From Paraflavitalea pollutisoli (lineage in GTDB: Bacteria; Bacteroidota; Bacteroidia; Chitinophagales; Chitinophagaceae): 64,000 bases of DNA. The translations under genes and the position numbers were made by a program. The stretch is from assembly GCF_029360705.1 (NCBI RefSeq), contig NZ_JARKMX010000008.1:1239949-1303948 (forward strand), read 5' to 3'. Position 1 is the first letter of the stretch, and each line of letters starts with the position of its first letter. Of this stretch, positions 1 to 64,000 are shown piece by piece. The notes beneath the pieces are model-generated. The model had not been told where the DNA came from, did not search any database, and saw only the letters and a program-made list of their open reading frames with translations.

Positions 1-893
1 GTGTATTGACAGAAATCAATCGCCGAACAGGCAACCCCCAGGCAGCCCTGGCTTACGCCTTGCTCAACCTGCAGTTGAAAGACAGTCTGTTCAATCGGGA
101 TATCGCACAGGCCACTACACAGTCCGAAACAAGATACAGAGCCCTCGAAAAAGAACAGGAGCTGGCATTTGTCAATCAGCTCAAAGACCAGCAGACGATC
201 GAGATCAACAGGCAAAAAATATTCATCGTAGCGCTGTCGACCCTGCTGGCCTTGCTGATCCTGGCCACCATATTACTGATCAGGTCCCGAAACACGGTCA
301 ATGTATTGTTCAAAGAACTGGCTCACCGGGTAGATAACAACCTGCAGATCCTGCTGGGCGTGCTAACGCTGAAAAAATATACCACGAAAGATCCGGACCA
401 GCAGGCCGCACTCCAGACGCTCGAAGAGCGTGTCAACGCCATGGCATCTATCCATCATATATTGAAGGCCCCTGCCTACAACAAGCGTGTACAGGTAGAC
501 ATGAACCTTTTCATCAACGACCTGGTAACGCATATCAACAATACTTACGCGAAGGCATCGATCCACTTTACAGTTCGCACGGACATCGACACTGCTCCTT
601 TCGAAGGAAACCGGGCAGTAACCATCGGCTTGCTTATCAACGAATTATTGACTAACCTTTACAAGCATGGCACACCCCGGCACAACAGCGGAGAGATCCG
701 CGTGAGCCTGAAAAGATCGGACAAGAAATACCTGTTAACGATTGCTGATGATTGTGCGCCCTGGCATCCGGCGCCAGGAAAGGGCAATAAAGGAATGGGA
801 CTATTTTTGATTCAAACATTGAGCGAACAACTGAAGGGCAAACTGAAGACAGCAAGCAACGATTCCGGCACCACCACCACCCTGTTGTTTTGA
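1..893 (+). CDS. sensor histidine kinase, HisKA_2 type (5' end outside window)
   Basis: The frame is open from the first bases of the window, so the N-terminus (probably TPR repeats) lies upstream. Visible in order: a coiled-coil stretch, one membrane segment (FIVALSTLLALLILATILLI, near residue 75 of the visible part), a HisKA_2 dimerisation/phosphoacceptor segment with the motif ELAHRVDNNLQ, and a HATPase_c domain with the N-box NELLTNLYKHG and the G2 motif KGMGLFLI. It should autophosphorylate on the His of HRVDNN and pass phosphate to a response regulator. The nearest candidate is the convergent LytTR regulator 11 bp away. The usual DNGVG box is replaced by DDCAPWHP, so ATP binding may be weakened. 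The family assignment is firm; signal and partner are unknown. Confidence 0.85.
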   Translation, partial: VLTEINRRTGNPQAALAYALLNLQLKDSLFNRDIAQATTQSETRYRALEKEQELAFVNQLKDQQTIEINRQKIFIVALSTLLALLILATILLIRSRNTVNVLFKELAHRVDNNLQILLGVLTLKKYTTKDPDQQAALQTLEERVNAMASIHHILKAPAYNKRVQVDMNLFINDLVTHINNTYAKASIHFTVRTDIDTAPFEGNRAVTIGLLINELLTNLYKHGTPRHNSGEIRVSLKRSDKKYLLTIADDCAPWHPAPGKGNKGMGLFLIQTLSEQLKGKLKTASNDSGTTTTLLF

Positions 894-900
894 CAACAGG
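881..900. terminator. stem-loop between convergent genes
   Basis: Perfect 8-bp arms CCTGTTGT/ACAACAGG with a TTTG loop. The stem overlaps the stop codon of the upstream kinase and lies 5 bp from the end of the convergent LytTR gene. It could end transcription from either side, but there is no clear T-tract. Confidence 0.5.
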
Positions 901-904
901 ATTA

Positions 905-1678
905 TCATTCAAAAACATCATTAGGCGATTGCAACTTATTGGTCGTAACCAGCTTCTTCAACCTGCTGAGCACATCCGGCTTAAATGACTGCGTAAGCGG
1001 TATCTGCTTAGTGCCGATAACGAGTGCATCAGCTGTAATACTATCTACCCGGTGGATATTTACATAAAAAGACTTGGCCGTCTTGACGATGGCCGGACAG
1101 CCCAACTGCGCCACGACATTATTCGAACTCATGGTAATCGTATACAGGCGGCTGTTGGAACAATGGATCTTCGTGTAGGCCCCGTCGGCTGCCAGGTACA
1201 GGATATCTGAAAAAAGAACTTTTTGGTAGGCACCATTCGACAGCACGAAAATACCATTCTCCACCCTTTCACCCAATGCCTGCACGTTGCCGGCCACCAT
1301 ATCCGGCATCGCCGTTTTGGCGAAGGCCGCCGCCACCGCTTTCACCAACGCAGCTTCCGAAAAAGGCTTGCTGATATAGTCCGATGGAAACGCCGTCTGT
1401 GCCTGCCGGTATACCTGGTAGTTGGTATGATCGGTGATGAAGATCACAGGCACTTTATACTGGTGGGAAATAATACCGGCGGTGGTGATGCCATCCAACT
1501 TGCCGCCCAGCCCGATATCCATCAATATCAGGTCCGGCGCATATAGTGGGATCTGCTCCAACGCCTCTTCGCCGGAAGTGACCATCGAGCAGGTATAACC
1601 CTCATGTTCAAGTATCAGTGAGATACTTTTGCTGATGATCAGCTCGTCTTCCACTATTAAAATGTTTCCGCTGTTCAT
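905..1678 (-). CDS. LytTR-family response regulator
   Basis: A 257-residue regulator. The REC domain spans residues 1-120, with acidic residues E10/D11, phosphoacceptor D54 (LILMDIG), switch T82 and K104 (ISKPF). The C-terminal LytTR DNA-binding domain covers about residues 150-250 (VLFSDILYLAADGAY at its start, KSFYVNIHRVDSI in the middle). It is predicted to be a cytoplasmic transcription factor activated by phosphorylation from a HisKA_2-type kinase; the convergent kinase is a plausible partner. The ATG at 1678 follows a good -7/-33 promoter and two direct repeats that may be its own binding sites. Both domains are complete. Confidence 0.93.
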   Translation of the reverse strand: MNSGNILIVEDELIISKSISLILEHEGYTCSMVTSGEEALEQIPLYAPDLILMDIGLGGKLDGITTAGIISHQYKVPVIFITDHTNYQVYRQAQTAFPSDYISKPFSEAALVKAVAAAFAKTAMPDMVAGNVQALGERVENGIFVLSNGAYQKVLFSDILYLAADGAYTKIHCSNSRLYTITMSSNNVVAQLGCPAIVKTAKSFYVNIHRVDSITADALVIGTKQIPLTQSFKPDVLSRLKKLVTTNKLQSPNDVFE

Positions 1679-1701
1679 GAATCTAGTTTAAAGGTGTAAA
1701 C

Positions 1702-1730
1702 CAAAAATACTATTCTGCCGTTGATTTCAA
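1702..1730 (-). promoter_or_regulatory. promoter of the LytTR regulator
   Basis: On the minus strand, a -7 element TATTTTTG (1702-1709) matches the Bacteroidota consensus TAnnTTTG. It lies 18 bp downstream of a TTG -33 element (1728-1730). The start codon at 1678 is about 24 nt past the -7. Confidence 0.55.
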
Positions 1731-1772
1731 AACCCGCGCCCCTACTCTTTTTTAACGACGATGCACAAAATA

Positions 1773-1811
1773 GTTTCAAAAAAGAAAACACTGGTTTCAG
1801 AAAGAAAACAC
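1773..1811 (-). promoter_or_regulatory. two imperfect direct repeats, candidate LytTR binding sites
   Basis: GTTTCAAAAAAGAAAACAC (1773-1791) is repeated as GTTTCAGAAAGAAAACAC (1794-1811). The starts are 21 bp apart, two helical turns, about 45 bp upstream of the regulator's -33 element. LytTR regulators are known to bind pairs of direct repeats with this kind of phasing. The link to this regulator is inferred from position and spacing. Confidence 0.45.
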
Positions 1812-1842
1812 CCTCCTTTACCGCACCTGGTAACGAACTCTT

Positions 1843-2739
1843 ATGGGTATGGCACATATTGCATACAGCATCAGCAAGATGCAATCACCAAATCCTGACT
1901 GCCATTGTATGATCCTGAACAAGTCGATCGCTCCTGCGGAAGGCGAGTTTTCCGTCAAGTCCTACGTATGCACCAGTCTTCGGTCGTTGGTGTTTAACAT
2001 GACGGCTTACGGCTACCTGGAGATTACCAATAAGCGGTTACTGCTGCAGGAGCTAAGCGGTCATTCATTGAGTACCCCCCATATCATTCATTGTGAAGTG
2101 CCCCTGTCGGAGGTAGCCGGCATCAATATATACCGGGCACAAAGATTCAATGGGATTCGGCTACTCGCAGGAACGCTGCTGCTGGCAGGATGGGTACCGG
2201 CTGTTGCTGTCCTGTCCAACGTTCCGTTGCTGTCGCTGCAAAGTACCCCGGCCTCCTACCAGGCAACGGTGTGGTTGCTGTTTGCCATGGCTGTCTATGG
2301 CGCCTATGGCTTCAACCGGCAGCCAGTCTCCCATAGACAACATGCTAAAGACGGCTCCTGGAAAGAACTATTGCTGATCGGCATCGGACTCGGCATCATC
2401 AGTACCCTTGCAAAAGATGCCGTCAGTTATACCCCCTTTAGCTCCTCCCTGCCGGCTTTGCTGGTAGCCCTTGCCACCATGGCTTATGCGCTTGTAAGGT
2501 TCTCGCAACAAGCAGCCTTCTCCCTGCGGGTACATACCCGGGGCAGCCATTTACCGGTGATGAAGGTGACAGCGCCCGTACCGGCCAGCCATGCAGGTAA
2601 GGCGCCCCGCAGCACCATGAGTGGGCAACCAGCCAAAGACAGCCTGCTGGTCATAAAAGAACTCGGCGCCCTGATCCTCGATATCCAATTGCTGGGGGAA
2701 CCCGGCATCGATAAATGGCGCATAAACAAATCCATATGA
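1843..2739 (+). CDS. unrecognised membrane protein with PH-like N-terminus
   Basis: About 298 residues if the ATG at 1843 is used; an ATG at 1909 (residue 23) is an equally possible start, with no ribosome binding site favouring either. The N-terminal ~100 residues contain a stretch resembling bacterial PH-like domains (YLEITNKRLLLQE followed by a V-PLSEVAGI strand). Four hydrophobic segments follow (about residues 105-125, 140-155, 175-190, 200-215). The C-terminal soluble tail contains LLVIKELGALILDIQLLGE. The PH-like call is from pattern only. The last 25 bp overlap the next gene, so the two are probably translated together. No function can be assigned. Confidence 0.6.
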   Translation: MGMAHIAYSISKMQSPNPDCHCMILNKSIAPAEGEFSVKSYVCTSLRSLVFNMTAYGYLEITNKRLLLQELSGHSLSTPHIIHCEVPLSEVAGINIYRAQRFNGIRLLAGTLLLAGWVPAVAVLSNVPLLSLQSTPASYQATVWLLFAMAVYGAYGFNRQPVSHRQHAKDGSWKELLLIGIGLGIISTLAKDAVSYTPFSSSLPALLVALATMAYALVRFSQQAAFSLRVHTRGSHLPVMKVTAPVPASHAGKAPRSTMSGQPAKDSLLVIKELGALILDIQLLGEPGIDKWRINKSI

Positions 2740-3251
2740 AAAAAGAAACGGACAAACAACAACAACCAGACTGGAAGCCCAACAATACCCGGGCCGAATA
2801 TCATTTCAAAGACCTCGTGCATGAACAAGGAAAAGACGAGGGAAAAAAACAACGACTGCAGGAAGAAGAAAAGCATTTCGAGACAGCTAAAGAAATCCTA
2901 CAAAACGATAAACAGGCGAGGGAAAGAACGCATGGCATTGGGACAGACAAAAATTTCGTACAAAAAGACTTATACCCAGATCCCGACGCCCTGGCGAAGA
3001 TCAAGAATAAACATCCGGTCAACGACATATCGTCACACGCCATCGAAAACACCCGCACCGGCGAAGTGTTTGAACACAAACTGGTCAACGAGCAAGAGCG
3101 GGCCAGTAGCCTGGTTTTCTTCAGGAACAAACAATCGTTCAAGGAAAAAAACAAAGCGTGGATGAAGCAAAAAAAATTATCGGACCAATCACCGGCGTCA
3201 CCTAAAAAAACCGGAAATAATCGTGGAAAAGACAAAGACATCAATCTCTAA
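2715..3251 (+). CDS. unrecognised charged protein
   Basis: A 178-residue protein very rich in K, E, D, Q and N, with no signal peptide or membrane segment. Residues 35-75 are predicted mostly helical and charged. A more ordered middle contains DLYPDPDALAKIKNKHPVNDIS and a FEHKLVNEQERASSLVFFRN segment, and the tail is lysine-rich and probably disordered. It overlaps the preceding membrane-protein gene by 25 bp. A second ATG at 2736 (MKKETDKQQQ) would give a 171-residue protein starting at the upstream stop and is as likely a start. The 26-bp gap to the following gene suggests a three-gene operon. Confidence 0.55.
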   Translation: MAHKQIHMKKETDKQQQPDWKPNNTRAEYHFKDLVHEQGKDEGKKQRLQEEEKHFETAKEILQNDKQARERTHGIGTDKNFVQKDLYPDPDALAKIKNKHPVNDISSHAIENTRTGEVFEHKLVNEQERASSLVFFRNKQSFKEKNKAWMKQKKLSDQSPASPKKTGNNRGKDKDINL

Positions 3252-3276
3252 TACAAAAACGATCAACTAATCGATT

Positions 3277-3627
3277 ATGGAAAATTTACTTATTGTCATT
3301 GCCGTAGCTGCTGCCGTTTACTTTATTTATAAAAAGGTCTGGGGCGCACGATTACAGGTCAGGGAGGACTATTTTGAACAACATGGCGTAAAAGTGCACT
3401 TCCTCGACAAAACGATAACGATCAGAAGCCATACCTACCACGTAAACCAGGTAACCGGCATTAAATCGATACTGGGAGGTAGCCTCAAAGGGGTGGAAAT
3501 ACAAGTGGATGATTTCAAAAAGCCCATTCACAAAATATCGATCGGCGGGTTTGGTAAGGCGCAGGAGAAGTTTGCGCAACGACTTTCCGTCGCATTGCGC
3601 AAGGCAGGCGGCCCAAGCTTCGTATAA
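3277..3627 (+). CDS. unrecognised small membrane-anchored protein
   Basis: 116 residues: an N-terminal hydrophobic segment (residues 3-18, LLIVIAVAAAVYFIYK) followed by a soluble part. The soluble part alternates short strands (VKVHFLDKTITIRSHTYHV, VTGIKSILGG, VEIQVDDF) and ends in a helix (AQEKFAQRLSVALRKAG). That pattern of strands plus a C-terminal helix is compatible with a PH-like fold, as in the first gene of this trio, but this is inference. The start is the only sensible ATG. A strong bidirectional terminator follows, closing the three-gene unit. Confidence 0.6.
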   Translation: MENLLIVIAVAAAVYFIYKKVWGARLQVREDYFEQHGVKVHFLDKTITIRSHTYHVNQVTGIKSILGGSLKGVEIQVDDFKKPIHKISIGGFGKAQEKFAQRLSVALRKAGGPSFV

Positions 3628-3665
3628 AACGGCCGCTCATCACCACCGGCCCTACCTAAAATACG

Positions 3666-3696
3666 AAAGGCTGACTTCCGAATGAAGTCAGCCTTT
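3666..3696. terminator. bidirectional intrinsic terminator
   Basis: Perfect 13-bp arms AAAGGCTGACTTC/GAAGTCAGCCTTT with a 5-nt loop, A-rich before and T-rich after. It sits between the plus-strand small-protein operon and the convergent DUF5689 gene. Confidence 0.85.
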
Positions 3697-3719
3697 TGAG
3701 TATATTGGATTCGTACGTC

Positions 3720-5333
3720 TTATTGATCCACCAGCTTCGTCACTGCCGGATGCAATTCCAGCGTGTCGACAGTGGCAGTCGTTTGCACCAGCTCCACCAC
3801 CGTTTGCTTACGGGCAGTGGTCCAGCGGGCCAGCTTGATATTGTATACACCACCCATCATATTGAACAGGCCGGCGTCGGTAGGTGCCGCGGGGTATTTG
3901 TCGGTGATGGGGTAAGGCATATTGGTCATGTTGACCGCCGAACGATAGTGCAGGAAAGGCACTACGCGGGGCTTATAAGTGGTTTGATCGATATCTACCG
4001 AATACATCGAATACCAGTCGTTGTTACAGATCCTGTAACCCAGGATGGGCGACTTGGTGTTGTCGTAGATGGCGTTACCGCCTCCGGTAGCAATAAACAA
4101 CACGTCTTCCGGTACAGAAGCCTCAGTCACTGTCGTGCCCTTGAAGATGGCTACACCACAGGTGTTACCACTGTTGGCCCAGGGACCGGAAGTTCCAAAC
4201 TGACTGGCCCGTACCAGTCCACCGTCGCCCCTGTTGGGATTCGTACCGGTAGTCAGAAAATTCTTTTGAATAAAGAAAGTGGAATTGGGGAATGAATAAG
4301 TACCCGCCGACCCGTTGATCTTCTTATTCTGAAAACCCAGGTATACGAACTTACCCTTTTTTACAATCCCTGAATCCATATTGTACTTGATCGTGCGCTG
4401 ACCGCCTGTTGCCCATCCTGCATCGAGCGGTGTGGCCGAACTCGCTGTACCAGCATTGCCATTGAACACCATGCAGTAAGGAGTTGCCTTGAAGTCGATA
4501 TCGGTAGTAGCCATCATTTGCACATACTCATAACCACCATCACCACCCTTGGGATCGCTTTGAATACCGGTGATCAGCAGGTCTTGTGCCGACACACCCA
4601 TATTGATGATATCGTCACCGTTCCTGGTTCTGTATTGTACACCTCCTTCAGCCGTACGAAACGGTATACCCACATAGGCACCCAACGCCAGCGGGGCATC
4701 ATTCGCGTAGCTAACACCAGGATCGGTAAACAGGGTAACATCACCAAAACCATCGTTGAGGTTTCTGCTACCACCAATCACAGCACCCGCCGGTAGAGAG
4801 GGCACAAAGCTCGATTTATTCAGCAGACACAGGGTGCTTTCCCAATTTTGGGGCGTGGAATACAATTGCATAGAGGTCACGACATTGATCGTCAGCGTTC
4901 CTTTGCCCTTGGCTGTCACCTTGGGTGCGGTGACACCCGTAATCAGCAGGATACCGTTTTTCCGCGTCAACGTACCGCCTTCGATCTCCACCCACACGGA
5001 ATCGCCGGGATGGTAGTCGGCCGCAGCAGCGCCCAACTCGATCGACATACCGCGCAACGTGTCCAGGCGACGGCTGTCCTGCACTACCAACAAACCTTCG
5101 GGCAGGTTTTTGGCCGAATGGTCCGATACCACCACGGCCGCCAGTTTGGTACCACCATACATATTCTCTTTCGTCAGGACCACGTCGGTTCCTTTGTACA
5201 ACGGACGCACATCCAGACAGGAAATGATGTCGCTGGGAGTTGCGCCCGAGTAATTTTCGTACGTGTCTTTTATACAGCTGTTCAACACAACAGCCAGTAT
5301 GATCGCCAGGGAGAGACTTACTATATATTTCAT
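3720..5333 (-). CDS. DUF5689-type surface lipoprotein of a SusC/D unit
   Basis: 537 residues with a lipoprotein signal peptide: hydrophobic segment then lipobox VLNSC, lipidated Cys at residue 20. Residues about 30-260 match the DUF5689 layout often found beside SusC/SusD pairs (DIISCLDVRPLYKG start, an OB-like strand series, AYVGIPFRTAEGG). The C-terminal half (about 270-537) is a separate beta-rich region I cannot name. It is the last gene of the ECF-controlled unit, 27 bp after the SusD-like gene. It is probably a surface-exposed binding accessory to the transporter; the ligand is unknown. Confidence 0.8.
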   Translation of the reverse strand: MKYIVSLSLAIILAVVLNSCIKDTYENYSGATPSDIISCLDVRPLYKGTDVVLTKENMYGGTKLAAVVVSDHSAKNLPEGLLVVQDSRRLDTLRGMSIELGAAAADYHPGDSVWVEIEGGTLTRKNGILLITGVTAPKVTAKGKGTLTINVVTSMQLYSTPQNWESTLCLLNKSSFVPSLPAGAVIGGSRNLNDGFGDVTLFTDPGVSYANDAPLALGAYVGIPFRTAEGGVQYRTRNGDDIINMGVSAQDLLITGIQSDPKGGDGGYEYVQMMATTDIDFKATPYCMVFNGNAGTASSATPLDAGWATGGQRTIKYNMDSGIVKKGKFVYLGFQNKKINGSAGTYSFPNSTFFIQKNFLTTGTNPNRGDGGLVRASQFGTSGPWANSGNTCGVAIFKGTTVTEASVPEDVLFIATGGGNAIYDNTKSPILGYRICNNDWYSMYSVDIDQTTYKPRVVPFLHYRSAVNMTNMPYPITDKYPAAPTDAGLFNMMGGVYNIKLARWTTARKQTVVELVQTTATVDTLELHPAVTKLVDQ

Positions 5334-5360
5334 CTACTTGTTTTTTAAAGAATGATATAC

Positions 5361-6926
5361 CTAAGGGCGCTGCCACCAAACCTGCGTGGAGATCTCATCG
5401 GGACCTTGTACCGCCACGGCTGCTTTATAGTTGGTAGGATTGGCCGCCTGTACATATACGGGATATACGAGACGGGCTGGCATCACACCACCGTTCTGCA
5501 ACCCGGGCCCTTTCGGCAATATCGGGTGACCGGTGCGCCGGTACTCAAACCATTGCTGCATATCCGTCAGGAACAGGGCATAGTATTTCTGTATATGGAT
5601 CATTTCCATTTTCTTGTCCATCGAAAAATTATCATCCCACAACTCACCACCGGCATCCATATTATCCAAATGGTCCGTGAAATCGGCAGAAGGAATTGTT
5701 TCCGGGAAATTAGGCACCCAGTAGTTGATGGCGGAAACCATACCCTGGTGATAATAAGCCTTCGCATCGCCGGCGATCCAATCTTTGATCACCGCTTCCG
5801 CCAGGATGAACTGTACTTCCGCATACTGCATGATGATACCGGTATTCGCATTCTGCTGCAGCGACCAGGTACCGCCGGTAGATGTATTGTCATAGCTCTG
5901 GAAATAACAACCTTTGGCATCGGCCGTTCCGGGAAGGTACGCACTCTTCACGCCAAACCATCCGCCCCCACTGGCTTGCGATATACCAAACCGGCCAATA
6001 CTGCCCGAGCCATAAGGCAGGGCAGACACGTAGCGGGGATCTTTCCAGGCAACGAGGTTATTCAGGAAAAAACTGCAAATGGCCGGGGCCCGGAAATCCT
6101 GGGCACGTACGCCGTTTACATAAGGCGACGTATAGGGATCGGTCGTGCTGGTACCGCCGCTCCACGGCAAACGGGCACAGTCAGCATTGCTTTGAAAGAT
6201 GGGATAAGTACCGGGTGTTTCCGCGATCTGTTTGATCTTGGCAATGACCTGATCCTTCACCGCTGCTTTACCCGACACCCGCATCAGCAATCGCAGGTAC
6301 AGGGAGTTGCCAAACTTGCGCCACTTGCTGATATCCCCCTTGTAAATAGGGTCACTGCTTACCACGATCGGTTGACCAGCCGCCAGCAAGGTATTGACGG
6401 CTTCCAGTTCTTTGAACAGATCCTGGTAGATCAGTTCTTGTTTGTCAAAGGTGGGAATTACATTACCCTGATCCCCTTTCAGGGCGTTGGAGTAAGGAAT
6501 ATCTCCATACGTATCGGTCAGGTTGGCAAACAACCACACCTTGCATAGCCGGCCTATGCCCTGGTAAGAGGTGTTGGCAATCTTCTCCTGGCGCGCCAGG
6601 CTATCGATCTGCTTGAAATTGGTCAACTGTACAAACCAGGCATTCCACAAATAGTCCGACACGTTGGACCGGAAGGCGTAGCGGAACACGGTATTGTCAC
6701 CATCGCTCTGCGATACGGTTACCTGCATCAGTTCGTTGTTGAAGCTCCTGTTGCGGCTCATACCGGGCCACAGGGAGTTGACCAGTGCCGGCGCCAGCAA
6801 CTTGTCGGGCGTAGTCTCCAGCACATTGATCGGGTCTACGTTCAGTTCCTCAAATCCTTTATCGCATGACTGGAGCATCGGGAGCGCCATCAAGGACATA
6901 CAGGCTACATATAATTGCTTTCTCAT
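5361..6926 (-). CDS. SusD/RagB-family outer-membrane lipoprotein (SusD-like_2)
   Basis: 521 residues. Signal peptide with lipobox MLQSC puts the lipidated Cys at residue 21. The following DKGFEELNVDP stretch is the typical start of the SusD-like_2 group, and the helical TPR-like core includes YAEVQFILAEAVIKDW and the C-terminal WFEYRRTGHP motif. It would form the surface lid of the SusC-like barrel encoded immediately upstream (48 bp gap) and capture the ligand. SusD-like_2 proteins often pair with transporters for non-glycan substrates or host polymers, so starch should not be assumed. The whole domain is present. Confidence 0.92.
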   Translation of the reverse strand: MRKQLYVACMSLMALPMLQSCDKGFEELNVDPINVLETTPDKLLAPALVNSLWPGMSRNRSFNNELMQVTVSQSDGDNTVFRYAFRSNVSDYLWNAWFVQLTNFKQIDSLARQEKIANTSYQGIGRLCKVWLFANLTDTYGDIPYSNALKGDQGNVIPTFDKQELIYQDLFKELEAVNTLLAAGQPIVVSSDPIYKGDISKWRKFGNSLYLRLLMRVSGKAAVKDQVIAKIKQIAETPGTYPIFQSNADCARLPWSGGTSTTDPYTSPYVNGVRAQDFRAPAICSFFLNNLVAWKDPRYVSALPYGSGSIGRFGISQASGGGWFGVKSAYLPGTADAKGCYFQSYDNTSTGGTWSLQQNANTGIIMQYAEVQFILAEAVIKDWIAGDAKAYYHQGMVSAINYWVPNFPETIPSADFTDHLDNMDAGGELWDDNFSMDKKMEMIHIQKYYALFLTDMQQWFEYRRTGHPILPKGPGLQNGGVMPARLVYPVYVQAANPTNYKAAVAVQGPDEISTQVWWQRP

Positions 6927-6974
6927 CGTCTGTTTTTTACTTGTTTACGATTTGTCGGATTTACTGCTTCCGCA

Positions 6975-9900
6975 TTAGAATCCAACCGTCAGATTGAAGC
7001 CCATGCTGCGGGTGGAGGGGAACTGGCCCACTTCAAAACCGCGCACAATATCGGAACCAGACAAGGTGCCGAACTCGGGATCAAAAATTGGCCAGGGCGT
7101 CCAGATAAACAGGTCGCGACCATATATACCGATATTGGCAGTGATCAATCCCAGCTTCTTCAGGAATTTGGGACCGAAGGTGAAGTTCAGCGAAGCCTCC
7201 CGGAATTTTAGGAAGTCCGTGCTGAAGGTGCTGCCTTCTGCATTGTAGCTACCCATGCTGTATTGATAGTATTGATCGATATCGGTAGCCACCACATCGT
7301 TCTTTACATAATGACCTTCTTTGGTTTCCTTCACACCGTTGCCGATGATACCATTGTACCTGCCAGGCAGTGTAGATTTCAGTTTACCTTGTTCCACCAT
7401 TTTGTAATGGGTCAGCGAGTAGGCAACACCACCCACCTGGGCATCGAACAATACACTCAATGCAAAGCCTTTGTACCTGAAGTTGTTGCCAAGGCTGAAT
7501 TTGAATTTGGGGATCGTATTACCGAGGTAAATGATATTGGGCGTTATTTTGGGGAAACCAGTAGCGGTGTCGAAGATCACTTCACCCTGCGGGCTACGTT
7601 GATAGCCCAGACCGTATAGATCACCCAGGCTTCCGCCTACAGAAGCTACGATCTGTCCGCTGGCAATCTGTCCCGCACGCAACAATACAGCGCTATCGGG
7701 CATCGACATGATCTTATTCTGGTTGTAAGAGAAGGTTCCCATCAGCGACCATTCGAAACCGCCTTTCGTCCGGGCAGCAATGGGTTTGGCGTTGATACCA
7801 ATCTCCACACCATTGTTGCGCACCTTACCCGCATTGATGTATTGATATTGATAACCGGATGCGGCGTCGATCGTTCTAGTGAGGTGCTGATTGGTGGTGT
7901 TACCAAAATAAACAGCCAGGTCAAGGCTCAGCATGCTGTTGAAGAACTGCATTTCAGTACCCAACTCGAAGGTTGTTGTTGTCAGCGGCTCCAGGTTATA
8001 GTTCGGGATGATGGTGGGGCTGGTCTGTGCGCTGTCGGGATAAATGCCGGCATTGGCGTACGGATAGGTATACAACGTTTTGTAGGGTGTAGTACCACCG
8101 CTACCTACTGACGCCACGGAAGCGCGCAATTTCCAGTAATTGATGTCTTTGGGCAGCTTTACCACTTTCGACAGCAGGAAGCTGGTATTGATAGAAGGAT
8201 AGAAGAATCCGGATTGACCAGTCCTTTTGGGTGTAGCCAATACGCTGTTCCAGTCTTCCCGGCCGGTGATCTCAGCAAACAGGAAATCTCTGTAAGCCAG
8301 GTTCACGATACCGTAGATACTATTCAGGCGGTAACGGCTGGTGTCTGGTATGTAGGTCAGTCCGTACTCACTGTTCTCCAGGGTATAGATACCAGGCAGG
8401 TGAAGACCATCATTGCGTACATCGGATTTATCGTATTTATTCCAGAGCTGGCTACCACCGGCAGTCACGGTCATATTGATCTCGCTGTTGATCTGCTTGG
8501 TATAACGCGCCATCACGTCATAGCTCTTTTCCTGCGAATAGATATTCTGCTGACGGAAAGAACCTCTGGGCAACCGGGTACCCGCGTCGTAAGGACGCAG
8601 CTGCTCCCGTTTGTCGTTCATCCAGTCCAGGTTACCACGCACCAACAGGTTGAGGTCCTTGGTCACCTGGTAGTTCAGGGTTACGTTGCCGGTTACATTA
8701 TTCCTTCTCGTCTTGTTCAAAAACTCGTTGACGATGGCAAATGGGTTTTCCGGGAACGAGGAGAACGGATAACGGATCAATTTGTACAAGCTATCGTATG
8801 TGCTGCCAGGACCACCTGCCCAGTAATTCCGGAGCCAGTTGTAATCCGCACTGGGTTGCCAGAAAATATACCAGTACATCAGCGATTGGTTACCATAACC
8901 GGCTGCAGGCAGGTTATCACTCTGACGGAAACCATAGTTGATCTTTGTAGAGAGTTTGATTTTGTCAGTGATCTGCGAGTTGGTGCTCAACCCGATGTTT
9001 TGCCGATCGAATCCCGTATTGGGCACGATCCATTTGTTCTTTTCGGAACCTACGTTGATACGTACGCCTGTATTGCCGACCTTACCATCTACACTGAGGG
9101 TATTGCGCAGATCGGTACCCAGGTCCCAGAAATCGTTGATGTTATCGTAAGCTACCCAGGGCGTACGCTTTAAGCCTACTGCCTGGCGTACAGGATCGTA
9201 TTGAAAATACTCCTGACCGTCAAATTTAGGACCGTAAGCCGAGCTGGTGCCGCTGGTGCTGCCGCCATCTGCTGTAGTGCCATACGAATAATGGATCGCA
9301 CCGCCGGTACCCTGCCCGTATTCATATTGCAGATCGGGCACCCGGTTCACTTGCTCCAGGTTACCATTCATCGTATAGCGCACATTGAAGTGGCCTTTCT
9401 TCTTCTGGTTAGAAGACTTGGTGGTGATGATGATAGCACCGTTGGCCGCACGCTGTCCATAGAGGGCAGAGGCAGCAGGTCCTTTCAACACAGATACACT
9501 TTCAATGTCGGCCGGATTGATATCGTTCATCGAGCTACCGTAGTCGGCCGGCAGGTTATCGGAATTGGTAGCATACACCTGGTCGCTCCCGTTGGCAGAG
9601 CGCCTGCCGCTACCGTTGCTGATCACCACACCATCTACTACAATGAGCGCCTCGTTATCACCAGTAATATTGTTTTCACCACGCAGGATGATCTTGGTAG
9701 AGGCGGCAGGACCAGAACCGGAACGGATCAATTGCAAACCCGCCACTTTACCCGACAAGGCGTCGGTCCAGTTGGCACTGATCGCATTGGTCAGTTGGGT
9801 GCTATCGACCTTGGTCAGGGCATAACCCAGGGTCTTTTCCGACTTCTTGATGCCCAACGCCGTTACCACCACTTCATTCAGGGCTTCAGACTTACCCCGC

Positions 9901-10241
9901 AAGCGGATCAGCAGTGTATTGGATTTACCGGCTTGCTTTACAGTAAAGCCTCTCAGCGACTGGGTTTCATATCCTACAGAAGAAAAAGTAAAATCATATA
10001 TCTCCCCCATCACCAACTGCGGAAACGTAAAGATGCCGTTATCATTGGTGAACGCAGACAACGGCTTACGTGCGGCATCGCTCCGGCGGGTTGCCAGGAC
10101 GGTCACTGCTTGCAGCGTTTCCCCTTTCTCGGTCAACACGGTACCACTCACGGCTACCGTGCTTTGCGCAAAAGCCGCTACGTTGAATAATAAAAGGGAC
10201 AAAACCCATAAACAGATTGTGCCACTTCGTGTTTTTTTCAT
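6975..10241 (-). CDS. SusC/RagA-family TonB-dependent transporter
   Basis: 1088 residues from the ATG at 10241 (MKKTRSG); an in-frame ATG four codons upstream is less likely. Order: signal peptide ending AAFAQ, CarboxypepD_reg-like domain (about residues 28-110), plug domain beginning near VVVTALGIKKSEKTLG, then a 22-strand barrel ending in GFNLTVGF with a C-terminal aromatic. It imports a ligand through the outer membrane using TonB energy, with the downstream SusD-like lid. There is no N-terminal STN signalling domain although an ECF sigma/FecR pair lies directly upstream. It is complete and in the usual gene order. Confidence 0.95.
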   Translation of the reverse strand: MKKTRSGTICLWVLSLLLFNVAAFAQSTVAVSGTVLTEKGETLQAVTVLATRRSDAARKPLSAFTNDNGIFTFPQLVMGEIYDFTFSSVGYETQSLRGFTVKQAGKSNTLLIRLRGKSEALNEVVVTALGIKKSEKTLGYALTKVDSTQLTNAISANWTDALSGKVAGLQLIRSGSGPAASTKIILRGENNITGDNEALIVVDGVVISNGSGRRSANGSDQVYATNSDNLPADYGSSMNDINPADIESVSVLKGPAASALYGQRAANGAIIITTKSSNQKKKGHFNVRYTMNGNLEQVNRVPDLQYEYGQGTGGAIHYSYGTTADGGSTSGTSSAYGPKFDGQEYFQYDPVRQAVGLKRTPWVAYDNINDFWDLGTDLRNTLSVDGKVGNTGVRINVGSEKNKWIVPNTGFDRQNIGLSTNSQITDKIKLSTKINYGFRQSDNLPAAGYGNQSLMYWYIFWQPSADYNWLRNYWAGGPGSTYDSLYKLIRYPFSSFPENPFAIVNEFLNKTRRNNVTGNVTLNYQVTKDLNLLVRGNLDWMNDKREQLRPYDAGTRLPRGSFRQQNIYSQEKSYDVMARYTKQINSEINMTVTAGGSQLWNKYDKSDVRNDGLHLPGIYTLENSEYGLTYIPDTSRYRLNSIYGIVNLAYRDFLFAEITGREDWNSVLATPKRTGQSGFFYPSINTSFLLSKVVKLPKDINYWKLRASVASVGSGGTTPYKTLYTYPYANAGIYPDSAQTSPTIIPNYNLEPLTTTTFELGTEMQFFNSMLSLDLAVYFGNTTNQHLTRTIDAASGYQYQYINAGKVRNNGVEIGINAKPIAARTKGGFEWSLMGTFSYNQNKIMSMPDSAVLLRAGQIASGQIVASVGGSLGDLYGLGYQRSPQGEVIFDTATGFPKITPNIIYLGNTIPKFKFSLGNNFRYKGFALSVLFDAQVGGVAYSLTHYKMVEQGKLKSTLPGRYNGIIGNGVKETKEGHYVKNDVVATDIDQYYQYSMGSYNAEGSTFSTDFLKFREASLNFTFGPKFLKKLGLITANIGIYGRDLFIWTPWPIFDPEFGTLSGSDIVRGFEVGQFPSTRSMGFNLTVGF

Positions 10242-10336
10242 TGTTAGTCTCATAATTTTAGTGTTTGACCAGTATGCATAGAATGGCAGGGCCGCCTGTA
10301 AGCAGCTAACTCACCCTGGACACAGGTCCTGTATGT

Positions 10337-11386
10337 TTACTTAGATTGCGTGATTATATAGATATCTTCCTTTTTAGTAACCGACAAACCGTTCATGTTT
10401 GCAATTACAGACAGCAATACGGATAAGGAATCTCCTTTGAGCACTTCACCGGAAAAGTATTTTCCTTTCAACTGCTCTTCATCATAGAATATGGTAGTAT
10501 GGTACCTGTCTGTCAGCGACTTCATCACAACAGGTAAAGGGGTATTATCAAACACCAGGGTGTTTTCATCCTGGTAAGGAACTTGATCGACTGCGGTAGA
10601 CGTTGGTCGGTTGGGTGCCACCTGGAATGGCTCCACGGTAACGGTACCGGCCGACACACTGTATTTCATTTCGTGGCCGGGCAGCAGCACCACATCTTTC
10701 TTCCAGCCTTTCAAGGACTTTACGAGCGATTTGATCAGCACTTTGCCGTGAAACAACCTGACCTGGCAGCTCGTCGCTTTTTCCGAGACTTTGAATGCGG
10801 TACCCAGCGCGGTGGTAGCAAACCATTTCGTGTGTACGGTAAATGGTCTTGCTTTGTCGGGTGCCACGTCAAAATCTGCCTCACCTTCCATATAGATGGT
10901 ACGCTTGTTCTCCCGGCCAAAAGGTTCCTGGTACCTGACCACCGCATGGGGAGCCAGTTTCACGAGGGTACCGTCTTCCAACTTGAAACGATAGGCTTTG
11001 GCGGCCGTATTGGTCTGCACCTTCCAGCTCGCGGTCGCTACTGGCTTTTTCTCCGTCCGTTCGGCCAGGGCTGCAGCGGGCGTCTTTGCGCTGGGCATAA
11101 AGAGCCAAACAGCGGCTGTGCCGATCAGCAGGGAGGCGGCAGCGGCGGCCCAACGAAATCGCACCACGCGCCGGTGCCGGGCGATCTGTACCTGGATCTC
11201 CTGCATCATGGCGGCTTTGTAACCAGCCGGTAACTCATTCGCCCCTTCAGCAGCACCCCAGGAAGATCGCAAATAAGTAGCTGCGAGGTCCGGGTACTGC
11301 TTCAGGTGCCGGGATACAGCTTCCGCTTCAGTGGGCGTACACTGGTTATCCAGAAACTTTTGAATGAGGGCGTTGGTAATCTTCAT
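10337..11386 (-). CDS. FecR-family anti-sigma factor
   Basis: 349 residues from the ATG at 11386 (MKITNAL); the longer frame runs back into the sigma gene and is rejected. A cytoplasmic N-terminal region binds sigma (LIQKFLDNQCTPTEAEAV). A single membrane helix lies near residues 100-120 (AAAAASLLIGTAAVWLF). A periplasmic FecR domain follows (FKLEDGTLVKLAPHAVVRY; GEADFDVAPDKARPFTVHT). The C-terminal DUF4974, an STN-like module, includes NTPLPVVMKSLTDRYHTTI. It holds the ECF sigma encoded just upstream until an outer-membrane signal arrives. The downstream SusC is the expected partner. Confidence 0.93.
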   Translation of the reverse strand: MKITNALIQKFLDNQCTPTEAEAVSRHLKQYPDLAATYLRSSWGAAEGANELPAGYKAAMMQEIQVQIARHRRVVRFRWAAAAASLLIGTAAVWLFMPSAKTPAAALAERTEKKPVATASWKVQTNTAAKAYRFKLEDGTLVKLAPHAVVRYQEPFGRENKRTIYMEGEADFDVAPDKARPFTVHTKWFATTALGTAFKVSEKATSCQVRLFHGKVLIKSLVKSLKGWKKDVVLLPGHEMKYSVSAGTVTVEPFQVAPNRPTSTAVDQVPYQDENTLVFDNTPLPVVMKSLTDRYHTTIFYDEEQLKGKYFSGEVLKGDSLSVLLSVIANMNGLSVTKKEDIYIITQSK

Positions 11387-11444
11387 GAGCTTGTAATAGA
11401 GAATACGAAGAGGAGGAGCATTTACCCCTGCTGTTAACATTAAG

Positions 11445-11999
11445 TTAATGCGACAACAACACAATACGCAGCAGGAAGGCGATCATAACGATCGAACGCA
11501 CGTGCTTTAAGGCCTTGGAGTAGTGGTCTTCGACCGTCTTGATGGAGACAGACAGTTTTTCGGCGATCTCTTTGTTGGAGTAACCTTTGTCGACCTTTAA
11601 TATAAATACATTCTTACGTACAGGGGGCAGGTCTTCTGATACGGCGTGGAGATAATCAGCCGTTTCGTAGTCCTGATGGGAGTGATAGACCAGCGTGGAG
11701 TGTTCATCGAGGTTGTCATCCAGCTCGCAGTGGTAACGACGTTCAACGGCTTGTTTGCGCAGGTAGTCGATGTAAATGGAGTTGGCGATAGTAAAAAGCT
11801 GGGCATCAACCGTATGGGCTTCGGTGAGGGTATGCCGGGACTGCCACAATTTGATAAAGACCTGTTGGGTCAGTTCTTTTGCCCATTCCTCTGTACGGAT
11901 CCTTTTCAGGAAATAATGAAACAGTTTGGCATGAAATACGTCATACACAGCCTGAAAGGCCACCTGATCTCCTTTCTTTATGTCCGTAATGAGGGTCAA
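11445..11999 (-). CDS. ECF RNA polymerase sigma factor
   Basis: 184 residues. Sigma region 2 spans about residues 10-85 (FHAKLFHYFLKRI, WAKELTQQVFIKLWQSR, LFTIANSIYIDYLRKQ). Region 4 covers about 118-170 (LPPVRKNVFILKVDKGYSNKEIA), with the helix-turn-helix VSIKTVEDHYSKAL. It matches the Bacteroidota ECF group paired with FecR anti-sigmas. It directs RNA polymerase to the downstream SusC/D/DUF5689 genes and probably itself when FecR releases it. The FecR start lies 58 bp downstream. The hydrophobic C-terminal tail (MIAFLLRIVLL) is usual for this group. Confidence 0.93.
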   Translation of the reverse strand: MTLITDIKKGDQVAFQAVYDVFHAKLFHYFLKRIRTEEWAKELTQQVFIKLWQSRHTLTEAHTVDAQLFTIANSIYIDYLRKQAVERRYHCELDDNLDEHSTLVYHSHQDYETADYLHAVSEDLPPVRKNVFILKVDKGYSNKEIAEKLSVSIKTVEDHYSKALKHVRSIVMIAFLLRIVLLSH

Positions 12000-12219
12000 T
12001 GCATGTACTGTTTAGAGATAGAATTTCGGGTGCAAAAGTGGCGAAATAATGGGAACAGGATTATTATCTGTGTGTTAACAAATAATACCCATTAAACCCG
12101 GCTACTTGCGTTTTTTTGCAGGCGCTTCTTCTCTTTTTAGCAATCGTTACACAGCTATGGCTGACTATCGGTTTGAATGTAAGTACAAAAACTAATGCGA
12201 TCGGGAGCGATGGTTAACG
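12000..12219. other. intergenic region upstream of the ECF sigma gene
   Basis: About 220 bp between the 3' end of the NtrC-type regulator and the ECF sigma start. It must hold the sigma gene's promoter and the regulator's terminator. On the minus strand CACTTTTGCA lies about 35 bp upstream of the sigma start, one base off the usual -7 form. A weak hairpin (ATCG-CTCC-CGAT) follows the regulator's stop. Neither is convincing. Confidence 0.3.
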
Positions 12220-14160
12220 TTACTTAATATACTCTTTCTTGATCCCCAACTTCTTCATTTTCGACTTCAGCGTAGAAGGGTTGATGTTCAATATTTCAGC
12301 AGCTGCACCTGGCCCCCAGATGCGGCCATGGCACTTGCGCAGCACCGAAAGGATATAATCCCTTTCATTCTCGACGATCGTTTTCAACGTGGCATCATCT
12401 GCCGTGGCGGCAGTATCCTTCTTCTCTACCGTGGGCAGCAGCACATCTTCGATCAACAGCCCCTTGCTTAGCAGCACACTCCGCTCTACCAGGTGCTCCA
12501 GTTCGCGGATATTGCCCGGCCAGTGATACGCCATCATCTTCAACAACACTTGCTCCGACACGCCATTCAACTTTTTCCCCGCCTTCTGGCCATAGTAATT
12601 CATAAAATGATACGCCAGCGCAGGAATATCCTCCTTGCGATCGCGCAAAGCCGGCAGCGTGATCGGGAACACATTCAAGCGGTAATACAGATCCAACCGG
12701 AAGCGGCCCTCCGCCACTTCCTTCTCCAGGTTCTTATTCGTCGCCGCAATGAAACGCACATCCACCCTGATCGTCTCCCTACCCCCTACTCTCTCTATTT
12801 CCCGCTCCTGCAATACCCGCAATAATTTCACCTGCAACTCCATCGGCATTTCACCGATCTCATCAAGGAAAATAGTTCCTTTATCTGCTCGTTCAAACTT
12901 GCCAATCCGTCTCTCCAGCGCACCGGTAAAAGCACCTTTCTCATGACCAAACAACTCCGATTCGATCAGCGCTGCCGGCAACGCCGCGCAGTTAATCTTC
13001 ACGAACGGTTTGCCTTTGCGGGCAGACAAGTCATGTATACAGTTAGCTATCTTTTCTTTTCCGGTCCCGCTTTCGCCCAATATCAACACGGAAGTATCCG
13101 TAGGAGCCGCTTGCTTGATGTGGTCAAACACATGCAGCAGCAAATGACTTTTACCCACAATGCCTTCAAAACCTTCCTCAGTTTTACTCTCTTCCACCAC
13201 CGATCCAACTTCAGTCGAAAAGCTATCTTTTTCAACGACCTCCCCCTCCAGCAGATCCTCAATGGTCTGGATCAGCGAGAACTGTATCCTTTCAAACAAC
13301 TCCAACTGCTCGGCACTGTAAGCATCCGGGCGACGACTATACAAACAAAAACTGAATGATCTCTTTTGCAGGATGCGCATCGGCATTTCCAGGTTGGACC
13401 GCAACTGAAAAGTATCGGCAAATAGCTGCCGCAGCGATGGCTGCCGGCACATCCGTTCAAAAACGACCTCATCATAATAAACAGCCTGGTTCACCGGCGG
13501 ACTGCCCGCCTGCAAAGCCACCAGCTCGTCGATCGATTTGCCCGTGATCGTGCTCAACGCCTGCGCATCGATCAGTTGGTATTCATCAAACCCAATTCTT
13601 AAAAAGCACATGCCTTTGAACCGTGGCAGCTTCAGGTGATCGAACCCCGCCACCAGGAAATCGAATGGAATACAAGACTGCAGCGCGGCCGTCACCGCCA
13701 GCAATTTCTGCGACCAGGTACCGGTACTGCTCACCACCTGTTTCAATTGCTTACGCAACTCGGTTTCCTGCTGGTATTTCGCCTCCACACTGTGTACACG
13801 CCGGTAACGGGCGATCTCCAGCGTTACCAACAGGTCTTTCTCCCGGTACGGCTTTACGATAAACCCATAGGGTTGCGTTTGCTTGGCAGCATTCAAGATC
13901 TCCTCGTTGGAGTTGGCAGACAGGTAAACAAAGGGAATATGATCGATCGCCAACTGCTTCGCCAGATCAATGCCGGTTTGTTTTCCCTTCAGCAAAATAT
14001 CAAGCAGTACAAAATCGGGTCGCCGTTCTTTGATCATGTCCAGGGCCTGCGGTACCGACCGGGCAACGCCCGTCACCCCATAGCCCGCCTGCTCCAGCAA
14101 CAAGCGAAGATCTTCTGCCTCTACAAACTGGTCCTCAACTATCAATATTTGCTCTTTCAT
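12220..14160 (-). CDS. sigma54-dependent NtrC-type response regulator
   Basis: 646 residues. REC domain 1-120 (E9/D10, phosphoacceptor D54 in VLLDILL, K near 104 in IVKPY). A linker/GAF-like region spans about 130-320. The AAA+ domain covers about 335-565, with Walker A GESGTGKE near residue 362, the sigma54-contact loop GAFTGA, Walker [10 protein letters not shown] and arginine-finger region [15 protein letters not shown]. The Fis-like HTH spans about 605-646 ([25 protein letters not shown]). It activates sigma54 promoters after phosphorylation by the TPR kinase encoded 14 bp upstream in the same operon. All catalytic motifs are intact. The target genes are not visible. Confidence 0.95.
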
Positions 14161-14174
14161 GGTCTGTTATTGAG

Positions 14175-16400
14175 TTACGCTTCAGCGACAAAGTCAAGCC
14201 GTATTTCGGTACCGTTATCATGGATCAACTGTAAGCTGGTATCGAGGTCACCACTCAGTCCCCGCATCAGTTTCATCCCCAACGTGCGGCTTTTTTCCGG
14301 ATCAAAACAAGGCGGCAAGCCCACCCCATTGTCTTTAATGGAAAGGATATAATGATCGGGCAACGTTTTCTCCAACACCACATCGATCCGGCCTTCGCGC
14401 TTATCCGGGAATGCGTACTTGATGGCATTCGTGATGGCTTCATTCAGGATCAGCCCCAGCGGAATACACTGCGATATGTTCAGCGCCACCGGTTCGATGC
14501 GCAGGTTGAACCGAATGGTGCGGCCCGTGTGAAAACTATCCTTCAGATAGTCAACAAGCTCATGGATATAAGCGGCCATATTGATGGCCGATAAATTATC
14601 CGACTGATACAATTTCTGGTGTACCAGCGACATGGCCTGTATGCGCTGCTGGCTTTCCGCCAGGGCCTCGATGGCCTCGTCCCCCTGCAGGTAGGCTGAC
14701 TGCGTACGCAACAAGCCCATCACAGTATGGAAATTGTTTTTCACCCGATGATGGATCTCCCGCACCAGCCATTCCTTTTCCTCCACCAGGTGTTGCAGGT
14801 CATCGTTCTTCCTTTCAATCACCAGCTGTTGCACCTGCAACTTGCTGTTCGTGCGTTGTTTTAAGCGCGCGTAATTGATGAGCAAGGCCACGATAACGAC
14901 CAGCAACACTCCGACACCCAACATCCAGCGCCGGGTATTTTTCTCTTTATTCAGTTCCGCCTGTTGAAACCGGGTTTCTTTTTCCAGTAAGCGGATATTC
15001 TGCACCTTTTTTTCCGTTTCATATTGAATGGTCAACTCTTCGATCTGCCGGCTCTTTTTTTCGTTGTAGAGGGAATCGCTCAACAGCTCGTATTGCTGCA
15101 GGTCTCTGATGGCTGCCGTATAGTTACCCAGCGCAGAATCGGCCGTAAACAACATATGTTGCAAGGCCCTTTGATCCGTTAACCGGGCACCCCGGTAAGC
15201 CAGCGCAGAATCCAGGTAACCATGGGCCTTCACATATTGACCGTGTTGCAGGTAGAACCTGCCAATGTCGAGGTTGCCACCGAACACATATTCTTCATTG
15301 AGCGGTGCTTGCCGGAAATAAGCAGCCATCGAATTATAGTAATTTTCTGCGGCAGCATACTGCTTCAATGCGTCATAACAGAGCGCATAGTTTTGCAGGG
15401 CAATAGCCTTTTCAAATATTGTTTTCGGTGTATGCGTCCTGACCAGGCTATCCATCATCGCCAGGGCCTCCCTGCTTCGCTGCAATTTCACCAACTGCCT
15501 GATCAATAGATTCGCTGTCTTGAACAATTCGGTCCGGTTTATCTTTCGATCTATTCTTTTTTGAAGGGTCTTTCGATACCAATAGCTACTTTCTTCGCAT
15601 CGCCCCAATTCATCGTACACCAGGGCCAGCTCTCCATAGTACAAATCAATCCGAATGGTATCATGGTGAAGCAAGGCATTGTCAACGCAGGTGGTGGCAT
15701 ACCGGAGTGATTTCTCATAAGCGCCACGGTAACGGTTCACCTCGGATAGATAATTATACATGGGTGAAACGCGGGTGCTTTTCATTTGCCGGTGTAAATC
15801 GATCGCATGCAGCAATTCCTTTTCTGTGGCATCGAAATGGTTACCTGCCCACAGATAATCTGATAGGGATACCCTGGCATCAGCTTCTCCTACCAGGTCA
15901 TGCGTCTGCACGAACAGGTGAATAGCCTTGTCGTAAAATCCCTGTATCTGGACAAAATAGGGAGGCCCCCAACTCATCTGCCGGGCAAGCCGCAACCAGG
16001 CATGTGCTTCCTTCGATGGTTCGCCCTGCGCATGATAAATACCAGCTACCCTGGAAAAAAGCTGTATACCCGTATCTGTTTCTAACTTCCCCAGGTGCGC
16101 ATCCCCTTCCAACTGCATACTCTCCAACCACCAATTTTTCAATTGCAGCCGCTCGCTCAGCTGGATCGCTTGCCGGAAGATTCCAATTGCCGAATCCATC
16201 AATAGGGCTCTATCATCGCTGTACCGTTCTCCAAAATAAGTTTTACCCAGTGCCATCAACAGCAGCACCCGGTTGCTATCCGGCTTGCTCACCTCCAGGC
16301 GCTGTTGTAACGCAGCGCGCGACAAGCCAGCCGGCAATTGCGCCGACAACGGCACTACCGTAGCCATCATCCATAAAACAGCCATGAGCATTTTAAACAT
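14175..16400 (-). CDS. TPR-containing sensor histidine kinase (HisKA_2)
   Basis: 741 residues from the ATG at 16400. A frame extension to 16457 would cross the promoter and a dyad and lacks a signal peptide, so it is rejected. Order: signal peptide ending PLSAQ, periplasmic TPR repeats (about 30-430), coiled coil (about 440-490), one membrane helix (WMLGVGVLLVVIVALLINY), HisKA_2 phosphoacceptor motif IHHRVKNNFHTVMGLL near residue 547, and HATPase_c (about 620-740; NEAITNAIKYAF, DNGVGLP). It pairs with the downstream NtrC-type regulator, 14 bp away. TPR sensors of this type in Bacteroidota have no known general ligand. Confidence 0.92.
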   Translation of the reverse strand: MFKMLMAVLWMMATVVPLSAQLPAGLSRAALQQRLEVSKPDSNRVLLLMALGKTYFGERYSDDRALLMDSAIGIFRQAIQLSERLQLKNWWLESMQLEGDAHLGKLETDTGIQLFSRVAGIYHAQGEPSKEAHAWLRLARQMSWGPPYFVQIQGFYDKAIHLFVQTHDLVGEADARVSLSDYLWAGNHFDATEKELLHAIDLHRQMKSTRVSPMYNYLSEVNRYRGAYEKSLRYATTCVDNALLHHDTIRIDLYYGELALVYDELGRCEESSYWYRKTLQKRIDRKINRTELFKTANLLIRQLVKLQRSREALAMMDSLVRTHTPKTIFEKAIALQNYALCYDALKQYAAAENYYNSMAAYFRQAPLNEEYVFGGNLDIGRFYLQHGQYVKAHGYLDSALAYRGARLTDQRALQHMLFTADSALGNYTAAIRDLQQYELLSDSLYNEKKSRQIEELTIQYETEKKVQNIRLLEKETRFQQAELNKEKNTRRWMLGVGVLLVVIVALLINYARLKQRTNSKLQVQQLVIERKNDDLQHLVEEKEWLVREIHHRVKNNFHTVMGLLRTQSAYLQGDEAIEALAESQQRIQAMSLVHQKLYQSDNLSAINMAAYIHELVDYLKDSFHTGRTIRFNLRIEPVALNISQCIPLGLILNEAITNAIKYAFPDKREGRIDVVLEKTLPDHYILSIKDNGVGLPPCFDPEKSRTLGMKLMRGLSGDLDTSLQLIHDNGTEIRLDFVAEA

Positions 16401-16417
16401 CCGGAAATCTTCTTGAT

Positions 16418-16425
16418 CAAAATTA
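16418..16425 (-). promoter_or_regulatory. -7 promoter element of the kinase/regulator operon
   Basis: TAATTTTG on the minus strand fits TAnnTTTG exactly and lies 17 bp upstream of the kinase ATG. The expected -33 position falls inside the proximal 18-bp dyad, so a protein bound there would overlap the promoter. Confidence 0.5.
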
Positions 16426-16435
16426 CACTTACTCA

Positions 16436-16453
16436 ACCGTGAAGTTTCACGGT
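16436..16453. promoter_or_regulatory. proximal operator-like dyad, perfect arms
   Basis: ACCGTGAA-GT-TTCACGGT is a perfect inverted repeat with 8-bp arms and a 2-bp centre. It sits in the divergent intergenic region just upstream of the kinase promoter's -7 element. It is shaped like a homodimer binding site. Confidence 0.6.
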
Positions 16454-16467
16454 CCATTTTTCGTCAA

Positions 16468-16485
16468 ACCGCGAAATATCACGGT
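16468..16485. promoter_or_regulatory. distal operator-like dyad
   Basis: ACCGCGAA-AT-ATCACGGT has the same 18-bp layout as the proximal dyad, with 6 of 8 arm pairs. It starts 32 bp away, about three helical turns, so both sites face the same side of the DNA. The consensus of both is ACCGYGAA-N2-WTCACGGT. Confidence 0.55.
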
Positions 16486-16554
16486 GGCCAATTTCCTTTC
16501 GCCGAATCAAACTATTGAACAGCACACACTTACAAATTGGGTACCGTAATTGGT

Positions 16555-17364
16555 ATGGATCCAGCTAACCTATTACTTATGGGAATTACACAACCACCAA
16601 CTGTCGTTTTCATTACCGGGGCCTTTGTACATCATAGCTGCTGGAACCCCTGGAAAACCTATTTCGAAAGTAAGGGATTTCTAACGATTGCTCCCCCCTG
16701 GCCACATAAATCGGCCAGTCCCGAAACGCTGCGCAACAGTCATCCCAACAAAGATATAGCAGCCAACCGGCTTCCCGCAATAACCGACCATTTTGATCGG
16801 ATAGTACGACAACTTGATCAGCCACCCGTCCTGATCGGCCATTCCATCGGCGGACTCATCGTACAGCTATTGCTTCAAAGAGGCCTGGGCAGGGCCGGTG
16901 TCGCCATTCATTCCGTGCCGCCACAAGGCATCTTTACTTTCAAGCTCTCCTTCCTCAAGGCGGGCTGGGGACCGCTGGGCTTCTTTACCCCTACCAGCCG
17001 GTCGTTCCTGATGTCATTCGAGCAATGGAAATATGCCTTTACCAACGGCATGGATTGCGATGCGCAGAAAGAAGCCTATTACCAGTTTGCCATTCCCGAA
17101 TCGAAACTCATCGTACGCGACACCATCACCCCTGCCGCCAGGGTCAACTTCGAAAATCCGCATGCCCCACTGCTGCTGACGGCCGGCAGCGACGACCATA
17201 CCATACCCGCTTCGCTGAACTACGCCAATTATAAGAAATACCAAAAGAGCAACTCCACCACCGACTATGCCCTGTTTACCGGCAGAAACCATTTCGTGCT
17301 GGGGCAGCCCACCTGGAAGGAAGATGCCGACTACATCCTCAACTGGCTCGGCAAACTGGCCTGA
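16555..17364 (+). CDS. alpha/beta hydrolase
   Basis: 269 residues from the ATG at 16555; a TTG six codons upstream and an ATG at 16579 are alternatives. It shows an alpha/beta-hydrolase fold with oxyanion-region VVFITGAFVHHSCW, nucleophile elbow GHSIGG (Ser about residue 97), an acid in AGSDDHTIP and the catalytic His in GRNHFVLGQ. There is no signal peptide, so it is cytoplasmic. The substrate is unknown; the closest feel is small esterase or lactonase-like hydrolases. It is first in a plus-strand run with a lipoprotein hydrolase (49 bp gap) and a porin, and divergent from the TPR kinase operon. Confidence 0.82.
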   Translation: MDPANLLLMGITQPPTVVFITGAFVHHSCWNPWKTYFESKGFLTIAPPWPHKSASPETLRNSHPNKDIAANRLPAITDHFDRIVRQLDQPPVLIGHSIGGLIVQLLLQRGLGRAGVAIHSVPPQGIFTFKLSFLKAGWGPLGFFTPTSRSFLMSFEQWKYAFTNGMDCDAQKEAYYQFAIPESKLIVRDTITPAARVNFENPHAPLLLTAGSDDHTIPASLNYANYKKYQKSNSTTDYALFTGRNHFVLGQPTWKEDADYILNWLGKLA

Positions 17365-17413
17365 CCGATTCCATAAACAACAAACCATCACATACATTAA
17401 AACAACGCGGATC

Positions 17414-18391
17414 ATGAAACACCTGATGTCAGTATTCATTATTACCAGCCTTTTGCTGGCAGCCTGTAATGGCGAACCCAAGAACACGGAAACACCAGCT
17501 ACTACGTCGGCCGATAGTAGCAACACGACGGTAAGCACGCCACCAGCCGCTCCACCGTCCAATTTTAAACATGGCTCAGCCAATGTCAATGGCGTCGATA
17601 TTCACTATGTATCTGGCGGCACCGGCGAGCCCCTGGTATTGCTGCATGGCTTTGGACAGAACTGGTACATGTGGAACCGCCTGCTGCCCGAGTTATCCAA
17701 ACACTTTACGGTGATTGCGCCAGACCTCCCAGGCATCGGCGAATCGGGAAAACTGGCCGGTAACTATGACAAGAAAACGATGGCCACCTATATCCACGGA
17801 CTGGTGAAGCATCTGGGCCATGAGCACATCAACCTCGTGGGTCATGACATCGGTCTCATGGTAGCCTATGCCTATGCTGCCCAGTTCTCCGCAGAAGTTA
17901 AAAAGCTGGCCCTGCTGGATGCCCTGTTACCCGGCGTAGAACCGGTGTGGAGCCAGGTGAAAGCATCGGCCTGGTGGTTTGGCTTCTTTGGTTTCCCTGC
18001 TTCCGGTGAACTGGTTGCCGGACAAGAGCGCCTCTTCCTCACTAATTTCTGGCCAGTGGTAGGTCATGTCAAAGATCCCTTCACCACCGAAGAGATCAAT
18101 GAATTCATACGCGCTTACGCTGTAAAAGGAGGAACCACCGGCGCTTTCCATTGGTTCGGCGCTTTTGACCAGGACGCCGTGGATAATAAAGAGTTCATGA
18201 AAACAAAACTCAAAATGCCCTTGCTGGCAATGGGTGGCGAGTACTTTGGTGCTGCCTTCCTGGTAGATCATTGTAAGCTGGTAGCAGAAAACGTAACCGG
18301 TTCCAACATCAAAGGTTCCGGCCACTGGATCGTACAGGAGAATACGACCCAGGTGCAAAAAGATCTGCTGGATTTCTTCCTGGCCAAATGA
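17414..18391 (+). CDS. alpha/beta hydrolase lipoprotein, epoxide-hydrolase/dehalogenase-like
   Basis: 325 residues from the ATG at 17414; the frame upstream overlaps the preceding gene and is not used. Signal peptide with lipobox LLAAC (lipidated Cys 18) and a Thr/Ser/Pro-rich linker to about residue 50. The hydrolase core has oxyanion motif HGFG (residues 78-81), nucleophile elbow GHDIG with Asp 145 instead of Ser, and catalytic His in GSGHW near residue 304. An Asp nucleophile is typical of epoxide hydrolases and haloalkane/haloacetate dehalogenases. It is anchored in the cell envelope. The next gene begins 11 bp after its stop. Confidence 0.87.
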   Translation: MKHLMSVFIITSLLLAACNGEPKNTETPATTSADSSNTTVSTPPAAPPSNFKHGSANVNGVDIHYVSGGTGEPLVLLHGFGQNWYMWNRLLPELSKHFTVIAPDLPGIGESGKLAGNYDKKTMATYIHGLVKHLGHEHINLVGHDIGLMVAYAYAAQFSAEVKKLALLDALLPGVEPVWSQVKASAWWFGFFGFPASGELVAGQERLFLTNFWPVVGHVKDPFTTEEINEFIRAYAVKGGTTGAFHWFGAFDQDAVDNKEFMKTKLKMPLLAMGGEYFGAAFLVDHCKLVAENVTGSNIKGSGHWIVQENTTQVQKDLLDFFLAK

Positions 18392-18402
18392 TCCCCCCAT
18401 CG

Positions 18403-19776
18403 ATGAAACAACTACTCGTTCTATTGCTGAGCCTGGCCTGTTATTACTGTCATGCTCAACACCAGGCAGCCTTCAAACAACTCCGGTACGATGAGGACTA
18501 CTCCCTGCTGCGACAAGACAGCAGCAGGGATTGGTACAAAGCCCTTAAATACACACCGCTATCGCAGCAAGGGCATACGTATCTCAGCCTGGGTGGCGAC
18601 ATCAGGTACCAATACCAGTGGTTTAAAAACGAAAACTGGGGCGCCGCGCCGAAAGACAATGACGGCTTCGTGCTGACCCGCTACCTGGCGCATGCCGATT
18701 TCCATGCCGGTAAACACTTCAGGACCTTTGTGCAACTGCAAAGCAGTTTTGCCAATGGGAAGGTGGCCCCGCCCTCGCCGGTCGATGAAAATCAGCTCGA
18801 CCTGCACCAGGCGTTTGTCGATCTCGCCTTTGCAGGGAAACAGGCATCTTCGATAACGCTCAGGATTGGTCGCCAGGAATTGTTGTACGGATCGCAACGC
18901 CTGGTCGCGGTGCGCGACGGGCCCAATAACCGGCAGGCCTTCGATGCCGCCCGCTTGTTGTACGCCCGCCGTACCTGGCAGGTAGATGTGTTCTATTCCC
19001 GTTTTGTACAGTCGAAGCCAAAGATCTTCGATGATGGGGTGACCAACAATACACGTTTTTGGGGTGCGTACCTCGTCAAGCGTAAAATCCCTTTCTTACG
19101 CAACGTCGATCTGTATTATTTCGGACTGCAGAGAAAGAGTGCAAAGTTCGATGATGGTACCGGTGAAGAGTTGAGGCATTCCGTGGGGACGAGGATCTGG
19201 GATGCCAAAAAGTTTTGGCGCTACGATATCGAAGGCGTGTATCAGTTTGGCGACTTCGCTGGCAAGCAAATAACTGCCTGGACTTTCTCGGTCAATACGA
19301 GCTATAAGTTTGCCAACACCGCACTCAAGCCGGAGTTTGGTGTAAAAACAGAGGTGATCAGTGGAGATGGCCGGTATGGTGACAACAAGCTGCAAACCTT
19401 CAACCCGCTGTTTCCACGCGGAGGTTATTTTGGGTTGGTATCCCTGATCGGCCCGGCCAACCTGTTCGACATACACCCCTCAGTCACCCTGGACCTGTGG
19501 CGCGGACTGTACTTCAACATGGACTATGATATCTTCTGGCGTTACAGCCGCCACGACGGCATCTACGGTCCCAGCACGGCGCTGATCTATTCGGGTAAGG
19601 AGAGCACGCAAAAGTCGATTGGCCGGCAGTACTCGACCCACCTGGAGTATATACCCAACCGGCATTTCTATTTCCGGTGCGAGTTTACGTGGTTCAAGGC
19701 CAGTGATTTTTTGCAGGACGTAGGTCCGGGTAAAAACATCCTGTTCACGTCCACCACAGCCCAATTGAAATTTTAG
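18403..19776 (+). CDS. alginate-export-family outer-membrane porin
   Basis: 457 residues from ATG 18403 (MKQLLVLLLS); an ATG at 18388 overlaps the previous stop but adds MIPPS before the signal peptide and is less likely. Signal peptide ends near CHAQ. The rest is beta-barrel-like with the alginate_exp (PF13372) features: YLSLGGDIRYQYQWF near the start, RIGRQELLYGSQRLV, a PxxxGxYFG-like loop (FPRGGYFGLVS) and the terminal strand TTAQLKF. In Bacteroidota this family is a general outer-membrane channel, so alginate is not implied. It likely works with the two upstream hydrolases in uptake or release of a small substrate. Confidence 0.85.
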   Translation: MKQLLVLLLSLACYYCHAQHQAAFKQLRYDEDYSLLRQDSSRDWYKALKYTPLSQQGHTYLSLGGDIRYQYQWFKNENWGAAPKDNDGFVLTRYLAHADFHAGKHFRTFVQLQSSFANGKVAPPSPVDENQLDLHQAFVDLAFAGKQASSITLRIGRQELLYGSQRLVAVRDGPNNRQAFDAARLLYARRTWQVDVFYSRFVQSKPKIFDDGVTNNTRFWGAYLVKRKIPFLRNVDLYYFGLQRKSAKFDDGTGEELRHSVGTRIWDAKKFWRYDIEGVYQFGDFAGKQITAWTFSVNTSYKFANTALKPEFGVKTEVISGDGRYGDNKLQTFNPLFPRGGYFGLVSLIGPANLFDIHPSVTLDLWRGLYFNMDYDIFWRYSRHDGIYGPSTALIYSGKESTQKSIGRQYSTHLEYIPNRHFYFRCEFTWFKASDFLQDVGPGKNILFTSTTAQLKF

Positions 19777-19793
19777 GCCTACTGCACCACGAC

Positions 19794-19830
19794 ACACGAA
19801 AAAGCCCGATCATGTCGGGCTTTTTCGTGT
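19794..19830 (+). terminator. strong intrinsic terminator
   Basis: Perfect 16-bp arms (19794-19809 and 19815-19830) around a 5-nt loop, GC core GCCCGA/TCGGGC followed by TTTTT. It ends the hydrolase/porin operon ahead of the methionine aminopeptidase gene. Confidence 0.92.
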
Positions 19831-19865
19831 ACAGTAGCCACTGTACGCACTTACTCAGAAAAGAG

Positions 19866-19900
19866 TACTTTTGCACCCTGTTCATTTATAAAAAAGGAGG
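19866..19900 (+). promoter_or_regulatory. promoter -7 and Shine-Dalgarno of the map gene
   Basis: TACTTTTG at 19866-19873 fits the Bacteroidota -7 element. AAGGAGG at 19894-19900 is a full Shine-Dalgarno sequence 8 bp before the ATG. That is unusual here: the other starts in this window lack one. Confidence 0.6.
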
Positions 19901-19908
19901 ATTTACCC

Positions 19909-20673
19909 ATGTCGATCAGCAACGCAGCAGAGTTAGCGGGGATGCAAAAAGCCAGTGAAGCAGTGGCCCATGCCTTGAAGGCCATGACAGCCTATGCCCA
20001 GCCCGGTATGAGCACCAAAGAACTGGACGCCTACGGTGGCAATATCCTGGCGAGCCTCGGCGCCAAATCGGCCCCGTTGTTAACCTATAATTTCCCCGGT
20101 CACACCTGCATCAGCGTCGACAATGAGTTTTGCCATGGCATTCCTTCTACCCAACGTATTTTACAGGAAGGCGACCTCATCAACATCGATGTATCTGCCG
20201 AGTTGAATGGTTTCTGGGCCGATAATGGCGGCTCCTTTGTTCTGGGCAATGACCTGCACCAGCACCAAAAGCTGGTCGATGCCTCCAAAGACATTCTGCG
20301 TATCACACTCGACCATATCCGGGGTGGCGTGAAAATAGCCGACATCGGGCACCTGATGGAAACAGAGGCTAAAAAGAGAGGCTTTAAAGTCATTAAAAGC
20401 CTGGGCGGCCATGGTATTGGCCGAGGCCTTCATGAAGAGCCCAGTGAGCTACTCAATTATAAGAACCGGTACGATCAACGACGATTCAGGAAGAATTCGG
20501 TCGTTGCGATCGAAACCTTCATTTCCACCTCCTCTTCCTACACCAAAGAGCTGAGCGATGGCTGGACGATGGTCGGCGACAAAGGCGGCTTTATGGCGCA
20601 GCACGAACATACTATCGTAGTGACAGATGGCAAGCCAATGATCCTGACGGAAATGAACGGCATTTTCAACTAA
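19909..20673 (+). CDS. map: methionine aminopeptidase, type I
   Basis: 254 residues, the usual length of bacterial type I enzymes. It removes the initiator Met from nascent proteins in the cytoplasm using a two-metal site. All five ligands are present: D94 (NIDVS), D105 (FWADNGG), H168 (GGHGIG), E202 (VAIETF) and E233 (AQHEHT). The substrate His is H76 (FCHGIP). It stands alone with its own promoter after a strong terminator. It resembles the shorter Map variants found as second copies in Bacteroidota rather than the copy in the ribosomal-protein operon; that is inference, since the other copy is not in this window. Confidence 0.94.
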   Translation: MSISNAAELAGMQKASEAVAHALKAMTAYAQPGMSTKELDAYGGNILASLGAKSAPLLTYNFPGHTCISVDNEFCHGIPSTQRILQEGDLINIDVSAELNGFWADNGGSFVLGNDLHQHQKLVDASKDILRITLDHIRGGVKIADIGHLMETEAKKRGFKVIKSLGGHGIGRGLHEEPSELLNYKNRYDQRRFRKNSVVAIETFISTSSSYTKELSDGWTMVGDKGGFMAQHEHTIVVTDGKPMILTEMNGIFN

Positions 20674-20694
20674 CAAAAAATCCAGTCGTTTCAT

Positions 20695-21315
20695 ATGAAA
20701 AACACCCTTCCGAGCTTCTCGGCCCTGGCGTCCATTCTTTTGCTGCTCAGTTGCCAGGGACCAGCCGCCCAAGACAACCACCCCATTGACCTCAGCGACC
20801 AAAAGATCGAATTATCCGTGGATGGCCTGGCAAAAACGACCGACCCGGCTCCGATCCTCACCGCCTCTTTCGAAGATGCACATTTGTTACTGGGGTATGT
20901 CAGCTAAAGGAATGAGTGGGTGTTTGCCCTTTCAGCCTATCTGCCCGATCTGCAACCCGGCACTTACCAGGTCTATAACTGCGACGCTGTCTGCCCATGC
21001 AGTGAACCGACGCCTGGAAATAAACAGATGGCGCGATTTGGTCCCTTAAATAAAGACCCGATGCTAACAGATAGCGCGACAAAGGTCGCCCACCAGGCGC
21101 CTGCACTAGGGCTCACCCCATTGACGCTTGTCATTACGGCCGTCGCAGCAGAACAGGATGCCAGTAAACAATACAACGTCAGGCGAATTCAGGGAACGAT
21201 AAAAGGTACCATGGCTAATGTACAAAAAGACACCGCCAGTAGCGACTGCCGCATTGTTGGAAAAGCGCATCAGCTCACCGGCAATTTCAATGTGCTCTGT
21301 TATGTCAGGAAGTAG
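20695..21315 (+). pseudogene. lipoprotein gene interrupted by one in-frame TAA
   Basis: The frame starts at 20695 with a lipoprotein signal peptide (lipobox LLLSC, Cys 20) and runs 70 codons to a TAA at 20905-20907. The same frame then stays open for another 135 codons (from RNEWVFALSAYLPDLQPG on) to 21315. No shift of frame is needed: a single nonsense codon splits an otherwise coherent protein of about 206 residues. The downstream part is Cys-containing (NCDAVCPC) and looks like the mature domain, with no start of its own beyond a GTG at 20920. The protein is unrecognised. It may be a recent null allele, a sequencing error, or read through. Confidence 0.7.
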
Positions 21316-21329
21316 CCTGCCCCTAAAAC

Positions 21330-21361
21330 ACAACAGGAATACGAACTCGTATTCCTGTTGT
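21330..21361. terminator. stem-loop between convergent genes
   Basis: 15-bp perfect arms ACAACAGGAATACGA/TCGTATTCCTGTTGT with a 2-nt centre. It has no long T-tract. It lies between the broken lipoprotein gene and the convergent S41 protease gene and could serve both. Confidence 0.7.
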
Positions 21362-21386
21362 AATGATATAAGCTGACGATCATGTA

Positions 21387-24300
21387 TTACTTCGACTTAT
21401 CCGGAAAAGCCGGGATCTTCGGCACGCCTGTTTTGGCGCCTTGTGCCAGCTTGTCCAGCAGCTCTTTAATACCCCGCGCCAATTGCGTATCGATGCCCTT
21501 GTATTCATTGTAAGGATCATTGATCACCTCGATATCCGGATGTACTCCTTCCCCTTCGATGATGAAAGAAGAACCATCAGGAGCAAAGTGGGCAAACTCC
21601 GGCTTCCGCATATCGCCACCATCAATAAAGGGCAACGAACCACTGATACCTACTACCCCACCCCAGGTGCGCTGGCCGATCAAGGGTCCTATTTTGTAAT
21701 GCTGGAACTGCCAGGGAAACAGGTCGCCATCAGAAGCAGAATACTGATCGATGAGACAGACTTTGGGACCTACATGCGCATCGGGTTTGATCGACGCCGT
21801 TTTATTGTTCCGCATTACGGTACCCAAACCAGGCTGTCGCAACAACCGCTCGATGATCATCGGCGATACATTGCCACCACCATTACCACGGTCATCGATG
21901 ATGAGCGCTTCCTTGTCGAGTTGGGGATAGAAATAACGGGCAAACTGATTCAGGCCCTCTACGCCCATGTCGGGAATATGTACGTAACCGATCCGTCCGC
22001 CACTGGCCGCATTGACCTTGGCAATGTTCTGCTGTACCCATTCGTGGTAGTACAAAGCAGCTTCATCGGCAATGGGCTTCACCAGCAATTTGCGGGCACC
22101 GGTAGCCGATGCCGTGCTGTTCACTTCGATCTCGATCAACTGATCGGCTTTGCCCACCAGTGGTTCGTAGAGATTACCCACCGATTTGAGTGAAGTACCA
22201 TTAATAGAAATGATGTAGTCACCAGCCTTCACCTTCATGCCCGGCGCCCGTAAAGGCGATACCAGGGTTTTGTTCCAGCTTTGGCCCGACAGGATACTAT
22301 CGATCTTGTAGAAGCCGCTTTTATCGCGGCTGAAACGGGCACCCAGCAATCCCAACTGAATACGGTTGGTGGAAGGACGGTCGCCGCTGTTCACATACGC
22401 GTGTCCAATATTCAACTCACCGATCAATTCACCGATCAGGTAAGTAAGATCATCCCGATAGTTGACATAAGGCAATAAGGGCGCATACTTGTCGTGCATG
22501 GCCTTCCAGTTCACACCATGCATATTGGGATCATAGAAATAGTCGCGCATCTGGCGCCAGCTTTCGTCGTAGATCTGCTTCCACTCGGCACGCAGGTCTA
22601 CATTGACCTTCAGTCCGCTCAACTCGATCTTATTGGAGGGCGTGATCTTTGCCTTATTGAGGTTTTCGATAAAGAAATCAGTGCCCATGCGCACCAGGAT
22701 CTTCTTCGCATCCGGGCTTACGCTGTAAACGCCGAAGCTACCGATCTCGGTTTCTTTCTGATCCGTAAGGCTGAAGAACTTGAATCCACGGCCACCACGT
22801 CCGGCAGCAGAATAGTAAACACCATCTTCCACGGGCACGAAGCCGCCGTAGGAACCGGGCATCACCGGCAGGCTTTCGATACGGTCGGCCAGGCCTTCTT
22901 CATCCACCACTACAGTCACTCCCTTGCCAGCTGGCTTATCGGCATTACCCGTTTTCTTGACGCTATCCGCCTCCGCTTTCACCGCAACCTCATCGCTTTT
23001 GTCGGCAAATGGAGAAGGCGTGGCGGCACTGAGCCGTACAAAATACGGGCGCGACATATCCGTGTACACATGGTTCCATTCCGTATTGCTATAGGTAGGA
23101 TTGAAGTCACGCTGTGATGAAAAATACAACAGTTTGCCATCCGGACTAAATTCGGGGCCACCACTATTATACCAGGTATCAGTAACAGCGATGTTCTTTT
23201 TTGATTCGATATTATACAGCTTGATCACTGTGAACTCACGCGCCTTGCCAGGCACGGTATACGCGATCCACTTGCTATCGGGCGCAAAGGTGTAGGACCC
23301 AAAAGTACCTGCATCGGAATGAGCGATCCGGGTACTGTTGCCCGAAGCAACCTCCACCAGCGTCAGGTGTTGTGCACGTTCGCCAAAGAGCAGGTATTTG
23401 CTGTCGGGGCTCCAGGCGGGACTGAACTTGTACGAACCACCGCCCTTGGTCAATTGCCTGGCGGGTTGCAGTCCATCCTGCTGCTGCACGTACAATTCAT
23501 CTTCGCCGGTGCGGTCAGAAATATAGCTGATCCATTTGCCATCGGGGCTCCAGCCTACATTGCGGTCATGGGCATTGCTCGATTGGGTCAGGTTGCGCGT
23601 CACCCCTGTTTTGGCAGGTACGGTAAACACATCCCCACGCGCACTGAATACCGTGCGTTTGCCATCGGGCGACAGGTCGGCCGAAAAAATGAAATCACCG
23701 GCAAACACCTGCTTGGAACGGCCGGAGGCGAAATCTTCCGCCAGGGTAATGTTCAGTTTGCGGGTCTGGTTATTCGTGAGGTCCAGCAGGTAGATAAAGC
23801 CACCATTCTCAAATACGATGGACTTATCGCCCAGGGAAGGGAACTTGACATCAAATTCCTTGAAGGTGGTCACTTTCTGCGTCTGCTTCGATTTGGTATC
23901 ATACACGAAAATGTTCGCGGTCTTGTCGCGCTCGCTCACGAAATAGATCTTATCCCCGTAATACATGGGGTAAATATCCTGCGCCGGGTTGTTGGTGATG
24001 TTTTCCGTTTTGCCGGTGGCGGGGTCTGTTACCCAGATATCATCCGCCATACCGCCCCGGTAGTTCTTCCAGGTACGAAATTCGCGGAATACGCGGTTCA
24101 TGGCCAGCTTCGAGCCATCCGCGTTGTACGAAGCCCAGGAAGCCACCGAGAAAGGCAATTCCTGGCTCAGGTCGCCATTGATGGGCGCCAGGTACAACTT
24201 GCCTTTAAAAGCATTGAAAGACGTACCACGGCTGCGATAGATCACGTGTTTATCGTCGGGCGACCAGCCCATCACGATATTGTTGGGGCCCATACGGTCG

Positions 24301-24638
24301 GCCAGGTCATCGCGCCCGAGTGTGGCGGTATAAGTGATGCGTTTGGGTTCGCCGCCAGTAGCCGGGATCAGGAACACTTCCGTATTGCCATCGTATTGAC
24401 CGGTGAAAGCGATGGATTTACCATCGTGGCTGAAGCGGGCAAACAATTCGTTGCCGGGATGGCTGGTGATGCGCCGGGCCACGCCACCGGTGGCGGGTAC
24501 CACATAGAGGTCACCTGCATAAGTAAAAGCAACCTGGTTGCCATGTACAGCCGGGAAGCGGAGTAAGCGCGCCTCCTGCTGTGCCTGCAGGCCCAGGATC
24601 GATCCGGACAGGACCAGGGATGATAGTAGTTTTTTCAT
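21387..24638 (-). CDS. tricorn-type S41 protease (TolB propeller, PDZ, S41)
   Basis: 1083 residues from the ATG at 24638 (MKKLLSS); 89 upstream codons of open frame have no coding look. Order: signal peptide ending LQAQ; two TolB/WD40-like beta-propeller regions (about 25-640) with repeated SPDGK motifs; a tricorn C1-like helical part (about 690-780); a PDZ domain (about 800-890, KAGDYIISINGTSL); and the S41 core (about 900-1060). The core has DDRGNGGGNVS and nucleophile motif SASDGD. It is an exported peptidase for peptides or misfolded envelope proteins. The domain set is complete and matches secreted tricorn homologues of Bacteroidota. Confidence 0.93.
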   Translation of the reverse strand: MKKLLSSLVLSGSILGLQAQQEARLLRFPAVHGNQVAFTYAGDLYVVPATGGVARRITSHPGNELFARFSHDGKSIAFTGQYDGNTEVFLIPATGGEPKRITYTATLGRDDLADRMGPNNIVMGWSPDDKHVIYRSRGTSFNAFKGKLYLAPINGDLSQELPFSVASWASYNADGSKLAMNRVFREFRTWKNYRGGMADDIWVTDPATGKTENITNNPAQDIYPMYYGDKIYFVSERDKTANIFVYDTKSKQTQKVTTFKEFDVKFPSLGDKSIVFENGGFIYLLDLTNNQTRKLNITLAEDFASGRSKQVFAGDFIFSADLSPDGKRTVFSARGDVFTVPAKTGVTRNLTQSSNAHDRNVGWSPDGKWISYISDRTGEDELYVQQQDGLQPARQLTKGGGSYKFSPAWSPDSKYLLFGERAQHLTLVEVASGNSTRIAHSDAGTFGSYTFAPDSKWIAYTVPGKAREFTVIKLYNIESKKNIAVTDTWYNSGGPEFSPDGKLLYFSSQRDFNPTYSNTEWNHVYTDMSRPYFVRLSAATPSPFADKSDEVAVKAEADSVKKTGNADKPAGKGVTVVVDEEGLADRIESLPVMPGSYGGFVPVEDGVYYSAAGRGGRGFKFFSLTDQKETEIGSFGVYSVSPDAKKILVRMGTDFFIENLNKAKITPSNKIELSGLKVNVDLRAEWKQIYDESWRQMRDYFYDPNMHGVNWKAMHDKYAPLLPYVNYRDDLTYLIGELIGELNIGHAYVNSGDRPSTNRIQLGLLGARFSRDKSGFYKIDSILSGQSWNKTLVSPLRAPGMKVKAGDYIISINGTSLKSVGNLYEPLVGKADQLIEIEVNSTASATGARKLLVKPIADEAALYYHEWVQQNIAKVNAASGGRIGYVHIPDMGVEGLNQFARYFYPQLDKEALIIDDRGNGGGNVSPMIIERLLRQPGLGTVMRNNKTASIKPDAHVGPKVCLIDQYSASDGDLFPWQFQHYKIGPLIGQRTWGGVVGISGSLPFIDGGDMRKPEFAHFAPDGSSFIIEGEGVHPDIEVINDPYNEYKGIDTQLARGIKELLDKLAQGAKTGVPKIPAFPDKSK

Positions 24639-25159
24639 GTGCGATGTAGCGTTTAAATATGAAACCTTTAGGATAAGAGGGGCGAAAAATACGGCATTAT
24701 TTGGATTGAGAAGCCCCCCGTATGACCGAAGGCTTTTCCGGCGACACAAAAATAGCCCGTCACCTACCCCATGCTGTAGAAAATGGGGTGGCGTTCCCGG
24801 AAACAAGTGACGACCTACGGCCGTTTGTGTGACGAACGGGCAGTTGGCCTCGGATTTTCTTTTTTTCAGGGACGGGCGGATACAAAACCAGTGATATTCG
24901 TCCATAACTGTGAGCTAAACGGAACACATTCCTCAATTCCTTCTCTGTTCCTCCTCGATTCCACCTCTGTTGCACTACGGATCCCGAGGACCCAATGAGG
25001 AGGCAAAGAGGTGACAACAGGGTTGAGGCGGGAAGGAGCAACGTACACGTAAAATCATCCATCCCATAAAATCGCACCGACCTGGGACTATGTAGCCGTA
25101 CGTGCCTATGAATGGCAAATGATTATTGCCTGATGACCTGCAATAGACTAGCTCCGCTA
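24639..25159. other. 520-bp stretch without a recognised gene
   Basis: It lies between the tricorn-type protease start and the DUF3050 stop, both on the minus strand. It should contain the protease promoter, but no clean TAnnTTTG element was found on the minus strand near 24660-24720. Short open frames here have no coding character. No repeat, tRNA or terminator stands out. Confidence 0.4.
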
Positions 25160-25927
25160 TTACTTGTAACTTTGGGCAATCGCGTCCCACAGCTCGATCC
25201 GTTGCTGAAGCGCCAGCTTTACTGCTTCTGTGGAAGTCTGCCACATTTGTTCATCCTCTCCATGCAATTCCTCTGTCATCTGGAAAGCCAATTGCGAATG
25301 ATGTTCGCCATCAACCTCGATATGGCGCTCCAGATAATACTTGAGGGTCTTGAATTGATTGCCTGTTTGCTTATTAAGCTCCGTGACAAAGGATATAAAC
25401 ATACCGGGTATCAGGTCTTCCCGGCCAAATGTAAATACGGCCGCCTGAGTAGCAGGCTGGTTCGCATGGATAACGGCAAAAGTACCTTCCACAAAACGGG
25501 CAGCCGCCTGTGGCACACCGGAATTTTGAAGACTTGCTGTTACAGGCTGCCGGCCTTTTAATTTATCGATGAAACCATCGATCACTGCGAGTCTACAACC
25601 GGCCTCCGCCATAGCTTTCAGGTACAATTCAAAATGGCTGGTCCTGCGTCCTTCCTGGTCCACGTCCGACTCCTCACCCAACACGATCTCGTTGATCAGG
25701 TACCGGGTTTCTGGACTACCGACCGGTATCCAGGGCAGTTCAACGGAAGTCAGGTTACGCTGTAATGATTTAAGCAGGGACATGAAATCCCACACGGCGA
25801 AAACATGGTGCTCCAGGAAGATCCGTAAGCGATCAACATTATTGGTAGCTGCATACACAGGATGCTGTATCAACTGTTGCCGAAGCGGTTCAATGTCGCG
25901 TTGCAGACGATCGATATACTTACTCAT
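25160..25927 (-). CDS. DUF3050 protein, heme-oxygenase-like fold
   Basis: 255 residues, full length for the DUF3050 family, no signal peptide. The helix-rich sequence opens with IEPLRQQLIQHPVY and has FLEHHVFAVWDFMSLLK, typical of heme-oxygenase-like four-helix bundles. Conserved acid/His residues include E39, H40, H41, E147, H154, E170 and the run H202-x3-D206-x2-H209 (RHIEVDGEHH). That pattern resembles the metal ligands of heme-oxygenase-like diiron oxidases, so an oxidative, metal-dependent activity is possible. This is inference, and DUF3050 has no function I can name with certainty. It is transcribed alone from a -7 element 18 bp upstream. Confidence 0.85.
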   Translation of the reverse strand: MSKYIDRLQRDIEPLRQQLIQHPVYAATNNVDRLRIFLEHHVFAVWDFMSLLKSLQRNLTSVELPWIPVGSPETRYLINEIVLGEESDVDQEGRRTSHFELYLKAMAEAGCRLAVIDGFIDKLKGRQPVTASLQNSGVPQAAARFVEGTFAVIHANQPATQAAVFTFGREDLIPGMFISFVTELNKQTGNQFKTLKYYLERHIEVDGEHHSQLAFQMTEELHGEDEQMWQTSTEAVKLALQQRIELWDAIAQSYK

Positions 25928-25944
25928 AGTGTAAAATAAAGCCG

Positions 25945-25952
25945 CAAATATA
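25945..25952 (-). promoter_or_regulatory. -7 element of the DUF3050 gene
   Basis: TATATTTG on the minus strand matches TAnnTTTG and lies 18 bp upstream of the ATG at 25927. No -33 element at proper spacing was recognised. Confidence 0.45.
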
Positions 25953-26036
25953 TTATAAGATGATCAAATACGAGATGAACACCACCCTATTGCGGAGAGC
26001 AAGTTTTCGCTTGCTGGAAATTGGATGCCCAATGAG

Positions 26037-26044
26037 TACCTTTG
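26037..26044 (+). promoter_or_regulatory. -7 element of the methyltransferase gene
   Basis: TACCTTTG fits TAnnTTTG and lies 20 bp before the ATG at 26064. Confidence 0.5.
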
Positions 26045-26063
26045 TGCACCAAGTCTTTAATGC

Positions 26064-26669
26064 ATGTCTCAATCATCCAGCCAATCACAAAGTCCTTTCT
26101 CATTTCGATCAGATCAGGACTTTCACCAATTGTATCCACGGGAAATTCGCCGGCTGGCCACTAAACAATGGACCTCCCTGAAGGTGGCTGAATATGCCAC
26201 CAATTTTCTGACTCCCACGGAGGGAGTAAAAATACTGGATATTGGAAGCGGGGTCGGCAAGTTTTGCCTGGCTGGGGCTCACTATGCTCCCAAGGCCTCT
26301 TTTTACGGCATTGAACAACGGACGGACCTGGTGGCCCATGCCAACGCAGCCAAAAGCATACTGCAATTGCCAAATGTTCGTTTTCTGTCTGGCAATTTTA
26401 CCCGGCTCGATTTTAAACAATACGATCACTTCTATTTCTTCAATTCGTTTTATGAGCACCTGGCACACGAAAACCAGATTGATAACAAAATAAAATACTC
26501 GATCACACTGTTCGATTACTATACCAAATGCCTGTATGATAAACTCGACAAGCAACCAGTGGGGGCAAGAATAGTCACTTACCACTTACTGGAGAACAGG
26601 ATGCCCCCAGGTTACGAAGAAGTAGAGTCGCTGGAGTCCGACTTGCTCAAGTGTTGGATAAAACGTTAG
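26064..26669 (+). CDS. class I SAM-dependent methyltransferase
   Basis: 201 residues. Motif I, ILDIGSGVGKFCLAG (about residues 57-71), is followed by the acidic end of strand 2 (FYGIEQRTDLV), strand 4 (FYFFNSFYEHL) and the later strand GARIVTYHLL. The N-terminus is Ser/Gln-rich. The helix YPREIRRLATKQWT precedes the core. The substrate is unknown; the GSGVGKF motif and the E-Q after strand 2 resemble small DOT1-like or generic methyltransferases. It is cytoplasmic and monocistronic, divergent from DUF3050, and convergent with an S41 protease gene with a stem-loop between them. Confidence 0.85.
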   Translation: MSQSSSQSQSPFSFRSDQDFHQLYPREIRRLATKQWTSLKVAEYATNFLTPTEGVKILDIGSGVGKFCLAGAHYAPKASFYGIEQRTDLVAHANAAKSILQLPNVRFLSGNFTRLDFKQYDHFYFFNSFYEHLAHENQIDNKIKYSITLFDYYTKCLYDKLDKQPVGARIVTYHLLENRMPPGYEEVESLESDLLKCWIKR

Positions 26670-26680
26670 ACACTGATCAT

Positions 26681-26715
26681 AAAAACAACCCCTGGAATGG
26701 AAGTCCCAAGGGTTG
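26681..26715 (-). terminator. intrinsic terminator of the S41 protease gene
   Basis: 10-bp stem CAACCCCTGG/CCAAGGGTTG (one mismatch) with a 10-nt loop. Read on the minus strand it is followed by TTTTT. Confidence 0.6.
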
Positions 26716-26752
26716 CCTGTCTTTACCTGAACGATAAGCCCTTGCTGGCTAA

Positions 26753-28153
26753 TTATTGCGGTAAGAAAGCCTTTACTGCCGTATAGAGTGTGCCGTTCTT
26801 TAGCAGCGTTTTGCGGGTCAGACTTTCAATTTGTCCGCTGGCATTTCTAACGATGTAAACACGGGAACTGCTCTCACCATGGTCTTTGTTCAAGCCTACG
26901 ATCGTAAACACATCGGGCTTAATCTCCTTTAGGGTAAAACTTTGTATCGCTTTACCCGGTTCCGATCTTACCCAGGTAAATGTATCGTTGACATACGTAA
27001 TGGACAGGTTGTTGTTGTACTTGCGGGCTAATCCGGCATACCTGGTTTTGACATCAGCAGCAGGGCGCTTCGCAACGTTATTTTCATCGATCAACCATTC
27101 TACGATCTCCCGTTCTTCCGGTGACGCAGGCGCTTGCAACATTTCTTTCATGATCAGTTGGCGCGCTTCGGTCAGGGCATCTTTATTTCCGGTATAGGCA
27201 TCCGGTATTACCCCCGCTCCTTCCCAGCCTGTATTGGAATGTGGCGCCACCACCATTTTGACGGGTAGAAAAACAACCAGGTTGTTGCCCAGCGGTGCAT
27301 ACGAACCAGCAATGCCTGCCCCCGCCGTACTATCGCCTACAATGGTAGCACGTTGCAGCTTCTGCAGTGCATACGCAAAACCTTCCGCCGCAGAAGCAGT
27401 TCCCTTTCCTACGAGGATATACACTTTGGCTGTTGGATTTCTTTTACCAGGCACAAAAGCATAGGTCCACTCCTGCACATCTTTTGTCCGGTCTTTGTGA
27501 AAACCATTCAGGTAAAACTGTTCGTCGCCCGCGTCATAAAAATAGGACGCCAGGAAACGGCCCATCACACCGGAGCCTCCGCCGTTCTGCCGCACATCGA
27601 TGATCACATATTTACTATTGGCGGCTACATTCATAGCAGCAGCGGCCGCGTCAAAGGCCTCCTGCCTGGCCAAAAAGGGTCCGGGAAAGTTGATATAGGC
27701 AGTGGATGTCAACGGGTCCAGCTCAACGGATCGGATACCGTAATTGATACGACGGTACTGCTCTGCTTCCCGGTCCGGACCAGCTGCAGCAGCTTCCTCA
27801 TTGTTATGAGTACCCGTCAGACTTTTATACACACCTTCGTTCTGAAATACGGTCAGGTGAACATCCTTATGCACCTTCGCCAGATCGGCCGTCAACCGGC
27901 TGGCCAGTGCAGCTTCGCTATAGTTATTGTATTGACCGCTTTTTAAATTACTCAATAAGGCGGCGCTGTACTTCGCAGAAATCTCGGGAAAGGGATATTG
28001 ATCAGCCAGGCTGGTGGCCAGCTTTTGCACGATTGATTGTACGTTTTCGTTGGAGAGGGCCTGCGAATAACCAGGCTGGGCAACGACTAACAAAAGGCAA
28101 AAGACAGAAAAAATGACTTTACAAAAAACAGGATTACACTGGCGCTTTTTCAT
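26753..28153 (-). CDS. S41-family peptidase, secreted
   Basis: 466 residues. A long signal peptide (hydrophobic VIFSVFCLLLVV, cleavage near GYSQA) is followed by an N-terminal helical S41_N/IRBP-like domain (about 35-130). The S41 core (about 135-330) has VIIDVRQNGGGSG and nucleophile motif GTASAAEGFAYAL. A C-terminal region (about 340-466) carries a DUF-like beta domain (VNDTFTWVRSEPGKAIQSF, TIVGLNKDHGESS). It is an exported serine peptidase, possibly acting on peptides of the cell surface. There is no PDZ domain, unlike C-terminal processing peptidases, so it fits the retinoid-binding-protein-like group. It has its own transcription unit. Confidence 0.88.
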   Translation of the reverse strand: MKKRQCNPVFCKVIFSVFCLLLVVAQPGYSQALSNENVQSIVQKLATSLADQYPFPEISAKYSAALLSNLKSGQYNNYSEAALASRLTADLAKVHKDVHLTVFQNEGVYKSLTGTHNNEEAAAAGPDREAEQYRRINYGIRSVELDPLTSTAYINFPGPFLARQEAFDAAAAAMNVAANSKYVIIDVRQNGGGSGVMGRFLASYFYDAGDEQFYLNGFHKDRTKDVQEWTYAFVPGKRNPTAKVYILVGKGTASAAEGFAYALQKLQRATIVGDSTAGAGIAGSYAPLGNNLVVFLPVKMVVAPHSNTGWEGAGVIPDAYTGNKDALTEARQLIMKEMLQAPASPEEREIVEWLIDENNVAKRPAADVKTRYAGLARKYNNNLSITYVNDTFTWVRSEPGKAIQSFTLKEIKPDVFTIVGLNKDHGESSSRVYIVRNASGQIESLTRKTLLKNGTLYTAVKAFLPQ

Positions 28154-28235
28154 GTTGATAGTTTATAACAGGGAAGGCCAGCCAATCGTGGGCCCGAAAA
28201 TAAACAAAATAACAAAACAGCAAACTGGTAAATAA

Positions 28236-28265
28236 GTAAACCCGCAGCCAACGCCGCGGGTTTAC
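28236..28265 (-). terminator. stem-loop after the SDR operon
   Basis: Perfect 10-bp arms GTAAACCCGC/GCGGGTTTAC with a 10-nt loop. It sits 31 bp past the stop of the minus-strand SDR gene, with an AT-rich stretch following. Confidence 0.65.
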
Positions 28266-28295
28266 GTTTCATTAACAATTTACAAGGATCGAACC

Positions 28296-29066
28296 TTACT
28301 TCATCAAACTGATATTGGTCATACCACCATCCGAAAGGATTTCTGTACCCACGATAAACGTCGAATCATCGGATGCTAAAAAGACAGCGGCCTTACCGAT
28401 ATCTGCCGGGATGCCTTGCCGGCCAACGGGAGTAATATCGATCCACACCTGCTTCACAGCGTCCAGTTGCTCCTGCGGTACGATCTTACCAAACACGGGC
28501 GTATCGATAGAGCCCGGCGACAGGGTATTCACCCGGATCTTTCTCGGCAACAAGTCCAGCGACAAACCTTTGGCCAATGAGATCACCGCTGCTTTGGCAG
28601 CACTATAGATCGCCATACCAGGCGCTGCCCGGTGTGCAGCACTGGAACCGATCAGGATGATCGATGCTCCATCTCTCAAATAAGGAAGTGCTTTTTGCAC
28701 GGTGAAATACGCGCTCTTTAAATTCAGCTCCATATAACGGTCGTAACTTTCTTCTGTCACCTCGCTGATGGCACCCATTGGAACGCCATCTACTATGCCA
28801 CCGGCATTGACCACCAGGGCATCAATTTTACCAAATTTGTCATTGGTCTTTTTGAATACCTGCTCCAGATCGGCCATATTGGTGACATCACCTTTGATAC
28901 CTATGAAGCGGTTGTCCAATGCTTCTATGGAAGCGTTGAGGGTCGCCTCATTTCTGCCGGTGATCGTACCCACCGCACCTTCATTCTTAAATGCTTCGGC
29001 GATGCCGAAACCGATACCGCTATTACCTCCGGTGATAACGGCAACTTTGTTGATTAACTTACTCAT
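28296..29066 (-). CDS. SDR-family oxidoreductase
   Basis: 256 residues, classical short-chain dehydrogenase. Nucleotide-binding motif TGGNSGIGFGIA (residues 12-23), NAG motif in VVNAGGIVDG, active-site Ser in IGSSAAHR and catalytic YSAAK. The C-terminal GTEILSDGGM is also typical. NAD(P)H-dependent reduction of a small carbonyl or quinone is likely; the substrate is unknown. It is the second gene of a two-SDR operon (20 bp after the other) controlled from the shared intergenic region with a divergent HxlR regulator. Confidence 0.92.
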   Translation of the reverse strand: MSKLINKVAVITGGNSGIGFGIAEAFKNEGAVGTITGRNEATLNASIEALDNRFIGIKGDVTNMADLEQVFKKTNDKFGKIDALVVNAGGIVDGVPMGAISEVTEESYDRYMELNLKSAYFTVQKALPYLRDGASIILIGSSAAHRAAPGMAIYSAAKAAVISLAKGLSLDLLPRKIRVNTLSPGSIDTPVFGKIVPQEQLDAVKQVWIDITPVGRQGIPADIGKAAVFLASDDSTFIVGTEILSDGGMTNISLMK

Positions 29067-29086
29067 ACTTACTTTTTCATGAATGA

Positions 29087-29842
29087 TTAAACGCCATATA
29101 CACCGCCCGACACGGAGATCTTTTCTCCAGTGATCCAGCCTGCATCTTCAGAAGCGAGGAATACGGCGACTTTAGCAATATCTGCTGGCTGTCCGGAACG
29201 CCCCAATGGCGTAGTGGCAATCAGCTTGGCTTCCGTTTCACTGCCAATAAAACCCGCTGCATGCGTACCTTCCGTTTCTACAATACCGGGTAATATCGAA
29301 TTGATGCGGATCTTTCTACCACTGAACTCTTTCGAGAGGGCGATCGTTACCGCATCCAACGCAGCCTTGGTGGCAGAATAAACAGAACCAGCGGCCATCG
29401 GCATCTTGCCTGCTTCTGAACTGATGTTGATAATGCTGCCGCCTTTATCGCCAAACAACTTCAGCGAAGCCTGAATGGCAAACAAAGAACCCAATACATT
29501 CACACTGAATTGCTGGTGGAAAGACTCCGCCGATACCTGTTCGATGGGTGCGTGTTGATAAATGCCCGCATTGTTGACGAGGATATCGAGCCCGCCGAAA
29601 GCCTTTGCTGTTTCCGCGAACAGCCGCTCGACATCGGCCTCTTTGGATACATCCCCCTGTATAGCGATGGCCGTTCCGCCGTTATCGTTAATGGATTTAA
29701 CAATTTTTTCAGCGCCGGTCGCGCTCGAGGCATAGTTCACGACAACCTTAGCGCCTGCTGCTGCAAAGTGTTGAGCAATAGATGCTCCAATCCCTTTAGA
29801 GGCGCCGGTTACGATCGCCACTTTATTCGTTAGCTTACTCAT
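29087..29842 (-). CDS. SDR-family oxidoreductase
   Basis: 251 residues. TGASKGIGASIA (residues 12-23), NNAGIYQHAP, Ser in NISSEAG, YSATK and the tail GEKISVSGGVYGV show a complete classical SDR. It is a paralogue of the following SDR gene, sharing the MSKL-NKVA start, but the two differ in the substrate loop. It is first in the operon and starts 27 bp from a -7 element. SDR genes next to HxlR regulators often deal with reactive carbonyls or quinones, but the substrate here is unknown. Confidence 0.92.
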   Translation of the reverse strand: MSKLTNKVAIVTGASKGIGASIAQHFAAAGAKVVVNYASSATGAEKIVKSINDNGGTAIAIQGDVSKEADVERLFAETAKAFGGLDILVNNAGIYQHAPIEQVSAESFHQQFSVNVLGSLFAIQASLKLFGDKGGSIINISSEAGKMPMAAGSVYSATKAALDAVTIALSKEFSGRKIRINSILPGIVETEGTHAAGFIGSETEAKLIATTPLGRSGQPADIAKVAVFLASEDAGWITGEKISVSGGVYGV

Positions 29843-29868
29843 TTGACCAATATTTATTAGGTGAACTG

Positions 29869-29876
29869 CAAAGTTA
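29869..29876 (-). promoter_or_regulatory. -7 element of the SDR operon
   Basis: TAACTTTG, followed by CA, on the minus strand fits TAnnTTTG. A TTA 21 bp upstream could be the -33 and lies in the left part of the GTAAC operator region. Confidence 0.6.
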
Positions 29877-29896
29877 GAGCAGTCTTATTTATTTTA

Positions 29897-29944
29897 GTAA
29901 CTTTGTTACCAAAAGTAACAGTAACCCAGAGGTAACAAAGTAAC
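29897..29944. promoter_or_regulatory. HxlR operator region with repeated GTAAC motifs
   Basis: An 11-bp dyad, ACTTTGTTACC (29900-29910) and GGTAACAAAGT (29931-29941), flanks two direct GTAAC copies at 29915 and 29921. In all, six GTAAC/GTTAC motifs occur in 48 bp. A plus-strand -7 element TAACTTTG (29898-29905) for the HxlR gene overlaps the left arm, so the regulator could control both itself and the SDR genes. Confidence 0.6.
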
Positions 29945-29946
29945 AT

Positions 29947-30297
29947 ATGCAATGCAACAATTTTGAACAAGCGTACAAAAAGGAAATGCGGGCCGTACAG
30001 GACTCGATGGATGTATTGTACGGCAAATGGAAAATATCGATCATCTCGTCTATTTGTTATTACAACAAAAGAAGGTTCTCCGACATTCTCGGCGACATCG
30101 ATGGTATATCCAACAAGATGCTGAGTAAAGAGCTGAAAGAACTGGAAATAAACCAGCTGATCAAACGAACGGTACTCGACACACAACCAGTTACGGTACA
30201 ATATGAATTAACGGCGCATGGCAAATCGCTGCAGACCATCATCAACAACCTGACGGACTGGGGCATCAAACATAGAAAGGTGATTACCGGCAAATAG
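29947..30297 (+). CDS. HxlR-family transcriptional regulator
   Basis: 116 residues, complete winged-helix HxlR domain: MDVLYGKWKISIISSICY, RRFSDILGDIDGISNKMLSKELKEL, LIKRTVLDTQPVTVQYELTAHG. Cys 3 (MQCNNF) sits where the thiol sensor of quinone/diamide-responsive HxlR proteins such as YodB lies. A second Cys lies near residue 37 (SSICYY). It probably represses the divergent SDR pair and itself through the GTAAC dyad, and may release DNA when its Cys reacts with an electrophile. The redox role is by analogy. Confidence 0.92.
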   Translation: MQCNNFEQAYKKEMRAVQDSMDVLYGKWKISIISSICYYNKRRFSDILGDIDGISNKMLSKELKELEINQLIKRTVLDTQPVTVQYELTAHGKSLQTIINNLTDWGIKHRKVITGK

Positions 30298-30359
30298 GCA
30301 ACACAACCGTTACCCGATCTGGCTATTAATGTCGTATATTTCGGTAAAACAAGCACCAT

Positions 30360-30755
30360 ATGAAACCGAAAATGATCTGGGCCAACTTCAGCGTACAGGA
30401 CGTAGCACGTACCAACCAATTCTATACGGCCCTTGGCTTTACGCCAAATGGCGCCAACGATTATCCTCAACTGGCCAGCTATAAATTTGGCGACAATGGA
30501 TTTGTCATTCACTTTTTTGAACAGGGGTCACAGATCGATGAGTACATTGAAACGGGGGCGCGCGACAGTGCTGAGATCATCTTCACCCTGTCTGCCGATA
30601 CCGAAGAAGAAGTGAAGGAATTTGCAGCTACCGTTAAGGCCGCAGGTGGCACCATCCTCCGGGAAGCGGGAAGGGACAAGGCAGGTTACTTTGTACTGGT
30701 CTTTGCCGATCCGGATGGTCACCGGTTCAATGTGCTGTTGATGGATAAGATGTAG
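30360..30755 (+). CDS. VOC-family protein (glyoxalase/dioxygenase superfamily)
   Basis: 131 residues with the paired beta-alpha-beta-beta-beta modules of the VOC fold: WANFSVQDVARTNQFYTALGF at the start and YFVLVFADPDGHRFNVLLMD at the end. The His of the first metal position is missing (N/F instead), while H in FVIHFF and the ADPDGHRF motif remain. It may therefore be a binding or resistance-type VOC protein rather than a glyoxalase. It begins 62 bp after the HxlR gene with a weak -7-like element (TATATTTC at about 30335) and is probably separately transcribed. Confidence 0.82.
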   Translation: MKPKMIWANFSVQDVARTNQFYTALGFTPNGANDYPQLASYKFGDNGFVIHFFEQGSQIDEYIETGARDSAEIIFTLSADTEEEVKEFAATVKAAGGTILREAGRDKAGYFVLVFADPDGHRFNVLLMDKM

Positions 30756-30767
30756 ACTGGTGTGCTG

Positions 30768-31178
30768 TCAGGAAGCAACATCCCTTAATAACGCTTCGAG
30801 TTCGGCAATCTGAATTTGCATTCTTTTTATGCCAAGTTCTGCTATTCTTTTCGCCTTAGCCTTGTCATTCAAGGTGTGATCTGCAAAACTCGCAGCATCA
30901 ATATAGATATCTGAACACTTCTCACTCAATTTCAGGAAGCTATCGTATAGTTGTTCTATGTCCTCTGCTCCAAATTGTTCAGACAGATCCGGATCGCTAA
31001 CAAACTGCAGCAAGTTAGCAAAATACAAACTCATAGCACCGCTATAACCTGACTGCTTTAGAAAGTTTAAATAATCAATTAATGCATCGTCAGCATGGTT
31101 GCTACTGGCAGTTTCCAGAAAACCATCCACTTCTCTATTCTGCTTTATGAGTTTTTGTATATTATCCCTTATGGTCAT
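30768..31178 (-). CDS. unrecognised helical protein, second gene of an AT-rich pair
   Basis: 136 residues from the ATG at 31178 (MTIRDNIQKL); a start nine codons upstream would overlap the preceding gene by 23 bp. The sequence is entirely helix-forming and acidic, with DDALIDYLNFLKQSGYSG, LYFANLLQFVSDPDLSEQFG and a coiled-coil-like tail (AELGIKRMQIQIAELEALL). No signal peptide, membrane segment or catalytic motif. It follows the larger gene by 4 bp, so the two are certainly co-transcribed. Its composition is AT-rich compared with neighbours. I cannot name it. Confidence 0.6.
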   Translation of the reverse strand: MTIRDNIQKLIKQNREVDGFLETASSNHADDALIDYLNFLKQSGYSGAMSLYFANLLQFVSDPDLSEQFGAEDIEQLYDSFLKLSEKCSDIYIDAASFADHTLNDKAKAKRIAELGIKRMQIQIAELEALLRDVAS

Positions 31179-31182
31179 ATTT

Positions 31183-32268
31183 TCAGTTGATGGTTTCAAG
31201 TTCAATCCCCTTCAAAATTGTTTCAACAGAGTCGTTATACTCGACTTTATCGAATTCAAATATTTCGCCCTTTTGCGTACGTATTTCCATGACTGATTTG
31301 ATGTAGCAGAACGAAAATGAAACACTATTTTGATTTTCCCGGAGCCCATGCCTGCGAGATCTTGAAAGTACCAAGGTGTATAAAGACTGACCTGCTCTTA
31401 ATGTCCTATCAAAACCCTTTTCCCTCATTCGCCTAATCAAGCGAAGAATTTCAGTCTTGTTATCAAGCTGAAGTTCTTTATAAAAATCCTCAATACTGTC
31501 CCAACTCAAGACAAACTCACCTTCCACACCGATACCACTTTCGTAATAAGCTGAAAGTTTACCAAAATCTATTGTCGGAAATTCCATTTGCAAGACCGAA
31601 GGCATGGCTTTGTCACAAACCCATCTTTTTATTAAGGAATCAAGTCTCTCTAAATTTGAGCCAGATGCCTTGAAAATAATGGCATCATGCCAATGAAAGA
31701 CATACCTTGGATTTGCATCGTAGCCATAATAGTCAACGCAGCAACTTCTGTTTTCATGCTTGAACCAAAGTTTGTAAGACCAATGGGGCTCTCCCATGAC
31801 CTCATTTTGTGAAATCTTCAGCAACTCAGCATTTGATGCGTTTATGTCAGATCGCAACTTTTCTAAACGCCTCTTTTCTTCATTAATGAAATGATATTTA
31901 CCATATAGCTCCTCAAGCGTTTCATTTCCTATCCAATTTTTAATGGATTCGATAGCAACTCGCTTATCAAACGTTCTCCCACTCGCAAAAATTTCATCAT
32001 GCTCCTTGAAGCTGATGTAGAACTCCGGACCCTTATAACCTAAAGTCAACAAGCTAACGTCAAAACAATGAACCGTGCATTGCCTGTCTTCTTTGGCAAC
32101 ATAGCAGTTAGATTGCGTTCCAGCTGCGGTTAGCACGATTCCGATGTCTGATTTTGTCAGCCTGGCATTCAGCCCGAAAAACCTCCAAAGACTATTCCTT
32201 TTGTCCCGGAATTCAGATTTCAATTCCCGGTATAGCTGCTTTGCGTATATTTCTTCTTGGTGAATCAT
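31183..32268 (-). CDS. unrecognised protein, first gene of an AT-rich pair
   Basis: 361 residues, no signal peptide or membrane helix. Strand-rich first third (GIVLTAAGTQSNCYVAK, TVHCFDVSLLTLGY, FYISFKEHDEIF) carries the run NCYVAKEDRQCTVHCF with three Cys. A charged helical middle (EEKRRLEKLRSDINASNAELL) is followed by a second strand-rich part with HWSYKLWFKHENRSCCVDYYGYD and FHWHDAIIF. The last third is helical, then ends in strands. No family recognised. Counting 31201-31260 gives 20 G/C of 60, far below the surrounding genes, and codon use is AT-biased, suggesting acquisition. It forms an operon with the 136-residue protein. Confidence 0.6.
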   Translation of the reverse strand: MIHQEEIYAKQLYRELKSEFRDKRNSLWRFFGLNARLTKSDIGIVLTAAGTQSNCYVAKEDRQCTVHCFDVSLLTLGYKGPEFYISFKEHDEIFASGRTFDKRVAIESIKNWIGNETLEELYGKYHFINEEKRRLEKLRSDINASNAELLKISQNEVMGEPHWSYKLWFKHENRSCCVDYYGYDANPRYVFHWHDAIIFKASGSNLERLDSLIKRWVCDKAMPSVLQMEFPTIDFGKLSAYYESGIGVEGEFVLSWDSIEDFYKELQLDNKTEILRLIRRMREKGFDRTLRAGQSLYTLVLSRSRRHGLRENQNSVSFSFCYIKSVMEIRTQKGEIFEFDKVEYNDSVETILKGIELETIN

Positions 32269-32493
32269 GTTTTATACAGATGTACAACAAACATTATTTT
32301 ATGCAGATTTGGAAAAACCATACAGAACCTATATTATTGAAAACTAACTAGGGAAGCGGCTCGTGTTTTACAACTTTCACATGTCATAACATGGTATTTC
32401 AGTTCAAGTATTTGAATCCGATGTGTGATCGACAGCGCTTCTATAAGTCGTGGCCCTACTGTAGTTTGACAGCAGGCATTCATTTCTCGTTGA
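32269..32493. other. AT-rich intergenic stretch
   Basis: 225 bp between the AT-rich gene pair and DUF4166. It presumably holds the pair's promoter. No TAnnTTTG element, repeat or terminator was convincing. Confidence 0.3.
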
Positions 32494-33198
32494 TCACTCC
32501 CTGCTCTCCTGTCTGGTTGGCCTGAACTTTTCAGGGATCGACTTTCCACGGAAGTCTATGTAGGCTGCATCGAACCACCCGGTAAACCCGAATAGCGGAC
32601 CAAATAGCTTGCTCGTCACTTTCAGGTCGAGATAGAACTTTTGCTTGTCATCATCATACCATTCCAACAACTCAATATTACCCCTGATGAGTCTTGGTAT
32701 CGGCAGCTTAAGTCCTGCCACAAAGGCAAATTGTCTGCCTGAAGTAAACCGGATCGCTCCATTTTCAGCCGACAAACCCATTTCAAATACCATCCGGTGG
32801 TCCAGTCCCAAATACTCCACAATATGGTGTTTGGTTTCGCTATAGGTCGCCGTCCCGTCAAATCGCTGTTCACTGTCCGAAAAATAAAACACCCGGTTCA
32901 TAGAATGCACCTCTCTCCCAAATCTGTCGACGTACGGATAATTGTGAATCTCGTATGCAATGTCTTTCCCTACTCTCGGGAAGAGGATATTGCTTTTGGA
33001 CAAAAGCTTGAGAATAAAGACAGCCAGCTTATTGCCGTTCCAGATCCTATCCATGGTCCCCCTCCCAATAAAGGCTATGTTATTGGCCGTTGAAAAATCA
33101 AATCGCTTTTGAATTTCCGGGTGCAATTGCTCGTAAGCTGGCCCCATTTGCCGGCGGTAGGGCGAAATATGCTTTATGTCAACAGGTGGATGGCTCAT
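32494..33198 (-). CDS. DUF4166-family protein
   Basis: 234 residues. The start MGPAYEQLHPEIQKRF, then IGRGTMDRIWNG and the FPRVGKDIAYEIHN and FDGTATYSE segments match the DUF4166 family (small soluble beta-rich proteins, often fused to or beside epimerases). The C-terminus ends in KFRPTRQES. No signal peptide. Biochemical function is unknown. It is transcribed alone on the minus strand; base composition is intermediate. Confidence 0.75.
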   Translation of the reverse strand: MSHPPVDIKHISPYRRQMGPAYEQLHPEIQKRFDFSTANNIAFIGRGTMDRIWNGNKLAVFILKLLSKSNILFPRVGKDIAYEIHNYPYVDRFGREVHSMNRVFYFSDSEQRFDGTATYSETKHHIVEYLGLDHRMVFEMGLSAENGAIRFTSGRQFAFVAGLKLPIPRLIRGNIELLEWYDDDKQKFYLDLKVTSKLFGPLFGFTGWFDAAYIDFRGKSIPEKFRPTRQESRE

Positions 33199-33825
33199 TG
33201 GGGTTGGTTGTAAAACAGGCTCTATATTACTAAAACCTAACGAGATAGAAAAAACGCCGTGGCAGTTTTCTTACAATCGCCAGTACCTCATTCGACCTCG
33301 GCAGGTAAGTGCAGCCGTTAAAGCCTGTCGCACAGAACGCATCAGTACCACTTGCTGGTTGCCGTATGCCACCATAAAGCCTCCGCATGGCCACCGGATT
33401 GCCTACGGATTGCCTGAACGCTCTATGAAGCGGGGGCCATTTTACTAAGGAGCGTAGGCAATCTGCAGGCATAAAGCAGACCATCAGCCACCAGATCAGG
33501 CCCGGAATTCCGGCAGTAAAGAGATCAGCTAAGTGCATGCATCTTGCCATATCAATCATTTTAGATAAGCAAAACAACTGCTTTTCAACCGCCGGATCAA
33601 TTGGTATGACATTTACTAAATGCCTGCTTTTTTTTGCAACATGGCATAAAAAAACGCCCGATAATCGGGCGTTTTTTGGTCATTTTCGCAGTTTTCAATG
33701 CCTTACACAGGCTCAGGGCTAAATACCATTTATACGGCATTTACTTTTTCCAGGCCTCGACAAGTTTCCGATAATGGATAGCCCGGTGCAGAAAGGCTCC
33801 AGCGGCATCCTTGCCAGGTTTCAAC
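33199..33825. other. 627-bp stretch without a recognised gene
   Basis: It lies between the DUF4166 start and the end of the multicopper oxidase gene. The minus-strand terminator of the oxidase gene is at 33649-33677. An 11-bp tandem (CGGATTGCCTA/CGGATTGCCTG, 33395-33416) is present. A 115-codon minus-strand frame (33230-33577) and a 90-codon plus-strand frame show no family resemblance and I do not call them genes. It may be decayed sequence. Confidence 0.4.
33649..33677. terminator. strong intrinsic terminator
   Basis: Perfect 13-bp arms AAAAAACGCCCGA/TCGGGCGTTTTTT with a TAA loop. It works in either direction and is the first terminator after the copper cluster on the minus strand. Confidence 0.88.
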
Positions 33826-36135
33826 TTAATACGTCAGCACCACCCCAGCACCGAAGCCCATATCGGAATCATAATGCGCACGTACGCCCAGGTTACGGGT
33901 AAAAATATAGCGCAGGTCACCCATGTATTCCAGGTCGGTATTGACCATAAATCCTGCACGCAGCCTTTTCGATACCGGGATATCCTCGCGCATCATCGAC
34001 AGGCGTACAATACCATCATGGTACACCTCTGCCTGCACGTTCACCAACATCGGCAAGGTATATAGGACGCCCAGGCTGACCGCCGCCCGGTTGTCCTTTT
34101 TATTGACCTGACCAAACAGGTTTTTTTCGTGCTCATCGATCCCCATTTTACGGTATCGCCAATCAAAGCCGATAAAAGGCATCAGCCATTGCATTTTACC
34201 AATAAATCGGCCCAGGTGTGTCTCTACCTCATAGCCGTGCATGTCATTGTATCCAAGGCGCCATTCTGTACCCAGGTTCCACCGCGCATTCATCAGCATG
34301 GCCTCGCCATCATTTCCATTGGTGGCGAAATCATTCTGCGCCATCAGGTGCGGCATATTGCTTTCATGCTGCAGCATGCCGTAGGCTTTGGCTTTATCAG
34401 GCAAGGCGGGATTCTTATAGTCCCCCACCGCAAACACACGGTTCATGCCTGCCATCATATGGTATAGAATATGACAATGAAAAAACCAATCCCCTTCTTC
34501 ATTGGCCAGGAACTCGATGGTTTCCTTTTCCATGGGCATGATATCAATGATGTTTTTCAGGGGCGCCTGGCCACCCTTGCCATTCAGTAACCGGAAATCA
34601 AAACCATGCAAGTGAATGGGATGACGCATCATGGAGTTGTTGTACAAGGTGATCCGGAGCACTTCGCCCCTTTTTACCGGGATCTTGTCGGCCTCGGTCA
34701 GCACGCGATTGTCCATACTCCACACGTAGCGGTTCATGTTACCGGTAAGGGTAAATTGAATGTCTCTGACGGGTGCTCCGGCCGGCAACTGCGTACCTTG
34801 TGGTGATTGCAGCATGGCGTAGTTAAGCGTAACGATATCGCTGAGCGCATTGGCGTTGTACCGATTGGCGGTATCCACCATGTTATGGTGATCCATCTTG
34901 TTGTGATCCATCTTGCTGTGGTCTATCTCCGCTGCCATACCTTTACCTTTCTTCTTTGCCTCGCCAGTGATCTCCGGGTACATGACCACATTCATGTCCA
35001 TCTGGTTCCAACTCATTTTCATCCCCATATCGTCCAGGTCGCCATTCATCTTCATCATATCGTTCATCATCTGCATGCCTTCAAAATATTTCAGGCGTGG
35101 CATCGGCGAAAGGGTCTGGCGCAGGCCACCTCCAATGAAATAGGAGGTAGATTGTGTACGATCTTCGGTCGTTGCCGAAAACTCATACGAAAGGCCATCT
35201 GCCGGAATAGTCACCACGATATCATAGGTTTCGGAAACGGCGATGATCAGCCGGTCAACTTCTACCGGTACTACATCATTGCCATCACTGGCCACCACCG
35301 TCATTTTCCCGCCGCCGTAGCGCAGCCAGAAATAAGAAGAAGCGCCGCCATTCGACACACGCAGACGCACTTTATCACCGGCTTTGAGCGCTTTGCCATC
35401 GATGCTTTTGAGATGGGTACTATGGGCTCCATTCATTAACACTTTGTCGTAATACACATCGCTGACATCCATCGCCATCATACGCTTCCACTCATTGGTC
35501 ACTTTGGTCTTGAATTTACCGGCACGGATCGCCTCAACATAACTCTGTGTGGCGCCCTTCTGAATGGCAAACCAGTCATTGGCCGCATGCAACATACGGT
35601 GCACGTTATTGGGGTTTAGATTGGTCCACTCACTAAGGATAATCGGTATCCCGGGCAGATCGTCAATTCCCTTTCTGAAGGTTTTGTCGCCAGACTTCTT
35701 ATGCATAATAAAACTACCATACATACCGATCTGCTCCTGCAACCCGGAATGCGAGTGGTACCAGTGGGTGCCCGACTGAATGATGGGGAACCGGTAAGTA
35801 TAAACGGCACCCGGTGGAATCGGCATTTGTGTCAGGAAGGGAACCCCGTCTTCTTTATTGGGTAAAAATATACCGTGCCAATGCAGGGAAGTACTTTCTT
35901 TCAGTTGGTTGTGCACCACGATCTCCGCCGTATCGCCTTCCGTGAAGGTCAGTGTTGGCATCGGGATCTGGCCGTTGACCGCAATGGCTCTTTTATCCTT
36001 GCCCCCATACCTAACCACCGTGTCTTTCATGTACAGATCGTAGTGAATCACCTTTTGCGAAAAAGCCCCCACGCTAAGCAGCAACAGCCAGGCAGTGGTA
36101 ATATATAATTTCCTTTTCTCGTTTGCTTTCTTCAT
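33826..36135 (-). CDS. multicopper oxidase fused to a CopB-like outer-membrane barrel
   Basis: 769 residues from the ATG at 36135 (MKKANEK). Signal peptide ends AFSQ. Three cupredoxin domains carry all copper motifs: HWHG (85-88), HWYHSHSG (124-131), HPIHLHG (about 504) and HCHILYHMMAGM (about 551). A Met/His-rich insert (about 370-440, repeats like MMKMNGDLDDMGMKM and HSKMDHNKMDHHNM) resembles the copper-binding region of CopA/PcoA. The last ~185 residues (from NARWNLGTEWRLGYNDMHG) look like the CopB beta-barrel (DWRYRKMG, YSD-rich strands, terminal AGVVLTY). Periplasmic Cu(I) oxidation and copper tolerance are likely. The fusion joins two usually separate proteins. Confidence 0.9.
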   Translation of the reverse strand: MKKANEKRKLYITTAWLLLLSVGAFSQKVIHYDLYMKDTVVRYGGKDKRAIAVNGQIPMPTLTFTEGDTAEIVVHNQLKESTSLHWHGIFLPNKEDGVPFLTQMPIPPGAVYTYRFPIIQSGTHWYHSHSGLQEQIGMYGSFIMHKKSGDKTFRKGIDDLPGIPIILSEWTNLNPNNVHRMLHAANDWFAIQKGATQSYVEAIRAGKFKTKVTNEWKRMMAMDVSDVYYDKVLMNGAHSTHLKSIDGKALKAGDKVRLRVSNGGASSYFWLRYGGGKMTVVASDGNDVVPVEVDRLIIAVSETYDIVVTIPADGLSYEFSATTEDRTQSTSYFIGGGLRQTLSPMPRLKYFEGMQMMNDMMKMNGDLDDMGMKMSWNQMDMNVVMYPEITGEAKKKGKGMAAEIDHSKMDHNKMDHHNMVDTANRYNANALSDIVTLNYAMLQSPQGTQLPAGAPVRDIQFTLTGNMNRYVWSMDNRVLTEADKIPVKRGEVLRITLYNNSMMRHPIHLHGFDFRLLNGKGGQAPLKNIIDIMPMEKETIEFLANEEGDWFFHCHILYHMMAGMNRVFAVGDYKNPALPDKAKAYGMLQHESNMPHLMAQNDFATNGNDGEAMLMNARWNLGTEWRLGYNDMHGYEVETHLGRFIGKMQWLMPFIGFDWRYRKMGIDEHEKNLFGQVNKKDNRAAVSLGVLYTLPMLVNVQAEVYHDGIVRLSMMREDIPVSKRLRAGFMVNTDLEYMGDLRYIFTRNLGVRAHYDSDMGFGAGVVLTY

Positions 36136-36176
36136 GGTAATCGAAATAAAAGTTTCAAGCCCAATCAAGGAACTTA

Positions 36177-37085
36177 CTAGTTGGTAATTGTTTCCACCGT
36201 GCTGCCGCAGGTCAGCATCTGGCTACCGTAGTAGGGGTTCCTGATCGTGTTTTCACGGCCTAGCCAGTTGGCGCCTTTGCCATTGCCATACATCGGGCAA
36301 TGCTGGTAATAGATCGTATTAGCCAGCTTGGCCACTTTCGCCAGGGCTGCGAATGGCGCGGCCATCTGGGCAAAGCTATCCCGCTGTTTAGCCAGGTCTT
36401 TCGTTTGCGCGATACGATTTGCGGCGGCCTCGATCTCCTTGACGACCTTCATCCAGGCCAGGTGTTGCTGATGTTCCAACTTATTCATATCTACCGCGGC
36501 TATGGCTTTAAGCAGGCCATTCGCCGCCGTTGCTGCCGTTGTAGCATCAGACTTGACCAATGCATCCTTTAGTAAAAAATAGCCGTCAAACACTGCTTGC
36601 AGTGAGGATACCGATTGTGGTTTGCCAGCGTTGTGTACATCGTGCGACTTATCCTGCTCACCCTGCTGTTGATGACCACCGTGCGACTGATGACCACCAG
36701 ACGTATCAACACCACTGTGGGCGATTTTTGCCTCAGCAGGTTTGAGTTCACGCTGGTATTGACAGCACGCTGGTAATTTGGCATACACATCATCAGGCGC
36801 CAGGAATTGTTCATTGTCGTACCCGGCGAGGGCTACCCGTTGTAGCACTTCATCCAGTTGGGTACTGGTGCTATCCCAGGTGATGGTAGCGATTTTAGTA
36901 TCCTTGTTCCAATCGAGTATGGCTGCTTTTTTTTGATTCCCGGCTTTTTCAATTATCTTCTCGCAGCTACCGCAGTTTCCATTGATCTTTATGGTCTGCG
37001 TCTTTGCGTTGCTGAGTTGGGCGAAGCTGTTGGCAGTTACCAGCATAGCCAGCGGCAACAGCATGCTATTTACAAATGTTTTCAT
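36177..37085 (-). CDS. HMA/DUF3347 periplasmic copper-binding protein
   Basis: 302 residues from the ATG at 37085. Signal peptide ends NSFAQ. A heavy-metal-associated-like domain has the pair NCGSCEK (C38 and C41) at about residues 30-100. A His-rich linker follows (GGHQSHGGHQQQGEQ). The DUF3347 helical domain starts near residue 150 (LQAVFDGYFLLKDALVKSD, LAWMKVVKEIE). The C-terminus has YYQHCPMYGNGKGANWLG, the usual end of DUF3347 in copper-efflux membrane-fusion proteins. It probably binds Cu(I) and hands it to the oxidase encoded 41 bp downstream or to an efflux system. Confidence 0.88.
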   Translation of the reverse strand: MKTFVNSMLLPLAMLVTANSFAQLSNAKTQTIKINGNCGSCEKIIEKAGNQKKAAILDWNKDTKIATITWDSTSTQLDEVLQRVALAGYDNEQFLAPDDVYAKLPACCQYQRELKPAEAKIAHSGVDTSGGHQSHGGHQQQGEQDKSHDVHNAGKPQSVSSLQAVFDGYFLLKDALVKSDATTAATAANGLLKAIAAVDMNKLEHQQHLAWMKVVKEIEAAANRIAQTKDLAKQRDSFAQMAAPFAALAKVAKLANTIYYQHCPMYGNGKGANWLGRENTIRNPYYGSQMLTCGSTVETITN

Positions 37086-37210
37086 ATTGTCTGTATATAG
37101 AAAGTTCAATAATTTAGATACCATGGCCCCCATGGGAAGATATTGCCAGACTCAAAAGCACGGCTATACCATCCTCGTGTTGTAAAGGGCGAAGCTAGAG
37201 GAAGCTTGTG

Positions 37211-37271
37211 GACAGCCTCACCGTGATCGCGTAGCATCCAATAGCTACGAATAGACACACTGATGGCTGTC
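37211..37271. other. nested stem structure in the copper cluster
   Basis: An outer 7-bp stem GACAGCC (37211-37217)/GGCTGTC (37265-37271) encloses an inner hairpin CGTAGC (37230-37235)/GCTACG (37244-37249). It lies just downstream of the cysteine-cluster gene and upstream of the HMA/DUF3347 gene on the minus strand. It may be a terminator, processing site or leader structure; there is no T-tract. Confidence 0.35.
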
Positions 37272-37283
37272 GGGGCTTGAAGT

Positions 37284-37676
37284 TTAGCTTATTTTAGGAA
37301 GGAGCCAGGTGGAGCAGAAACCAGGGGAGATGGCATCGATACCGGCCTGGAAGCGCAGTGGGCGCGCTATATCAAACGGTGCAATACTCCTGGCATGGAG
37401 TAACACTTGAATGGCAGAGGCGGAACTACCTGTGCAGGTGCAGGATTGATGGCCACATTTTCCCTGGCATTTTTCTTTGCCGTTGCAAGCTTGGCTGCTT
37501 TTAGCGCATGGCTGTAGTTTGATATCCTTGCCGGCAACCCTTGCATGGGAACTATGCGTAGCGACTGTAGACACTGAACCCTTCATATGGTCGCAAGCGA
37601 CCCCTTTTCCGGGCAGCAACAAGGAGCCCAGGCAAATCAGAAAAGTACATGCAATATGAAGTTTCCAGTTTTTCAA
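37284..37676 (-). CDS. small exported protein with a metallothionein-like cysteine cluster
   Basis: I place the start at a TTG (37676), giving 130 residues that begin with KNWKLHIACTFLICLGSLLL, a good signal peptide. The open frame continues upstream to an ATG at 37745, but that would cross a -7 element (37682-37689) and puts 23 residues before the signal peptide. After the signal (cleavage near VAC) comes a cluster C-x6-C-x5-C-x3-C-x4-C-x-C between about residues 56 and 80 (QPCAKSSQAC, EKCQGKCGHQSCTC), then a Cys-poor tail. Position in a copper cluster suggests periplasmic copper binding. The family is not recognised. Confidence 0.5.
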   Translation of the reverse strand: MKNWKLHIACTFLICLGSLLLPGKGVACDHMKGSVSTVATHSSHARVAGKDIKLQPCAKSSQACNGKEKCQGKCGHQSCTCTGSSASAIQVLLHARSIAPFDIARPLRFQAGIDAISPGFCSTWLLPKIS

Positions 37677-37681
37677 CGGCA

Positions 37682-37689
37682 CAAAGATA
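37682..37689 (-). promoter_or_regulatory. -7 element before the cysteine-cluster gene
   Basis: TATCTTTG on the minus strand fits TAnnTTTG. Transcription would start at about the TTG start codon at 37676, making the mRNA leaderless or nearly so. Confidence 0.45.
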
Positions 37690-37816
37690 TAACTTTCCCT
37701 CTTGCCGGTATACAATAAAAAGTTATAACATCCAGGCCAGGCCACCTGCTACCAACCGCTATTTTGGCTACAACATAACTCAATGAGGCAACATAGAAGC
37801 GTAGCAGCTACTAACC

Positions 37817-38152
37817 CTACACCAACTCCGCCTTCGCCAGCACGATCTTGTTATGGCGAAACGTCAACTCAAACGTGCCCCCTACCTGCCCCCCGGGAAA
37901 ACCACCCGTAAAATCGACCAGCACATGGGCTCCGGTTTCACCCGACACGGTCAGCTTCACCAATTTCGTTTGGGTATTATACCCAATAAAGTAATCTTCG
38001 AAATACCGGCGGATGCCCTCATGACCAATAAATGAGCTACCCACCGAAGGATCGTCGAGTGTAGCATCCGGATGGAAATAAGCTACCCATCGATCCATAT
38101 CGTAGGCATTGGCTGCCGACAGCCAGTCATTTACAAATGCACGAATATTCAT
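37817..38152 (-). CDS. SnoaL-like/NTF2-fold protein
   Basis: 111 residues from the ATG at 38152; the upstream frame extension overlaps the AraC gene. The layout FVNDWLSAANAYDMDRWVAYFHPDATLDDPSV, then GHEGIRRYFEDYF and VDFTGGFPGGQVGGTFELTF, is that of small SnoaL-like/NTF2 cone-fold proteins. These act as polyketide-type cyclases, isomerases or simple ligand-binding proteins; which applies here is unknown. It starts 4 bp after the stop of the AraC regulator, so both are on one transcript. Confidence 0.8.
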   Translation of the reverse strand: MNIRAFVNDWLSAANAYDMDRWVAYFHPDATLDDPSVGSSFIGHEGIRRYFEDYFIGYNTQTKLVKLTVSGETGAHVLVDFTGGFPGGQVGGTFELTFRHNKIVLAKAELV

Positions 38153-38156
38153 ACTG

Positions 38157-39074
38157 TTATTTGAATGATTCCTTGAAGGCGATCGGGGTAAGATGGGTCT
38201 TCTTCTTAAACAGCTTATTGAACGACTGAGGCTGTTGAAAGCCCAACTGATAAGCGATCTCACCTACCGAGAGTTGTGTATTGGCCAGGTACTCCTTGGC
38301 CTTTTCGATCAAGGCATGATGTATGTGCTGCTGGGCATTTTGACCGGTGAGCAAGCGCAGCATATCGCTGAGGTAGCGCGGAGATACGTTAAGCTGCTGC
38401 GCGAGATACTCTACGGTAGGTATCCCGTTTTGCAAAGGCTCGTCCGTATTGAAATAGTCATGGAGCAATTGTTCCAGCCGCGTCAGCACTTCACTATTGA
38501 CGACCTGGCGCGTAATAAACTGCCGCTTGTAGAAGCGGTTGCTGTAGTTCAGCAACACTTCCAGGTGGGCCACCAACACCTCTTGGGTGGTGTCATCGAT
38601 CGGATTGTTTAGTTCTTCCTTAATATTTTCAAACACCCGGAAGATCACCTGTTTCTCCTTATCAGACAGGAACAATGCCTCATTGGAAGCATAGGTGAAA
38701 AAACCATAGTTTTTAATCTTTGCGTCCAACGAGTAATTACGCAGCAGATCCCGGTGAAAAAGCAAGGTATACCCTGCATAGTCATTGCCTTCCTCTCCCC
38801 CCGATATGAGCTGATGGGGCGATACAAAGGAAAGATGCCCTTCATCGAAATCATAATAACCTTGTCCATACCGGACCTTACCGGTCAGGCTTTTCTTATA
38901 GGATATCTTATAAAAGTTCAGCAACAACGTAGTCGGCAATTCGTCGAAGGGCGTTACGATATCAGCATAATTGACCAGGCTGATCAACGGATGCAGTGGC
39001 TTGGGAAACCCCAATACCTCGTGCAAGGCAGAGATCGAATCGAATGAATGCGGTATGCTAGGGTCCGATTTCAT
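38157..39074 (-). CDS. AraC-family transcriptional regulator
   Basis: 305 residues from the ATG at 39074 (MKSDPS). The N-terminal cupin-like sensing domain (about 1-190) has HPLISLVNYADI and FDEGHLSFVSPHQLISG. A C-terminal AraC double HTH (about 215-305) shows VEYLAQQLNVSPRYLSDMLRLLTGQ and LSVGEIAYQLGFQQPQSFNKLFKKKTHLTP. This is the common Bacteroidota AraC type with an N-terminal AraC-binding/cupin region. It shares its operon with the SnoaL-like gene and may regulate it. Inducer unknown. Confidence 0.93.
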   Translation of the reverse strand: MKSDPSIPHSFDSISALHEVLGFPKPLHPLISLVNYADIVTPFDELPTTLLLNFYKISYKKSLTGKVRYGQGYYDFDEGHLSFVSPHQLISGGEEGNDYAGYTLLFHRDLLRNYSLDAKIKNYGFFTYASNEALFLSDKEKQVIFRVFENIKEELNNPIDDTTQEVLVAHLEVLLNYSNRFYKRQFITRQVVNSEVLTRLEQLLHDYFNTDEPLQNGIPTVEYLAQQLNVSPRYLSDMLRLLTGQNAQQHIHHALIEKAKEYLANTQLSVGEIAYQLGFQQPQSFNKLFKKKTHLTPIAFKESFK

Positions 39075-39193
39075 ATTTGTTGACCAAAGATCGGCAGGAT
39101 CGACCAATTACAGGTTGCCCGTTTGACTTTTGTTGTAGCCAAAATGACGAACAGCCTGCTACCAGTAGCTTTTTAGCCACCAATAGCAGGCCG

Positions 39194-39409
39194 CTATGGA
39201 TCACAAAAACACGTGTCAACAAACTGTCTACGATCGCCCATACCATTGAAATCGGTCAGCAAGTGATAGAGCGGGATCGCCAACATGCTGACGACTACAA
39301 CTATATGGACGATTAAAAACGGCCGGGCGGCAGGCAAATGGCGCCGGAAGCCCACCACGCTGAGGTGTAAGATGATAGCATACAGTAAAAAAAGAAGGGT
39401 ATTGTCCAA
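39194..39409 (-). CDS. possible small two-helix membrane protein
   Basis: 71 residues with two hydrophobic segments (LLFLLYAIILHLSVVGF and FLIVHIVVVVSMLAIPLYHLL) and positive charges between them, so it would insert into the inner membrane. The amphipathic pattern is more protein-like than random, but nothing else supports it: no ribosome binding site, no family resemblance, and the C-terminus looks arbitrary. It might equally be a remnant of a larger membrane gene. Confidence 0.3.
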   Translation of the reverse strand: MDNTLLFLLYAIILHLSVVGFRRHLPAARPFLIVHIVVVVSMLAIPLYHLLTDFNGMGDRRQFVDTCFCDP

Positions 39410-39576
39410 CGCGAGTTTACGACAGAGCGGCTACAAAAATACCGTGTTTATACCTATTCTGGAGAACGAGTGAATACAATTGTGGGGCGACGCGTTTGCA
39501 GCATTCTTTCTGTAAATGGCCACAATCCGCTATCTTACGACTAAACCTTACTGCACCTACCAACTAACTGTCGACC

Positions 39577-41082
39577 ATGGCACGAACCTCTATTGTATTC
39601 CTGTTAGCAGTCTCCCTGTCTGCCCATTCCCAGCAACCAGCTGCGGCAGACTCCTTACGCAAAAATTATATGACTGCCCAAAAATCGATCAGCAACCAGT
39701 TTGCAGCCTACTACTACCCAAACCGGGCTAAAATATACGCGTTACCGGAGCCCGCATTCCTGGCGACCATCGATTCCCTGCGCGCTGTTTTCGAACACAA
39801 CCTGACCAGGTATAAGGAAAGCAGCCTGCAAGCCGACACCCCCTTTCTATCCACAGAGCAAAGAGACATCGACTATTTCTTCGACAGGATGCTCCTGGAC
39901 TACCCCTACTTCCACGATACGCACGCAGGCAAAAAGGTGGTCTTATCGAAAGCCACACAAAGCAGGCTGGACAGGCACCGGCAAGACTTCAACAATCCGG
40001 TGTATCTAAATAGCCGGGATGTACGTGGCTACATCGAAGCATTCCTGCGTCACCAGACGACCCTGGAAGTAAAGAAGAAGACCTACCAACGGTCAGACAA
40101 TAAAAGGCTCGATGCCTATCTGAACCTGATACCGGTTTATTTTACCAACCCAACCTGCAGGGAGTACTGGCAACATCATTACATCACTACACACCTCGAC
40201 AATTGGGGCAGCAAAAACCTGGCGCCGGTAATTGCCTCCTTCAAGGCTACCTGCACCAATGAACGATACAAGCGGGAGGTAGATTCTTTATATACAGAAA
40301 GCACGGCAGCCAGAAAAGGACATTTGATAATGACCTATAAAACGGTAGATGGCTTCAACCTGGACCTGCACCTGTTTTTGCCGGATAGCATTGACAAGTC
40401 TAAAAAATATCCGGTAATGGTTTACTTCTCCGGCGGCAGTTGGACGCAAGGCAACCCGGAATGGGATTTTTATAATTGTGCCGCTTATGCGAAAAAGGGA
40501 TGGGTGTCCGTGTCGGTCGAGTACCGGGTGGCAGATCGTTATGAGACCACACCCTTTGAAGCGGTAAAAGATGCCCGGTCGGCCATTCGCTGGCTGAGGA
40601 CGCATGCCGGCGAGTACAACATCGACACCCACCGCATCGTGGCTTCCGGCAATTCTGCAGGTGGCCACCTCGTACTGACCACCGTACTGGCCGACGATTG
40701 GAATGAAAAAACCGACCACCGTCAATACAGTGCTTCGCCCAATATCGCCCTGGTCAATGCAGGGGCTTACAACCTGGTGGCAGACGAGCATACAGACTGG
40801 ATATCCCGCGACCTGAAAGATAAAAGCCTCGTCAAAAAAATATCACCACTGCACCTATTGAGACCGGGACCCCCTCCTATCCTCATTATTCATGGCACCA
40901 ACGACCAGAGTGTCAATTATGCATTTGCCAAAGAACTGGCCGACAGTCTGACGAAGCTGGGTAATGATTTCGAGTTTCATACCCTCGAAGGCGCTCCACA
41001 TTATATTTGGTTCGACAGGCGGTTCAGCAAACAGGTGGCAAAGCTCAGGAGTGATTTCTTACGGAAGTATGGTTATGAGTAA
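39577..41082 (+). CDS. secreted alpha/beta-hydrolase esterase (BD-FAE/lipase-like)
   Basis: 501 residues. Signal peptide ends AHSQ. The first ~235 residues are a helical domain of unknown family. The hydrolase domain spans about 250-500: oxyanion motif YFSGGSW, strand/turn VSVEYRVADRY, nucleophile GNSAGG near residue 364, acid in IHGTNDQSVN and His in GAPHYIWFD. The C-terminal domain matches the BD-FAE / acetylesterase group. It probably deacylates plant-cell-wall material, consistent with the xylan locus that follows. Oriented toward the GH30 gene but 226 bp away; its own promoter is not evident. Confidence 0.85.
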   Translation: MARTSIVFLLAVSLSAHSQQPAAADSLRKNYMTAQKSISNQFAAYYYPNRAKIYALPEPAFLATIDSLRAVFEHNLTRYKESSLQADTPFLSTEQRDIDYFFDRMLLDYPYFHDTHAGKKVVLSKATQSRLDRHRQDFNNPVYLNSRDVRGYIEAFLRHQTTLEVKKKTYQRSDNKRLDAYLNLIPVYFTNPTCREYWQHHYITTHLDNWGSKNLAPVIASFKATCTNERYKREVDSLYTESTAARKGHLIMTYKTVDGFNLDLHLFLPDSIDKSKKYPVMVYFSGGSWTQGNPEWDFYNCAAYAKKGWVSVSVEYRVADRYETTPFEAVKDARSAIRWLRTHAGEYNIDTHRIVASGNSAGGHLVLTTVLADDWNEKTDHRQYSASPNIALVNAGAYNLVADEHTDWISRDLKDKSLVKKISPLHLLRPGPPPILIIHGTNDQSVNYAFAKELADSLTKLGNDFEFHTLEGAPHYIWFDRRFSKQVAKLRSDFLRKYGYE

Positions 41083-41096
41083 TGTGATGAGTCGCT

Positions 41097-41134
41097 AAAA
41101 TTTCCCCGGTCACCGACTGAAATAAGGAAATTTT
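41097..41134 (+). terminator. AT-rich stem-loop after the esterase gene
   Basis: Perfect 9-bp arms AAAATTTCC/GGAAATTTT around a 20-nt loop 14 bp past the stop codon. The stem is AT-rich, so it would be a weak terminator. Confidence 0.4.
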
Positions 41135-41308
41135 CCAACTCAATTTGAGACGAATGGACCACCCCCCCTCCTGATCAACCTACCAAACATTCGATAACTT
41201 AGTCAAGTACTACTTCCACTGCTTTTTTTTGATGCAACTCCCCGTTTGCTGGTCGCCATCCAGGCACCATTTCCATGTCATTTTATAACCATCAAAAATA
41301 GCCCATCT

Positions 41309-42544
41309 ATGAAAAGAATGCTAACGGGTTTACTTGCCATCACGGTACTGTTTGCCGCCTGCGACAAACAGACAACCATCGAACCGCCTACCAACATCGA
41401 TCAGGACGAAACGCCGGGCCGCCAGCCCCGGGAAGAAGCCACCGCCGTCGTTAATGCCGGCACTGTACAACAGTATATCCGCGGCTATGGCGGCGCCAGC
41501 ATCCGCGGATGGATCGCCGATCTCACGACCGCCCAACGCACCACCGCCTTCTCCCCTTCCAGCGGCATTGGCCTGAGTGTTCTACGGGTGCGTGTATCAC
41601 CCAACAGCGCCGATTTCGCAGCGGAGAAACCCACCATCGATGCCGCCAAATCATTTGGCGCTACCGTCATTGCTTCTGCATGGACTGCGCCGGCATCTAT
41701 GAAGAACAACAACAACATCGTTGGGGGCAAACTCAATACGGCGTCTTACGCCGCATATGCTACGCACCTGCGTAATTTCTGCACCACCGTGGGAGGCGTA
41801 TCAGCCATCAGCCCCATCAATGAGCCCAATATCACGGTAACCTATGAGTCAATGTTGCTCACAGCCGCCGAAGTAGCCGCCTTTGTTGCTGCCGAAGGCA
41901 GCAACCTGGGTGCCCCGGTCATGGCCCCAGAGACGTTTAACATGGATAAGACCTATATGGATACTTATCTGGCCAATGCCACCGCTGCCAGCAAAACAAC
42001 GTATGTATGTGGTCATATCTATGGCAAAACACCGTATGTGTATTCACCCGGTAAGGAAGTATGGATGACGGAACACTACACCAACACCAACGATGCCAAC
42101 AACTGGAACGATGCACTGGGCGTCGCGAAAGAGATACACGACTGCATGAATGCCGGTTATAGCATGTACGTATGGTGGTACCTGCGCCGCAGCTACGGCT
42201 TCCTCGATGAAAGCGGCAACATCACCAAGCGGGGATATGTAGCCGCTCATTGGGCCAAATGGGTGCGACCGGGTTACAACAAGATCTCCTGCACCGCCAA
42301 CCCGACCTCCGGCGTGTACACCACCGCCTATAAAAGCGGGTCGAAGATCGTGATCGTAGCCGTCAACCAAAATACGGCCATCACTTATCAGCCTTTCACC
42401 ATTAGCGGCGTCACCGTGCCCGGCTTCAACCGGTACCGCACCACCAGTACCAGCAACCTCACCAGCGATAGCTTTACCATCACTGGCGGCGCTTTTGGCA
42501 TTAACCTGCCCGCTTCAAGTGTAACAACACTGGTTTCGTACTAG
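41309..42544 (+). CDS. GH30 glucuronoxylanase-like lipoprotein (subfamily 8 type)
   Basis: 411 residues from the ATG at 41309 (MKRMLTG). Lipobox LFAAC gives a lipidated Cys 18, so it is probably surface-anchored, followed by a short Pro/Glu linker. The (beta/alpha)8 domain spans about 45-330, with GYGGAS, acid/base E172 (PINEPN) and nucleophile E255 (WMTEHY). The C-terminal beta domain ends in PASSVTTLV. The WWYLRRSYG motif (289-297) matches the conserved Arg region of GH30_8 enzymes that recognise the 4-O-methyl-glucuronic acid branch of xylan. It should cut the xylan backbone near glucuronosyl side chains. Followed by its own terminator. Confidence 0.92.
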   Translation: MKRMLTGLLAITVLFAACDKQTTIEPPTNIDQDETPGRQPREEATAVVNAGTVQQYIRGYGGASIRGWIADLTTAQRTTAFSPSSGIGLSVLRVRVSPNSADFAAEKPTIDAAKSFGATVIASAWTAPASMKNNNNIVGGKLNTASYAAYATHLRNFCTTVGGVSAISPINEPNITVTYESMLLTAAEVAAFVAAEGSNLGAPVMAPETFNMDKTYMDTYLANATAASKTTYVCGHIYGKTPYVYSPGKEVWMTEHYTNTNDANNWNDALGVAKEIHDCMNAGYSMYVWWYLRRSYGFLDESGNITKRGYVAAHWAKWVRPGYNKISCTANPTSGVYTTAYKSGSKIVIVAVNQNTAITYQPFTISGVTVPGFNRYRTTSTSNLTSDSFTITGGAFGINLPASSVTTLVSY

Positions 42545-42561
42545 CGCATACAATCAAAAAA

Positions 42562-42592
42562 AATGGTTGCCTGTACGGGGCAACCACTTTTG
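42562..42592 (+). terminator. intrinsic terminator of the GH30 gene
   Basis: GGTTGCC/GGCAACC stem (7 bp) with a 7-nt loop, preceded by A-rich and followed by TTTT-containing sequence, 20 bp after the stop. Confidence 0.75.
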
Positions 42593-42837
42593 TGTCCCCG
42601 CTGCGGGCAACTGGCTTTGTTGTAGCCAATGATCCGCAAGTTGCTACACCGGACTTTTTAGATCACGAACCGTACTGTCGAACATTTGTGCTAGGATTGG
42701 CAACAATTCAGCCAGCAAAAGCTGTTAAGTAGCGGCAACTTTGTAACTGTCTGTTACTCCGAAACAGCATAGTCCGTAAGCAAGCAACGGCAGGGTAACA
42801 GGCAGCTTACAGCAGTAGTTTTATTTTAGCAATATAG
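42593..42837. other. gene-less stretch ahead of an orphan terminator
   Basis: About 245 bp with no coding frame between the GH30 terminator and a second plus-strand terminator. It contains small self-complementary segments (GTAGC...GCTAC near 42624-42650, GTAACTGTCTGTTAC near 42743). A transcript ending at the second terminator could be a small RNA, but no promoter was found. Confidence 0.3.
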
Positions 42838-42867
42838 GCCCGGATGTTTCCACATCGGGCTTTTTTC
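42838..42867 (+). terminator. intrinsic terminator with no gene upstream
   Basis: GCCCGGATG/CATCGGGC stem with one bulged G and a 4-nt loop, followed by TTTTTT on the plus strand. No plus-strand gene lies between it and the GH30 terminator. Confidence 0.7.
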
Positions 42868-42884
42868 ATGTCCGCCTAAAAAGA

Positions 42885-42912
42885 ACTCCCGGCTCGTTGC
42901 TGAACCGGGAGT
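42885..42912 (-). terminator. intrinsic terminator of the GH95 gene
   Basis: ACTCCCGG/CCGGGAGT perfect 8-bp stem. On the minus strand it is followed by TTCTTTTT. It lies 29 bp past the GH95 stop and closes the minus-strand arm of the xylan locus. Confidence 0.8.
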
Positions 42913-42940
42913 CATCAATAAGTTTCAATCAAACAGGTTG

Positions 42941-45415
42941 TTATTGGCCAGCGCTGGCGCCAGGCACCAACGTGTACACCCCTCCCGCCTTGGTCGGGAT
43001 ATCATACACCACCGTCGCTTTCAGTTCGGGGGTGCTGATGGTCGTCTGCGGCGATACCACGGGGTTGGCGACCGGCTCTACATAATAGAAGGGATTAACG
43101 TTTTCACCTTGCGCCTCCCGGAGGTGGCTACCGCCCATCTTCAGGGCATTGGGCGTTCGCACACGCAGGTTGCCCCCCAGTTTGGAGCGGATAACCGCCT
43201 TGACCACTTTGCCCTCCTTCCACACCAGTTCCACCACTTCAAAACCTCCCCAGGCACGTAGTCCGGTTACACTGCCCGATGGCCAGGCATCCGGCAACGC
43301 AGGCAACAGGTCGAGGGCACCATCGGCGCATTGCAACAACATTTCTGTGATCCCCGCCGTGCAGCCGAAATTACCATCGATCTGGAACGGGGGATGTGCA
43401 TCGAACAGATTGGGGTAAGTGCCCCCACCCTCGCGGTTAGTCCCCACCGGTGTCAGCTGGTTTTGGATCAACTGGTAGGCATGGTTGCCATCACGCATAC
43501 GTGCCCACCAGTTTACCTTCCAGCCCATGCTCCAGCCGGTAGAGATATCGGTACGTTGTACCAGGGTATTCCGGGCGCCACTGTACAGTTCCGGTGTACG
43601 ATAGGCTGATATTTGATTGGCCGGAAACAACCCGTACAGGTGCGAGATATGCCGGTGGTGATCGTTGGGATCGTCGAGGTCTTCGAGCCATTCCTGCAAC
43701 TGACCATGCTTGCCCACCTGCATCGGTGGCAGGCGTTTACGCATGGCGCGCAATGTGTCGGCAAACGCTCCATCCCTGCCCAGCACTTTCGCCGCGCGGA
43801 TCACGGTCGTAAATACATCGAATACGATCTGGTTATCCATCGTAACACCCGCATCGACCGAAGCACCCTGGCGACCCGCCGGCGAGTTTTCCGGTGACAT
43901 ACCCGGGTTCACGACCAGCCATTTTTTAGTGGGATGTTCGACGAGGTAATCTACATAGAACAACGCCGCATCGTGCAACACAGGGTAGACCGAATCGAGG
44001 AACCGGCGATCGCCACTGTAGAGGTAATGCTCCCACAAATGCTGGATCATCCAGCCCCCGCCGGCACTCCACACACCCCACAGCGCGCCATCCACGGCGC
44101 CGGTAGCCCGCCAGATATCGGTGTTATGGTGGGCCATCCAACCACGGGCACCATACATAGTCCGAGCCGTTTCACGTCCCGTTACCGCGAGCTCGCGCAC
44201 CATTTGAATAAATGGTTGGTGTAGCTCGGCCAGGTTGGTGCGCTCGGCCGGCCAGTAATTCATTTCTGCATTGATGTTGATGGTATACTTGCTGTCCCAC
44301 GGTGGCCGCATCTGGTGGTTCCAGATACCCTGCAGGTTGGCCGGTTGCCCGCCTGGCTGCGACGAAGAGATCAACAGGTAACGGCCATATTGGTAATACA
44401 GGGCAGCCAGCTGCGGATCCTGCGTAGCAGCAAAGTTTTTCAATCGCTGATCGGTCGGCAGTTGTGCAGCAGCGGTAGTGCCGAGGTCCAGCTTGACGCG
44501 GTTGAAGTAACGCTGGTACGCAACTATATGCGCCTTCCTGATCGAGGCGAACGGCAATGCTGCCGCCTGTCGAAGATAGTTGTCTGCCCGCGCGCTATCG
44601 TCACCGCTGAGGTCTGCATAATGATTGAAATTGGTAGCAATGGAAATATACAGGGTGGCTGCGTTGGCGTTCTGCACCGTGATCGCCGTATCATTGCGCA
44701 GCAGCTGGCCACCTTCCGGTTTAATGGATACCAAACCCGTAAACTGCACCATCCCCTGTACGCCTTCATGATCGATGGTGGTGCCCGTCAGGGCCAGCGT
44801 GTTGTTTTTTGTGACGCTACGCGATGCCCGGGGCTGTAAGGTGGACCAATATGCCTGAAAGGAGAGCTTGCCCGGTTGCGAAGCCGTCAGCCGTATGGCG
44901 ATGACCCGTTGCGCCAGGGAAGCGATCACCTCGCGGGTGTACGTCACACCATCTACCTGGTAAGCCGTTTTTGCCACAGCCTGTTCCAGGTCGAGGTCGC
45001 GGTGATAATGACTATACGATGCATGCCCCGGGAAGGCCAGTTGCAGGTTACCGACGGGCTCAAACATCTGTCCATGTGATTTTTTGCTGATGATCGTCTG
45101 CTGCGCCAGCTTTTCCGCCTCCTTGTGCTGATTGTTGAAAATAAGCTGCCTCATTTCGGGCAGCGCCGCCAGGGCGGCCGTATTGTCATTGCGGTTGGGA
45201 CTGCCGCTCCATACCGTGTGTTCATTGAGTTGAATCGTTTCCAGCGGTACATTGCCATACACCATACCACCCAGCCGGCCATTGCCCACCGGCAAAGCCT
45301 GCTCCCATACCCGACCGGCAGGCTGATCATACCACAATTTCAAACCGGTTGGCCCCTGGCCCCGGCCGGTTTGCACTAAACAAAAAGCAAGTAAGCACAA
45401 CGACAATTTGTACAT
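42941..45415 (-). CDS. GH95 alpha-L-fucosidase/alpha-L-galactosidase
   Basis: 824 residues, full-length GH95. Signal peptide ends GRGQ. An N-terminal beta-super-sandwich (from [18 protein letters not shown]) leads into the (alpha/alpha)6 barrel and a C-terminal beta domain. Family motifs: [12 protein letters not shown], the paired Asn site in [13 protein letters not shown], the acid region [10 protein letters not shown], and [20 protein letters not shown]95 inverting enzymes remove alpha-1,2-linked L-fucose; one Bacteroides ovatus member has been described as an alpha-L-galactosidase active on corn xylan. Which specificity applies here cannot be told from sequence. It is last in a minus-strand block, 27 bp after the double esterase. 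Confidence 0.94.
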
Positions 45416-45442
45416 GCGAAACTATTTACAGCAAAAGGTATC

Positions 45443-50652
<5,210 letters not shown>

Positions 50653-50694
50653 ATGGCAGTTGGTTCAATAATAATGGGCTACCCGATTAAAACA

Positions 50695-50712
50695 GGCAAC
50701 GAGGTTGCCATT
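50695..50712 (-). terminator. hairpin between the sensor gene and the esterase operon
   Basis: GGCAAC-GAG-GTTGCC, a 6-bp stem; on the minus strand it is followed by TGTTTTAAT. It would end the hybrid-sensor transcript before the esterase block. Confidence 0.5.
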
Positions 50713-50822
50713 CAGCAGCATTAAATATAAACTTTCCCGTGCTGCAGATCGGCTCGCCAATCATTTTGAGACAATTGATACAATCAAACCCACAGGCATC
50801 ATGCCCTTCAACGTTATCTCCA

Positions 50823-53800
50823 TTATGTATGTTTCATTTCCCCCCGCTGCCCTGCATTGTCTTTGCGCTGACCAGCCATGTATTCGGAAGGCAGCATGCC
50901 GAACTTCTGTTTAAAGGACCGGGCAAAATAATTGGGCGTGGCAAAACCTACATGATAACCAATCTCCGCAATCGTCATATTGCTTTTATCCAGTAACAAA
51001 GTCGCCTTCTCCAGCCTGAAAGAACGGATGTATTCGACCGGCGTTTGTCCGGTGATCTCAAACAATTTCGTGTATAAAGTACTCCTGCTCATGCCAAACT
51101 GCTTGCTCATCCATTCTACCGAGAGCTGGGGATTGGTAATATTTTGTTCCAAAAAAGCGGCTATTTCCTGCAGTAGTTTTTCATCAGACGAATCGATCCT
51201 AACCTCTGGTGTAATGGTGATCTGTTTAACATACGTGCTCTTCATAGCGCTATTCAATTCGAGCAGGCTCTTCACCTTGGCTTGTAGCACTTCGAAATCA
51301 AATGGTTTGGTGATATAATCATTGGCCCCGGTAGCCAGGCCTTTGATCTGTTCTTGCTGATCGTTCAGGGCCGTCAGCAAAATGACCGGAATATGACTCG
51401 TCCGTTTATCGGCCTTTAATTTATGGACCATATCAATCCCGTTCACTTCCGGCATACTGATATCGCTGATGATCAGCTGTGGATGATGCGCCAGCGCCTT
51501 CTGCCAACCTTCTTTTCCATTGACCGCTTCAATGACCATATAGTCGTTTCCCAGGTTGTCTTTGAGGTAAAACCTGAAATCGTCATTGTCTTCCACCAAA
51601 AGCAGGATGGGTAAGGCCTTCTTGTGTTCTTTCCCGTTCACCTTTTTAGCTGCTCCTGTTTTCCCGACCTCCGGTATAGCGTGCGCGATCTCATCAGCCA
51701 CCCCGGCGTCAACACCAAGCGGTAAATAGATCGTAAACGTACTGCCGTTATCCTTCTCACTGTCCACCTGAATGGTTCCGCCATGCGCCTTCACGAATTC
51801 TTTGGTGATCGACAGGCCGATCCCCGTGCCGTAATTCAGAATAGCCGAAGAAGCATCATGTTGAAAGAAGCGATCATAGATCCTGTCGAATGTTTCTTTC
51901 GGAATGCCGATGCCTGAATCGATCACCTGCAATTTTACCCAGGCATGGTTACCATCCTGCCTCTCAGGAGCATGGTCTACCACCACGCTGATCTGTCCTG
52001 CTTCCAGGGTAAACTTAAAAGCGTTGGACAATAAATTGAATAGAATACGCTCTACTTTATCATGATCAAAAAAGGTGACCAGGTGATCGATCGTGCTGCT
52101 GAACGAAAAATTGATATGCTTTCTTTCAGACAGGTCCCGGAACGATTCCGACGTATCTTTTACAAAAGCAATAAAATCTCCTTTTGATGGCTGCAAGGTC
52201 GGTTCCTGTTCTTCCAGCTTCCTGAAATCAAGCAATTGATTCACCAGGTTGAGCAATCTTTTAGCATTTCGCCGCACGATAAATAGTTTATCGAGCTTGC
52301 CAGTGGCTTTTTCGCCATCGATCAGTTGTTCAACAGGACCTGCGATCAGGGAGATCGGCGTTCGGAAATCATGGCTCAGGTTGGTCAGGAACTTCAACTT
52401 CAGCCGATCCAGTTCCAGCAAACGTTTCGCCTGTTGCTGCTCCTGTTCGCGGGCCAATTTTCGTCGAAGCGCCAACAGCACCCGGTAGCGACTGTACAGC
52501 ACCAGGCCAACAATGAACAGCCCGTAAAAAACATAGGCAGCCGTGGTACGCCAAAACGGTGGCCGCACGACTATTTTTATCCGCGATTCCGCGGTATTCC
52601 AGATACCATCGTTGTTACTGGCTTTTACGTGAAATACATACGTACCCGGATCGAGGTTGGTATAAGAAGCCGTATTGTTGGTCCCGGTATAATTCCAGTC
52701 CTTATCCAGTCCTTCCAGGTGATAGGCGTAGAGGTTTTGTTTGGCCAGTGTATAATTCAATGCCACAAAACTCAACGCAAAATTTTGTTTGTAATCGAGC
52801 GTAATCTCCTCCGCAATGGAAATATGTTCATGAATTGGCGCATCGCTATCGGCAACAACCGACTTGTTCGACACTTTGAGATCGGTTAACAGCACCTTGG
52901 GTACATTGCGGTTTACCGTAAGTGCAGCCGGGTTGAAATAATTGATCCCATCCAGGCCACCGAAAAGGATATCCCCACCGGATAACCGTATGCCAGCCCC
53001 ATGAAAAAAGTTGCTGTTCTGCACACCATTGTGATAGGTAAAATTCCTGAACTTTTGAGCGGTCGGGTCCATGCTGCTGATGCCCGTATTGGTACTGAGC
53101 CAGAGTTGACCGGCGAGGTCTTCCACGATCTGGTAAATGGTCGTATTCTGCAACCCGTCTTTTTCCGTGAAGCGCGTAAACTGTTTTTGCGGCTTGTTAA
53201 AAAGCGATAAGCCCCCGCCATCGGTCCCCACCCACATCCTGCCATGGCTATCGCAAAGCAGAGATTGTATCTTATTGCTCGGTAGCCGGCTATTGCTTTG
53301 GGTATAGATCGTCCAGCCATCTTTGTCGGGTTCATAGACGGCCAGCCCACCGCCGTGGGTGCCGATCCAGATATTTTTATCCGCATCTTCTACGATCGCC
53401 CGGATATAACCATTGATAGGCAAAAAACGTTCCCCGGCACCTTTGGGTGACGGGCTATATGTTTCCACCACCTTGTCATCACGGATAACATACACGCCGG
53501 CGCCGTTGGTGCCTACCCAGGTGTTACCACGGCTGTCTTCACCAAAACAATGAATATCCTGGCTGTACAGGTTACCAGAGGGGTTTTCAATTGGTATTTG
53601 CCGGGCCTGGCCCGTATGGCTGTCCCATACGATCACCCCCTTTCCATAAGTACCTAGGTATAATTTGCTGGTCTGTGATAAATGGATGGCCATGATGGGG
53701 AGAGGCGGCAGGGGCTGTCCCTGCAACCGGATCGGGAGGGGAGCTACCTGGCCGTTCCTGTGGTTGAATGCATACAGACCGCCATCGTAGGTGGAGACAT

Positions 53801-54929
53801 ACGTGTTACCGGAAGGCTTTTCGGCCAAACTGGTCACGATGAGGGGTACGCCACCATTATTCTTAAAGGAACTGCTCAGTTTTAGGCCAAACAGGTTGAT
53901 ATTCTTATCATACTTGTTGATACCACGCATAAAGGTGCCGAACCAGTAAATACCGTCTTTGTCAAACCAGGCACAACTGATCGCTTTGCCGGTCAGGCTG
54001 AAGATATTGCCGTCTTCGGCGCGGTAGGTCGTCAGTTTTCCGGTAGCGATATCCAGGGCGTTCAGTCCGTTCCTGGTACCCACCCATAAAAGCCCTTCAT
54101 TGTCGGCCGTGATACAAGTCACAGCATTATCGCTCAAAGACGCTTCGTCGCCAGGCACATGCCAGTAGGTCTGGAAGGCCTGGTCGCCAGGCAACAGCCG
54201 GCTGAGACCATTTCGCGTGCCCACCCAGATCGTTCCGGTGCCATCCTGCGCCACCGCCCGTACATGGTTATTGGCTAAACTGGCGGGGTCACCTTCCCGG
54301 TTCACGAACCGTTTGAAGGTATTGGTGGCGATCGTATAGCAAAACAGGCCATCGTACGTACCGATCCATATGCGGTGCTGGCTGTCTTCAACGACCGTTT
54401 CCACCACTGTCTTTACGGCGTTGCCGTCTGCATCCGGCAGGTAAACTTCTGAAACAGAACGGGTAGCAATATCCATGACGTATAGCCGCGCGTATGCTGC
54501 GATCCAGAGTTTACCACGATTGTCACTACAAATGCTCTTGATGACCGCATTACCCGTCAACCCCGTATTGTTAATGGTAATATGCTCGAAAGTGTTTTTG
54601 CGTCGGTTGTAAAGGCTCAGCCCTCCCCCACCCGTGCCGATCCACAAATTGCCCGCCTTGTCTTCGTGTAAAGCCAATACTTCGTTGGCCCGCAGGCTGT
54701 TGCTATCGTCGGGGATATTCCGATACACCGTGAAATTGGTGCCGTCATATTTATTGAGTCCATCGGTCGTCGCCAACCACATCAGTCCGTGCCGGTCTTT
54801 TAAGATGGCAAAAATGGAATTCGACAGCAACCCGTCTTTGACCGTGATGGAGGTAAAATTAATATGCTTTGGCTGTGCATAACCCGTGATGGCCAGCAGC
54901 AACAGCAGCAGTAGGTATAAATATTTCAT
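50823..54929 (-). CDS. hybrid two-component system sensor-regulator (HTCS)
   Basis: 1368 residues in one chain. Signal peptide ends GYAQ; a periplasmic sensor of two 7-bladed propellers (about 25-680, repeats such as GNLWIGTGGGGLSLYN) is followed by a Y_Y_Y domain (about 690-760) and one membrane helix (AAYVFYGLFIVGLVLY). Then come HisKA (LSHDFRTPIS, His near 855), HATPase_c (NLLSNAFKF, DSGIGIP, GTGIGLSI), REC (LLVEDNDDF, Asp near 1157 in ISDISMPEVNG, TKPF) and a C-terminal AraC HTH (about 1265-1360). It binds an oligosaccharide in the periplasm and switches on its polysaccharide locus. It is divergent from SusC, as is typical. Ligand probably a xylan fragment. Confidence 0.96.
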   Translation of the reverse strand: MKYLYLLLLLLLAITGYAQPKHINFTSITVKDGLLSNSIFAILKDRHGLMWLATTDGLNKYDGTNFTVYRNIPDDSNSLRANEVLALHEDKAGNLWIGTGGGGLSLYNRRKNTFEHITINNTGLTGNAVIKSICSDNRGKLWIAAYARLYVMDIATRSVSEVYLPDADGNAVKTVVETVVEDSQHRIWIGTYDGLFCYTIATNTFKRFVNREGDPASLANNHVRAVAQDGTGTIWVGTRNGLSRLLPGDQAFQTYWHVPGDEASLSDNAVTCITADNEGLLWVGTRNGLNALDIATGKLTTYRAEDGNIFSLTGKAISCAWFDKDGIYWFGTFMRGINKYDKNINLFGLKLSSSFKNNGGVPLIVTSLAEKPSGNTYVSTYDGGLYAFNHRNGQVAPLPIRLQGQPLPPLPIMAIHLSQTSKLYLGTYGKGVIVWDSHTGQARQIPIENPSGNLYSQDIHCFGEDSRGNTWVGTNGAGVYVIRDDKVVETYSPSPKGAGERFLPINGYIRAIVEDADKNIWIGTHGGGLAVYEPDKDGWTIYTQSNSRLPSNKIQSLLCDSHGRMWVGTDGGGLSLFNKPQKQFTRFTEKDGLQNTTIYQIVEDLAGQLWLSTNTGISSMDPTAQKFRNFTYHNGVQNSNFFHGAGIRLSGGDILFGGLDGINYFNPAALTVNRNVPKVLLTDLKVSNKSVVADSDAPIHEHISIAEEITLDYKQNFALSFVALNYTLAKQNLYAYHLEGLDKDWNYTGTNNTASYTNLDPGTYVFHVKASNNDGIWNTAESRIKIVVRPPFWRTTAAYVFYGLFIVGLVLYSRYRVLLALRRKLAREQEQQQAKRLLELDRLKLKFLTNLSHDFRTPISLIAGPVEQLIDGEKATGKLDKLFIVRRNAKRLLNLVNQLLDFRKLEEQEPTLQPSKGDFIAFVKDTSESFRDLSERKHINFSFSSTIDHLVTFFDHDKVERILFNLLSNAFKFTLEAGQISVVVDHAPERQDGNHAWVKLQVIDSGIGIPKETFDRIYDRFFQHDASSAILNYGTGIGLSITKEFVKAHGGTIQVDSEKDNGSTFTIYLPLGVDAGVADEIAHAIPEVGKTGAAKKVNGKEHKKALPILLLVEDNDDFRFYLKDNLGNDYMVIEAVNGKEGWQKALAHHPQLIISDISMPEVNGIDMVHKLKADKRTSHIPVILLTALNDQQEQIKGLATGANDYITKPFDFEVLQAKVKSLLELNSAMKSTYVKQITITPEVRIDSSDEKLLQEIAAFLEQNITNPQLSVEWMSKQFGMSRSTLYTKLFEITGQTPVEYIRSFRLEKATLLLDKSNMTIAEIGYHVGFATPNYFARSFKQKFGMLPSEYMAGQRKDNAGQRGEMKHT

Positions 54930-55323
54930 GACAAGCAGTATATGGAAAGCCCGGTGTGCAAGATCAGATTAATAGTAAAATTGACAAGTAATGCCGAACA
55001 TTTATGACATAATATCCAACAAATGTCCCATGCATCGATAGTCAATTTATCGAATTTTATGCACGTGCCAGTTCAAAATATTACTGGCTGTATTATTACT
55101 AACTGATTGCATTACACTGCTTCACCAAGCGCAGTGATTGTAACTGCCAAACTGCTGCCATTATGAACAAGATTGCCCACCCGGGAGCATTGCCTCCTAA
55201 CCATCCCACTTTGTACTCCGGTATTATTTCCCCGCATTGTTACCTACATGCCATTCTGCACAATCAGTTACCGGCGCCGTACCTGATGAGAACCCTTCAT
55301 TAATAACCAAAAACAAGCATTGT
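54930..55323. promoter_or_regulatory. divergent control region of the sensor and SusC genes
   Basis: 394 bp between two divergent starts. Dyads seen: TCGATA (55035-55040)/TATCGA (55048-55053), flanked by GCAT/ATGC, and GCAGT (55131-55135)/ACTGC (55143-55147). An ACATTT...AAATGT pair lies near 54998-55025. These are candidate binding sites for the hybrid sensor. No clear TAnnTTTG element was found for SusC. Confidence 0.35.
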
Positions 55324-58300
55324 ATGAAACGAATTGATTGCCACATCAGATTATGGTTTTTTCTTGCGTGTATATTATGCCGCGCAGCCACCCTGGCCAA
55401 TGATGCCGGCTACGGCAATCACCCGCCCCTGTTTGCCTTTACGGTGAGCGGAAAAGTGCTGGATGAAAAAGGGAATGGACTGGTAGGCGCCTCCGTAGCG
55501 CAAAAGGGCCACACCAATGCGACCACGACTACCGCCGACGGCAGTTTTAGCCTTACTATCCAGGAACGATCTGCCGTATTGGTCATCACCTATGTCGGTT
55601 TCCAGTCGAAAGAGGTAACCGTCAAAGCGGAAACGACCGATCTGATGATCAGCCTGAGCCCGGGACTCAATTCACTGGAAGACGTCATCGTGATTGGCTA
55701 CGGCACCCAGAAAAAGCAATTGTCTACCGCCTCCGTAGCCAGGGTAAAAGGAGAACAACTGGCGGTAGTTCCCGCTGCCAACATTTCCAATTCGCTAGCC
55801 GGCCGGGCTACCGGCGTCATTACCCGTGCCAACGGCGGCCGCCCCGGGGCAGACAATGCTACTATATATGTACGAGGCATAGCCACCACGGGTACCACCG
55901 TTAACGGAGTCACCTATAATACCACGCCCCTGATTGTGGTAGATGGGGTGATCCGGAATAATATCAATGAAGTAGACCCCAATAACATCGAAAACGTATC
56001 TGTGTTGAAAGATGCGGCTGCCGTAGCCGCCTACGGGCTGGGCGGTGCCAATGGGGTCGTATTGATCACGACTAAAAGAGGCGTCACCGGAGCTCCGGTA
56101 CTGAGTCTCGGAGGATATTATGGCGATCAGCAACCCACGTATTTGCCCAAAATGCTGAGCGCAACAGATTATATGAAGCTGAAACTGGAGGCTTACAAAA
56201 CGGAAAACCCCACCGGCACCAACCCCACCTATAGCCAGGCCTATATCGACGCCTATGCCGACAACCACGCGAAAGACCCGGATCTTTACCCCATATCCGA
56301 TGCGCTGAATGATGTGGTCAGAAAGCACTCGCCCATTTACCAGACCAACTTCTCCATCCGTGGAGGGTCGCCCACCATTAAGTATTATGCCGGCCTGGGT
56401 TATTTTAAACAGGAAGGTATGTTTGACCGGTCGGGTTATGATCGGTTCAACTATACGGTGAACCTCGATATCAACATAACGCCTACCACCACCGCTGCAG
56501 TGTCCTTCAACGGCGCGGTTCAAAAAACAACGGATGTCGACGGCGGCACCGGCCAGTTGTTCAGGGGGGTGTATAAATTTATCCCGGTGGCGCCACTACG
56601 GTTCAGCAATGGCTTATGGGGAGAAAGTTCGGGCAATGCACCGCTTGGCGTCATCAACTCCGAAGGGTACTTCCGCCAAAACACCAACAATTTGCTGAGC
56701 ACCGTCACCCTCGAACAAAAACTTCCGTTTGTAAGAGGACTGAGTATAAAGGGATCGTTTAGCTACGACCCTTACTATTACACCCAAAAGCAATGGCACC
56801 GCCCCTTTATCTACTGGACACAAAGCGGGGCAGCTCCTCCCTATACGTATACCCCTGCTTACTCAACCCAGGAAACCAGTGCCACTATTTTCTCGTGGCT
56901 GAACCAGCAATACTGGCAAAACAACACCAACACCTGGCAGGCTTACCTGAATTACCACAACACGTTTGGCAAACATGATATCACCGGCCTGGTGGTGGCA
57001 GAAAAGAGAAACAATAAGCAAAATGACTTCAGAGCGCGCATCAACAACTATGCGGTCAATATCGACGAACTGTCATTGGGCAGTTCCAATAAAAATGACT
57101 TTGACATTGCCGGCGGTTCTGGCACAGGTAGCCAGGTGGGTTATGTGTACCGCGCCAGTTATGCGTACGACAGGCGATACCTCCTCGAGGCCTCCGGCAG
57201 GTATGACGGGCATTATTATTTTGCGCCCGGCAAAAGATGGGTATACCTCCCCGCCTTTTCTGCAGGCTGGATCATCTCCAATGAAAATTTCTTCCGCTCC
57301 GTCACCTTTGTGGATTATCTCAAGGTCAGGGGTTCCTGGGGTAAATCAGGCAACCTCACCAGTACCGGATTCCAGTTCCTGAGCAGCTATCCGCTACGTG
57401 GTAATGCTTATGCCTATGGCGATGGTACGCTGGTACAAGGCTCGTATGTATCTATAGAGAACAACCCCAATATAACCTGGGAGATCAGCAAGAAAACCGA
57501 TGTCGCGGTAGAGGCTAATTTATGGAAAGGTCTGGTACGACTCGAAGCAGGATATTTCCATGAAAGAAGGGAAGGCATGCTGCTGTCGCCCAATGTGGTG
57601 GTACCACAGGAATACGGGCTACAGCTGGCACAGGAAAATGCCGGTATCATGGAAAACCATGGCATTGAATTATCGATCGGAACCACGAAGAAATTCAAGA
57701 ATGGTCTGCAGTTATCTGTTGATGGGAACTTTACCTATGCCCAAAACAAGGTCGTGCAGCTGTACGAGTCACCCATCACGAAAAACGATCCCCGGCGAAG
57801 CAGAACGGGCCGTCAGTTCAATACCGTGTTTGGGTATAAATCCCTCGGCCTCTTCTCCTCCGCCGATGACAAAAACGGAGATGGTATCATCAATGGTACG
57901 GATGGTTACAACATCGCTCAATTCGGCACGCTGCGCCCGGGGGATATCCGGTATGCCGACCTCGGAGGCCCCAATGGCGTTCCAGATGGAAAGATCGACT
58001 CTTACGATGAAACCGTCATTGCCCGTCCGCAAACACCCGCTATCATTTACGGTATTGGGGTCAATGCGAGCTGGAAAGGATTTGATCTGTCAGCCTTGTT
58101 CCAGGGTTCGGGCCTGTCGAGCTTCAATGTATACGGCTTTATGACCGTAGCCCATTTCAACAACAACAGCAACTCTTCGTACGAGTATTACAACAACCGG
58201 TGGACGCCCGACAATCAAAATTCGAAATATCCCAGAGCTTATTCAGCGCCTACCAACAACAATGGACAGACATCTGATTTCTGGTTCATCAACAGCTCCT

Positions 58301-58506
58301 ACCTGCGCCTGAAAACCGCGTCACTGGGCTATACCGTTCCAACCAGCATCAGCTCAAAAGTAAAAATGAAGAGTCTGCGGATATATGTAACTGGTCAGAA
58401 CATTTTCACATTCGGTAAGCTGAAATTCACCGATCCCGAAACAACCGGCGAACAGGGGTATCCTATTCAGAAAACCTTCCTGGTTGGCTTCAACACCACG
58501 TTCTAA
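55324..58506 (+). CDS. SusC/RagA-family TonB-dependent transporter
   Basis: 1060 residues from the ATG at 55324 (MKRIDCH); 29 upstream codons look non-coding. Signal peptide, CarboxypepD_reg-like domain (about 45-125, VSGKVLDEKGNGLVGASV), plug domain beginning VIVIGYGTQKKQLSTASV, then a barrel with C-terminal VGFNTTF. No STN domain, as expected for a sensor-controlled locus. It imports oligosaccharides, probably of xylan, through the outer membrane. The SusD partner follows 18 bp later and the enzymes of the locus come after. Divergent from the hybrid sensor. Family identification is firm; the ligand is inferred from context. Confidence 0.96.
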   Translation: MKRIDCHIRLWFFLACILCRAATLANDAGYGNHPPLFAFTVSGKVLDEKGNGLVGASVAQKGHTNATTTTADGSFSLTIQERSAVLVITYVGFQSKEVTVKAETTDLMISLSPGLNSLEDVIVIGYGTQKKQLSTASVARVKGEQLAVVPAANISNSLAGRATGVITRANGGRPGADNATIYVRGIATTGTTVNGVTYNTTPLIVVDGVIRNNINEVDPNNIENVSVLKDAAAVAAYGLGGANGVVLITTKRGVTGAPVLSLGGYYGDQQPTYLPKMLSATDYMKLKLEAYKTENPTGTNPTYSQAYIDAYADNHAKDPDLYPISDALNDVVRKHSPIYQTNFSIRGGSPTIKYYAGLGYFKQEGMFDRSGYDRFNYTVNLDINITPTTTAAVSFNGAVQKTTDVDGGTGQLFRGVYKFIPVAPLRFSNGLWGESSGNAPLGVINSEGYFRQNTNNLLSTVTLEQKLPFVRGLSIKGSFSYDPYYYTQKQWHRPFIYWTQSGAAPPYTYTPAYSTQETSATIFSWLNQQYWQNNTNTWQAYLNYHNTFGKHDITGLVVAEKRNNKQNDFRARINNYAVNIDELSLGSSNKNDFDIAGGSGTGSQVGYVYRASYAYDRRYLLEASGRYDGHYYFAPGKRWVYLPAFSAGWIISNENFFRSVTFVDYLKVRGSWGKSGNLTSTGFQFLSSYPLRGNAYAYGDGTLVQGSYVSIENNPNITWEISKKTDVAVEANLWKGLVRLEAGYFHERREGMLLSPNVVVPQEYGLQLAQENAGIMENHGIELSIGTTKKFKNGLQLSVDGNFTYAQNKVVQLYESPITKNDPRRSRTGRQFNTVFGYKSLGLFSSADDKNGDGIINGTDGYNIAQFGTLRPGDIRYADLGGPNGVPDGKIDSYDETVIARPQTPAIIYGIGVNASWKGFDLSALFQGSGLSSFNVYGFMTVAHFNNNSNSSYEYYNNRWTPDNQNSKYPRAYSAPTNNNGQTSDFWFINSSYLRLKTASLGYTVPTSISSKVKMKSLRIYVTGQNIFTFGKLKFTDPETTGEQGYPIQKTFLVGFNTTF

Positions 58507-58524
58507 CCATTAAAAACTTACAAG

Positions 58525-60312
58525 ATGAGATCAGTTAACAATACGCTCGTATACGCGTGCCTGGTAACAGTACTGCTGGGTTTATCAGCTTGCGACAGAG
58601 ACCTCGACAACCAGCAGAAAGTGAGCCTGGATGATAATACACAATGGGCCACCGAATCCAATGCCGATATTTTCCTGAATGATGTGTACGACCAGCTACC
58701 GGATATGTATTCCCAACCGGAAAACCTTGACAACTTCACCGATGACAACGACGCGGGTTTCTATTACAACTCGTGGAAGTACAAAGACGGCAACCTGGAT
58801 CCGGCATCTACCAATTACACCTTGTTTGGCGGCGGCGCTACCGGCGTGCAAACGGTAAGCCGGTACAACTGGCCCGCGCTCTACACCTCCATTCGCAAAT
58901 GCAACACCTTTATACAACAGGTCAATGCACACAAAACCAATTATGGATCGGCCTGGTTCAATAAACGTATCGACGAAGCCAGGTTCAACAGGGCGTTTCA
59001 CTACAGCATCCTTTTCCTGCACTGGGGTGGTGTGCCCATTATCCTCGACCCACAGGTCAGGGCAGACACCCTCAATTTGTTTGTAAAACGAAGCACGTAC
59101 GCAGAAACACTCGACTTTCTGACCAAAACATTGGATACGGTGCTGAACAACAAATACCTGGCTGTTAAATACAACAAAGGAAATCCCGATGCAGGAAGAG
59201 CTACGCTTGGAGCGGCGCTGATGTTAAAGGCATACCTGCAGTTGGTGGCAGCCAGTCCCACCTACAACGCAGCCTCCTATGTGGGCGGTGCCGATCCCAA
59301 CAAAATAGCCGGGTTTGGCAATGCAGATGTATCGCGTTGGGCGACGGCGGCTGGCTCCTTCAAAAAATTCATCGACGACTGGGGCGGCGGAAAAACCTAT
59401 GGACTTTTCCCGGAAGACTCCACCTTGTGGCAGGAGGAAAACGAATACAACGCGGAGGTGATCTGGGACCGGCAGCATGTGGCCAATGTAAAGGGATCCA
59501 ATTACGAACAGTATGGGGGTCCGGTATACGTGCTTGGCTCCTACTATACCTGGGGTAACTACAATCCCACACAGGAACTGGTCGATCAGTTCTTCATGGC
59601 CAATGGAAAACCCATCACCGATCCTGGTTCCGGTTACGACCCCCAACGTCCTTATGTAGGCCGCGAACGCAGGTTCTACAAATGGATCGTGTACGATGGC
59701 GCTCCTTACAAATTGGACTGGATGTCGGCACAGGATACCATCTACACACGCATCGACAAGGTACGTCCCTCGCCCAACCAGATCGACTTTGCCAGCACAG
59801 ACGTCAGCAATACCGGTTATTACTTCCGGAAAAAGCTCAATCCCAGGAACCGCCCTGCAACGGGATTGAGTGGCGCCAACTACATCTATTTCCGCTATGC
59901 AGAGGTGTTACTGGGATATGCCGAAGCGCAAAACGAAGCGGTAGGCCCGGATGCTTCGGTATACAGTGCGATGAATGCCATCAGGGCCCGCGTCAACCTG
60001 CCAGACCTGCCTGTCGGATTAAGCCAAAGCCAGATGCGGGAGGCCATCCGCCAGGAAAGAAGAATAGAATTGTGCTTCGAAAACAAACGCTTCCAGGACA
60101 TCATTCGCTGGAAGATCGCCGACCAGGTATTGACCGTCGATCTGCATGGCATGAAGATCGAAAATACCAAGGCCGACAACAGTGGTACCTGGGTATACAC
60201 GCCAGTAGGCTTGAACCATCCGCACGCGTTCAAACTGAGGCAGTATATGCACCCGATCCCACAAACGGCGTTGGCGCAAAATGCTAAACTGGTACAGACA
60301 CCTGGCTATTGA
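58525..60312 (+). CDS. SusD/RagB-family outer-membrane lipoprotein
   Basis: 595 residues. Signal peptide with lipobox LLGLSAC (lipidated Cys 23), then the N-terminal SusD region (DVYDQLPDMYSQPENLDNF) and TPR-like helices including RFNRAFHYSILFLHWGGVPII. The C-terminal RagB/SusD domain has YIYFRYAEVLLGYAEAQNEA and EAIRQERRIELCFENKRFQDIIRW, ending in QNAKLVQTPGY. It forms the surface lid of the SusC barrel and captures oligosaccharide. This is a canonical SusD with polysaccharide role, unlike the SusD-like_2 protein in the ECF-controlled unit. It is followed by a hairpin before the next gene. Confidence 0.96.
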   Translation: MRSVNNTLVYACLVTVLLGLSACDRDLDNQQKVSLDDNTQWATESNADIFLNDVYDQLPDMYSQPENLDNFTDDNDAGFYYNSWKYKDGNLDPASTNYTLFGGGATGVQTVSRYNWPALYTSIRKCNTFIQQVNAHKTNYGSAWFNKRIDEARFNRAFHYSILFLHWGGVPIILDPQVRADTLNLFVKRSTYAETLDFLTKTLDTVLNNKYLAVKYNKGNPDAGRATLGAALMLKAYLQLVAASPTYNAASYVGGADPNKIAGFGNADVSRWATAAGSFKKFIDDWGGGKTYGLFPEDSTLWQEENEYNAEVIWDRQHVANVKGSNYEQYGGPVYVLGSYYTWGNYNPTQELVDQFFMANGKPITDPGSGYDPQRPYVGRERRFYKWIVYDGAPYKLDWMSAQDTIYTRIDKVRPSPNQIDFASTDVSNTGYYFRKKLNPRNRPATGLSGANYIYFRYAEVLLGYAEAQNEAVGPDASVYSAMNAIRARVNLPDLPVGLSQSQMREAIRQERRIELCFENKRFQDIIRWKIADQVLTVDLHGMKIENTKADNSGTWVYTPVGLNHPHAFKLRQYMHPIPQTALAQNAKLVQTPGY

Positions 60313-60338
60313 TTATTCACTTCAGCTCATAGTACAAG

Positions 60339-60368
60339 GAGCCCATCCACCGATGGTGCGGTGGGCTC
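60339..60368 (+). terminator. hairpin between the SusD and CE1 genes
   Basis: GAGCCCA/TGGGCTC 7-bp stem with a 16-nt loop that can itself fold (CCA..TGG), followed by TCTTT. It may partly stop transcription or trim the mRNA, so that SusC/D are made in excess over the enzymes. Confidence 0.5.
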
Positions 60369-60382
60369 TCTTTCAAAATTGA

Positions 60383-61570
<1,188 letters not shown>

Positions 61571-61583
61571 TAGCATTACCCGT

Positions 61584-62927
61584 ATGAAAAAGATCCGTTT
61601 ACGACAAGTAGGTGTTATCTGCCTGCTGCTATGCCTGCAAAGTGCGATGGCACAGAATCCGCTGATCAGGAATATGTATTCAGCAGACCCTTCCGCCAGG
61701 GTGTTTGGCGATAGTGTATATGTATTCCCCTCGCATGATATACTGGCCACGCCCGGACATGGACGCGTAGGTTGGTTTTGCATGGAAGACTACCATGTAT
61801 TCGCATCGAAAGACCTGACCGAGTGGAAAGACCATGGCCCCATACTAACGCAAACCAACGTGCCCTGGGCAAAGCCGGATGGCTACAGTATGTGGGCGCC
61901 GGACTGTATTTACCGCAATGGTAAATATTACTTCTACTTTCCGGCCACCCCGGATTCACTTTATGGGAGGGGCTTTGCCATTGGGGTGGCAGTAGCCGAT
62001 CATCCCTGGGGGCCATACGTACCACAGCCCACGCCGATCAAAAAAGTGCATGGCATCGATCCCAATGTGTTCATCGACAAAGATGGCCAGGCCTACCTCT
62101 ATTGGTCGCAGGGAAATATTTATGGCGCCAAACTACAGGACAATATGCTGGAGCTGGCATCGGAACCGGTCATCTTCCAGGATCTGCCGGCAAAGGGACT
62201 GAAAGAAGGGCCTTATGTATTCGAGCGCGAGGGCATTTATTACCTCACCTTCCCGCATGTGGAAAATAAAACAGAAAGATTGGAGTATGCCATGGGCCAA
62301 AGCCCCCTGGGTCCTTTTAAGATGACAGGGGTGATCATGGACGAATCAGCTACCGGCTGCTGGACGAATCACCATTCCATTCTACCAGTTAAACAGCAGT
62401 GGTACCTTTTTTACCACCACAACGATTATTCGCCGGGGTTCGATAAAGCACGCTCAATACGGGCGGACAGCCTCTCGTTCAACGGTGATGGCACCATCCG
62501 GAAGGTAATACCCAGTTTGAGAGGCATTGGCGTCACCCCTGTCAATAGCGAAATACAGCCAGACCGGTATTCGGCCATCAGCAGCCGCGGGGCTGCCATC
62601 GCCTTTCTGGATACCGGCAACAGGTTCAAAGGATGGAAAACCGTGTTGTCGGCGGCAGATGCCTGGGTACAATACAACACGGTCGATTTTGGAAATAAGC
62701 CCTTCAAATCGGTTTTGATACAAGCGACGGCGGAAGGCCCCGGCGAGCTCGAAATACACAGCGGCAGCGCCACAGGCCCGCTTATCGCGACCGTCAGGGT
62801 AGCGGCAAACGGCGACTGGAAGACCATCAAAGCCAGGGTATCAAAGCACACTTCCGGTATACAGAACATAGTGTTGGTCTCGAAGGGAAATACGCCCGTG
62901 GCGATAGATTGGATTAAGTTTGAATAG
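61584..62927 (+). CDS. GH43 glycosidase with C-terminal CBM6-like domain
   Basis: 447 residues from the ATG at 61584 (MKKIRLR). Signal peptide ends AMAQ. Five-bladed GH43 domain about 25-310 with base D35 (YSADPSA), pKa modulator D159 (HGIDPN) and acid E208 (KEGPYVF). A CBM6-like beta-sandwich follows (about 320-447; VQYNTVDFGNKPFKSVLIQATAEG, ending AIDWIKFE). GH43 enzymes with such a C-terminus remove arabinose or xylose from arabinoxylan; the exact bond cannot be read here. It is secreted or periplasmic and cotranscribed with the CE1 gene. Confidence 0.93.
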   Translation: MKKIRLRQVGVICLLLCLQSAMAQNPLIRNMYSADPSARVFGDSVYVFPSHDILATPGHGRVGWFCMEDYHVFASKDLTEWKDHGPILTQTNVPWAKPDGYSMWAPDCIYRNGKYYFYFPATPDSLYGRGFAIGVAVADHPWGPYVPQPTPIKKVHGIDPNVFIDKDGQAYLYWSQGNIYGAKLQDNMLELASEPVIFQDLPAKGLKEGPYVFEREGIYYLTFPHVENKTERLEYAMGQSPLGPFKMTGVIMDESATGCWTNHHSILPVKQQWYLFYHHNDYSPGFDKARSIRADSLSFNGDGTIRKVIPSLRGIGVTPVNSEIQPDRYSAISSRGAAIAFLDTGNRFKGWKTVLSAADAWVQYNTVDFGNKPFKSVLIQATAEGPGELEIHSGSATGPLIATVRVAANGDWKTIKARVSKHTSGIQNIVLVSKGNTPVAIDWIKFE

Positions 62928-62939
62928 ATAAGTGCACTT

Positions 62940-62981
62940 GACCTGGATTGCCCCGTCGACCTGCGCAGGGTACGCCAGGTC
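62940..62981 (+). terminator. stem-loop after the GH43 gene
   Basis: GACCTGG/CCAGGTC 7-bp outer stem enclosing a perfect 10-bp palindrome CCTGCGCAGG (62960-62969). No T-tract, so perhaps a pause or mRNA-end structure between GH43 and GH29. Confidence 0.45.
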
Positions 62982-63035
62982 GGATTTGAATAACATAAAG
63001 TCGGCTCTATGCAAGCCGGGTGTTGGGGTCCACCC

Positions 63036-63043
63036 TATTTTTG
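63036..63043 (+). promoter_or_regulatory. -7 element of the GH29 gene
   Basis: TATTTTTG fits TAnnTTTG and lies 29 bp before the ATG at 63073. A small GGGTG/CACCC hairpin directly precedes it. GH29 may therefore have its own promoter. Confidence 0.45.
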
Positions 63044-63072
63044 TTCATTGCTTGAATTTGAAAAATGAACGC

Positions 63073-64000
63073 ATGAACAGAAGATCCCTCTTGAAAAATA
63101 TGCTGGGCCTGGCACCGGCTGCTTACCTCGTCAATCATCCGCTGAGCACATTTGCCCTCGACGACCTGTCCATCGCGAAAGGACCCTTCCAACCCGATTG
63201 GCCATCGCTGGAACAATACAAGACCCCCGATTGGTACCGGAATGCCAAGTTTGGCATCTGGGCCCATTGGGGGCCTCAATGCGAACCGGAGTACGGCGAT
63301 TGGTATGCACGCGGCATGTACCAGGAAGGGAGCGATCAATACAACTACCATGTAAAAAAATACGGGCATCCCTCCCAATTCGGATTCAAAGAGGTCATCA
63401 ACGCCTGGAAAGCCGATCAGTGGAATCCCGATGAGCTGGTAGGATGGTACAAAGAAGCCGGCGCCAAATATTTTGTAGCGCTAGCTAACCACCACGACAA
63501 CCTGGATCTGTACAATAGTAAATACCAACCCTGGAACTCGGTGAGGGTGGGACCCAGAAAAGACCTGATCGCGGGGTGGGCAAAAGCCGCCCGGGCGCAT
63601 GGACTTCATTTCGGCGTGAGCGTACACGCAGCCCATGCCTGGAGCTGGATGGAGGTAGCCCAACGATCTGATACCAAAGGTCCCTTGGCAGGCATCGCCT
63701 ACGATGGTAAACTGCGCAAAGCCGACGGCAAAGGCCAGTGGTGGAACGGATATGATCCGCAGGACCTCTACGCACAAGATCATCCACTGAGCCAAAACAG
63801 CCAGGACAACGGCATGATCCACCGGCAATGGGATTGGGGCAATGGCGTTACGCCGCCTTCCAAACAATACTGCGATACCTTTTATAAGCGAACGATCGAC
63901 CTGATCGATCAATACCATCCCGACCTGCTGTACTTCGATGATACGGCGCTGCCCCTATGGCCCGCCAGTGATGTAGGGCTGAAGATTGCAGCCCACTTTT
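63073..64000 (+). CDS. GH29 alpha-L-fucosidase-like enzyme (3' end outside window)
   Basis: 309 codons seen; the gene runs off the window. The N-terminus MNRRSLLKNMLGLAPAAYLV is a twin-arginine-like signal. Family motifs: WYRNAKFGIWAHWGPQCEPEYGDWYARGM, AKYFVALANHHDNLDLYNSKY, HGLHFGVSVHAAHAW and LLYFDDTALPLW with the likely nucleophile Asp at 289 or 290. These match GH29, retaining alpha-L-fucosidases. The long loop with KGQWWNGYDPQDLYAQDH is typical of the group seen in plant-wall loci. It would release L-fucose (or L-galactose) from hemicellulose. It follows GH43 and is the second such activity in the locus with GH95. Confidence 0.9.
   Translation, partial: MNRRSLLKNMLGLAPAAYLVNHPLSTFALDDLSIAKGPFQPDWPSLEQYKTPDWYRNAKFGIWAHWGPQCEPEYGDWYARGMYQEGSDQYNYHVKKYGHPSQFGFKEVINAWKADQWNPDELVGWYKEAGAKYFVALANHHDNLDLYNSKYQPWNSVRVGPRKDLIAGWAKAARAHGLHFGVSVHAAHAWSWMEVAQRSDTKGPLAGIAYDGKLRKADGKGQWWNGYDPQDLYAQDHPLSQNSQDNGMIHRQWDWGNGVTPPSKQYCDTFYKRTIDLIDQYHPDLLYFDDTALPLWPASDVGLKIAAHF

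Follow-up and report, generated by a model that had tools for sequence, protein, structure and literature searches.

In Paraflavitalea pollutisoli, two 18-bp dyads sit in the gap between a sensor histidine kinase gene, with the gene of an NtrC-type response regulator behind it, and a divergent alpha/beta hydrolase gene, raising the question of which protein would bind them and which of the two operons they would serve. We analyzed a stretch of 64,000 nucleotides that carries this locus (the window; Table 1). We put at roughly 0.77 the probability that the dyads serve the adjacent NtrC-type regulator as a pair of upstream activating sites, from which it would, judging from the sequence, activate the hydrolase operon via sigma54 and probably repress the kinase operon. 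The arrangement given in the preliminary description of positions 16436-16485, with two 18-bp dyads 32 bp apart and the first of them perfect, was confirmed.

Table 1. Features of the kinase-hydrolase locus, in window coordinates.
Feature	Position	Strand	Basis or remark
NtrC-type response regulator: REC, middle region, sigma54-activating AAA+, Fis-type HTH	12220-14160	-	Pfam; GAFTGA read in translation
Regulator codons 627-635, NPSTLKSKM, start of recognition helix	12256-12282	-	Residue numbers counted from the 646-aa ORF
Sensor histidine kinase, HisKA_2/HATPase_c, probable TPR repeats	14175-16400	-	Pfam, scanned from 16457
Candidate kinase-operon -7 box, TAATTTTG; distance to dyad 1, 10 bp	16418-16425	-	8/9 orthologous loci
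Dyad 1, kinase-proximal, ACCGTGAAGTTTCACGGT	16436-16453	.	Perfect dyad; predicted regulator dimer site; pair kept in 9/9 orthologous loci
Dyad 2, hydrolase-proximal, ACCGCGAAATATCACGGT	16468-16485	.	Imperfect dyad; predicted site; pair kept in 9/9 orthologous loci
Degenerate sigma54-like -24/-12 element of the hydrolase operon, GGGTACCGTAATTGGT; GG at 16540-16541, -12 G at 16552	16539-16554	+	Ortholog position; joint matrix test
Alpha/beta hydrolase 1, opening the proposed target operon	16579-17364	+	Pfam Abhydrolase_6, scanned from 16537; start ATG
Alpha/beta hydrolase 2	17414-18391	+	Pfam Abhydrolase_1, scanned from 17267; ATG 17414 read in sequence
Porin-like outer-membrane protein, Alginate_exp	18388-19776	+	Pfam PF13372

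The kinase ORF extends mechanically to 16457, beside the dyad, and ATG 16400 is most likely the kinase start; TPR_12 scored 23.0 bits in this protein, under the Pfam cut-off of 30.1. The AAA+ region of the regulator belongs to Sigma54_activat (Pfam, E = 4e-74), with the GAFTGA motif present in the translation, and its DNA-binding domain matches HTH_8 at 26.1 bits (Pfam cut-off 22). Against the curated NtrC model TIGR01818 the regulator reached 332.6 bits, below the cut-off of 558.6 for NtrC proper, and the 25 NCBIfam models listed of the 77 matched all fell below their curated cut-offs, so that none could be assigned; the AAA+ and Fis-HTH parts align with the curated models of the FhlA/NorR/ZraR/AtoC group, likewise below cut-offs. 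A solved-structure search with the HTH end of the regulator returned no match. The genome carries two RpoN genes (G000:C1:70838-71311 and G000:C15:2988722-2989195; L106, L107) and many sigma54 activators (24 matches, in which some genes count as two pieces), and the second RpoN gene lies about 0.5 kb from another activator match. Separately from the dyads, an ECF sigma factor gene is found downstream of the regulator (window 11445-11999), followed by what looks like a gene for a FecR-type anti-sigma factor (10337-11464).

From start to start the dyads are 32 bp apart, or about three helical turns. With up to three mismatches, ACCGYGAANNWTCACGGT matches the two dyads only, on both strands (4 rows against 1.5 expected); since 10 of 100 shuffles reach at least 4, this window count is weak taken alone. 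In the 8.76-Mb genome, ACCGYGAN4TCRCGGT is matched exactly by the two dyads alone; no site differs from it at one position and 54 differ at two, and its backward control gave 134 matches at up to two mismatches. We therefore regard the dyads as a local pair and not as part of a genome-wide regulon. A strict scan for pairs of like dyads returned a single pair in the 64-kb window, and a looser one added four weaker pairs (score 21-22 versus 26). The preliminary description had named a search for further matching sites in the genome as a check on its reading; none was found, which does not refute the reading because regulons of one local operon are usual for this class of activator (PMC6615313).

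Conservation in relatives was also proposed there as a check: the dyad pair is kept in all nine orthologous loci examined, although some arms differ by a single base (L094, L096, L175, L176), and much of the flanking gap sequence changes among these loci while the dyads stay. Two such dyads, 30-32 bp apart, accompany the kinase orthologs of three congeneric genomes (66-69% identity) and of one genome from another genus (39%). A loose pattern of two dyads 5-35 bp apart was found in 7 of 394 genomes of the family, at one place each and with 0 control matches, and all seven places are the divergent TPR-kinase/hydrolase gap; one of the genomes (G004) lacks the first hydrolase gene and has the second at this position. 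Two further genomes with an orthologous regulator (G433 and G380) keep the pair as well, although one dyad of G380 is worn, which is why this genome, itself among the 394, was missed by the loose pattern.

The preliminary description saw no sigma54 -24/-12 element nearby, and this was not supported: a conserved sigma54-like one lies 54 bp beyond dyad 2, though it is degenerate in the window. When the loci are aligned on the hydrolase strand, a conserved block appears 53-54 bp past dyad 2, reading GGTACCGTAATTGGTA here, GGCATYGTAATTGGCA or GGTAGGGTAATTGGTA in others and GGCATTTTGTTTGGCA in G011, with ten bases from GG to the -12 G, as in -24/-12 promoters. GGYAN2GTAATTGGYA is found at this hydrolase-side place in 8/9 orthologous loci, and G011 has a variant. 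The simpler pattern GGYAYN5TTG gave 111 matches in 32 loci, five of which are preceded by a strong dyad pair (score 24-28, next best 16), whereas 0 of 2220 shuffles reached a score of 21; these five, which share one offset, are the paralog L103 and four own-type loci.

We further examined the element with promoter matrices. The first was built from 12 paralog loci, with elements chosen by eye between the dyads and the target gene (consensus TGGCATACAAATAGAC). Of nine held-out paralog loci, seven gave a best match that 0/200 shuffles equalled, 99-111 bp past the dyads (six TGGCAT, one TGGCAC); of the other two, L191 was reached by 2/200 shuffles, and at L100 the element was not recovered (12/200). 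At L103, scanned beside these nine, the element was not recovered by the matrix (22/200 shuffles as good). The same matrix did not recover the element in the window, where the best match lay elsewhere and was equalled by 137/300 shuffles, and among seven orthologs scanned singly it placed its best match at the element in three (G003, G327, G355; 7-14/300 shuffles as good). A joint scan of eight own-type loci used a matrix of 19 paralog promoters (the 12 and the seven recovered ones) and found one shared place with a mean score of 3.28, versus at most -1.33 in shuffles (0/500), which applied the same permutation to all loci and thus retained their conservation; L175 was left out here, as the pair expression did not fit it. 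In place, the element of the window scores -2.5, and its -12 reads TTGG, not TTGC. A genome-wide promoter census is uninformative, given that TTGGCAYNNNNNTTTGNA has 1 site versus 2 control matches and a relaxed version of the local element 252 matches versus 133.

If the element is the promoter, hydrolase transcription would start near 16564, with the dyad centers at about -88 (dyad 2) and -120 (dyad 1). From a conserved sigma54-like element ahead of the hydrolase gene it follows that the regulator should activate there and not only repress, in line with the earlier suggestion that the dyads might also serve the divergent hydrolase gene. We rejected a repressor-only reading of the dyads. The earlier proposal that the regulator acts here as a repressor probably stands for the kinase operon and is not supported as its sole role.

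On the kinase side, a TAATTTTR box (TAATTTTA/G; TAATTTCA in G003) lies 8-10 bp from the proximal dyad in 8/9 orthologous loci, which agrees with the earlier placement of this dyad over the expected -33 region and favors self-regulation as one of its roles. A regulator dimer at the proximal dyad would lie over the -33 region of this promoter, so that autorepression of the kinase operon is likely. In G011 (L094, pair 9549-9596) the dyad pair is kept and the -7 box is absent from its usual place, and therefore autorepression may not be general.

A similar design recurs at paralogous regulators, whose loci we collected from the same genus and others. A pair scan of 49 loci (832 kb) returned 34 dyad pairs, 28 in non-coding gaps and 6 in ORFs; 23 fit the design (9 of own type) and 11 do not, and one shuffle gave 2. 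The dyad centers at paralogs are spaced 30-33 bp, and most pairs are found past the end of the regulator gene, ahead of a target gene that has a sigma54-like promoter, the target genes themselves differing from regulator to regulator. In a table of 50 activators, 30 have an [NHKA]P-S/T-TL helix, 25 of these with a pair nearby by the scan made for the table; the L175 pair from the 49-locus scan brings this to 26/30. At the remaining loci, L153 has a pair by eye (centers 31 bp apart), L177 and L178 one full dyad each, and L147 none. Eight of the 25 table pairs score 19-20 only, like candidates taken as chance, and five of these eight reach 24 in the 49-locus scan. Candidates of score 19-20 also occur at 4 of the other 20 activators (L102, L157, L161, L162), where we took them as chance, and as second candidates at L094, L096 and L179. 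No dyad pair was found near regulators with a PPTTLA/KS helix (L098, L145, L146, L274).

From the dyad pair to the -24 element, the distance is 53-54 bp at own-type loci and, among the 19 paralog loci where an element was accepted, 99-112 bp at 16 (89, 124 and 127 bp at the others), so that the two classes differ by about five helical turns. By eye, L102:7921-7955 has dyads 21 bp apart (CATGATATTTCATG / CACGAAATATCATG) followed by GGCAC-N5-TTTG, and the gap 3829-4066 of L104 has a single dyad (TCGCGAAATATCGCGA) followed by the same motif; both were excluded from the counts. A wider scan of genome contigs matched general activator peptides and yielded 80 loci, of which only L191 and L192 were judged close relatives. 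In Flavobacterium araucananum (L192:6956-11350), a like regulator, a hydrolase and a porin-like gene stand together, and no clear dyad pair was seen at this locus; the grouping suggests that the regulator-hydrolase-porin unit predates the family.

Among paralogs, regulator residues 629, 632 and 633 vary with the dyad type. Regulators with N/H627, S629 and K/R632 have arms of the ACCGYGA type in 9/9 loci. For the 20 loci with K627, S629 goes with CCCCGA (4/4), T629 together with S633 goes with at least one exact CTCCGA arm (13/13), often beside CTCCAA or CTCCAT and once CCCCGG, and A633 goes with CTCCAA and never with a CTCCGA arm (3/3); dyad types were assigned by eye, and 4/20 sites (L153, L177, L178, L191) were found by seeking the expected arms. 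The helix APSTLES of L103 is accompanied by dyads CTCCCG..CGGGAG, and NPSTLES of L189 by TCTGA. The rule also holds at two loci viewed after it had been drawn: L273, found by scan, where one of four arms is exactly CTCCGA, and L191 (Bacteroidetes bacterium 43-93), judged by eye, where a full dyad is accompanied by a half site at a distance of 30 bp. On a regulator tree made with the last 55 residues (the HTH) removed, CCCCGA and CTCCAA need two changes each, also when well-supported branches alone are used, and the helix residues change equally often. Sign tests of helix against site had 1-2 independent pairs, with which significance is unattainable, and we therefore regard the co-change as suggestive and mechanistically pointed but short of proof. 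Regulator residues 627, 628 and 632 presumably correspond to Asn84, Arg85 and Arg89 of Fis. These Fis residues touch DNA (PMC4784862).

We consider it somewhat probable that helix residues 629 (S/T), 632 (K/R/E) and 633 (S/A) set the arm (CCCCGA, CTCCGA, CTCCAA or ACCGYGA) and thereby keep apart the copies of a multiplied TPR-kinase/NtrC-type family, in which the dyads of a pair are 30-33 bp apart and a sigma54 promoter of lineage-specific form, TGGCAYN3AATNG, follows them at a nearly constant interval (about 54 bp, and in most paralogs about 99-112 bp). With such an arm code for each copy, each would control just its own neighboring enzyme operon.

An AAA+ activator with GAFTGA and a Fis-HTH, two RpoN genes, and paired sites at about -88/-120 of a -24/-12-like promoter lead us to read the dyads as activating sites. 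Beside the computed sites, their conservation, their near-fixed distance to the sigma54-like element, the paralog design and the helix-site co-change, we set the following scheme. The TPR-kinase would phosphorylate the response regulator, and each dyad would take one regulator dimer, both on one face of the helix, with oligomerization to follow. The AAA+ domain would then open the sigma54 promoter at about 16539-16554 and turn on the hydrolase-hydrolase-porin operon, while regulator at the proximal dyad would cover the -33 region of the TAATTTTG kinase promoter and so limit its own operon.

The dyads might instead be operators of the same regulator for the kinase operon alone, in pure autorepression or auto-activation and with no sigma54 promoter at the hydrolase gene. 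In favor of such a role, the expected -33 region that goes with the TAATTTTR box falls within the proximal dyad in 8/9 loci, and the sigma54-like element of the window is weak by itself; we nevertheless consider it unlikely. Against it stand the conserved sigma54-like element, which keeps a nearly constant distance on the hydrolase side, the paralog pairs that mostly stand between a regulator stop and a target gene with a sigma54-like promoter, and the pair of G011, which lies about 170 bp from the kinase start. Still less probable is that another regulator, encoded elsewhere, binds the dyads and controls the hydrolase, the two-component pair being a mere neighbor. The dyads do look like ordinary operators, and alpha/beta hydrolases often have one-component repressors, but across paralogs the dyad type goes with the recognition helix of the regulator beside it, with repeated co-changes, and the pairs occur beside these regulators despite their differing target genes. 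This covariation likewise favors the binder predicted in the preliminary description, the adjacent Fis-HTH regulator.

That the dyads are chance palindromes, or an RNA hairpin or terminator, we hold to be scarcely credible. The mismatch scan of the window is by itself compatible with chance (10/100 shuffles), yet the dyads are unique in the genome, paired, and kept in 9/9 orthologous loci amid a changing gap. A terminator might be read into the plus strand 3' of dyad 1, where three bases are followed by five T; this T run recurs in G002 and is absent in G004, G003, G327 and G355, so that with the dyads kept throughout, the hairpin or terminator reading was rejected.

Read as activating sites of the adjacent regulator, the dyads have a familiar counterpart. 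At the glnA enhancer of enteric bacteria, NtrC has two dyads about three helical turns apart, at -108/-140, upstream of a sigma54 promoter and near a promoter of another type. The present locus resembles it in its paired dyads about three turns apart before a predicted sigma54-like promoter, with a candidate promoter of another type close by, and differs in the dyad sequence, the Bacteroidota-type kinase, the REC-middle-AAA-Fis regulator, the -12 without TTGC and the hydrolase operon as target. The regulator shares its HTH type with the nucleoid protein Fis, which reads mainly DNA shape (PMC4784862), whereas here the arm bases co-vary with helix residues.

Local regulons of such activators are described for Desulfovibrio vulgaris and the Clostridiales, with their own upstream activating sequence (UAS) motifs near the activator genes, often multiple sites and commonly one target operon (PMC4641369, PMC6615313); 170 of 263 activators control one operon (PMC6615313). 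Local activators with UAS of their own being usual in these accounts, the paired-site system is of a known kind. For D. vulgaris, motif likeness was also compared with the tree of DNA-binding domains (PMC4641369). Several of these UAS motifs are of TGT-N9-12-ACA types, which include 15 of 39 groups in Clostridiales (PMC6615313). Compared with these, the arms here are ACCGYGA, CTCCGA, CCCCGA or CTCCAA, with an A+T-rich center and a spacing of 30-33 bp, and by eye ACCGYGA-N4-TCRCGGT falls outside the TGT-N10-12-ACA class (NifA/FhlA-like). A literature search of titles and abstract openings found no description of this regulator family, of TGGCAYN3AATNG promoters or of the helix-site co-change.

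Together, these results provide a concrete, predicted assignment of regulator, sites and promoter in a lineage for which we found little on sigma54 regulons, and they replace a repressor-only reading of the locus by one as an enhancer. They also point to a regulator family suited to predicting how sigma54 activators choose their DNA sites, and to probing such predictions by single-residue exchanges.
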